From: a virus
Length of the DNA stretch: 30,173 nucleotides
Virus record (IMG/VR): IMGVR_UViG_3300017756_000065
Location: 1 to 30,173 of that record
Strand: one strand, 5' to 3'
Under the pieces are notes generated by a model. It was not told where the DNA came from, did not search any database, and saw nothing but the letters and a program-made list of their open reading frames with translations. The translations under genes were made by a program, and so were the position numbers. Numbering within the stretch: the first letter of the stretch is position 1; each line of letters starts with the position of its first letter. Shown here piece by piece: positions 1-30,173 of this stretch.

Positions 1-123
1 GGAGAGTTTTTAGATAAAAGTAATATTAAACTACAAACTGGAAAGGCTTATAAAATCATTGTAGGCGCTGGAGGGGCGGCAGATACAGCTGGCTCAAATA
101 GTCAATTTAAATCTAATGCAGAC
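1..123. repeat. Terminal direct repeat, left copy
   Basis: These 123 bases are identical to the last 123 bases of the window. The reading frame of the fibre gene continues smoothly from the right end into this copy. The simplest reading is an overlap left by assembling a circular or circularly permuted genome. A true short terminal repeat on the virion DNA cannot be excluded from sequence alone. Confidence 0.95.
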
Positions 124-813
124 CAATCTGGAGACTTTGTTTTTGATTTTGAAGTATTTGGAGGCGGTCGAGGTGCTGGAGTAAATAGCGCTAGTAATAA
201 TGGAGGTGGAGCTGGTAGAGCTAGAACCTCTGGCGGCACAGCCTCTGGAAATGAAACATCTGAGGGATCTCTTATTAATGATGGTGGTGATGGATCTGCG
301 GACGGAACCACTAACACTCAAGCTGGTGGTGGTGGTGGAGCTGGAGCCGCTGGACAAGATGGAAACCACAGCGGAAATAATCATGGTGGTGATGGTGGCG
401 ATGGCTTTCAATCAGACATCACTGGGACAAATACTTATTATGCTGGAGGTGGCGGAGGTGGAATTAATGCGCCAAGTGGACTTACAACGACTCAGCTTGA
501 GGTTTATAGAGGTCAAGGTGGACAAGGCGGAGGTGGCAGAGGTGCATATAATAACTTCCCAGCCTATACCGCTTTTAGTGTTTACGGACCAGCTGATGGA
601 ACCGATGGACTTGGTGGCGGAGGTGGCGGTGCTAGAGCTTTCTCAGAAGGTGGAGCAGCTGGGGGGGACGGTGTAGTAATTTTAAAATACCCTAGCTCAG
701 TCAGTATTACTATAGGCGGCTCATTAACAGCCACCACAGACAGCTCATCTGTAAGTGGTTTTAAAATTACAACTTTTACAGCTGGTACTGATGACATTTC
801 TTTTACTACTTAA
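1..813 (+). CDS. Tail fibre protein, glycine-rich C-terminal part (continues from the right end)
   Basis: This is the 3' end of the gene that starts at 27387; after circularisation position 1 encodes residue 889 of a 1158-residue protein. The segment is packed with glycine runs (GGGGG, GGQGGGG and similar), as in the polyglycine sandwich domains of phage adhesins. It closes with GGDGVVILKYP (about residues 1106-1116) and a short beta-rich tail rich in Ser and Thr, a combination frequently seen at the end of glycine-rich fibre proteins of marine phages. The stop is TAA at 811-813. The likely role is receptor recognition at the distal tail. A run of seven G at 661-667 lies in the coding sequence. 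Confidence 0.85.
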   Translation, partial: GEFLDKSNIKLQTGKAYKIIVGAGGAADTAGSNSQFKSNADQSGDFVFDFEVFGGGRGAGVNSASNNGGGAGRARTSGGTASGNETSEGSLINDGGDGSADGTTNTQAGGGGGAGAAGQDGNHSGNNHGGDGGDGFQSDITGTNTYYAGGGGGGINAPSGLTTTQLEVYRGQGGQGGGGRGAYNNFPAYTAFSVYGPADGTDGLGGGGGGARAFSEGGAAGGDGVVILKYPSSVSITIGGSLTATTDSSSVSGFKITTFTAGTDDISFTT

Positions 814-826
814 TTTTTAAAATATT

Positions 827-1207
827 ATGGGACATTATGCTTATATTAATTCATTAAACAAAGTTATTGAGGTCATAACTGGTCGAGATGATGGCGATAA
901 TGAAAAAAGTTGGGAACAATGGGAGGTTTTTTATACAGAAAGAAAAGGCTTGACTTGCAAAAGAACTTGTAAAAGAACATCTCGAGGGGAGCATAAAGAT
1001 GGAGGTGATCCATTTAGAAAAAATTATGCTGGAGTAGGTTATACATACGATTCTAATTTAGATGCTTTTATACCTCCAAAACTTTATAAGTCTTGGATTT
1101 TAGATGAGTCAATAGCTGACTGGGTGGCTCCAATAGATTATCCAGATGATGGTAAAGATTATTATTGGAATGAGGAGGATCAAAAGTGGGAACTAATGAA
1201 GGATTAG
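827..1207 (+). CDS. Small conserved phage protein downstream of the fibre gene
   Basis: A 126-residue protein starting 13 nt after the fibre stop. The segments PFRKNYAGVGYTYD and DAFIPPKLYKSW, followed by a C-terminal YPDDGKDYYW segment, match a type of small protein I know from fibre and tail neighbourhoods of marine phages. Its function is not established; a fibre accessory or virion role is inferred from position. It is rich in Trp and Tyr and has no signal peptide or membrane segment. One oddity is an immediate four-residue duplication, CKRTCKRT (about residues 44-51), where related proteins as I remember them have one CKRT. Confidence 0.75.
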   Translation: MGHYAYINSLNKVIEVITGRDDGDNEKSWEQWEVFYTERKGLTCKRTCKRTSRGEHKDGGDPFRKNYAGVGYTYDSNLDAFIPPKLYKSWILDESIADWVAPIDYPDDGKDYYWNEEDQKWELMKD

Positions 1208-1224
1208 ATTCCGTAAAAAATTAA

Positions 1225-1232
1225 TATATTTG
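1225..1232 (+). promoter_or_regulatory. Probable -7 promoter box of the tail tube gene
   Basis: TATATTTG fits the Bacteroidota -7 consensus TAnnTTTG and is followed by a tAaaaaA-type stretch, as at 14802 and 27365. It ends 15 nt before the start codon at 1248. No good TTTG box lies 19-21 bp upstream. Confidence 0.55.
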
Positions 1233-1247
1233 TAAAAAATAAAAATA

Positions 1248-1682
1248 ATGGCAAGCACAGTATTTAACGGAACTGATTTAGTTTTAAAAGTTATTGGAGA
1301 TGGCGGAACGCTAGAGCCTTTAGGACATTCAACATCTTGCACCCTTTCGATTACTAACGATATGCCAGAGGCTACCACTAAGGACTCTGCTGGTTATGCT
1401 GAGGTGATATCTGGATTGAGGTCTTTTGAGATTTCTTTTGACGGTTTAGTAGATTACACCGATGAGGCTGGTTCAAGTAAAAACGTTGATTTCTTAATTA
1501 CCTCAATAAATTCCAGAACAAAAATTGATTTTTCTTTTGGAACGGCGGTTTCTGGGGATCAGCTTATCTCTGGAGAGGGTTTTATCTCTGCTATTGAAGT
1601 AAGTGGAGAAATGGAGTCAACTGTGACTTATTCTGGAACTATCACTGGATCTGGAGCGCTTACAATAGCAACAAACTCTTAA
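1248..1682 (+). CDS. Major tail (tail tube) protein, TP901-1 type
   Basis: A 144-residue protein with the look of TP901-1-family major tail proteins. It opens with FNGTDLVLKV, carries a SCTLSITNDMPEATTKDS strand-loop segment at about residues 30-47, an SFEISFDGLVDY strand, and a C-terminal VTYSGTITGSGALTI strand. Such proteins stack as hexameric rings to form the tube that carries DNA during injection. Its place just before the two chaperone frames and the tape measure gene is the classic siphovirus order. It has its own -7 box upstream, which fits the need for many copies per virion. Confidence 0.85.
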   Translation: MASTVFNGTDLVLKVIGDGGTLEPLGHSTSCTLSITNDMPEATTKDSAGYAEVISGLRSFEISFDGLVDYTDEAGSSKNVDFLITSINSRTKIDFSFGTAVSGDQLISGEGFISAIEVSGEMESTVTYSGTITGSGALTIATNS

Positions 1683-1690
1683 TCTAATAA

Positions 1691-2083
1691 ATGAACAGCA
1701 AAAGAGGCTATTATACTGCTAACTTAGGCGGTAAAGATAGAGTCATGCGGTTTAATATGAACTTTTGGGCGGAGTTTTGCGATGTCCTTGAGATCAAATT
1801 AGAAAACATTGGAGATGTCTTTGATGGCGGAGTTTCTTTATCCGCTATCAGAGCCTTAGTTTACTCTGGTCTAGTTACTTTCGACAGAGAAAACAATAAC
1901 AAAACAGATTACAACATCTATACTGTAGGATCGTGGCTGGATGAAATGGAAGCGGAGGAGCTTACTGGAATAGTCAACGCTATGATGCAATCTAAGATTT
2001 TAGGTAATGATCTAAATGTTGGAATTAGTAGGAACCCAGATTTAGAAAAAAAAACAAAAGCAGCACCTCCAAAAAAGGAGTAA
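1691..2083 (+). CDS. Tail assembly chaperone, short form (gpG-like)
   Basis: A 130-residue protein starting 8 nt after the tail tube stop. Size, position between tail tube and tape measure genes, and a following overlapping frame identify it as the upstream tail assembly chaperone. These chaperones bind the tape measure protein and guide tube polymerisation but are not in the virion. The Lys-rich C-terminus is encoded by A-runs that include two candidate slippery sequences. A fraction of ribosomes is expected to move to the -1 frame near the end and make the long form (see the entry at 2077). The sequence itself is weakly conserved, so the call rests mainly on gene order and frameshift layout. 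Confidence 0.75.
   Translation: MNSKRGYYTANLGGKDRVMRFNMNFWAEFCDVLEIKLENIGDVFDGGVSLSAIRALVYSGLVTFDRENNNKTDYNIYTVGSWLDEMEAEELTGIVNAMMQSKILGNDLNVGISRNPDLEKKTKAAPPKKE
2071..2077 (+). promoter_or_regulatory. Programmed -1 ribosomal frameshift site A_AAA_AAG
   Basis: In the short chaperone frame the codons read CCA AAA AAG GAG TAA, giving the heptamer A AAA AAG (as in dnaX) one sense codon before the stop. The -1 frame is open from 2032 to 2409, so a slip here joins both chaperone parts. A second candidate, A AAA AAA at 2047-2053 in a run of nine A, lies in the same open window. Confidence 0.75.
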
Positions 2084-2409
2084 GCTGGAATGATCTTTTA
2101 GATTACTACATAGGTCAAGTGGGAATAGATCCAGATAAATTCTGGAATAACACTTGGAGCGAAAATCAACTCTTAGGGGAATCATACAATATTAAGCAGA
2201 ATCTAGAATGGGAAAGGACTAGGTATATAGCCACTATGATTCATAATGTCAATTGTAGTAAAAAGAGTCAAATGAAAAAACCAGAAGACTTATTAAGGTT
2301 ACCTCAAGATAAACAAGTTAAAAATAAGATAGAACCAAAATCAACTAGAGAGCAGTTTGAGAAATTTTGGGCTAAAGTTCAAAGGGCGCACAATCAAAAA
2401 AACGATTAG
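2077..2409 (+). CDS. Tail assembly chaperone, T extension (made by -1 frameshift)
   Basis: This frame is open without a good start codon. The GTG at 2119 would remove the conserved beginning. Read after the slip at 2071-2077 it adds 110 residues beginning GVSWNDLLDYYIGQVGIDPD and FWNNTW, giving a fusion of about 239 residues. A W-x-D-L-L...IG-x-x-x-D-x-F-W pattern is typical of the T domain that recruits the tape measure protein. It occurs as the second frame in many siphoviruses. The 3' end of the gene overlaps a transcription terminator (2381-2421). The frameshifted product is inferred, not shown. Confidence 0.72.
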   Translation, partial: GVSWNDLLDYYIGQVGIDPDKFWNNTWSENQLLGESYNIKQNLEWERTRYIATMIHNVNCSKKSQMKKPEDLLRLPQDKQVKNKIEPKSTREQFEKFWAKVQRAHNQKND

Positions 2410-2421
2410 CGCCTTTTTTTT
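2381..2421 (+). terminator. Rho-independent terminator between chaperone and tape measure genes
   Basis: AAAGGGCGC (2381-2389) pairs with GCGCCTTTT (2409-2417) with one G-T wobble. An inner AATC/GATT helix closes the A-rich loop, and eight T follow (2414-2421). The left arm is inside the chaperone coding sequence. The hairpin would cut high-level tail tube transcription before the tape measure gene. Confidence 0.8.
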
Positions 2422-2423
2422 AT

Positions 2424-2431
2424 TAATTTTG
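2424..2431 (+). promoter_or_regulatory. -7 promoter box of the tape measure gene
   Basis: TAATTTTG matches TAnnTTTG and lies directly after the terminator T-run. Only four bases separate it from the ATG at 2436, so the transcript would be leaderless or nearly so. The upstream -33 region is occupied by the terminator hairpin. Confidence 0.55.
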
Positions 2432-2435
2432 CAAT

Positions 2436-4808
2436 ATGGCAGATCAAAAGATAAGAGTAGATATATTAGGGAACGCTAAAGGATTAAGCAGATCTCTAAA
2501 AACAGCATCCAGTAATTTAAAAAAGTTTGGTAATCAAACTAGAGCAATAGGCAACAGTTTAAAAACAAGATTGACTTTACCTCTAGCACTAGCTGGAGGA
2601 GCCGCTATTAAATCGGCTGTAGATTTCCAAAAATCCATGACTAAGATTAAAACTTTAGTAGGAGTCGCTGGGTCTGAGGTGGATAAAATGGGTGGATCTG
2701 TTAGAAAAATGGCGGCAGATACTGGCATTTCTTCTAAAGATGCCGCTGATGCTTTATTTTTTATTACATCAGCTGGACTAAGAGGAGCAGATGCATTAAG
2801 TGTATTAGATCAATCTACTAAAGCCGCTGCTATAGGGCTAGGAGACGCAGCTGTAGTGGCAGATTTAGCAACCTCAGCTCTTAATGCTTATGGAATAGAG
2901 AATCTTAATGCGGAGCAAGCAACAGACATTTTAACTGGAGCGGTTAGAGAAGGTAAATTATCAGCCGAGAGCCTAGCTATGTCTATGGGTAAAGTTTTAC
3001 CTTTTGCTAGTCAATTAGGAATTCAATTTAATGAAGTTGGAGCCGCTTTTGCTGCCATGTCTAGAACTGGTACTGATGCAGCTACAGCATCAACTCAGAT
3101 CAAGGGTATAATGACAGCCCTACTAAATCCAACAAAACAAGCTGAAAAACAATTAGAGAAGCTAAACTTATCATCTGCTGGACTTAGAATGCAGCTTAGA
3201 GAGGAGGGCTTATTAGCTACTCTGCAAACCCTTACTGATAGATTTGGTGATAATGAGGAAGCGGCTGGAAATGTATTTGGTAATGTAAGGGCATTAGCTG
3301 GTGTTTTAGATTTAATGGGGTCAAATCTTGAGAGTACAAGAAAGATTTTTTCTAACATGAATAACACAGCTGGAATTACTTCTAGGGCGTTTTCAACTTT
3401 AGAGAAAGACTCAGCTTTTAAACTAGAAAAATCTTTAAATAAACTTAGGTCAACTTTTACCACATTAGGAGCATCTCTTCTTGATGTTTTTTTACCAGTA
3501 ATTCAAAATATATCAGCTTTTGTTTTAAATGCGGTTTCTGCTTTTAAATCTTTAAGTCCAGAAGTGCAAAAGTTTTCAATAGTTATGGCTGGAGTGGCTG
3601 CTGTTTTACCTTTTGTTATATCAACTATAGGGACTCTTATCACAGTATTAGGCTCTATTATGAGCCCAATTGGCTTATTAATTGCTGGATTAACTGGAAT
3701 AGCTCTTGTAATTCATAAAAACTGGAATGCAATTATACCAGTAGTTGTAGGATTGCAAAATAGATTTGTTGATTTATTTAATACCTCTAAGCCATTAAGA
3801 ATAGCGATTTTTGCTCTTAGATCAGCTTTTAAATCAGCTTTTATTCTTGCTAAGGCGCAAATAGATCAAGTAGTAAACGGTTTTTCTACTATGTGGAGGT
3901 TAATTAAAGAGTTTGCTGAAAGAGGATTTAAAGGTAGTTTTACCGATATTTTAGAGCAAGGTTTTAACAACGCAAAAGCTATCACCAAAAAGTCCGCAAC
4001 TGATGTCGCTGAAACCTTTTCAGATGGATATAAAGAGGCTTTGAGTGCAAATCTAAAACATGCAACTGTAGAGGGGGTTCAAAGCGGATTATCTAATGCA
4101 GCTGACGGAATTAAATCAAAAATTTCTGAACTTACTAGCTTGTTTGGATCTGGAGACGGAGGAGCCGCCGCTAGTAGTGGAGACACTACTGGAGGAGGGG
4201 GGGGTGGTGCTACTAGCACGCCCAAAGCAGAATTTTCTCATGGATTTTTAGCTCAAGGAGTAGCGGCTGAATCCGATGCCATAAATCTTGCTTTTGAAGG
4301 ATTAGAAAACTCCCTAGTCGATGGGTTTGGTGGTGCTATAGAGGGATTAGTTTCTGGTAATGCTAGCATGGGTCAAGCTTTTGGAGGTCTTTTGGGAATG
4401 TTGGGTGATGTGGCTATACAAATTGGAAAAACAGCCATCCAAATAGGAATAAGTATGAAAGCAGTTAAAATGTCTTTTAAGAATCCAGCCACTGCTATAG
4501 CGGCTGGTATAGCCTTAATAGCTGTAGGCTCTTTTATAAAAAGCTTTGGAGCAAAATTCTCTGGTGGAGGTGGCGGAGTCCCAGCTTTAGCTAATGGAGG
4601 TATAGTATCGGCGCCAACTCTGGCAATGGTTGGAGACAATAGAGGAGCTGGAAGGGGTAACCCAGAAGTGATAGCTCCGCTTAATAAGCTAGAGGGAATG
4701 ATTGGAGGCAGCCAATCTGTAAGTGTAGGCGGTGAATTTAGAATACAAGGTCAAGATTTAGTTGTAGCTCTACAAAGAGCAAATAGGAATAGAGATAGGA
4801 TTTTATAA
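2436..4808 (+). CDS. Tail tape measure protein
   Basis: A 790-residue protein of the TP901 tape measure family. The N-terminal half has the family signature: VDFQKSMTKIKTLVGV (about residues 63-78), then a long run of Ala/Gly-rich helices including DAADALFFITSAGLRGADAL and LATSALNAYGIENLNA. A hydrophobic stretch at about residues 378-425 would act in membrane passage of DNA. A Gly/Ser-rich linker at about 568-595 contains eight consecutive G bases (4197-4204). The protein spans the tail lumen and sets its length. By the usual rule of about 0.15 nm per residue it suggests a tail near 0.12 micrometre. It follows the chaperones and shares one base with the next gene (TAATG). Confidence 0.93.
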   Translation: MADQKIRVDILGNAKGLSRSLKTASSNLKKFGNQTRAIGNSLKTRLTLPLALAGGAAIKSAVDFQKSMTKIKTLVGVAGSEVDKMGGSVRKMAADTGISSKDAADALFFITSAGLRGADALSVLDQSTKAAAIGLGDAAVVADLATSALNAYGIENLNAEQATDILTGAVREGKLSAESLAMSMGKVLPFASQLGIQFNEVGAAFAAMSRTGTDAATASTQIKGIMTALLNPTKQAEKQLEKLNLSSAGLRMQLREEGLLATLQTLTDRFGDNEEAAGNVFGNVRALAGVLDLMGSNLESTRKIFSNMNNTAGITSRAFSTLEKDSAFKLEKSLNKLRSTFTTLGASLLDVFLPVIQNISAFVLNAVSAFKSLSPEVQKFSIVMAGVAAVLPFVISTIGTLITVLGSIMSPIGLLIAGLTGIALVIHKNWNAIIPVVVGLQNRFVDLFNTSKPLRIAIFALRSAFKSAFILAKAQIDQVVNGFSTMWRLIKEFAERGFKGSFTDILEQGFNNAKAITKKSATDVAETFSDGYKEALSANLKHATVEGVQSGLSNAADGIKSKISELTSLFGSGDGGAAASSGDTTGGGGGGATSTPKAEFSHGFLAQGVAAESDAINLAFEGLENSLVDGFGGAIEGLVSGNASMGQAFGGLLGMLGDVAIQIGKTAIQIGISMKAVKMSFKNPATAIAAGIALIAVGSFIKSFGAKFSGGGGGVPALANGGIVSAPTLAMVGDNRGAGRGNPEVIAPLNKLEGMIGGSQSVSVGGEFRIQGQDLVVALQRANRNRDRIL

Positions 4809-6307
4809 TGAGTGGATTCATTTATCGAGAAAAGTTTAAGCTTGAATTTGCAGATGTACAAGGAAATAAAAGAAAGCTTAGTATTCTAAAAAAAGGTTAT
4901 AGCGGATCACCAGTTTTAGATTTAGTTGGAACTGGCGACCCAGTAGTGGTTAAGTGGGATGCTGATGATGATTTTTATAGCCCCATAATTGGATCAACTT
5001 GTGAGCTTAGTTTACTTGTTACAGATGATACTAATTATGATAATTGGTATGATGCAGATGAAAGAGAGTATAAGGTTCAATTATCAACTGGATCAACTTT
5101 TGGCGGCAAAGTTTGGGATTTACAAGAAGACACCTACTCAGAGGCTAATTTCCTCTGGGATGAAGGTGAGGAGGGATATGAATTTTATTGGGAAGGTTTT
5201 TTAATAGTCGATAGGTATCAAGAAGCTGTTTTAACTAAGCCATATCCAATTAAATTAGTGGCATCCGATGGGCTTGGTTTATTAAAGGGAGTTAGCGCCC
5301 CAACTTCCGAAGTAAAAGGAACTCTATTTTCAGTAAATGATTTTAGTGGTGTTAATGGAAATTCAAATTTCGATACTGCATTTTATTATATTGTAGAAAT
5401 ACTTAAATTAACTGGATTAAATTTTGATATAAAAATAGCTCATAATTTAAGAGACTCCAGTTTTGCTGCAAATGACACATTATTTCATGAAATACAGCCT
5501 TATGAGTTCGGAGTTTTAGGAAATAATTTTAAACCATTATCAGCGAAAAAATTACTAGAGAAAATTTTAGAGTTTGCAAATTCAAGAATATTTCAATCTA
5601 ATGGAAGCTGGTATATTATATCAAATTCAAATATTGTTGATAAAAGGCTTTTAGACCCAGCAGATTTATCACCTACTGCCGAGGATATAAATATTGCTAC
5701 TTTAAAAAATACAGCCTCAGAAACTACTAACTTTGTTGGAAGTGATCCGCAAAACTTAAGCTTGACATTTAGCGTGCCCACTCAGTCTATTGTTGGAAGC
5801 GTATCTGCTACATCTACAGATTTCGTATATACTCCTCCTAATAATATGACTGGAGTAACCTCATTTACATACATAGCCAATAACGGAACTAATGACTCAG
5901 ATCCAGCTAAAGTTAAGGTGCATGTTTTCAATACTTCAACTCCAATAAATGGATCTAAACAAGGGACTATGCATAGTGGTGTAGATATACCAGACGCTAT
6001 AGCCTCTTCACTAAGTAACAGTAGAACAAATAGGCAATTATTTAAAATAAATGCACAAAGAAAATTCCCTCAAAGCGATAGTGATTATGAGTGGTTTCAA
6101 GTTGGAGATGCAATGGGAATAACTAGCACCCTAAGAGATGTAAATTTAAACGGATTTTTTGCATTGCCTAGTGTTGTAGATTATCAGTCTTTAGTGACAT
6201 CATCTACTCGTTTTAGATATGCAGTAGCTTTTGAAGTTAGAAGCGGATTAATTATAGATAGATATCAATTTGGAGAGAATTTTGTAGATTATACTCCTCC
6301 TAGCTAA
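4808..6307 (+). CDS. Tail-tip protein with an Ig-like insert
   Basis: A 499-residue protein translationally coupled to the tape measure gene (TAATG overlap). The N-terminal part contains KLEFADVQGNKRKL and DDDFYSPIIGSTCELSLLVT, followed by YWEGFLIVDRYQE and YPIKLVASDGLGLL. I recognise this arrangement from tail proteins of Bacteroidota phages, but it has no assigned activity. Its place straight after the tape measure gene suggests a distal tail or baseplate hub role. Residues about 308-376 look like an inserted bacterial Ig/cadherin-like domain (FVYTPPNNMTGVTSFTYIA, then a Pro-Ala-Lys-Val strand), as often seen on phage surfaces. The function is inferred from position. Confidence 0.72.
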   Translation: MSGFIYREKFKLEFADVQGNKRKLSILKKGYSGSPVLDLVGTGDPVVVKWDADDDFYSPIIGSTCELSLLVTDDTNYDNWYDADEREYKVQLSTGSTFGGKVWDLQEDTYSEANFLWDEGEEGYEFYWEGFLIVDRYQEAVLTKPYPIKLVASDGLGLLKGVSAPTSEVKGTLFSVNDFSGVNGNSNFDTAFYYIVEILKLTGLNFDIKIAHNLRDSSFAANDTLFHEIQPYEFGVLGNNFKPLSAKKLLEKILEFANSRIFQSNGSWYIISNSNIVDKRLLDPADLSPTAEDINIATLKNTASETTNFVGSDPQNLSLTFSVPTQSIVGSVSATSTDFVYTPPNNMTGVTSFTYIANNGTNDSDPAKVKVHVFNTSTPINGSKQGTMHSGVDIPDAIASSLSNSRTNRQLFKINAQRKFPQSDSDYEWFQVGDAMGITSTLRDVNLNGFFALPSVVDYQSLVTSSTRFRYAVAFEVRSGLIIDRYQFGENFVDYTPPS

Positions 6308-6318
6308 CATTTAAAACT

Positions 6319-7647
6319 ATGGGAACTTTTAAAACTGTCCAAAATCAACTTTTAACATCTACTCAAAAAGAGCTTGTGGATTACAATGTTTATAATACTT
6401 TAGGATCATTTAGAAGAACTGAACAAAAAGACGTTTTAATTATTTGCCCCAATCAGTTAGTACCATTAGATAAATCAATGACTGTTGAATATTTGCGCCC
6501 AATAAACAAAGTGGAATTGTCAACTAAATTAAAGCGAAGAAATATATCAAATAACAATCCTCATTTTAATTACAGAGAAAGAAGGTGGGATATTAGCAGC
6601 AGTCTTGTTTTTGGCGGACAAACAGTAAGCTTTAATTCTAGTGTAGTGTCCGATCTTAATTTAAGTACGGATTCAGACTTTACAAAACCAGTTAGGGCAT
6701 TAAGTGCTGGTAAATGTTTAAAAAACCTTAATGTTGGTATATTGACAAATACTGATGACCCAACTGGATCCGCAATAAGATTATTGGTGGCGCCAATTAT
6801 TGAAACTGTCCCAGACAATACTCAAGTATCATTTTCTTTTGACCTCGAGATGGGTTTTTCATACTATGTCGCAAACACTAGCAATTCAGACTATAGGCTT
6901 TTCGTTCAGATAGCTTATGTGGATGGAACTGACAAATATCCTTATAATTTTACAGACGGCAAGTTTAGCGATACAGCGGTAACTGATGCACTTTTAGAGG
7001 CAAAACATTTTAAAACTATAAGAAACGGTAAAGTTAATCAGTGGCAGAATTACTCAACTAGACTAAATGCTGGAGTAGAGGGCAGTAAGGAAAATTTTAA
7101 AATTTTAGCAACAATAAGAGCGGTAACGTATTCTAATAACGATGCCGCCCAAAGCCATACAGCCACTTTGATAGATAATTTTTTTGTAGGTAATAATATA
7201 GATTTTGGAAGTCAAGTCATTTCCACTAGAACTAGGTCTGACTCAGATAATACATTTACTGGCATTTACGAGCAAACTGGAAGAATATTTTCTCAAGAAC
7301 TTGATGATAGTAGATATGATATTGGTGTTATTGGTGCTTTTAAGTCAAGATTAAGGGTGGCAGATAATGCATCAAGAATAGAAGAGCTTTTAACTCAAGA
7401 AATTTTAAACGATTACAGAGAGTATGTAAAAAGATATGAGGGTACATTTTATAGCTCAAATCTTGATCCAATACCAGTTGCGCCGCACAATAAAATTTGG
7501 TTTAAGTTTAATGATCTTGCGGAGGATATTACTTCCTACATTGACTCAATGACATACAATGTCAAAAGAAATGAGTATGAAATAGTGACTCATGCCCCAA
7601 ATCAAGATGATGATCTTATCTCATCTTACCAAGTAACTTTTGAATAA
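6319..7647 (+). CDS. Tail-tip or receptor-contact protein
   Basis: A 442-residue beta-rich protein starting 11 nt after the previous gene and ending the tail module. The middle (about residues 95-295) alternates hydrophobic and polar strands in the way of a jelly-roll or carbohydrate-binding module, for example VSFSFDLEMGFSYYV. The last 80 residues, with RRYEGTFY-like KRYEGTFYSS and a closing run of NVKRNEYEIVTH, resemble the end of the long tail-tip proteins of Bacteroidota phages. Together with the preceding gene it may represent one ancestral protein now split in two. No enzymatic motif is visible, so the exact role is open. Confidence 0.6.
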   Translation: MGTFKTVQNQLLTSTQKELVDYNVYNTLGSFRRTEQKDVLIICPNQLVPLDKSMTVEYLRPINKVELSTKLKRRNISNNNPHFNYRERRWDISSSLVFGGQTVSFNSSVVSDLNLSTDSDFTKPVRALSAGKCLKNLNVGILTNTDDPTGSAIRLLVAPIIETVPDNTQVSFSFDLEMGFSYYVANTSNSDYRLFVQIAYVDGTDKYPYNFTDGKFSDTAVTDALLEAKHFKTIRNGKVNQWQNYSTRLNAGVEGSKENFKILATIRAVTYSNNDAAQSHTATLIDNFFVGNNIDFGSQVISTRTRSDSDNTFTGIYEQTGRIFSQELDDSRYDIGVIGAFKSRLRVADNASRIEELLTQEILNDYREYVKRYEGTFYSSNLDPIPVAPHNKIWFKFNDLAEDITSYIDSMTYNVKRNEYEIVTHAPNQDDDLISSYQVTFE

Positions 7648-7649
7648 AT

Positions 7650-7680
7650 TTTGTTTTTATTAAAAATTCTTTTACCTTTG
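7650..7680 (+). promoter_or_regulatory. Strong host-type promoter of the early operon
   Basis: TTTG (7650-7653), a 19-bp spacer, and TACCTTTG (7673-7680) reproduce the Bacteroidota primary-sigma promoter (TTTG-N19-TAnnTTTG) exactly. It lies between the tail module and the recombination and replication genes and should drive them early, using host RNA polymerase. Confidence 0.8.
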
Positions 7681-7696
7681 AGCAAATTATTTGCCA

Positions 7697-7924
7697 ATGG
7701 GTGAAAAAACTTTAATATTAGAATTTAAGATTCAGCTGCTTAGGCTGGGACTTACTAAGCCAGAGATAGCTAAGAAGCTTGGTATATCTCTACCGACCCT
7801 TAACTCTAGGATAAAAGATCCTCAGAGGTTCACAATTTATAACTTAAAACAATTAAAAAAAGTAGGTTTTAATCATGACTATTACGGAAAACTATTATCT
7901 GGAGCTGCGATCAGTTCCAGTTAG
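7697..7924 (+). CDS. Small helix-turn-helix protein
   Basis: A 75-residue protein, the first gene after the early promoter. The segment LTKPEIAKKLGISLPTLNSRI reads as a helix-turn-helix (about residues 18-38): a helix, a glycine turn, and a recognition helix. This is the size of small phage regulators that bind their own promoter region. I chose the ATG at 7697; a TTG two codons upstream (7691) is also in frame. The end overlaps the next gene by 50 bp in another frame. The target is unknown. It could be an autoregulator of the early operon, but nothing here shows a repressor of lysogeny. Confidence 0.6.
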   Translation: MGEKTLILEFKIQLLRLGLTKPEIAKKLGISLPTLNSRIKDPQRFTIYNLKQLKKVGFNHDYYGKLLSGAAISSS

Positions 7925-8405
7925 AGAACACTTTGAAAAAAAAGGAGGACTTGACTATCTCAGCTGGGCTAAAGCGTGGGATATGCTCAAAAGAATCTAT
8001 CCAGATGCAGAGTATTGGATAGTAAGAGATGAACACAATAACAACAGAAATTATTTCACAAATGGAAATAGTGGCTGGGTCACTGTTGTGGTGTCCATAA
8101 AAAGTATAGATCATTCTATTGATCTAGCCATTATGGATCACAGAAATAAAGCAGTTCCAAAAGATGACATCACTTCTGTGGATGTAATGAACTCAATTCA
8201 AAGGGCGCTCACGAAAGCTGTGGCGATGCATGGACTTGGGATCATTGCTTGGACTGGCGAAAAGGATTATATATCAGAGCTTAAATTTAATGAAATCTTA
8301 GACTCTAAAAATTATAATCTAGCAGTTGAAACTTATAATAATTATCAGCTAAACGCTGAACAACTTGAACTAATTAAAAAACAATTTAAAAAAGAGAAAA
8401 AATGA
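7875..8405 (+). CDS. Single-strand annealing protein, Sak3/DUF1071 type
   Basis: A 176-residue protein that matches the DUF1071 (Sak3-like) phage recombinases. It has the N-terminal LDYLSWAKAWDMLKRIYPDA motif (about residues 26-45), a central strand VTVVVSI, LAIMDHRNKAV (residues 84-94), and the MNSIQRALTKAVAMHGLGI segment (105-123). These proteins coat single-stranded DNA and anneal complementary strands, and in phages they pair with an exonuclease. Such a nuclease is encoded at 8698. Its start overlaps the HTH gene by 50 bp, and its last bases overlap the next start by 4 bp (ATGA), so the genes are likely translated together. Confidence 0.82.
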   Translation: MTITENYYLELRSVPVREHFEKKGGLDYLSWAKAWDMLKRIYPDAEYWIVRDEHNNNRNYFTNGNSGWVTVVVSIKSIDHSIDLAIMDHRNKAVPKDDITSVDVMNSIQRALTKAVAMHGLGIIAWTGEKDYISELKFNEILDSKNYNLAVETYNNYQLNAEQLELIKKQFKKEKK

Positions 8406-8686
8406 GTAATAAACCAACAGCAAAATTCTGGGGAGCAATCAATAAGAAAAACCTAGATCAAGTATTATCATTAGATAGTGCAATTACATCTCACGAAAAA
8501 TATGGCGATCAAATTAAAGTAGATGCTGCTCAGTGGGATGGAGGTAATATATCTATAAAGTTTTATCACAAAGAGACTAACTCAAATATAGATTTATTAA
8601 CATTGAGACCTCAAAAAGATGGAACGTATTCCGTTCAATCAAATAACTCATCAAATGTAACGGAAGAGATTGATAGTCCATTTTAA
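8402..8686 (+). CDS. Small protein with an SSB-like acidic C-terminus
   Basis: A 94-residue protein between the annealing protein and the exonuclease. I do not recognise the fold from sequence. The body is a compact alpha/beta stretch (FWGAINKKNLDQVLS, then GNISIKFYHKE strands). A flexible Ser/Asn-rich linker is followed by the terminal residues TEEIDSPF. This end mimics the acidic tip ending in Pro-Phe that bacterial single-stranded DNA-binding proteins use to dock partner enzymes. A role as a phage single-strand DNA-binding or accessory recombination protein is an inference from the tail and the neighbours. Confidence 0.5.
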   Translation: MSNKPTAKFWGAINKKNLDQVLSLDSAITSHEKYGDQIKVDAAQWDGGNISIKFYHKETNSNIDLLTLRPQKDGTYSVQSNNSSNVTEEIDSPF

Positions 8687-8697
8687 AAACAAGCTAG

Positions 8698-9474
8698 ATG
8701 ATTATAAAAAAAGATACAAATCAAGAATATCATTCTAGCAAATCTATCAGCGCTAGTGGGCTCAAAGAGATTTGGCTTACTAGCGTTTATGATTTTAATA
8801 GAAGGGTTTACGAAGACAAACCAGCCTATAGGTTGGGCACTATGATCCATGAATTATTTTTAGAGCCAGATGAGTTTAAAGAAAATTATTATCTACCTAC
8901 GGAAAAAATAGATAGAAGGACAAAAGCTGGAAAAGAAAAATTTGCAGAGCTTTCTAAGATGCGAAAAATAGTAGCTACTTATGATGAGGTTCAAACAATC
9001 AACGGATTGAAAAAGTCTTTAAATTCTAATAATGAAATGTCGAAATTAGCTAGAAAGTATCTAGAAGGCGATTCAGAGGTCTCTCACTATTTTAGTTATA
9101 AAGGTATTGAGGCAAGAGTAAGACCAGATCTCAAGGGAAATGGTTTTATTTCAGATATAAAAACAGCTCAATTTATGAATGGGCGCTTTGGTAAAAAAGA
9201 ATTTAAGAGCCAGATCTATTCTTTTGGCTATCATCTTCAAGCTACATTTTACGCCGATATGCTAGACATTCATCCTAGGGAATTTAAATTCATTTGGATG
9301 GAAAAAAAATATCCCTTTAGAATTGTAGTTACTACTTTAAGCGATAAACAGATCGAAGAGGGAAGGGGGGGGTACCTTAGCGCTTTAGAAGATTGGAAGG
9401 CTTATATTGATCTAGGTATAGAAAAACGCTTTGATAGTGATGATTTATTATATGATGGAAGTTTAGAGACATGA
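8698..9474 (+). CDS. RecE-like exonuclease (PD-(D/E)XK fold)
   Basis: A 258-residue nuclease of the exodeoxyribonuclease VIII/DUF3799 type. Visible motifs: GTMIHELFLEPDEF (residues 47-60) with the conserved His, EARVRPDL with Asp144, SDIKT with Asp153 and Lys155 (the D...D-x-K active site), and YHLQATFYADML (178-189), the QxxxY-type helix of this group. It should resect double-stranded DNA so that the annealing protein at 7875 can load, a Red/RecET-like pair for recombination-dependent replication. A run of eight G at 9365-9372 near the 3' end encodes Arg-Gly-Gly. It overlaps the next gene by 4 bp. Confidence 0.82.
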   Translation: MIIKKDTNQEYHSSKSISASGLKEIWLTSVYDFNRRVYEDKPAYRLGTMIHELFLEPDEFKENYYLPTEKIDRRTKAGKEKFAELSKMRKIVATYDEVQTINGLKKSLNSNNEMSKLARKYLEGDSEVSHYFSYKGIEARVRPDLKGNGFISDIKTAQFMNGRFGKKEFKSQIYSFGYHLQATFYADMLDIHPREFKFIWMEKKYPFRIVVTTLSDKQIEEGRGGYLSALEDWKAYIDLGIEKRFDSDDLLYDGSLET

Positions 9475-9917
9475 ATGATATAGATATTTTTGTATATAGA
9501 ACAGTTTGCGATCATTTTGGAATAGATATCCAAAACAAAACCAGACGGCGAAATTATGTAGATGGTCGAAGGATTTATTTTAAAATTCTTAAAGAATTAA
9601 ATCCAGTAAGATCGTTAAATAGTATTGGCAAATCATTAGATAGAATTAAATTTGATCACGCCACTGTATTACATCACCTCAAAGAAATAAATCATTTTTT
9701 AGTGACAGAAAAAGATTTATCTATTAAGTTCAGTAATATTTTAGAAATTTGTATGAACTTTAAAAAACAAAATAAAAACATAGTTTTTTTAAATAATCTA
9801 AAATATGAGTTCAAACCCATACGAGAAGTATCTAGGGAAAGAGGATATAATGCAGAGGTCAGTAATGAAGTATATCAGTATAAAATATTCTGGGAGTTTT
9901 GCAGCTCACATTCCTAA
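9471..9917 (+). CDS. DnaA domain IV-like DNA-binding protein without an ATPase
   Basis: A 148-residue protein. Residues about 25-72 read like domain IV of the bacterial initiator DnaA: RRRNYVDGRRIYFKIL, then SIGKSLDRIKFDHATVLHHL, where DHATVLH matches the DnaA signature that contacts the DnaA box. The AAA+ ATPase domain of DnaA is absent. A reasonable inference is that it binds a phage origin or displaces host DnaA. The AT-only repeat region at 10421-10532 is a candidate site. The last 113 bp overlap the VRR-NUC gene in another frame. The C-terminal 50 residues show no motif I know. Confidence 0.68.
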   Translation: MNDIDIFVYRTVCDHFGIDIQNKTRRRNYVDGRRIYFKILKELNPVRSLNSIGKSLDRIKFDHATVLHHLKEINHFLVTEKDLSIKFSNILEICMNFKKQNKNIVFLNNLKYEFKPIREVSRERGYNAEVSNEVYQYKIFWEFCSSHS

Positions 9918-10176
9918 TGAGGGAAAAAGAACTAAGTTTGAGCAATACAAGCTAAAAGCTTTGGGAGTGATGGCTGGAATGCCAGACGTAATGATTTTTG
10001 ATCCTAGAGGCATTTATAACGGTTTAGCGATCGAATTAAAAGCTGGGTATAATAAACCTACAGATAATCAAAAAAAGTGCCTTAGGGAGCTCGAGAATCG
10101 AAAATGGAAGGTATTTTGGTCTAATTCTTTAGATAAAATTATAGAAGAGATAGATAATTATTTTCAAAATGTATAA
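9805..10176 (+). CDS. VRR-NUC domain nuclease
   Basis: A 123-residue stand-alone VRR-NUC domain. Family features in order: an N-terminal Glu (E13) in an acidic helix, HIPNEGKRT (residues 35-43), LGVMAGMPDVMIFDP with Asp61, LAIELKA with Glu77 and Lys79, and a following Gln in PTDNQ (Q89). Such small phage nucleases cut branched or flapped DNA. The ATG at 9805 is kept despite the 113-bp overlap with the preceding gene because a start at 9850 would remove E13. It ends 8 bp inside the next gene. Confidence 0.85.
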   Translation: MSSNPYEKYLGKEDIMQRSVMKYISIKYSGSFAAHIPNEGKRTKFEQYKLKALGVMAGMPDVMIFDPRGIYNGLAIELKAGYNKPTDNQKKCLRELENRKWKVFWSNSLDKIIEEIDNYFQNV

Positions 10177-10420
10177 AAAAAGAATGATTTACTGGGATCA
10201 AAAAAGGCAAAGAATAAAATTCTCAGCCTCTAATGATTTTCATAATATTAAAAATTATTCTTTTATAGGTTTTGCCAATGATCCAGAGTTTGAGGTTTTA
10301 CTTGATGTTCTCTTTGAGCGCTTTCGTGATGACCATATTCAAACATCCCAAGTGTTAGAAGTTTATCAAAACTTTATGATGTTTCTTGATAATTTAAAAA
10401 AAATCACTAGCCGTTTATAA
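10169..10420 (+). CDS. Small protein of unknown function
   Basis: An 83-residue protein overlapping the VRR-NUC gene by 8 bp and ending just before the AT-only repeat region. It begins with a basic stretch (MYKKRMIYWDQKRQRIKF) and continues with a helix-rich acidic part. There is no membrane segment, signal peptide or metal motif. Its place inside the replication operon suggests a role in DNA metabolism, but the sequence itself gives no function. Confidence 0.6.
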   Translation: MYKKRMIYWDQKRQRIKFSASNDFHNIKNYSFIGFANDPEFEVLLDVLFERFRDDHIQTSQVLEVYQNFMMFLDNLKKITSRL

Positions 10421-10532
10421 TCTATAGATCTATATATTATCTATAGATCTATATATAATATATATATATATATTTAATATTAAATAAAATAAAAAAATAT
10501 ATAGATAATAAATATATCTATAGATAATCTAC
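10421..10532. other. AT-only repeat region, candidate replication origin or control site
   Basis: A 112-bp gap that is almost pure A and T. TCTATAGATCTATATAT occurs at 10421 and again at 10440 (period 19), and a third partial copy, TCTATAGATAATCT, starts at 10517. Each full copy contains the perfect palindrome TATAGATCTATA. Between them lies an alternating TA stretch that would melt easily. It sits between the DnaA-like and primase-helicase genes. I see no classical DnaA box TTATCCACA here. Confidence 0.5.
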
Positions 10533-11024
10533 ATGGATTGGTATAATAGAAAAACAAAAAACATTCAGAGAATGAAGTCTCAAGGTAAAGAGGCAGAAAA
10601 CCTTTTTTTTGAAGTTATGACAATGCTAAAAAGACCAATTAAAAAATCAACTCTCAATGATGATAAATATAATCATATAGATTTTTTTGTAGGTTCTTCG
10701 ACTATAGATGTAAAACATAGGCAAGATATAAACTATGTCTGGCTTGAATATAGAAATAATCATGGAGGTAGAGGCTGGCTAAGAGGCAAAGCTGATTGGA
10801 TTGTTATGTATTTTGAACAAGAAAATAAGTTTTGTTTCTATAGCAGAAAAGAGCTTTTAAATTATTCTAAGGGTTATAAAAAAGTAACAAATGAAAAAAA
10901 ACATTATTTCTGGAGAACTAGAACTCAATTTGGGAGAAATGATTTAGTTTTACTCGTAAGAAAAAAAGATATAGACTTTTTAGAACACCATTCAATAACT
11001 ATAACAAAAAACTATGCACAATGA
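10533..11024 (+). CDS. PD-(D/E)XK-like nuclease
   Basis: A 163-residue protein. GKEAENLFFEVM (residues 18-29) with Glu20 and Glu22, YNHIDFFV with Asp50, and TIDVK with Asp59 and Lys61 form the E...D...D-x-K arrangement of the restriction-endonuclease fold. A conserved-looking GGRGWLRGKADWIVMYF stretch follows the active site, as in phage nucleases that act on structured or host DNA. The substrate cannot be read from the sequence. It begins the second half of the replication operon after the AT repeats and overlaps the primase-helicase gene by 11 bp. Confidence 0.65.
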   Translation: MDWYNRKTKNIQRMKSQGKEAENLFFEVMTMLKRPIKKSTLNDDKYNHIDFFVGSSTIDVKHRQDINYVWLEYRNNHGGRGWLRGKADWIVMYFEQENKFCFYSRKELLNYSKGYKKVTNEKKHYFWRTRTQFGRNDLVLLVRKKDIDFLEHHSITITKNYAQ

Positions 11025-12666
11025 TTTTATAGAGCTTGGAATATTTCCCAAAGGAAATTCAGTAAAGCAAAAATTAAAATGTCCAAAATGCAGTCATACA
11101 AGAAAAAATAAAGCAGACAAATCTTTATCAGTTGATTTGCTGAAAGGTCTTTATAACTGTCATAACTGTGGCTGGAAAGGTAACGTAAAAATAAAGCCTA
11201 AAAAAGAATTTGTAAAGCCAGTAAAAAATGAATCTGGATTATCTAGTAAAGTTTTAGAATATTTTGAAACTAGATGTATTTCAGAAGATACTTTGACAAA
11301 TTGGAAAATTACAGAATCCATGGAGTATTTTGGGTCTAATAAGAAAACAGCAATAAATTTTAATTACTACAGAGAGGGGGGGCTGGTCAATGTAAAATAT
11401 AGAAGCAGCGGAAAAGATTTTAAGTTGGTCTCTGGAGCCGAACTTATTTTTTACGGATTAGACAATATTAAGGATTCATCTACTATTTACATAACTGAGG
11501 GAGAAATTGATGCATTGAGTCTAAATGAATGCGGAATTTATTCCGTTTGTTCAGTTCCTAATGGAGCCTCAAAAGGCTCTCAAAGATTAGAATATTTAGA
11601 TAATTGTTGGGAGTATTTTAAGGATAAAGAACAGATAATTCTTTGTACTGATAATGATACAGCTGGACTTAACTTAAGACATGAATTAGCTAGGAGGTTT
11701 GGACAGTATAAATGCAAATATGTAGATTTTAAGGACTTTAAAGATGCGAATGAGGTTCTAGTCAAAAGTGGATCTAAAGAGCTGAGAGAGATAGTTGAAA
11801 ACGCTTTAGACTTTCCTTTGGAGGGTGTTTTAAATATAGACACTATTTGGCAATCGGTTTTAAGTTGGGGAACTAATGGTATTAAAAATTATTCAGTTGG
11901 ATTAGGAGCGGATAATTATTTTAAGGTAATGATGGGAGAGTGGACTACGATTACTGGAATTCCAAATTCTGGTAAATCTGATGTATTAGATCAAATGGTG
12001 GTTAACTTGGCATTAATGCATGATCACAAAATAGCAATGTTTTGCCCAGAATCTTTTCCTTATGAGGGACATATTAGGCGCCTTGCAAATAAAATAAATT
12101 CGACTGATTGCGATAGAAATCTTTTAGAGCAGACAAAAACTTTTATTGAAGATCATTTCTTTTTTATAAAAATAGACATTGAGAATATAAGCTTAAAAAA
12201 TATTCTAGATAGATTTAGAGAGTTGGTTTTTCAAAAAGGTATAAATATTTGTGTTATTGATCCATGGAATATGCTCCAGCATGACCAGCAATATGATCTA
12301 AGTTACATTTCAAAAATGCTCGGACAGATTACTCAATTTTGTCAGAAAACTAATACTCATCTTTTTTTAGTCGCTCATCCTAGAAAAATGGAGTTTTTTA
12401 ATGGGACTTATAAAGTGCCTACTCCTTATGATATTTCTGGATCATCTGATTTTTTCAATAAATCATTTTCAAATATTACTGTATTTAGAAAGCTAAACAG
12501 TCGGACTAAATACGGATCAGATCTTGTTCAAGTTCATGTCCAAAAAGTAAAGAGAAGAGAAAACGGAACGCAAGGAGTTTTTGAAATAGCTCCAGATTTT
12601 CGTAATGGCGGATTTTATAGAGTTTTTAATGAAGACACTAAAGTCATATTAACTGAAAAGGATTGA
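11014..12666 (+). CDS. DNA primase-helicase (T7 gp4/Twinkle-like)
   Basis: A 550-residue bifunctional replication protein. N-terminal zinc ribbon: CPKC (C23, C26) and CHNC (C49, C52). Toprim primase core: EGEIDAL (162-168) and CTDNDTAG with Asp213 and Asp215. C-terminal RecA-like helicase: Walker A GIPNSGKS (315-322), Walker B INICVIDPWN with Asp416, and LFLVAHPRKM (450-459) as the helicase motif 3 region. It should unwind the template and prime the lagging strand. No DNA polymerase is encoded in the window, so host polymerase is probably recruited. Seven G in a row occur at 11376-11382. Confidence 0.9.
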   Translation: MHNDFIELGIFPKGNSVKQKLKCPKCSHTRKNKADKSLSVDLLKGLYNCHNCGWKGNVKIKPKKEFVKPVKNESGLSSKVLEYFETRCISEDTLTNWKITESMEYFGSNKKTAINFNYYREGGLVNVKYRSSGKDFKLVSGAELIFYGLDNIKDSSTIYITEGEIDALSLNECGIYSVCSVPNGASKGSQRLEYLDNCWEYFKDKEQIILCTDNDTAGLNLRHELARRFGQYKCKYVDFKDFKDANEVLVKSGSKELREIVENALDFPLEGVLNIDTIWQSVLSWGTNGIKNYSVGLGADNYFKVMMGEWTTITGIPNSGKSDVLDQMVVNLALMHDHKIAMFCPESFPYEGHIRRLANKINSTDCDRNLLEQTKTFIEDHFFFIKIDIENISLKNILDRFRELVFQKGINICVIDPWNMLQHDQQYDLSYISKMLGQITQFCQKTNTHLFLVAHPRKMEFFNGTYKVPTPYDISGSSDFFNKSFSNITVFRKLNSRTKYGSDLVQVHVQKVKRRENGTQGVFEIAPDFRNGGFYRVFNEDTKVILTEKD

Positions 12667-12686
12667 TGCGAATTTAATGTTCGCAT
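12666..12686 (+). terminator. Hairpin after the primase-helicase gene (weak terminator)
   Basis: ATGCGAA (12666-12672) pairs perfectly with TTCGCAT (12680-12686) around a 7-nt loop, just after the TGA stop. The following sequence is AT-rich but not a T-run, so it may slow or protect transcripts rather than terminate fully. Confidence 0.45.
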
Positions 12687-12815
12687 TATAATAATATGTT
12701 TGTATCAGCGATTTTGCTACTTAATTAAAACTTAGAAATTTTCGAAACAATTCAAAACATTAATTCCAGAGAAGAACTTAATTCTTTAAATCAAAAATTA
12801 GAACTATTAAGATTT

Positions 12816-13025
12816 GTGTCTCATCTTTACTTAGAGGCTCAAGAAGATGATTTTTTAGAGAGATGTGATGAGCTCCTAAATTTTCAAGATGAGCTAAGAT
12901 CTGTATTTAAAATTCCAGATTTTAAGACAGTCGAAGAAGAGGACAATTTTAATAAACTTTTAATTAAAAAAAAATATCAAATACTCAAAAGAGACTTAAC
13001 TAAAGAATGTCTAATTAAGTTATAA
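12816..13025 (+). CDS. Small acidic protein with uncertain start
   Basis: At least 69 residues from a GTG at 12816. It contains KIPDFKTVEEEDNFNKLLIKK, a composition I know from small proteins in Bacteroidota phage replication regions. The frame is open upstream to 12729 and the upstream codons look coding (ETIQNINSREELNSLNQK), but they contain no ATG, GTG, TTG or CTG. An in-frame ATG at 12696 is cut off by TAA at 12726. The real start may therefore be a rare ATT (12738), or the gene may have lost its start. Function unknown; probably a cytosolic helical protein. A strong terminator follows at 13053. Confidence 0.5.
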   Translation: MSHLYLEAQEDDFLERCDELLNFQDELRSVFKIPDFKTVEEEDNFNKLLIKKKYQILKRDLTKECLIKL

Positions 13026-13052
13026 ATATTTGAATTTAATATTATGTTTTTT

Positions 13053-13090
13053 AAAGGGCTGATATGGATTTTCCGTAAAGCCCTTTTTTT
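13053..13090 (+). terminator. Rho-independent terminator ending the early module
   Basis: AAAGGGCT (13053-13060) pairs perfectly with AGCCCTTT (13079-13086) across a 18-nt loop and is followed by a T-run to 13090. It separates the replication module from the packaging genes. Confidence 0.82.
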
Positions 13091-13093
13091 ATT

Positions 13094-13101
13094 TAACTTT
13101 G
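13094..13101 (+). promoter_or_regulatory. -7 promoter box before the packaging genes
   Basis: TAACTTTG follows the terminator T-run and continues with TATAAATTTAAAATC before the ATG at 13117. The same TAnnTTTG-TATAAAa string occurs at 23076 and 27365. No -33 TTTG box is seen. Confidence 0.6.
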
Positions 13102-13116
13102 TATAAATTTAAAATC

Positions 13117-13278
13117 ATGAATGAAATAACCTTTTATCCCTTAAATGGATTAGTATTTGGCGTAAATTATTTTAATTCTGAAATGGATGATATTGATGAG
13201 GGTATATTTAAAAAGCACACAGTTGAGGTGTTTTTATTTTTACTTGGAATAAATTTTAATTGGTACACTGATTTATAA
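13117..13278 (+). CDS. Small protein before the terminase genes
   Basis: A 53-residue protein that starts 15 nt after a -7 box and ends in a TAATG overlap with the small terminase gene. It begins MNEITFYPLNGLVFGVNYF and has an acidic middle and a hydrophobic end (VEVFLFLLGINFNWY). I recall similar short proteins in Bacteroidota phages but no function. Overlap with the terminase start suggests translational coupling. The hydrophobic end is short for a membrane anchor. Confidence 0.62.
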   Translation: MNEITFYPLNGLVFGVNYFNSEMDDIDEGIFKKHTVEVFLFLLGINFNWYTDL

Positions 13279-13640
13279 TGGCATACGATACAAAAGAATT
13301 AGAAAAAAAAGCTCTCGAAGCGATAAAGAAAAATAAGCTCATGTTTATTGAGCATATAGTAGCTTTTCTACCTTGCGATAAAACGACTTTTTATGCTCAT
13401 AAACTCCACGAATCCAACTCTATAAAAAAGGCTGTCGAGGAAATGAGAATAGGTAAAAAAACTAAGATGCTATCTAATTGGATAGACTCAGAGTCTAATG
13501 CTCTACAAATAGCAGCAATGAAGATGATAGCTACTGAGGGAGAAGCTCATAGATTGTCTGGAACTAGAACTGAGATAAAACATAAAGGCGCAATTGAATC
13601 CACATTAATTGAATGGAAGCCAGCGGAATCCAAAAAGTAG
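13278..13640 (+). CDS. terS: Terminase small subunit
   Basis: A 120-residue protein directly upstream of and overlapping the large terminase gene by 28 bp. It has an N-terminal helix-turn-helix-like part, with a FLPCDKTTFYAHKL segment (residues 29-42) typical of small terminases that sense a packaging site. A helical oligomerisation region follows, with SNALQIAAMKMIATEGE at about 74-90. It should recognise phage DNA and load the large subunit. The start is fixed by the TAATG overlap with the preceding small gene. Confidence 0.78.
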   Translation: MAYDTKELEKKALEAIKKNKLMFIEHIVAFLPCDKTTFYAHKLHESNSIKKAVEEMRIGKKTKMLSNWIDSESNALQIAAMKMIATEGEAHRLSGTRTEIKHKGAIESTLIEWKPAESKK

Positions 13641-14797
13641 AACAGTTTTTAAATAGGCAGTTTTATGATTTGCTACATTCTGATAAAAGATACCGTGTTC
13701 ATTGCGGTGGTTCTAGAAGCGGAAAGTCTTGGGCTTGCTGCCAGTTTATTGCGTACTTATTACAGACTTCCAAAAAGCCTATGTTGATTGACATAGTTAG
13801 AAAAACCTTACCTAGTCTTCGAGGTTCAATAATGAGAGATATGATTCAGATATTACAAGAAACTAATATCTATTGGGAAGGTGATCACAATAAGGCTGAA
13901 AATACATTTACTTATAAAGGGTCAGTGTTATCGTTTATATCTTTAGATATGGCGCAAAAGATAAGAGGACGAAAGAGAGATATTGCGCTGCTTGAAGAGG
14001 CTAATGAATTAAGTCTTGAAGATTTTAGGCAGATAGATTTAAGAACTGAGGAGTTTATAATATTTACTTACAATCCATCCGATGTGACCAGTTGGCTGTA
14101 TGATTTGCCAGAAGGAAAGACCGATGAGTGGGTGACTACTTATAGAGATAATAAATTTCTATCAGAAAACATAGTTCAGAGTATTGAAGCGCTTAAGGAT
14201 AAAGATCCAGACTTTTATAGAGTCTTTGGAGAAGGTCAAAGAGCTGTATTTAGTCAGCGCCAAATATTTAGTAATTGGGATTTTATGGATTATAAGGATT
14301 TTCCAGATGCAGATGATGTTTACCTAGGCATAGATTTCGGCTATTCAAACGATCCAGCGGCGGTTTGTGAGGTCAGAAGAGTAAAAGACAATCTTTATGT
14401 TCATGAAGTTTGCTATAGATTAGGAATGACAAACAGCGATCTAAGTAGATATATATCTGATTTAGGATATAAAGATACTTTATGTATTTACGACTCAGCT
14501 GAGCCGAAAAGTGGCGAAGAGCTTAGGCGAATTGATGACGTTGGTAATATGTATAAAGCTAGCAAGAAAGGACAAGGATCTATTAATGCTGGAATTAGCT
14601 TTTTAAAGGAGTTTAATGTTCATCTATCAAATGAGTCTAAAAACTTCAAAAAAGAATATGAGAACTATCTTTGGGATGTTTTAAAGGATGGAACTATAAT
14701 AAACAAGCCATGCGATAAATGGAATCACTTGCATGACAGTCTTAGATATTGTGCTTATACAGTCTGGGGCAATCGAGCAAGTTTCTTTGTAATATAA
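13613..14797 (+). CDS. terL: Terminase large subunit
   Basis: A 394-residue packaging motor. ATPase domain: Walker A GGSRSGKS (residues 32-39), Walker B IALLEEANE (124-132) with the catalytic acidic pair E128/E129, and a FTYNPSD coupling motif (151-157). Nuclease domain (RNase H-like): LGIDFGYSNDP with D241, CIYDSAEPKS with D294, and HLHDSLRYC with D375, giving the three-Asp metal site. The layout is that of the Terminase_3/PBSX group. It pumps DNA into the prohead through the portal encoded next and cuts it at the end of packaging. Confidence 0.95.
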   Translation: MEASGIQKVEQFLNRQFYDLLHSDKRYRVHCGGSRSGKSWACCQFIAYLLQTSKKPMLIDIVRKTLPSLRGSIMRDMIQILQETNIYWEGDHNKAENTFTYKGSVLSFISLDMAQKIRGRKRDIALLEEANELSLEDFRQIDLRTEEFIIFTYNPSDVTSWLYDLPEGKTDEWVTTYRDNKFLSENIVQSIEALKDKDPDFYRVFGEGQRAVFSQRQIFSNWDFMDYKDFPDADDVYLGIDFGYSNDPAAVCEVRRVKDNLYVHEVCYRLGMTNSDLSRYISDLGYKDTLCIYDSAEPKSGEELRRIDDVGNMYKASKKGQGSINAGISFLKEFNVHLSNESKNFKKEYENYLWDVLKDGTIINKPCDKWNHLHDSLRYCAYTVWGNRASFFVI

Positions 14798-14801
14798 TTT
14801 A

Positions 14802-14809
14802 TATTTTTG
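14802..14809 (+). promoter_or_regulatory. -7 promoter box of the portal gene
   Basis: TATTTTTG lies just after the terL stop, followed by TAAAAAATAATTTA and the ATG at 14824. It has the same shape as the boxes at 1225 and 27365. Confidence 0.5.
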
Positions 14810-14823
14810 TAAAAAATAATTTA

Positions 14824-17097
14824 ATGGGAATTCTAGATAGATTCAGAGGCGTAATTAAGAAGTCAAGCCAAAACACGAACGAAGCTTTCAACAAATTAGT
14901 TTATAGGTATCTGGGTGATAACCTTATAAGCTCTAGTGAAAATGATGATACTTACATCAATAAAGGTTATAGATTCAACTCAACGATTTACTCAATAGTA
15001 AATCTAATAAGTAAGACAGCGGCAAATATTCCGTTTCAAATTTATGAGGTGAAAAATGAGAATGAACTTAAAAGATATAAGTCTATCACATCTGGATCAG
15101 TCACCACTACTGGATTGATCAATGCGAATATAATACAGAAAAAAGCTTTAGTTGGAGTTGAAGATACAGATCTACATGAATTACTAAATAGACCAAATCC
15201 AGCTCAATCGTTTAATAGTTGGATTCAAGAAGTTATAGCTTTTGGGTCTTTAACTGGCAATAGATACATTTATGGTATTGCTCCAGACACTGGACAGAAT
15301 AGTGGCAAGTATAAGGAACTTTATGTTCTACCTAGTCAAGTAGTGGAAATTCACAGCGGTGGATTAATGCAGCCAATTAAAGAATATACTCTGCAATACA
15401 ATGGAACCTATAAAATCCCATCTGAGTATATCTGTCACATTAAAAACTTCAACCCTTATTACGATGGCTCTGGATCTCATTTATACGGAATGAGTCCATT
15501 AAAGGCTGGACTGAGATCTATGGATGCTAATAATGAGGCATTGACTACTGGAGTTAAATATCTACAAAATCAAACAGCTCGAGGTATGTTGATCTCAGAT
15601 GAGGGCGATATTACAGAGAGTCAAGCTAGACAATTAAAAGATAAATTTAAAAGTAATTATCAAGGATCTCAAAATGCTGGTGATTTAATCATAACTCCAA
15701 AGAAATTATCATGGGTAAACTTTGGGCTCAATGCATCAGATTTGTCTTTGATAGAACAGTACAACGCAAGTATAAAAGATCTTTGTAATGTTTACAATGT
15801 ACCAGTTCAATTATTAAATAATACAGACAGCTCTACTTACAACAATATGAAAGAGGCTAAAAAAGCCTTATATCAAAATGCTGTAATTCCAGAGCTAATA
15901 AGAATAAGAGAAGAGCTTAATAGATGGCTTACTCCTCAGTATGGAGAGAAGTTATATATAGACTTTGATTTTAACAGTATTCCAGAGCTACAAGAAGAGA
16001 CCGAAAAGGTAGTGGATCAGATGTCTAAAAGCTGGTGGCTTACTCCCAATGAGAAGAGGATCGCTATGAATTATGGAGTTGATGAGGATAATATAAGAAT
16101 GAATGAGTATTATGTCCCAGCTAATCTGATCCCAATAGAGCCAAGCTCTGGGCTTGATGACATAGTGGATGCTATAGATGAGCAAAAGATGCATAAGAGA
16201 GAAGTGGTGGGAATGAACAACGTTTACACTACTATAGCAGAGGCTAGAGCTAGAGCCGAGCAAATGGGAGGAACTGGATTCCATGAACATATCTTTGATG
16301 GATATACTGTTTACATGCCTTTTGAAACTCACGAAGAGTATGAGGCGGCAAATGATGGAAAGTTGGCTGAGTATTATGCAGATAGAGATTTATACAACGA
16401 TGATGATTTAGATTTAGATTCTGAAATATATCAGATGTACGACATGGAAACAAAGGCGCCTAATATTAGCGCTAGCATGGAGACAGCTTTAAGGAATAAA
16501 GTTAAAGATCACAATGAAGAGTATGGAGACAATCCAGCAAAGCGAGCGACCTATTCTATGCTAGCCAGATCTTTTGTCAGAGGCATAGGTGCTTATAGAA
16601 CAAACCCCAGCTCAGTTAGACCCAACGTAAGTAATGAGCAGCAGTGGGCTTTGGGTAGGGTCAACGGATTGCTTTACGCTTTAAGAACTGGTAGATTTAG
16701 ATCTAGCGCTTATGATACTGATTTACTTCCAGAAGAGCATTCATTGTCATCTAAAAAAGAAGTAGAAAATAAAGATTATGATAACTATCCGCAAGGCGCC
16801 AGTAATAATGCTCAAAGAGTTTTAGACTGGGATAAAGAATATAGTCTTAGATCTAAGATGGGGACAGATACTGGATGGGCTAGAGCTAGACAATTAGCAG
16901 CAAGGCGCCCACTAAGCCAGTCCGATGTAAATGAGATTTATAGCTTTTTAAAAAGGCATGAACAAAATGCAGAGATAGCTGAGGAGTTTAGAGGAACGCC
17001 GTGGAATGATAAAGGGTATGTGATGTATAATGCTTGGGGTGGTAGAGCTATGCTGTCATTTGTAGAGAGAAATAGATCAGCTAACAAAGATGATTAG
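14824..17097 (+). CDS. Portal protein with a long C-terminal extension
   Basis: A 757-residue protein. I start at ATG 14824 (MGILDRFRGVIKKS) because an upstream in-frame ATG at 14749 lies inside terL and before the -7 box. Residues up to about 440 are an HK97-type portal: INLISKTAANIPFQIYE-like NLISKTAANIPFQIYE, LHELLNRPNPAQ, and SSTYNNMKEAKKALYQNAVIP. The extension from about 456 to 757 is unusual. One part has TGFHEHIFDGYTVYMPF; a second has MGAY-type GIGAYRTNPSSVRP and VNGLLYALRTGRF; a third has RRPLSQSDVNEIYSFLKRH. I know these modules as parts of other phage head-region proteins. The portal ring is the DNA gate; the extension may add maturation or scaffolding functions. Confidence 0.85.
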   Translation: MGILDRFRGVIKKSSQNTNEAFNKLVYRYLGDNLISSSENDDTYINKGYRFNSTIYSIVNLISKTAANIPFQIYEVKNENELKRYKSITSGSVTTTGLINANIIQKKALVGVEDTDLHELLNRPNPAQSFNSWIQEVIAFGSLTGNRYIYGIAPDTGQNSGKYKELYVLPSQVVEIHSGGLMQPIKEYTLQYNGTYKIPSEYICHIKNFNPYYDGSGSHLYGMSPLKAGLRSMDANNEALTTGVKYLQNQTARGMLISDEGDITESQARQLKDKFKSNYQGSQNAGDLIITPKKLSWVNFGLNASDLSLIEQYNASIKDLCNVYNVPVQLLNNTDSSTYNNMKEAKKALYQNAVIPELIRIREELNRWLTPQYGEKLYIDFDFNSIPELQEETEKVVDQMSKSWWLTPNEKRIAMNYGVDEDNIRMNEYYVPANLIPIEPSSGLDDIVDAIDEQKMHKREVVGMNNVYTTIAEARARAEQMGGTGFHEHIFDGYTVYMPFETHEEYEAANDGKLAEYYADRDLYNDDDLDLDSEIYQMYDMETKAPNISASMETALRNKVKDHNEEYGDNPAKRATYSMLARSFVRGIGAYRTNPSSVRPNVSNEQQWALGRVNGLLYALRTGRFRSSAYDTDLLPEEHSLSSKKEVENKDYDNYPQGASNNAQRVLDWDKEYSLRSKMGTDTGWARARQLAARRPLSQSDVNEIYSFLKRHEQNAEIAEEFRGTPWNDKGYVMYNAWGGRAMLSFVERNRSANKDD

Positions 17098-18750
17098 GTG
17101 GACATCAAAAAATTTAAAGAGAGCTGGAGAGGAGCCTTTTCCGATAGGCTAAATCTCAATGAAAGGAAACAATCCAAAAAGTGGAAAAGATATCTATTAG
17201 CAGAATATACCAAAGGAGTAGAATCTTTTTTAAGCACGAATTCAGAGAGGGAATTTTCTAATTTATTCAAGGTACGAGACATTCAGACTCTGTATGTAAA
17301 TCTCTATGAGGAGGTTGGAGTTGACTTTGCTAAATGGTACGCTAGAAGCTTTGATAAGTTTATAGAAAAGAATTCTGGAAACGAATCTACATGGCGAACA
17401 ACATTTTCAAGGATAGGTCAAACAGAAGCTGGTGATAAGATAATTCTGGTTCAAGGGACAGCTCATAAGGAGCTTAAAAGAAATATAGGAAATCTATTTA
17501 AGGATCCAGAGTTTCAGTCATTAGGAAGAGACCAGCAAGGTAGAATCTTACAAAGTAGATTCAAAGGAATTACAGAGTATCAAGCCACTAGGATAGTAAG
17601 AACTGAAGCAACCTCAGCGGCTAATGAGGGAATAATGCAATCAGCCTCAGATATATTTCCAAAGTCAAGTTTGATAAAAGAATGGATCAGCTCCCAAGAT
17701 GGAAGGACTAGAGCTTTCAATAGAGGTGATAAATCCGATCACCTAAACATGAATGGCAGAAAGGTAGGTTTTGATGAGACTTTTGCAGTTCCAGAGTTTG
17801 GTCGAGTGGTGCAAATGAAAAAGCCAGCTGACTTTAGGTCTGGAGCCTCGGCTCATAATATTGTGAACTGTAGATGTTCAATGGCTGTATATCCAAAAGA
17901 AGGAGCAGAGGTCAATGAGGGTGTTTCTTTGACTGGGATAGGGGGGGGAGTAAGCGCCAGAACTAGCCAGCTCATAGGAGATGAAATAGTAACAGCTAGG
18001 AAGCCAACCGCTGACATTACTAGCAGAGAGAGGGCTAGAGAGTTTACTTCAAAGCCAAATCAAGCTAAAGATATAAAAGAAGCTAAAGATATATTTACAA
18101 ACAAATTAAAAGAGGTAAATATAAGCGTGAGTAAAATATCTGTAGGAAGAGGAATCTCTATAGATAATATGAATAAATTTATAAATCAATTTACTGAGCT
18201 ATCATCTAAATATAAAATTTCCCATTTAAGAGCTGGATCTAAAGTTAATTTGAGATTTACTGGTGGCTCTGGTTATGGTGGGCAAGTCCGATATTTTGAC
18301 AGTGGTAAATTAGCGGAAATTGATTTAGGTAAGGGATATAATGCTAGATCAGATTTTCACAAAGAATATATAAAAAAGAGCCGAAGCCCAGACAAACAAA
18401 ATACTATATTTTCTGATAGAGGTAAAAGTATAGTGGATGAGGAAAATTTAGAGGTAGCAACATTAACTCATGAGTTCGCGCATTATATAGATAATATAGA
18501 TACCTCCACATTAACTAAAACATTTTGGAAAGAAATTGATGACATTAGATCAGAATATAGCTTAGAGCGTTTAAAATATCTAAAAGAGAGGAATATAAAA
18601 AAATTTAATGAAATTAATTTAGGGAATTACGCTGGAACATCAAGGGATGAATTTTTTGCTGAAGGTTTTACAGAATATGAGCTAAGATCAAATCCATCAA
18701 AATACGCAATAAAAATAGGAGAATTAACAAAAAAATATTTTGGAAAATGA
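17098..18750 (+). CDS. MuF head morphogenesis protein fused to a metallopeptidase-like domain
   Basis: A 550-residue protein starting at GTG directly after the portal stop. Residues about 140-262 are a MuF/SPP1 gp7-type domain: ITEYQATRIVRTEATSAANEG (158-178, abridged reading), EWISSQDGRTRAFNRGDKSDH and the closing NCRCSMAVYP with Cys258 and Cys260. MuF proteins sit in the virion head and enter with the DNA. After a glycine linker the C-terminal part (about 330-550) holds TLTHEFAHYID with the zinc motif H458-E-F-A-H462 and, further on, SRDEFFAEGF with a likely third ligand at E518 or E522. This is the layout of MuF polymorphic toxins. Protease activity is inferred. Eight G at 17941-17948 separate the two halves. 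Confidence 0.85.
   Translation: MDIKKFKESWRGAFSDRLNLNERKQSKKWKRYLLAEYTKGVESFLSTNSEREFSNLFKVRDIQTLYVNLYEEVGVDFAKWYARSFDKFIEKNSGNESTWRTTFSRIGQTEAGDKIILVQGTAHKELKRNIGNLFKDPEFQSLGRDQQGRILQSRFKGITEYQATRIVRTEATSAANEGIMQSASDIFPKSSLIKEWISSQDGRTRAFNRGDKSDHLNMNGRKVGFDETFAVPEFGRVVQMKKPADFRSGASAHNIVNCRCSMAVYPKEGAEVNEGVSLTGIGGGVSARTSQLIGDEIVTARKPTADITSRERAREFTSKPNQAKDIKEAKDIFTNKLKEVNISVSKISVGRGISIDNMNKFINQFTELSSKYKISHLRAGSKVNLRFTGGSGYGGQVRYFDSGKLAEIDLGKGYNARSDFHKEYIKKSRSPDKQNTIFSDRGKSIVDEENLEVATLTHEFAHYIDNIDTSTLTKTFWKEIDDIRSEYSLERLKYLKERNIKKFNEINLGNYAGTSRDEFFAEGFTEYELRSNPSKYAIKIGELTKKYFGK
17941..17948 (+). repeat. Eight-G tract at the MuF/metallopeptidase boundary
   Basis: The codons read ATA GGG GGG GGA GTA. 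Loss of one G gives GAG TAA at once; gain of one G gives AGT AAG CGC CAG AAC TAG. Both leave the MuF domain intact and remove the peptidase domain. Confidence 0.9.
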
Positions 18751-18935
18751 CACCAAATCAAGATTTAATATGTTATAAATGTAAAAACTGGAATCAGTTT
18801 GATTTAGGATGCAAAGCTTTTAAAGATATTCCTCAAAAGATTATCATGACAAATAAGCATGATGAGCCTTTAAAGAATCAAAATAATGATATAATTTTTG
18901 AAGAGGGTACTCCACATGATTTAGAAAAGTTATAA
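18747..18935 (+). CDS. Small Cys-containing phage protein
   Basis: A 62-residue protein overlapping the MuF gene by 4 bp (ATGA). It has LICYKCKNW (C9, C12) and GCKAFKDIPQKI (C22) and a His at residue 38 in NKHDEPL, which could form a small zinc site. Short proteins with this C-x2-C...CKAF-x-x-IP pattern are familiar from phage head modules next to MuF or capsid genes, but their role is not known to me. Tight coupling to a putative toxin gene makes a partner, chaperone or immunity role worth testing. Confidence 0.62.
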   Translation: MTPNQDLICYKCKNWNQFDLGCKAFKDIPQKIIMTNKHDEPLKNQNNDIIFEEGTPHDLEKL

Positions 18936-18940
18936 TTTAA

Positions 18941-18948
18941 TATCTTTG
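18941..18948 (+). promoter_or_regulatory. -7 promoter box of the capsid operon
   Basis: TATCTTTG matches TAnnTTTG and ends four bases before the ATG at 18953, so the protease message would be leaderless or nearly so. Its gene order (protease, capsid, terminator) makes a compact, high-output unit. Confidence 0.58.
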
Positions 18949-18952
18949 TAAA

Positions 18953-19645
18953 ATGAAAAATATTTTATTTAAGTCAGCTCCAATGGGTGAGCTAATAGAC
19001 ATGGATGACAAAGCTGGAATAGTCAAAGGCTATGCATCCGTTTTTAATAATGTTGATTCCGATGGAGACATAATTAGAAAAGGCGCATATCTTAAAACAA
19101 TATCAGAGAATGGTTCTAGAGTGAAATATCTCTATCAGCATGACATGGATAAACCAATAGGCAAAATGAGAATGCTGGAGGAGGATCAAAAGGGATTAAT
19201 GTTTGAGGCTGAGATAGCTAAAACTACTCTAGGAAATGATGTGATGGAACTTGTAAGGGCTGGAGTAATAACAGAAAACTCAGTCGGCATAATGCCTATA
19301 AGAAAAGAAATGAATGCAGAGAGTAAAAGAGAGATTTATGAAGTCAAACTCTTTGAGGTTTCTGCTGTAACTTTAGCCGCTAATGATGAGGCTAAGATAA
19401 TGGATCACAAAGGGAACTATGATCCAAGTAAAGTAGCTGACCGATTTGATAAAATTGCTAAGCTGCTCAGAAAAGGAAATATCTCAGATGATTTGGGCTT
19501 TGCCTTAGAATCTGAAATATATAAGCTCAAAGGAATATTTCAAACATTCACTTTGCCAACTGTAGAGGTTACAGAGCCGATAGAAGTTAAAAACGATGAG
19601 CTAGAGTTTTTAAATAATGTTTATAATAATCTAAAAATTAATTGA
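18953..19645 (+). CDS. Prohead maturation protease, HK97 type (U35)
   Basis: A 230-residue serine protease. IVKGYASVFNNVDSDGDII (residues 23-41, partly quoted) is the family opening. YLYQHDMDKPIGKM gives the catalytic His63, TENSVGI gives Ser110, and LFEVSAVTLAAND (133-145) gives Glu135 and the family's closing strand. It processes the capsid protein and scaffold during head maturation. The last 80 residues form a linker and helices with no catalytic role. It ends one base before the capsid start. Confidence 0.92.
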   Translation: MKNILFKSAPMGELIDMDDKAGIVKGYASVFNNVDSDGDIIRKGAYLKTISENGSRVKYLYQHDMDKPIGKMRMLEEDQKGLMFEAEIAKTTLGNDVMELVRAGVITENSVGIMPIRKEMNAESKREIYEVKLFEVSAVTLAANDEAKIMDHKGNYDPSKVADRFDKIAKLLRKGNISDDLGFALESEIYKLKGIFQTFTLPTVEVTEPIEVKNDELEFLNNVYNNLKIN

Positions 19646-19646
19646 T

Positions 19647-20861
19647 ATGTCTAACATTCAAGAACAACTAGATAAAATTGGAAGTCTAGTAGATGAGAGA
19701 ATTGAGAAGGCATCTGGTCAGATTAAAGATAATGCTAAAAATGAATTTGATGGCGTGCTTAAGTCTGAAATAGAAAACCTATCTCAAGATTTTGTAGCTA
19801 AGTTTGATGAGCAAACTAAAAGAATGGACTCTGTAGAGCTAGCTGCTAAAAAAGATATCGAGGGATCGATGAAATTGTCTTTTAAAGGACAAATTGAAAA
19901 AGCTGTTAATGATGGCGCCCTAGAAGGTATTAGAAAAGGAACTCATAACGGAGCAAGATTTGAAGTAAAAAGCTCTGATATGACTATGGCTAACACTAAC
20001 ACTGGAGTAGTGGCTAGAGAGCAAGTGATTGAAGATTTCAAATTTGATCCATCAAGAAAAGTGCATGTCCGTACTTTGATCCCTAATGGATCTACTGATG
20101 CTCAAACTGTAAGATTTCCCAAGGAAGGCGCTTACACTGACAATGCAGCTGCTACAGCTCAAGGATCAGCACTAGGTCAGTCTGACTTTGACGTCACTGC
20201 AACCTCTGTAAATATGGAGAAGATTGGTACGTTCCTTAAATTAACCGATGAAATGCTTTCGGATACAGCTGGTCTTTCCTCTTATCTTGCTGCAAGAGTA
20301 CCTAATAAGGTGCTATCTGTAGAAGATACTGAGATCCTAAATGGAGATGGATCTAGCCCAAATTTAGATGGACTATTTACTGATGGAACTGCTTTCACTA
20401 CATCTAGCGGCGGTTTATTTTATCAGTCTGTAGAGTCAGCTAATGAGTATGATGTTGTAGTGGTCGCTTTGAATCAGCTATCTCTATTGAACTATCAAGC
20501 AGATACTATCTTATTGAATCCAACTGATTTGCATAAGATCGTATTATTGAAATCTACTGCTAATGAATACCTAAGACAGCAAATTTATACTGGAATCCAG
20601 CCTACTATTATGGGCATCCCAGTAACTGTCAACACTGCTGTTCCTAATGGAAAATTCTTAGTAATGGACTCAAGAGCTGCAACTCAGTACTGGATCAGAG
20701 AGAATCTAGGAATTGAATTTTCTAGAGAAGATGGAACTAATTTCCAGTCAAATTTTGTAACTGTAAGAGCGCAGCTTAGAGCTGGTCTTACTAATTATGC
20801 TCCCAATGCTATCGTGCAAGGGACTTTCTCAAGTGCTAAAACAGCCTTAGAGACCTCATAA
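19647..20861 (+). CDS. Major capsid protein, HK97 fold
   Basis: A 404-residue capsid protein. The first ~105 residues are charged and helical (for example ESKIENLSQDFVAKFDEQ-like SEIENLSQDFVAKFDEQ), the expected scaffolding delta domain that the upstream protease removes. The mature part begins around MTMANTNTGVVAREQ and contains RTLIPNGSTDAQTVRFP, a KIGTFLKLTDEML segment and DTEILNGDGSSPNLDGLF, all characteristic of HK97-like capsids. Codon use shows more C-ending codons than neighbouring genes, which fits strong expression. A clear terminator follows at 20882. Confidence 0.93.
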   Translation: MSNIQEQLDKIGSLVDERIEKASGQIKDNAKNEFDGVLKSEIENLSQDFVAKFDEQTKRMDSVELAAKKDIEGSMKLSFKGQIEKAVNDGALEGIRKGTHNGARFEVKSSDMTMANTNTGVVAREQVIEDFKFDPSRKVHVRTLIPNGSTDAQTVRFPKEGAYTDNAAATAQGSALGQSDFDVTATSVNMEKIGTFLKLTDEMLSDTAGLSSYLAARVPNKVLSVEDTEILNGDGSSPNLDGLFTDGTAFTTSSGGLFYQSVESANEYDVVVVALNQLSLLNYQADTILLNPTDLHKIVLLKSTANEYLRQQIYTGIQPTIMGIPVTVNTAVPNGKFLVMDSRAATQYWIRENLGIEFSREDGTNFQSNFVTVRAQLRAGLTNYAPNAIVQGTFSSAKTALETS

Positions 20862-20881
20862 CCTAAAGAGGCGGTAATTAA

Positions 20882-20909
20882 AGGGGATCTTTGCGATCCT
20901 CTTTTTTTT
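20882..20909 (+). terminator. Rho-independent terminator after the capsid gene
   Basis: An 8-bp stem (AGGGGATC with GATCCTCT, one G-T wobble) with loop TTTGC is followed by a T-run to 20909. It closes the capsid transcription unit. Confidence 0.88.
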
Positions 20910-20949
20910 ACCCTTACTCTAAAAAAACTTTAAAATAATTAAAAAAAGT

Positions 20950-20980
20950 TTTGGTGGAATAAAAAAAGTTTATATCTTTA
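20950..20980 (+). promoter_or_regulatory. Host-type promoter of the small-gene cluster
   Basis: TTTG (20950-20953), a 19-bp spacer and TATCTTTA (20973-20980) match the Bacteroidota promoter except for the last base of the -7 box. The spacing equals that of the early promoter at 7650. It should make the cluster behind it independent of the late genes. Confidence 0.72.
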
Positions 20981-21011
20981 CAGAGTAAAACAAAACAAAA
21001 TACTAGAAATT

Positions 21012-21362
21012 ATGAAAGCATTAGAAATTATTAAGAAACTAAAAGAAAGAAAAAGCTCACTAGAGTTCCAAACCAGACTACATTCTGGCCTTATCTCTCA
21101 TAACTACATTGTAGAGGTAGGTGCTAGCACTGTTAGACTAGTAGACGGTAAAGCAAAGTTGATGCCTATAGAGGGTACTGAATTACCATCTCAGTGGACT
21201 GCTGGAGGAGTAAAAGAAATCAAAGAGAAATGTAGCTGGAATAATATGCTAGGTAAGCCAATGCAGATTAAGGCTATAAACTATAAGGACTGGTACGCTA
21301 AGGAGCTTGATAGTATCAACGAAACTTTAGAAATGTTTGAACCTTTAGTGGTAAAAGTTTAA
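21012..21362 (+). CDS. Unknown protein, first gene of the small-gene cluster
   Basis: A 116-residue protein about 31 nt after the cluster promoter. It starts with a basic helix (MKALEIIKKLKERKSS) and has a beta-rich middle (NYIVEVGASTVRLVDGKAKL) with a Trp-containing ELPSQWTAGG segment. A helical end (LDSINETLEMFEPL) follows. No motif of a known family, signal peptide or membrane segment is visible. Being first behind a host-like promoter suggests early expression and possibly host takeover or counter-defence, but that is inference from context only. Confidence 0.65.
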   Translation: MKALEIIKKLKERKSSLEFQTRLHSGLISHNYIVEVGASTVRLVDGKAKLMPIEGTELPSQWTAGGVKEIKEKCSWNNMLGKPMQIKAINYKDWYAKELDSINETLEMFEPLVVKV

Positions 21363-21373
21363 AAAACAATAAC

Positions 21374-21405
21374 TAACCAAGGGAGCCGAAAGGCTCCCAT
21401 TAAAA
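21374..21405 (+). repeat. Hairpin repeat, copy 1
   Basis: A 32-nt sequence identical to 21644-21675. Its core GGGAGCC-GAAA-GGCTCCC (21381-21398) is a perfect 7-bp stem with a GAAA tetraloop. It lies between two genes and ends its stem 16 nt before the ATG at 21415. No T-run follows, so it is not a terminator. Confidence 0.93.
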
Positions 21406-21414
21406 ATTAATATT

Positions 21415-21639
21415 ATGGAAAATTACACAACAGAACAAAAAATGAATGCTATAGAGCAATTAATCAGTCAAATGGAGAGAACCCCTACTGAAAAAAGTAA
21501 AGAGGCTATGACTAAAGGATTAACCATTTTCTTTCAAAATCACTATGGTGAAGGAATTTACGGAACTGGAGAATTTGGAGATCTATACCATAAATTCAAA
21601 GATATAGAGAGTAGTACAGAGCCTCAAATAATTGACTAA
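21415..21639 (+). CDS. Unknown small protein
   Basis: A 74-residue acidic protein whose start lies 16 nt after the first hairpin repeat. The N-terminal half is helical (TTEQKMNAIEQLISQME) and the C-terminal half is aromatic and Gly-rich (NHYGEGIYGTGEFGDLYHKF). I recognise no family. It belongs to the cluster read from the promoter at 20950. Confidence 0.6.
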   Translation: MENYTTEQKMNAIEQLISQMERTPTEKSKEAMTKGLTIFFQNHYGEGIYGTGEFGDLYHKFKDIESSTEPQIID

Positions 21640-21643
21640 TCAA

Positions 21644-21675
21644 TAACCAAGGGAGCCGAAAGGCTCCCATTAAAA
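21644..21675 (+). repeat. Hairpin repeat, copy 2
   Basis: The second exact 32-nt copy, with the same GGGAGCC-GAAA-GGCTCCC stem-loop at 21651-21668. It again sits in the gap after a stop codon, with its stem 16 nt before the next ATG (21685). Same orientation and same distance as copy 1 point to a role in the messenger RNA. Confidence 0.93.
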
Positions 21676-21684
21676 CAAGCTATT

Positions 21685-21852
21685 ATGAGAAACAGTCAAA
21701 GAGTAAGATCACAAAGATGGTCAGTAAGATTTAAAATAGGAGCAGATCCTCTGGTAATTGAGGCAGACTTCTGGAGCGTTAAAGATGCTAGGAATTGGAT
21801 TGAGAAGTCCATAGGTCAGCGCCTTGTAGGTATCAGTAAAATCGTTGATTAA
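21685..21852 (+). CDS. Unknown small protein
   Basis: A 55-residue protein with its start 16 nt after the second hairpin repeat. It opens with a basic, Arg-rich stretch (MRNSQRVRSQRWSVRFKIG), followed by ADPLVIEADFWSVKDARNWIE and a short C-terminal strand. The pattern of strand, helix and strand could be a tiny nucleic-acid or protein-binding fold, but no family is recognised. Confidence 0.6.
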   Translation: MRNSQRVRSQRWSVRFKIGADPLVIEADFWSVKDARNWIEKSIGQRLVGISKIVD

Positions 21853-21877
21853 TTAACTAACTTAAAATCAAACTATT

Positions 21878-22147
21878 ATGGAGTTTAAAAAAATCGCTTA
21901 CTTTGTGGTGAGCAAAAATTCTAAGGAGTTTATGACAGTAGATCATAAATGGACTATTAATTTTAGAAAGGCTAAAGCCTTTGAAAACAGAAAAGATGCT
22001 GTAACCTTTATCAGCAATCTTAGCTTAAGAAAAGCCAGCGCAACTGAAGTGATGGACTGGTGGATCATAGAAGATAACCAGCTTACTAAATCTGGTCAAG
22101 CATTAATTCAAATTAAAAATAATGGAAAATCAATTAAAACAATATAA
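21878..22147 (+). CDS. Unknown small protein
   Basis: An 89-residue protein, the fourth in the cluster. KAKAFENRKDAVTFISNL (about residues 31-48) and ATEVMDWWIIEDNQ read like alternating strands and helices. It shares an aromatic, Trp-containing style with the gene before it. The gap before it (21853-21877) lacks the hairpin repeat. The end overlaps the following membrane-protein gene by 26 bp. Function unknown. Confidence 0.6.
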   Translation: MEFKKIAYFVVSKNSKEFMTVDHKWTINFRKAKAFENRKDAVTFISNLSLRKASATEVMDWWIIEDNQLTKSGQALIQIKNNGKSIKTI

Positions 22148-22283
22148 AAGAATTACATCAAGGCGAAATGCCATTAACATAAAAAGACAAATTGTATGGA
22201 CAGCGGTATTATTTCTAATCGCCATACTTGCTGCTAATTTTATTACTTACTCATTAATTCACTTTATATATGACAAAGCCTAA
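22122..22283 (+). CDS. Small single-pass membrane protein
   Basis: A 53-residue protein. A basic N-terminus (ending in AINIKRQ) is followed by a hydrophobic helix, IVWTAVLFLIAILAANFI (about residues 24-41), and a short tail. It overlaps both neighbours (26 bp with the previous gene, 14 bp with the next), which argues for joint translation. By the positive-inside rule the N-terminus would be cytoplasmic. Role unknown; small phage membrane proteins often act in superinfection exclusion. Confidence 0.55.
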   Translation: MENQLKQYKRITSRRNAINIKRQIVWTAVLFLIAILAANFITYSLIHFIYDKA

Positions 22284-22416
22284 CGGAAAAAAAATGAAAT
22301 GGATCCTTATTTTATTATTTCTTGTTTGGGGCGCAAGCTTTCAAATAAGGTTTGGATCTTACTTTGACTCTTTTTTAATGATTACTATCGCTTTAATGAT
22401 TTATGCTAATGAATAG
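22270..22416 (+). CDS. Small two-helix membrane protein
   Basis: A 48-residue protein overlapping both neighbours. After a basic start it has WILILLFLVWGASF (residues 11-24) and a second hydrophobic stretch, SFLMITIALMIYA (34-46), joined by a short polar turn with Arg and Asp. This fits a hairpin in the inner membrane. It has no known family and may act with the preceding membrane protein. Confidence 0.52.
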   Translation: MTKPNGKKMKWILILLFLVWGASFQIRFGSYFDSFLMITIALMIYANE

Positions 22417-22522
22417 AAAAGACACTTTTAAAGAGTCAATGGAAAAGATAGATAAATCCATTGAGAGAATAAAAAAACTAAATAAACTTATTAAGAAATT
22501 AAGGAACCCTAAATCGAAATAA
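22409..22522 (+). CDS. Very small basic helical protein
   Basis: A 37-residue protein overlapping the preceding gene by 8 bp and the last of the cluster before the terminator. It is one charged amphipathic helix (KESMEKIDKSIERIKKLNK) with a basic end, a possible coiled coil or RNA-binding peptide. Coding status rests on overlap with neighbours and the lack of other explanation. Confidence 0.42.
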   Translation: MNRKDTFKESMEKIDKSIERIKKLNKLIKKLRNPKSK

Positions 22523-22547
22523 TCCTTTTTTCATTTCTGTTTTGTTC

Positions 22548-22575
22548 AGCCTCCTAGAGATAGGGGGCTTTTTTT
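22548..22575 (+). terminator. Rho-independent terminator of the small-gene cluster
   Basis: AGCCTCCT (22548-22555) pairs with AGGGGGCT (22562-22569) with one T-G wobble, loop AGAGAT, followed by T to 22575. It closes the unit that starts at the promoter 20950. Confidence 0.85.
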
Positions 22576-22593
22576 AGTATCTTAGATATAGAA

Positions 22594-22601
22594 TAATTTT
22601 G
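22594..22601 (+). promoter_or_regulatory. -7 promoter box of the nuclease-like gene
   Basis: TAATTTTG matches TAnnTTTG and ends four bases before the TTG start at 22606, the same distance as at 2424 and 18941. Confidence 0.5.
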
Positions 22602-22605
22602 GATT

Positions 22606-22977
22606 TTGGGAATAAATCATCAAGGATGTTTTGCAGAGTATTTGTTTTGTGCTGAATGTACAAAAAGAAACTACACTGTTTCAATGCCGATTCTAGACTC
22701 TAGTGTCTATGATTGTATTGTCGATTCTAAAGGCAACCTATATAAAATTCAGATTAAATCATCTGACAAAACTCCCAGAGGTAATGAAAATTCAGTAAAT
22801 ATTCCACTAGATAACTCAAGAACTAAATACACTAAGGACAAAATAGATTATTTTGCTGTTTACAGCGGTTTTTATGGCGGTTTTTTTGTTTTCCCTAACT
22901 TGGGTAACATGAAATCATTTAGAGCCTCTAAAAAGGGCAAAAACAAGGTTTTTTACAATAACTTTAATTTCAATTAA
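22606..22977 (+). CDS. PD-(D/E)XK-like endonuclease
   Basis: A 123-residue single-gene unit with its own -7 box. GCFAEYLFCAECTKRNY (residues 8-24, with Glu11), SSVYDCIVD with Asp36, and YKIQIKSS with Gln49 and Lys51 form the E...D...Q-x-K site of small PD-(D/E)XK proteins that resemble Holliday-junction resolvases and intron endonucleases. YTKDKIDYFAVYSG and FFVFPNLGN complete the fold. TTG 22606 is the only plausible start. It stands between two terminators and away from the replication genes, as a moron or homing-type gene would. Substrate unknown. Confidence 0.68.
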   Translation: MGINHQGCFAEYLFCAECTKRNYTVSMPILDSSVYDCIVDSKGNLYKIQIKSSDKTPRGNENSVNIPLDNSRTKYTKDKIDYFAVYSGFYGGFFVFPNLGNMKSFRASKKGKNKVFYNNFNFN

Positions 22978-22983
22978 AATTTA

Positions 22984-22991
22984 TATATTTG
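22984..22991 (+). promoter_or_regulatory. -7 promoter box without a following gene
   Basis: TATATTTG matches TAnnTTTG right after the nuclease-like gene. No reading frame of note lies between it and the terminator at 23044. A -33 box is not clear. Confidence 0.42.
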
Positions 22992-22997
22992 TCTATA

Positions 22998-23076
22998 TAC
23001 TTTTTTTTCATAATAGTTAATAGTAATTGTTTGGTTTGAAATTGCGCTGCTCTTCTCAGAGTGGCGCTTTTTTTTT
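22998..23076 (+). ncRNA. Possible small non-coding RNA
   Basis: A -7 box (22984-22991) is followed 53 nt later by a strong intrinsic terminator, with no credible coding frame between. A transcript of about 80 nt would have an AU-rich, mostly unpaired 5' part and end in the 10-bp terminator hairpin. This layout is that of a small regulatory RNA. The 5' end is a guess from the box position. It could instead be only the 3' trailer of the upstream gene. Confidence 0.35.
23044..23076 (+). terminator. Rho-independent terminator before the connector operon
   Basis: GCGCTGCTCT (23044-23053) pairs with AGAGTGGCGC (23058-23067) with two G-T wobbles, loop TCTC, followed by nine T (23068-23076). Confidence 0.88.
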
Positions 23077-23083
23077 AAATTTG
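23076..23083 (+). promoter_or_regulatory. -7 promoter box of the connector operon
   Basis: TAAATTTG begins at the end of the terminator T-run, continues with TATAAAATTAATAATC and reaches the ATG at 23100. The terminator hairpin occupies the -33 region, as at 2424. Confidence 0.58.
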
Positions 23084-23099
23084 TATAAAATTAATAATC

Positions 23100-23312
23100 A
23101 TGAAAGTAATTTTATTAAAAGATGTTTTCTCAGTCGATGGCTGGAGAAAAGAAGGAGAGATAGTCGATCTAGATGGAAAAGAGCTAAGACACTATTTAGC
23201 CGTAGAGATAGCTAAGCCCTATGAAGAGCCAAAATCTAAAGAAGAAAAGGCTCCTAAAAAAACGAAAGAGGCTAAGGCTCCAGCAAAAAGAACTACAAAA
23301 AAGCGTAAATAA
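23100..23312 (+). CDS. Small Lys-rich head-associated protein
   Basis: A 70-residue protein, first gene of the connector operon. Residues 1-40 form a small beta-type domain (KVILLKDVFSVDGWRKEGEIV), a pattern seen in short phage proteins between capsid and connector genes. The C-terminus is a highly basic Lys/Ala/Pro tail ending in KRTTKKRK. A role in head assembly or DNA contact is an inference from position and charge. It ends in a TAATG overlap with the connector gene. Confidence 0.6.
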   Translation: MKVILLKDVFSVDGWRKEGEIVDLDGKELRHYLAVEIAKPYEEPKSKEEKAPKKTKEAKAPAKRTTKKRK

Positions 23313-23872
23313 TGTCATATAACAGCGGAGGGTATTCTAGTGAAAGTCCAGATAACTTTCATTATCAAGTAAAAGTAAATTCTGTAACTGGATCAGAGCT
23401 TATAGATGTAGCATCTGCCAAAGCTTTTTTAAGAGTTGATACAACGGCTGATGATACTATAATAGGTAAAATGATAGTGACCGCTAGAGTCTCTTTAGAA
23501 AATTACCTCTCTAGAGACATAGTGGCTAAAAATAGAACTGTCTATATTCCTTATTTAGAATCTAGGCTTAATATTCCTTTTGCGCCAGTGGCATCAATAA
23601 GCTCTGTCACTGTTGATGGATCTACAGCGGCGTTTGAAGTTAAAGGAATTGACAAAGAAATGATTTTGCTCGATACTTTACCAGCTAAAGAGGTAAAAGT
23701 TACTTATATCACCGAGGGGCTTACTGGGTCAAACTTTGATCACGCTTTAATGCAGTTGGTTTCTACTTACTATGATAATAGGTCTGAGTTTGTGAGCGGT
23801 GGTGGACAAGTTAGTGAAATCCCAACCTCTGTTAGAACCTTTTTAATAGGTGAGAAAAATTTATTTATCTAA
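23312..23872 (+). CDS. Head-tail connector, HK97 gp6-like
   Basis: A 186-residue adaptor protein. SELIDVASAKAFLRVDTTAD (residues 29-48) followed by helix IIGKMIVTARVSLENYLSRDI is the standard opening of gp6-like connectors. The later segments NIPFAPVASISSVTVDG and VKVTYITEGL, and a closing helix around DHALMQLVSTYYDNR, also fit. Rings of this protein dock under the portal after packaging. TAATG overlaps on both sides couple it to its neighbours. Confidence 0.85.
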   Translation: MSYNSGGYSSESPDNFHYQVKVNSVTGSELIDVASAKAFLRVDTTADDTIIGKMIVTARVSLENYLSRDIVAKNRTVYIPYLESRLNIPFAPVASISSVTVDGSTAAFEVKGIDKEMILLDTLPAKEVKVTYITEGLTGSNFDHALMQLVSTYYDNRSEFVSGGGQVSEIPTSVRTFLIGEKNLFI

Positions 23873-24198
23873 TGAATGCTGGAAAATTAGACACTAGGGT
23901 ATTAATAAAACGACTAACAAAGGCAGATGATGGGCATGGCGGCACAACAGCCTCAAAAGCTACTGTTTTGACTATCTGGGCATCAAAAAAAGATGTATCT
24001 GGAGACATAAGTACTCAAAACTCCCAAAGAAAAAAGTTTGTTGATATTGAGTTAATAGTAAGAAAAAAAACAGCTGATAATATTTTAGATGAGGATATAC
24101 TACAAATAGAAGGGAACTCCACTGAATACAGAATCAACGAAAAGTTTGATAGTGAACATAAATATTTTACAACTATAAGAGCTATAAAAATTGACTAA
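23872..24198 (+). CDS. Head closure protein (SPP1 gp16-like)
   Basis: A 108-residue beta-barrel protein. AGKLDTRVLIKRLTKADDGHGG (opening), TVLTIWASKKDVSG and the RINEKFDSEHKYFTTIRAI ending are typical of head-tail joining proteins of the gp16/gpFII-like group. It seals the portal-connector channel and receives the tail. It is coupled by TAATG to the connector gene and overlaps the next gene by 8 bp. Confidence 0.8.
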   Translation: MNAGKLDTRVLIKRLTKADDGHGGTTASKATVLTIWASKKDVSGDISTQNSQRKKFVDIELIVRKKTADNILDEDILQIEGNSTEYRINEKFDSEHKYFTTIRAIKID

Positions 24199-24709
24199 TA
24201 TTAAAATAAATAACAGAGATTTAAAGAAGCTTAATAAAAAAATAAATGAGCTTAAAAAGTTATCAGATAAAGGGCTAAGCACTGAGCTAGGAACCACTGT
24301 GGCTCTAGCCGATGCAAGAATGAAAAGAACTATTTCTGGATCTGGTTTTAAAAAGTCAAGAGGCGGACTCAAACAAGGTCAAAACTATGGCAAGAGTGGG
24401 GATGAGGCTTATGTGGAAAATGTTACTCATTATTCACCTTATATCGAATTTGGGATAGGTAGGGGGGTGGATCTATCTGAAATGAAAGAACTGGGTATTC
24501 CCTCAAGCTATGCGAGGCAATTTAAAGGAAAAGGATTTAAAGGCACAATCCCAGTAAATTTAGGCACTAGGGGGAATCCTATTTGGAGACAGATCACATT
24601 TCCACAACATAGAGCGCCCAAACCTTTCTTTTTTCCAGCTTTGAGAATTGAATTAGAAAAGCTTTTAAATAGATTAAACAAAAGAATCAAAGACATTAAA
24701 AATGAATGA
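24191..24709 (+). CDS. Tail completion protein, HK97 gp10-like
   Basis: A 172-residue basic protein starting at TTG 24191. It has an N-terminal coiled helix (RDLKKLNKKINELKKL) and the family's central segment VENVTHYSPYIEFGIGRG (about residues 77-94), where the YSPYIEFG motif is diagnostic. A C-terminal HRAPKPFFFPALR segment follows. Proteins of this group act at the neck between connector and tail. It overlaps the following gene by 8 bp. A run of six G occurs at 24462-24467. Confidence 0.85.
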   Translation: MTNIKINNRDLKKLNKKINELKKLSDKGLSTELGTTVALADARMKRTISGSGFKKSRGGLKQGQNYGKSGDEAYVENVTHYSPYIEFGIGRGVDLSEMKELGIPSSYARQFKGKGFKGTIPVNLGTRGNPIWRQITFPQHRAPKPFFFPALRIELEKLLNRLNKRIKDIKNE

Positions 24710-25136
24710 AGCTTTACATCACTTAAGAGCTGTATATATTAGCAGACTCAATAATTTATCCGTTGGATCTTTAACTGTTCCAGCTTATAACAGAGTCCCA
24801 GCTAATGCCTCTGAGCCTTATATAAGAATTTATTCTGTAGGCACTAGAGAATTAAACCAATCTAAAGACACTTTTCAATTAAATTGTGAAACTAGGATAG
24901 AGGTAGTCACTGGGTTTGATGGCGATTCTGGCGGCGAACTTCAAGCAAATCAAATTGTTGATAGTGTAATTAATACAGTAAGAACTAGATCCGATGGATA
25001 CCCAGATCTATCATCAAATGGATTCAGCGTGGTTTCAGTTAGAATTGAAAACATACAGTATTTTGAGGATGACTTTAATGATAAAACATATTTCAGAGCA
25101 ATAATAGAGGTCTCAAACATAGTTAATAAATTATAG
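24702..25136 (+). CDS. Tail terminator-like protein (DUF3168-like)
   Basis: A 144-residue protein at the position of the tail terminator, after the gp10-like gene. VPAYNRVPANASEPYIRIY (about residues 26-44) and a QLNCETRIEVVT strand are the kind of signature seen in DUF3168/tail terminator proteins. The C-terminal YFRAIIEVSNIV strand completes the alpha/beta fold. It caps the tail tube and joins it to the head. Identification combines weak sequence pattern with gene order. Confidence 0.7.
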   Translation: MNEALHHLRAVYISRLNNLSVGSLTVPAYNRVPANASEPYIRIYSVGTRELNQSKDTFQLNCETRIEVVTGFDGDSGGELQANQIVDSVINTVRTRSDGYPDLSSNGFSVVSVRIENIQYFEDDFNDKTYFRAIIEVSNIVNKL

Positions 25137-25142
25137 TACAGA

Positions 25143-25454
25143 ATGAAGAAAATAATTTTTTTATTATTTACTACTTTTGCATTATCTCAAAATAATGATA
25201 TTTATGGGGTTTGGGCGAGTCATGAAGGCGAGTATGTGGTGATAAAGGAAAACAATACTTTTGTAAGGTTTATTAAAAAAGACTCTATAAAAGTATTAGC
25301 TAAAGGAAATCTAGATGTAAAAGATTACGAGATTTTAGTTTCCAGAAAAGACACTTTAGATAATTATACTTTGTGTTTTTACATAGGAAATGAAACAATG
25401 ACAGTTTGTAAGCCGAGAGAAAAAAAAGCTTGGCTATTTTATAAAATAAGATGA
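25143..25454 (+). CDS. Secreted protein of unknown function
   Basis: A 103-residue protein. MKKIIFLLFTTFALSQ is a clear flavobacterial-type signal peptide with likely cleavage near residues 15-17. The mature part is beta-rich (IYGVWASHEGEYVVIKENN, FVRFIKKDS, YTLCFYIGN) and could be a small lipocalin-like or OB-like barrel. The start IYGVW resembles the opening of lipocalin-like domains. It precedes the lysis genes and overlaps the next start by 4 bp. It could act in the periplasm in lysis or block a second infection; neither is shown. Confidence 0.65.
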   Translation: MKKIIFLLFTTFALSQNNDIYGVWASHEGEYVVIKENNTFVRFIKKDSIKVLAKGNLDVKDYEILVSRKDTLDNYTLCFYIGNETMTVCKPREKKAWLFYKIR

Positions 25455-25606
25455 GTGATGATATGAGAATTTTTGGATTATATGGGCTAAACTTATCAGC
25501 TCTGATGATTAGTGTTAGTGAGATAAATCCTTTTTTACAGATGCTAGTTTTAGGTGCTACGCTAGTGTTTACGGTTGTTAACATAATAAAGGCTTTAAAA
25601 AAATGA
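25451..25606 (+). CDS. Small membrane protein, holin-like
   Basis: A 51-residue protein with a helix at about residues 29-47 ([18 protein letters not shown]) and a moderately hydrophobic segment before it, ending in Lys residues. It overlaps the genes on both sides by 4 bp (ATGA). Its size and position at the head of the lysis cassette suggest a pore-forming or pore-regulating role. Confidence 0.55.
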
Positions 25607-26007
25607 AAATGCCAACTAATGGAGTAGCTAAAGACATTCGCCACTATATAGGTGCGCTTATAGTATTCTTTTTAGTTATTATAATATTGTTCTATTTAAC
25701 AAGATATCAGATCCCTAGTGAAAATTCTCAGATAGTAAATACCTTGATTGGTATGATAGCGGCATCAATAGCCATGGTAATATCAAGCATCACTGGCAGA
25801 AATCCAGATGATTTAGAAGCAGCCAAAAAGAAGATAAGTAACTTGGAAATGAAGATAGAGATGTTAGTTAGCGCAAAGGATATGCTGGAAAATATGCTTA
25901 TCAAGTTACAAGATGACACTATAGATCGGTTATTGCTAAATAAAAGCCTTGCTTATGATGACAGTAAAAGCGGCAAGTGCAACTGTAAAAACGAATGTAA
26001 TGGATAA
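25603..26007 (+). CDS. Membrane protein with coiled coil, holin- or spanin-like
   Basis: A 134-residue protein. Two membrane helices (about residues 15-33, [19 protein letters not shown], and 44-64, ending [11 protein letters not shown]) are followed by a coiled coil (about 69-105, [18 protein letters not shown]). The end is Cys-rich ([10 protein letters not shown], with C126, C128 and C132). Membrane anchor plus coiled coil next to an endolysin fits a holin or a spanin-like component. The exact role is not decided by the sequence. It overlaps the endolysin start by 8 bp. Confidence 0.6.
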
Positions 26008-26383
26008 ACTTAAATATTTTAAAACAGATGAATTTGATTCACCAGACGAAAAAGGTAGTGGCGCTAAGTATATGTCTAATAATTTCATCTATAAGCTTGA
26101 TTTGGCTAGGCATTATGCCAAGTTACCCTTTCAAATCAATAGCGGAGTACGAACGCCAGATCACAATAAAAAAGTTGGAGGGAAACCCAATAGTTCCCAT
26201 CTCACCACAACAGAGGGCGGAGCGTGTGCAGCAGATATTAAGTACCTTGGATCCAGATCTAGATTCATTATTATCAACTCGCTGCTCAGAGCTGGGTTCT
26301 CTAGGATCGGAGTCCATGAGGTTTTCATCCATGTCGATGATGACCCAAGAAAAGACAAAGATGTCATCTGGCTTTATAAGTAA
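26000..26383 (+). CDS. Peptidase M15-type endolysin
   Basis: A 127-residue enzyme of the M15 D-Ala-D-Ala carboxypeptidase-like group. [22 protein letters not shown] (about residues 46-67) with His67, AADI with Asp79, and VFIHVDDD with His111 make the zinc site, and a Trp-Leu-Tyr end completes the fold. It should cleave peptide cross-links in the cell wall and release progeny. The start at ATG 26000 is preferred over TTG 25949 because the first conserved segment ([15 protein letters not shown]) begins just after it. It has no signal peptide, so it needs a holin to leave the cytoplasm. Confidence 0.88.
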
Positions 26384-26415
26384 TACCAGCGGATCTACAA
26401 TCACAATAAATAAAG

Positions 26416-26793
26416 ATGATTAAAGCTTTACTGAGTCTTTTAGGTGGAAAAAATAATAAGAAGTCAGCTATTGGAGGATTAGCTTGGGAAATTAGAGAGG
26501 CAATAAAGGGAAAAGAGCTTGATCCAAAAGAACTTATAGAATTACAAACTAAAATAAATGAAGTCGAAGCTCAGCACAGAAGTATATTTGTCAGCGGCTG
26601 GCGCCCTAGTGTCGGCTGGGTTTCTAGCCTTGCATTTGCTTATCACTTTGTCGCCTTTCCTATTATTCAAACTATTTATCCAGATGTTGATTTTCCGCAA
26701 CTCGATACTGAACCTCTTTTTACAGTTTTAATGGGAATGCTGGGACTGGGTGGTCTAAGAACCTATGAAAAGCTAAAAGGTAAAACAACATGA
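26416..26793 (+). CDS. Holin, GTA_holin_3TM-like
   Basis: A 125-residue protein. FVSGWRPSVGWVSSLAFAYHF (from about residue 58, quoted in part) and FTVLMGMLGLGGLRTYEKLKG (from about 102) match the GWRPxxGW and MLGLGGxRTxEK landmarks of the 3-TM gene-transfer-agent type holins. The N-terminal part is soluble and helical. It probably forms the membrane hole that lets the M15 enzyme reach the wall. It overlaps the next small gene by 4 bp. Confidence 0.82.
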   Translation: MIKALLSLLGGKNNKKSAIGGLAWEIREAIKGKELDPKELIELQTKINEVEAQHRSIFVSGWRPSVGWVSSLAFAYHFVAFPIIQTIYPDVDFPQLDTEPLFTVLMGMLGLGGLRTYEKLKGKTT

Positions 26794-26924
26794 GGGCTAA
26801 AATCAAAGAAATCAGTAATTTTGAAAAGCCTAGAAAAAAAAGAAAAGGAGTTCATTCTAAAAACGCCTCTGTAAATAAAAGAGGGTGGAAAAAAAAATAT
26901 AAGGGGCAAGGAAGACGTAGATAA
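26790..26924 (+). CDS. Very small basic protein
   Basis: A 44-residue protein, almost half Lys and Arg. The ending with VHSKNASVNKRGW and KKYKGQGR is a pattern I know from tiny proteins in Bacteroidota phage genomes, with no assigned function. The charge suggests nucleic-acid or ribosome contact. It overlaps the holin gene by 4 bp and ends 3 nt before the next start. Confidence 0.62.
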   Translation: MRAKIKEISNFEKPRKKRKGVHSKNASVNKRGWKKKYKGQGRRR

Positions 26925-26927
26925 TAA

Positions 26928-27212
26928 ATGGCAACAAAACAACTTTATAGCGCAAATCACTATCACAGACTAAGCTTTGGAGACTTTGGTTTTAGACTAT
27001 TAGATGAAGATGCAACAACCTCAACCCCTAGCGGTGAGAGCTTTTGCACTATTCACTGTTTAAAAGATGCTGTAATTACTATGACATCAAATCATACTGT
27101 AGGAGACAGCTCTATAACTAGCCTTGATTTTAAAGAGGGTCATATATTATATGGAGACTTTCATACAGTATCAATTACTAGCGGAATTGTAATTTGTTAT
27201 TTGCATAGATAA
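26928..27212 (+). CDS. Small putative virion protein
   Basis: A 94-residue beta-rich protein (KQLYSANHYHRLSFGDFGFRL opening in part, HCLKDAVITMTSN, EGHILYGDFHTVSITSG). It sits just upstream of the fibre gene and is followed by a TAATG overlap. Short beta-barrel proteins at this place often decorate the virion or attach the fibre. That role is inference from context; no family is recognised. Confidence 0.58.
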   Translation: MATKQLYSANHYHRLSFGDFGFRLLDEDATTSTPSGESFCTIHCLKDAVITMTSNHTVGDSSITSLDFKEGHILYGDFHTVSITSGIVICYLHR

Positions 27213-27358
27213 TGGCTTTAGGTAGTGGAGTTTCTCGACCCAAAAAATCTAAGATTACTAATAAGATAAGGAGAATTATAATTCCAAAGTTTATAGGGTT
27301 AATCTGGAACCGAGTGGATCAAGAATGGCAAAATATAAATGCTATATGGAATCAATAA
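27212..27358 (+). CDS. Small basic protein before the fibre gene
   Basis: A 48-residue protein coupled by TAATG to the preceding gene. It is basic at the start (PKKSKITNKIRRIIIPKF) and ends with a Trp/Asn-rich helix (WNRVDQEWQNINAIWNQ). No motif of known function. The fixed place before the fibre gene suggests a structural or assembly role. Confidence 0.55.
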   Translation: MALGSGVSRPKKSKITNKIRRIIIPKFIGLIWNRVDQEWQNINAIWNQ

Positions 27359-27364
27359 AATTAT

Positions 27365-27372
27365 TAATTTTG
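27365..27372 (+). promoter_or_regulatory. -7 promoter box of the fibre gene
   Basis: TAATTTTG, followed by TATAAAATAATCTA and the ATG at 27387, repeats the pattern of the boxes at 13094 and 23076. No -33 TTTG box is seen. Confidence 0.58.
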
Positions 27373-27386
27373 TATAAAATAATCTA

Positions 27387-30173
27387 ATGGGTACAAGTTT
27401 ACAGAACACTAAGATCAAAGACACCTACGAGGGTCTGATCAAGACAACTGATAACTCAACAGTAGGATCATCTGACAAAGAGCTTACCGATGGCGCTGGA
27501 AATGATTTAAATATATCTGTTAACAATACTGGTGCAATTACAGCAGATGGAAATATATCAGCCGCTGCTTTAGTAAAGACTGGCGGCACAGCTTTGCAAA
27601 TTCTTTTAGCTGATGGAACTATAATCACTTTAACTAGAGAGGCGGATGCTATTGGTTCAAATGACTCAGACACTAAAGTCCCAAGTAATGCTGCCGTAAA
27701 AGATTATGTTGATACACAAATAACAAATTTAATTGATGGGTCACCTACTGCATTAGATACTCTTAACGAACTAGCGGCAGCTTTAGGTGATGATGCCAGT
27801 TTTTCTACAACAATTACTACAGCTCTAGGCAAAAGATTAAGATTTGATGCCAGTCAAAGCCTTTCTTCTGGAGAGATTACTCAAGCCCTAACAAATTTAG
27901 GAATAAGTGCTACAGTGGCTGAAATTAATTATATAGATGGCGTAACATCAAACATACAAACTCAATTAAATGGGCTACAAACTCAGATTACTGGTGGCGC
28001 TGTTACCATAACAGACACCGATTTGGCAGCCAACAGAGCCTTGGTTTCAACTTCTGGAGGAAAGGTATCAGTTTCTAATGTAACCAGCACTGAAATAGAT
28101 CATTTAGATGGCGTTACGTCTGCAATACAAACTCAATTAAATTCAAAAGTAGAGACACTAGGGGATTTATCAATAACCGCCTCTAGTGCTGAAATAAATA
28201 AACTTGATGGAGTAACTGATACAACTGCTGAAATAAACCATACGGATGGCGTAACATCAAACATACAGACTCAAATAGACTCAAAACAAAATACAATAAC
28301 TGGAGCAGCAACTACTATTGATGATTCAGATTTAACAGCATCTAGAGCAGTCGTTTCTGATGGGTCTGGAAAAGTCGCTGTTTCTGATGTAACTAGCACT
28401 GAGGTGGGTCATCTGGATGGCGTTTCTTCTAATATACAGACTCAAATAAATGGATTACAAAGCCAAATAACTGGAGGAGCCACCACCGTAACGGATAGTA
28501 ATCTTACTGCCGATAGGGCTTTATTTTCTGATTCTAGCGGTAAAATTGCTGTATCTGACATCACATCAACTGAATTAGGGCACCTTGATGGCGTAACAAG
28601 CGGAATACAAACGCAAATAGATTCAAAACAAGACACAATAACTGGAGCTGCAACTACAATAGATGATACAAATTTAGCTACTGAAAGAGCTTTAATTTCT
28701 AACAGCTCTGGAAAAGTTGCTGTTTCCGCTGTTACATCTACAGAGGTCAGCTATTTGGATGGGGTTACTGGCTCAGTCCAAAATCAAATAGATTCAAAAC
28801 AAAATATTGCGGAGCCTCATAGCGCAACTGCTATAAGTTATACCGTAACTGTAGCGACAAAAACGGCTGCTCATAGAGAAAATGGGAATGGGTCTTCTAA
28901 TGGATATCTTATAGATTCAGTTGAGGCGCCTTATTTAAATTTAACTGTCGGTAAAACATATAAATTTGATCAATCAGATGCATCTAACTCTGGGCATCCT
29001 TTAGGGTTTTATTATGAGGCGGATAAAACAACTGCATTTACCTCTGGCGTTACTACAAGCGGAACCGCTGGATCCTCTGGCGCATACGTTCAAATAGTAG
29101 CGACAGAAACAACTCCGACAGTTTTATATTATCAATGCGGTAATCATGCCTTAATGGGGAATACTGTTAATTTTGACACTAGAAATTTAACTGGATTCGA
29201 TACTGCTGATCTTACTGAAGGAACAAATTTATATTATACCAACGCTAGAGCGGATGCAAGAATAGCAGCCGCCACTACAGATGATCTGTCTGAAGGATCC
29301 TCAAATCTATATTTTACAAATGCTCGAGCTGATGGCAGAATATCGGCAGCTAGTATTGATGATCTTTCTGATGTAGATACAACAACAAGCGCACCTAGCT
29401 CTGGTCAAGTCTTGAAATGGGATGGATCAAATTTTGTCCCTCAAAATGATGTTTCTGGGGATAGCGCCCCTAATTGCTTTTCAACTTTTGCAGTATCTGG
29501 TCAAAGTAATATAGCAGCTGACTCAAGCTCTGATACTCTAACTATAGCAGCTGGTAATAATATTACACTATCGACCAACGCTAGCACTGATACATTAACG
29601 ATAAATTCCACAGCTGTAGCTGGAGCTGACATATCATGGCAGTCATCAATAAAAACTGCCGATTTTACAGCCACCGCTGGAGAGGGATATTTTGTAGATG
29701 CATCAAGCGCATCAATAACAGTTACTGCGCCGTCAAGCCCAAGTCTAGGAGACACTGTAAATATAATTGATTACGCTGGTAATTCAGCCACTAACGCTAT
29801 AGTTATTACATCAAGTAATAAAATTTTAGGAGCAGACGGAGACAGACAAATAAGCACTAATTTTGGATCAGTCCAACTGTTATATTCTGATGCTACTTAT
29901 GGCTGGCAATTGACCTATGGAAATAAAGCATCAACCGCTGAAGGACCAATTTTAGGACGTGCTTTAGTTGGCGGCGGCGGTGGAGGTGGCGGCTATGGTA
30001 GGACTGGAAGTGGGAGCTCTCAAAACCGAGGTGGCGGTGGCGGTGGAGCTGGAGAGTTTTTAGATAAAAGTAATATTAAACTACAAACTGGAAAGGCTTA
30101 TAAAATCATTGTAGGCGCTGGAGGGGCGGCAGATACAGCTGGCTCAAATAGTCAATTTAAATCTAATGCAGAC
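27387..30173 (+). CDS. Tail fibre protein, N-terminal and central part (continues at position 1)
   Basis: The frame runs open to the window end and joins position 1 in phase, giving 1158 residues. The first ~220 residues carry a helical KDYVDTQITNLI and LDTLNELAAALGDD stretch found in marine phage fibres. Next come near-tandem 57-residue repeats (about 222-475) with STEVGHLDGVSSNIQTQ-like units. Residues about 478-600 form a plastocyanin-like domain with SGHPL (His537) and YYQCGNHALMGN (Cys584, His587, Met590). Two YYTNARADARI-type repeats follow (about 615-655), then a LPASPSLGD-like APSSPSLGDTVNIIDYAG domain, and a glycine-rich end. Its job is host recognition at the tail. Confidence 0.85.
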   Translation, partial: MGTSLQNTKIKDTYEGLIKTTDNSTVGSSDKELTDGAGNDLNISVNNTGAITADGNISAAALVKTGGTALQILLADGTIITLTREADAIGSNDSDTKVPSNAAVKDYVDTQITNLIDGSPTALDTLNELAAALGDDASFSTTITTALGKRLRFDASQSLSSGEITQALTNLGISATVAEINYIDGVTSNIQTQLNGLQTQITGGAVTITDTDLAANRALVSTSGGKVSVSNVTSTEIDHLDGVTSAIQTQLNSKVETLGDLSITASSAEINKLDGVTDTTAEINHTDGVTSNIQTQIDSKQNTITGAATTIDDSDLTASRAVVSDGSGKVAVSDVTSTEVGHLDGVSSNIQTQINGLQSQITGGATTVTDSNLTADRALFSDSSGKIAVSDITSTELGHLDGVTSGIQTQIDSKQDTITGAATTIDDTNLATERALISNSSGKVAVSAVTSTEVSYLDGVTGSVQNQIDSKQNIAEPHSATAISYTVTVATKTAAHRENGNGSSNGYLIDSVEAPYLNLTVGKTYKFDQSDASNSGHPLGFYYEADKTTAFTSGVTTSGTAGSSGAYVQIVATETTPTVLYYQCGNHALMGNTVNFDTRNLTGFDTADLTEGTNLYYTNARADARIAAATTDDLSEGSSNLYFTNARADGRISAASIDDLSDVDTTTSAPSSGQVLKWDGSNFVPQNDVSGDSAPNCFSTFAVSGQSNIAADSSSDTLTIAAGNNITLSTNASTDTLTINSTAVAGADISWQSSIKTADFTATAGEGYFVDASSASITVTAPSSPSLGDTVNIIDYAGNSATNAIVITSSNKILGADGDRQISTNFGSVQLLYSDATYGWQLTYGNKASTAEGPILGRALVGGGGGGGGYGRTGSGSSQNRGGGGGGAGEFLDKSNIKLQTGKAYKIIVGAGGAADTAGSNSQFKSNAD
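30051..30173. repeat. Terminal direct repeat, right copy
   Basis: Exact copy of positions 1-123. The fibre reading frame is the same in both copies, so joining them gives a continuous gene and a circle of about 30,050 bp. Confidence 0.95.

Follow-up and report, generated by a model that had tools for sequence, protein, structure and literature searches.

T4-type phages carry promoter early stem-loops (PeSLs), or mobile regulatory cassettes, whose stem-loops are thought to mediate homology-based modular shuffling (Arbiol 2010; Comeau 2014, both as cited in PMC4503421). In the account given there, PeSLs are conserved stem-loops between the small accessory genes of a hypervariable region, and each PeSL motif contains a promoter. 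Morons and the accessory hotspots of lambdoid and other tailed phages are variable small genes inside the structural region; a moron has its own promoter and terminator, is expressed independently of the late genes around it and is extra DNA absent from relatives. Integron cassettes, each composed of an ORF and an attC hairpin, are promoterless and stand behind a common promoter. Here, we compare with these systems a slot for small genes that lies next to the capsid gene of a virus in IMG/VR.

The DNA analyzed, IMGVR_UViG_3300017756_000065 (the window), has 30,173 bases and a 123-bp end repeat, so it is probably a complete genome. Its host is probably a marine member of the Bacteroidota, judging from the promoter type, the A-rich start regions and the A+T richness. 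Between the major capsid gene and the connector operon, the window contains seven small ORFs (o1–o7) and, beyond their terminator, a nuclease gene (Table 1). An initial annotation had described the ORFs as a moron-like unit inserted in the head module, with its own promoter, two bounding terminators and two small membrane proteins. All seven start positions are correct, the last belonging to the 37-residue frame; the promoter is present exactly as described, both terminators were found, and the sequences of o5 and o6 resemble those of small membrane proteins. That annotation mentioned neither the two hairpins between the first three ORFs nor the nuclease gene, which lies outside its interval yet between capsid and connector. 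Elsewhere in the window, a Mu F-like head protein (17098–18750) shows a weak, below-cut-off match to ATLF-type metalloproteases in its C-terminal part, and a non-coding gap adjoining the replication genes (10416–10532) holds A+T-rich tandem and inverted repeats of the TATAGATCTATA type, a possible origin of replication.

Table 1. Features of the slot, its borders and the candidate recombination genes of the window
Feature	Position	Strand	Basis
Sak-type single-strand annealing protein, candidate recombinase	7875..8405	+	PF06378, E 6.9e-26
PDDEXK-like DUF3799 protein, candidate partner exonuclease of Sak	8698..9474	+	PF12684, E 2.7e-16
Terminator 3′ of major capsid gene, left edge of unit	20880..20904	+	Stem-loop; stem-loop and T run at same place in relatives
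Promoter TTTG-N19-TATCTTTA, Bacteroidota-type, fixed leader of cassette slot	20950..20980	+	Sequence; relatives; PMC6847099 consensus
o1, cassette 1, family F17, 116 aa	21012..21362	+	Relatives; predicted structure
Hairpin 1, GGGAGCC-GAAA-GGCTCCC, between o1 and o2	21381..21398	+	Sequence; RNA folding
o2, cassette 2, family F18, 74 aa	21415..21639	+	Relatives
Hairpin 2, identical to hairpin 1, between o2 and o3	21651..21668	+	Sequence; RNA folding
o3, family F13, 55 aa	21685..21852	+	Carried by L006 and L009, not by L003 and L005
o4, family F10, 89 aa, core gene of sub-lineage	21878..22147	+	Relatives
o5, family F11, 53 aa, apparent small membrane protein, overlaps o4	22122..22283	+	Sequence; relatives
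o6, family F5, 48 aa, apparent small membrane protein, kept in most of family	22270..22416	+	Relatives
o7, family F3, 37 aa, small charged protein, conserved	22409..22522	+	Relatives
Unit terminator	22548..22569	+	Sequence
I-Ssp6803I-like PD-(D/E)XK nuclease, TTG start	22606..22977	+	Pfam; structure model; syntenic in nearly all relatives
Terminator 3′ of nuclease gene	23044..23067	+	Sequence
TAAATTTG box, connector operon, right border	23076..23083	+	Box scan

Gene order, conserved tail and promoter of the site

Related loci were collected by a capsid protein search of IMG/VR (55 loci) and a nuclease profile search (276 loci, the best 80 of which were fetched). A near DNA search of the phage collection gave no match. 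The scan of a genome collection found one distant capsid relative only, in a contig labelled as an archaeal MAG; contig L383, labelled as a Woesearchaeota MAG, encodes the nuclease and a capsid protein 49% identical, and is probably a mis-binned phage.

Where the site is covered, the gene order is capsid, small ORFs, nuclease, small gene and connector, and the block of small ORFs is present in every relative. This order holds throughout the family, so the block does not interrupt it as had been proposed. On this comparison, conservation across the viral family shows that the site is ancestral, as are the genes of the 3′ half (those for small membrane proteins and the nuclease). Homologues of o4–o7 and of the adjoining nuclease are found at this position throughout the family or the sub-lineage; the o6 family occurs almost throughout the relatives, and o7 or its counterparts likewise stand at the site. 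Profile matches of o7 to Phage_int_SAM_6 (E 0.02) and of o6 to GP5 (E 0.13) are below the cut-off and were rejected.

The content of o1–o3 varies. In G005, whose capsid protein is 96% identical, only o1–o3 are missing among the window genes compared, a doubtful frame at 200–676 aside, and G006 lacks o2 plus a few other small genes. The idea of an inserted moron-like block survives in that the unit is self-contained and its accessory content varies; insertion of the block as a whole does not, since only o1–o3 behave as exchangeable genes.

The leader, a terminator followed by the promoter, recurs in most relatives. In the window, the promoter consists of TTTG (20950–20953), 19 nt and TATCTTTA (20973–20980), which fits the TTTG/TANNTTTG consensus of Bacteroidota (PMC6847099) at seven of eight positions. 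Early expression had been predicted from this host-like type, and the argument is weakened because structural operons of the same genome also carry a TAnnTTTG box (1225, 14802, 23076 and 27365). However, in a box scan of the window, TTTG lies exactly 19 nt upstream of the box only at the unit (20973) and the early operon (7673), and an early-type promoter for the unit is plausible. The four structural operons have in common a TAnnTTTGTAWAAA box without TTTG 19 nt upstream, which is perhaps a second, later promoter class.

Single-gene cassettes and intercassette hairpins

Judged by the relatives, genes are truly exchanged in the 5′ half of the block, a slot that comprises o1, o2 and, probably, o3. 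In the relatives, the slot contains between one and three cassettes of a single ORF each, and most cassettes precede a G+C-rich hairpin with a 7-bp stem and a GNRA-type loop. Each cassette is one ORF with the same start context (..ATTATG) and, after the stop, the same spacer (..AACC or AACCAA); the hairpin and the A-rich start region of the next gene usually follow. Cassettes without a hairpin are o3 and family F25 in L018, L022 and L023.

The cassette families occur in different combinations: F20-F13 in L006, F20-F17-F13 in L009 and F17-F18-F13 in the window. F16 stands alone in L042 and L045, behind F35 in L043 and behind F34 in L056. L045 and L046 carry unrelated cassettes between DNA that is 99.9% identical in the capsid gene and 99.6% identical downstream; the alignment of L042 with L046 is near-identical up to ATTATG, then divergent, and near-identical again from AAAAAAACC and the hairpin. 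Distant viruses also have cassettes in common. The F19 protein is 100% identical between L003 and L030/L032, for which the identities are 71% in the capsid, 53% in the nuclease and 57–59% in the connector. The F19 DNA match ends close to the ORF, and the hairpins of these viruses are of their own lineage's type despite the common cassette.

Family F18 (o2) is found elsewhere only in L012 and the near-identical contig L002. Family F17 (o1) also occurs outside the slot: it lies directly 3′ of the terminase gene in L376, L377, L378 and L380, where this capsid is undetected, and 3′ of a tail gene in L374, another site of a related genome. Outside the slot, o1 is mostly followed by a hairpin, namely where the locus extends far enough. 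AlphaFold modelling of o1 gives a pLDDT of 80 for the best model and poorer values for the others. For o1, a sequence search of phage records, a profile search against the PDB and a Foldseek search against the PDB gave nothing significant. The model resembles uncharacterized proteins from unrelated phages that infect Ralstonia, Caulobacter, Pseudomonas and Achromobacter (Foldseek probability ~1.0, TM ~0.6–0.7), which suggests a widespread and still unnamed family of small phage proteins with the o1 fold. Pfam, PHROGs and PADLOC gave no convincing match for o1–o7. Rapid replacement and the promoter type favour host takeover or counter-defence as the most likely, though putative, role of the cassette products.

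Hairpins 1 and 2 are the only perfect 7-bp, four-base-loop, G+C-rich hairpins in the window; shuffled windows average 0.03. They lie inside a repeated 55-nt spacer, the copies of which are 84% alike, and RNA folding gives clean hairpins of −16 and −18.2 kcal/mol (z −3.9 and −5.0). Among 34 intercassette hairpins from 29 genomes, the stem covaries at three of seven positions with pairing kept (A-T/G-C, C-G/T-A/G-C and C-G/G-C), and the loop is GCAA or GAAA in 26 and an exact reverse complement of these in 8. The intercassette hairpins of the slot have no T run, and a TAnnTTTG-like box was not found in the two intercassette gaps; the promoter upstream of o1 is the only one of the unit. Loop inversions with little other change around them are seen between near-identical viruses (GCAA/TTGC, GAAA/TTTC and ATGA/TCAT), for example between L042:1588-1605 and L045:2890-2907 and between L036 and L031, and L337 holds both orientations. 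The hairpin sequence is not unique to this viral family; unrelated viral contigs often contain it in exact form, in many cases as a terminator. L069:5965-8849, in a 38.6-kb contig of 50% G+C, contains the same hairpin seven times between small ORFs, each with a C-TTTTT tail, and is a terminator array.

The genomes were grouped by the presence of intercassette hairpins, and genome pairs were scored for a differing first-ORF family. With capsids at least 97% identical, the first ORF differs in 31 of 37 pairs with hairpins and in 3 of 36 without, and with capsids 90–97% identical in 92 of 94 and 21 of 226, respectively; these pairs are not independent and the hairpin genomes are mostly one group, so that lineage confounds the counts and the relation of hairpins to turnover is an association, not proof. 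The 34 hairpin-bearing genomes contain 24 first-ORF families. At the level of sequence, comparison of the loci thus establishes the anatomy of the slot, the cassette boundaries, the fast turnover and the transfer between distant viruses.

Explanations of cassette exchange

We favour, with a probability of about 0.72, an early-promoter cassette slot that is remodelled by phage homologous recombination and in which the hairpin marks the cassette end. The site would be a permanent accessory slot, in which a fixed leader (capsid terminator and early-type Bacteroidota promoter) precedes one to three exchangeable single-ORF cassettes, and after these come a conserved tail (genes for small membrane proteins), a terminator and the nuclease gene. 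One early-type promoter would drive whichever ORF is first. For exchange, the leader, spacer repeats and conserved tail would serve as sites of homologous or short-homology recombination, probably with the help of the Sak annealing protein; Rad52-like phage recombinases tolerate divergence and recombine diverged DNA efficiently (PMC3945230). Close viruses would exchange cassettes through the conserved leader and tail, and distant viruses would seemingly need the short spacer homologies. Shine–Dalgarno sequences are missing from Flavobacterium mRNAs, in which weak structure and A residues ahead of the start tune initiation (PMC6847099). A hairpin immediately 5′ of a start region that is A-rich and unfolded may screen this region from the coding sequence before it; an ORF could then be expressed in whatever context it lands, and the cassettes would be interchangeable. 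Their products would be small early proteins acting on the host, in takeover or counter-defence, the best version of which changes with the host.

Ordinary moron or hotspot variation, produced by illegitimate recombination and selection with hairpins that are only mRNA stability or transcription elements, is a possible but rather unlikely alternative. Since the same sequences are widespread between the genes of unrelated phages, often as terminators, the hairpins may be ordinary mRNA elements that fall at cassette boundaries by chance. AACTAA-type short repeats flank o3 and are also present at the o3-less junction of L003, which is compatible with loss without a device. However, replacement is repeatedly precise at the ORF edges, turnover tracks hairpin presence, and distant viruses with a common cassette keep the hairpin sequence of their own lineage.

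Exchange driven by the nuclease is improbable. The enzyme would cut cassette-free or foreign alleles, or extruded cruciform hairpins, and repair would copy cassettes in, as in homing without an intron. The nuclease adjoins the slot and matches the PDDEXK_5 profile (PF11645, E 5.3e-13, 49.6 bits versus a cut-off of 26.1), with a sequence-level match to 2OST (E 5e-4). Its model (pLDDT 89) has I-Ssp6803I (PDB 2OST) as the top Foldseek match (TM 0.74, E 5.9e-9), and the next-best folds are SPARDA nucleases and Holliday junction resolvases Hjc. Residues E11, D36, Q49 and K51 are invariant; the E-D-QxK residues are those that we take to be catalytic in I-Ssp6803I. Thus, fold and motif are alike in the slot nuclease and the I-Ssp6803I-type homing endonucleases, and loop inversions between viruses that are nearly identical are compatible with processing of the palindromes as DNA. 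In contrast to I-Ssp6803I, the predicted nuclease is not in an intron, and its universal presence in the family is unlike that of a sporadic homing gene. Moreover, about 30 hairpin-less genomes with the same nuclease at the same place keep a constant first gene. We therefore reject the nuclease alone as the driver of turnover; it may help but is insufficient.

Still less probable is a dedicated exchange device, in which the palindromes of hairpin-bounded single-gene cassettes are processed at the DNA level, possibly by the I-Ssp6803I/Hjc-like nuclease and Sak; it would amount to integron-like capture without an integrase, common to unrelated phages. As in integrons, the cassettes are promoterless single ORFs behind a common promoter, with one ORF and one palindrome per cassette except for o3 and F25. 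No integron integrase (tyrosine recombinase) was found among the window proteins scanned with Pfam, which cover part of the ORFs; one encoded on a chromosome is possible. Unlike in integrons, the slot hairpins are 18 nt long and differ between lineages, and exchange is best explained by homologous recombination. It is just as improbable that the gene products of the unit work together as one system, such as a membrane-linked complex for exclusion or lysis timing, and are not independent cargo: o4–o7 overlap and conserved small membrane genes are followed by a small charged protein, but o1–o3 vary independently of o4–o7 and of each other, and lysis has a region of its own, with a holin-type protein, at 25.1–26.8 kb; the conserved tail by itself may be such a system.

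The slot among known systems

The slot shares with morons and accessory hotspots its position inside the structural region and its variable small genes, and the unit appears to have a promoter and a terminator of its own. The block is not extra DNA absent from relatives; this holds only for o1–o3 taken singly. In contrast to morons, both the locus and its 3′ half are ancestral features that all relatives have, and exchange affects only the 5′ ORFs, singly and between fixed borders.

With PeSLs, as summarized in PMC4503421, the slot shares conserved stem-loops between small accessory genes, a hypervariable region and the association with gene shuffling. Whereas each PeSL motif has a promoter in that summary, one promoter serves the whole array here, and the intercassette hairpins have neither promoter nor T run. 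The phage type and host phylum also differ from those of the T4-type systems, and there is a single slot next to the capsid gene. Measured against this account, the slot is PeSL-like in its working but not a member of the class, with PeSL shuffling as its closest precedent. What is new in relation to the same account is that shuffling of the PeSL kind occurs in another group of phages and that its single-gene borders are unusually sharp.

The comparison thus assigns the rapid gene turnover of a common marine phage group to a single slot whose borders are exact and in which unrelated genes take each other's place, although the viruses are otherwise ~99% identical around it. This makes precise single-gene swapping testable, together with the small proteins under the fastest host-driven selection. 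The slot also provides a ready catalogue of candidate host-takeover and counter-defence proteins.
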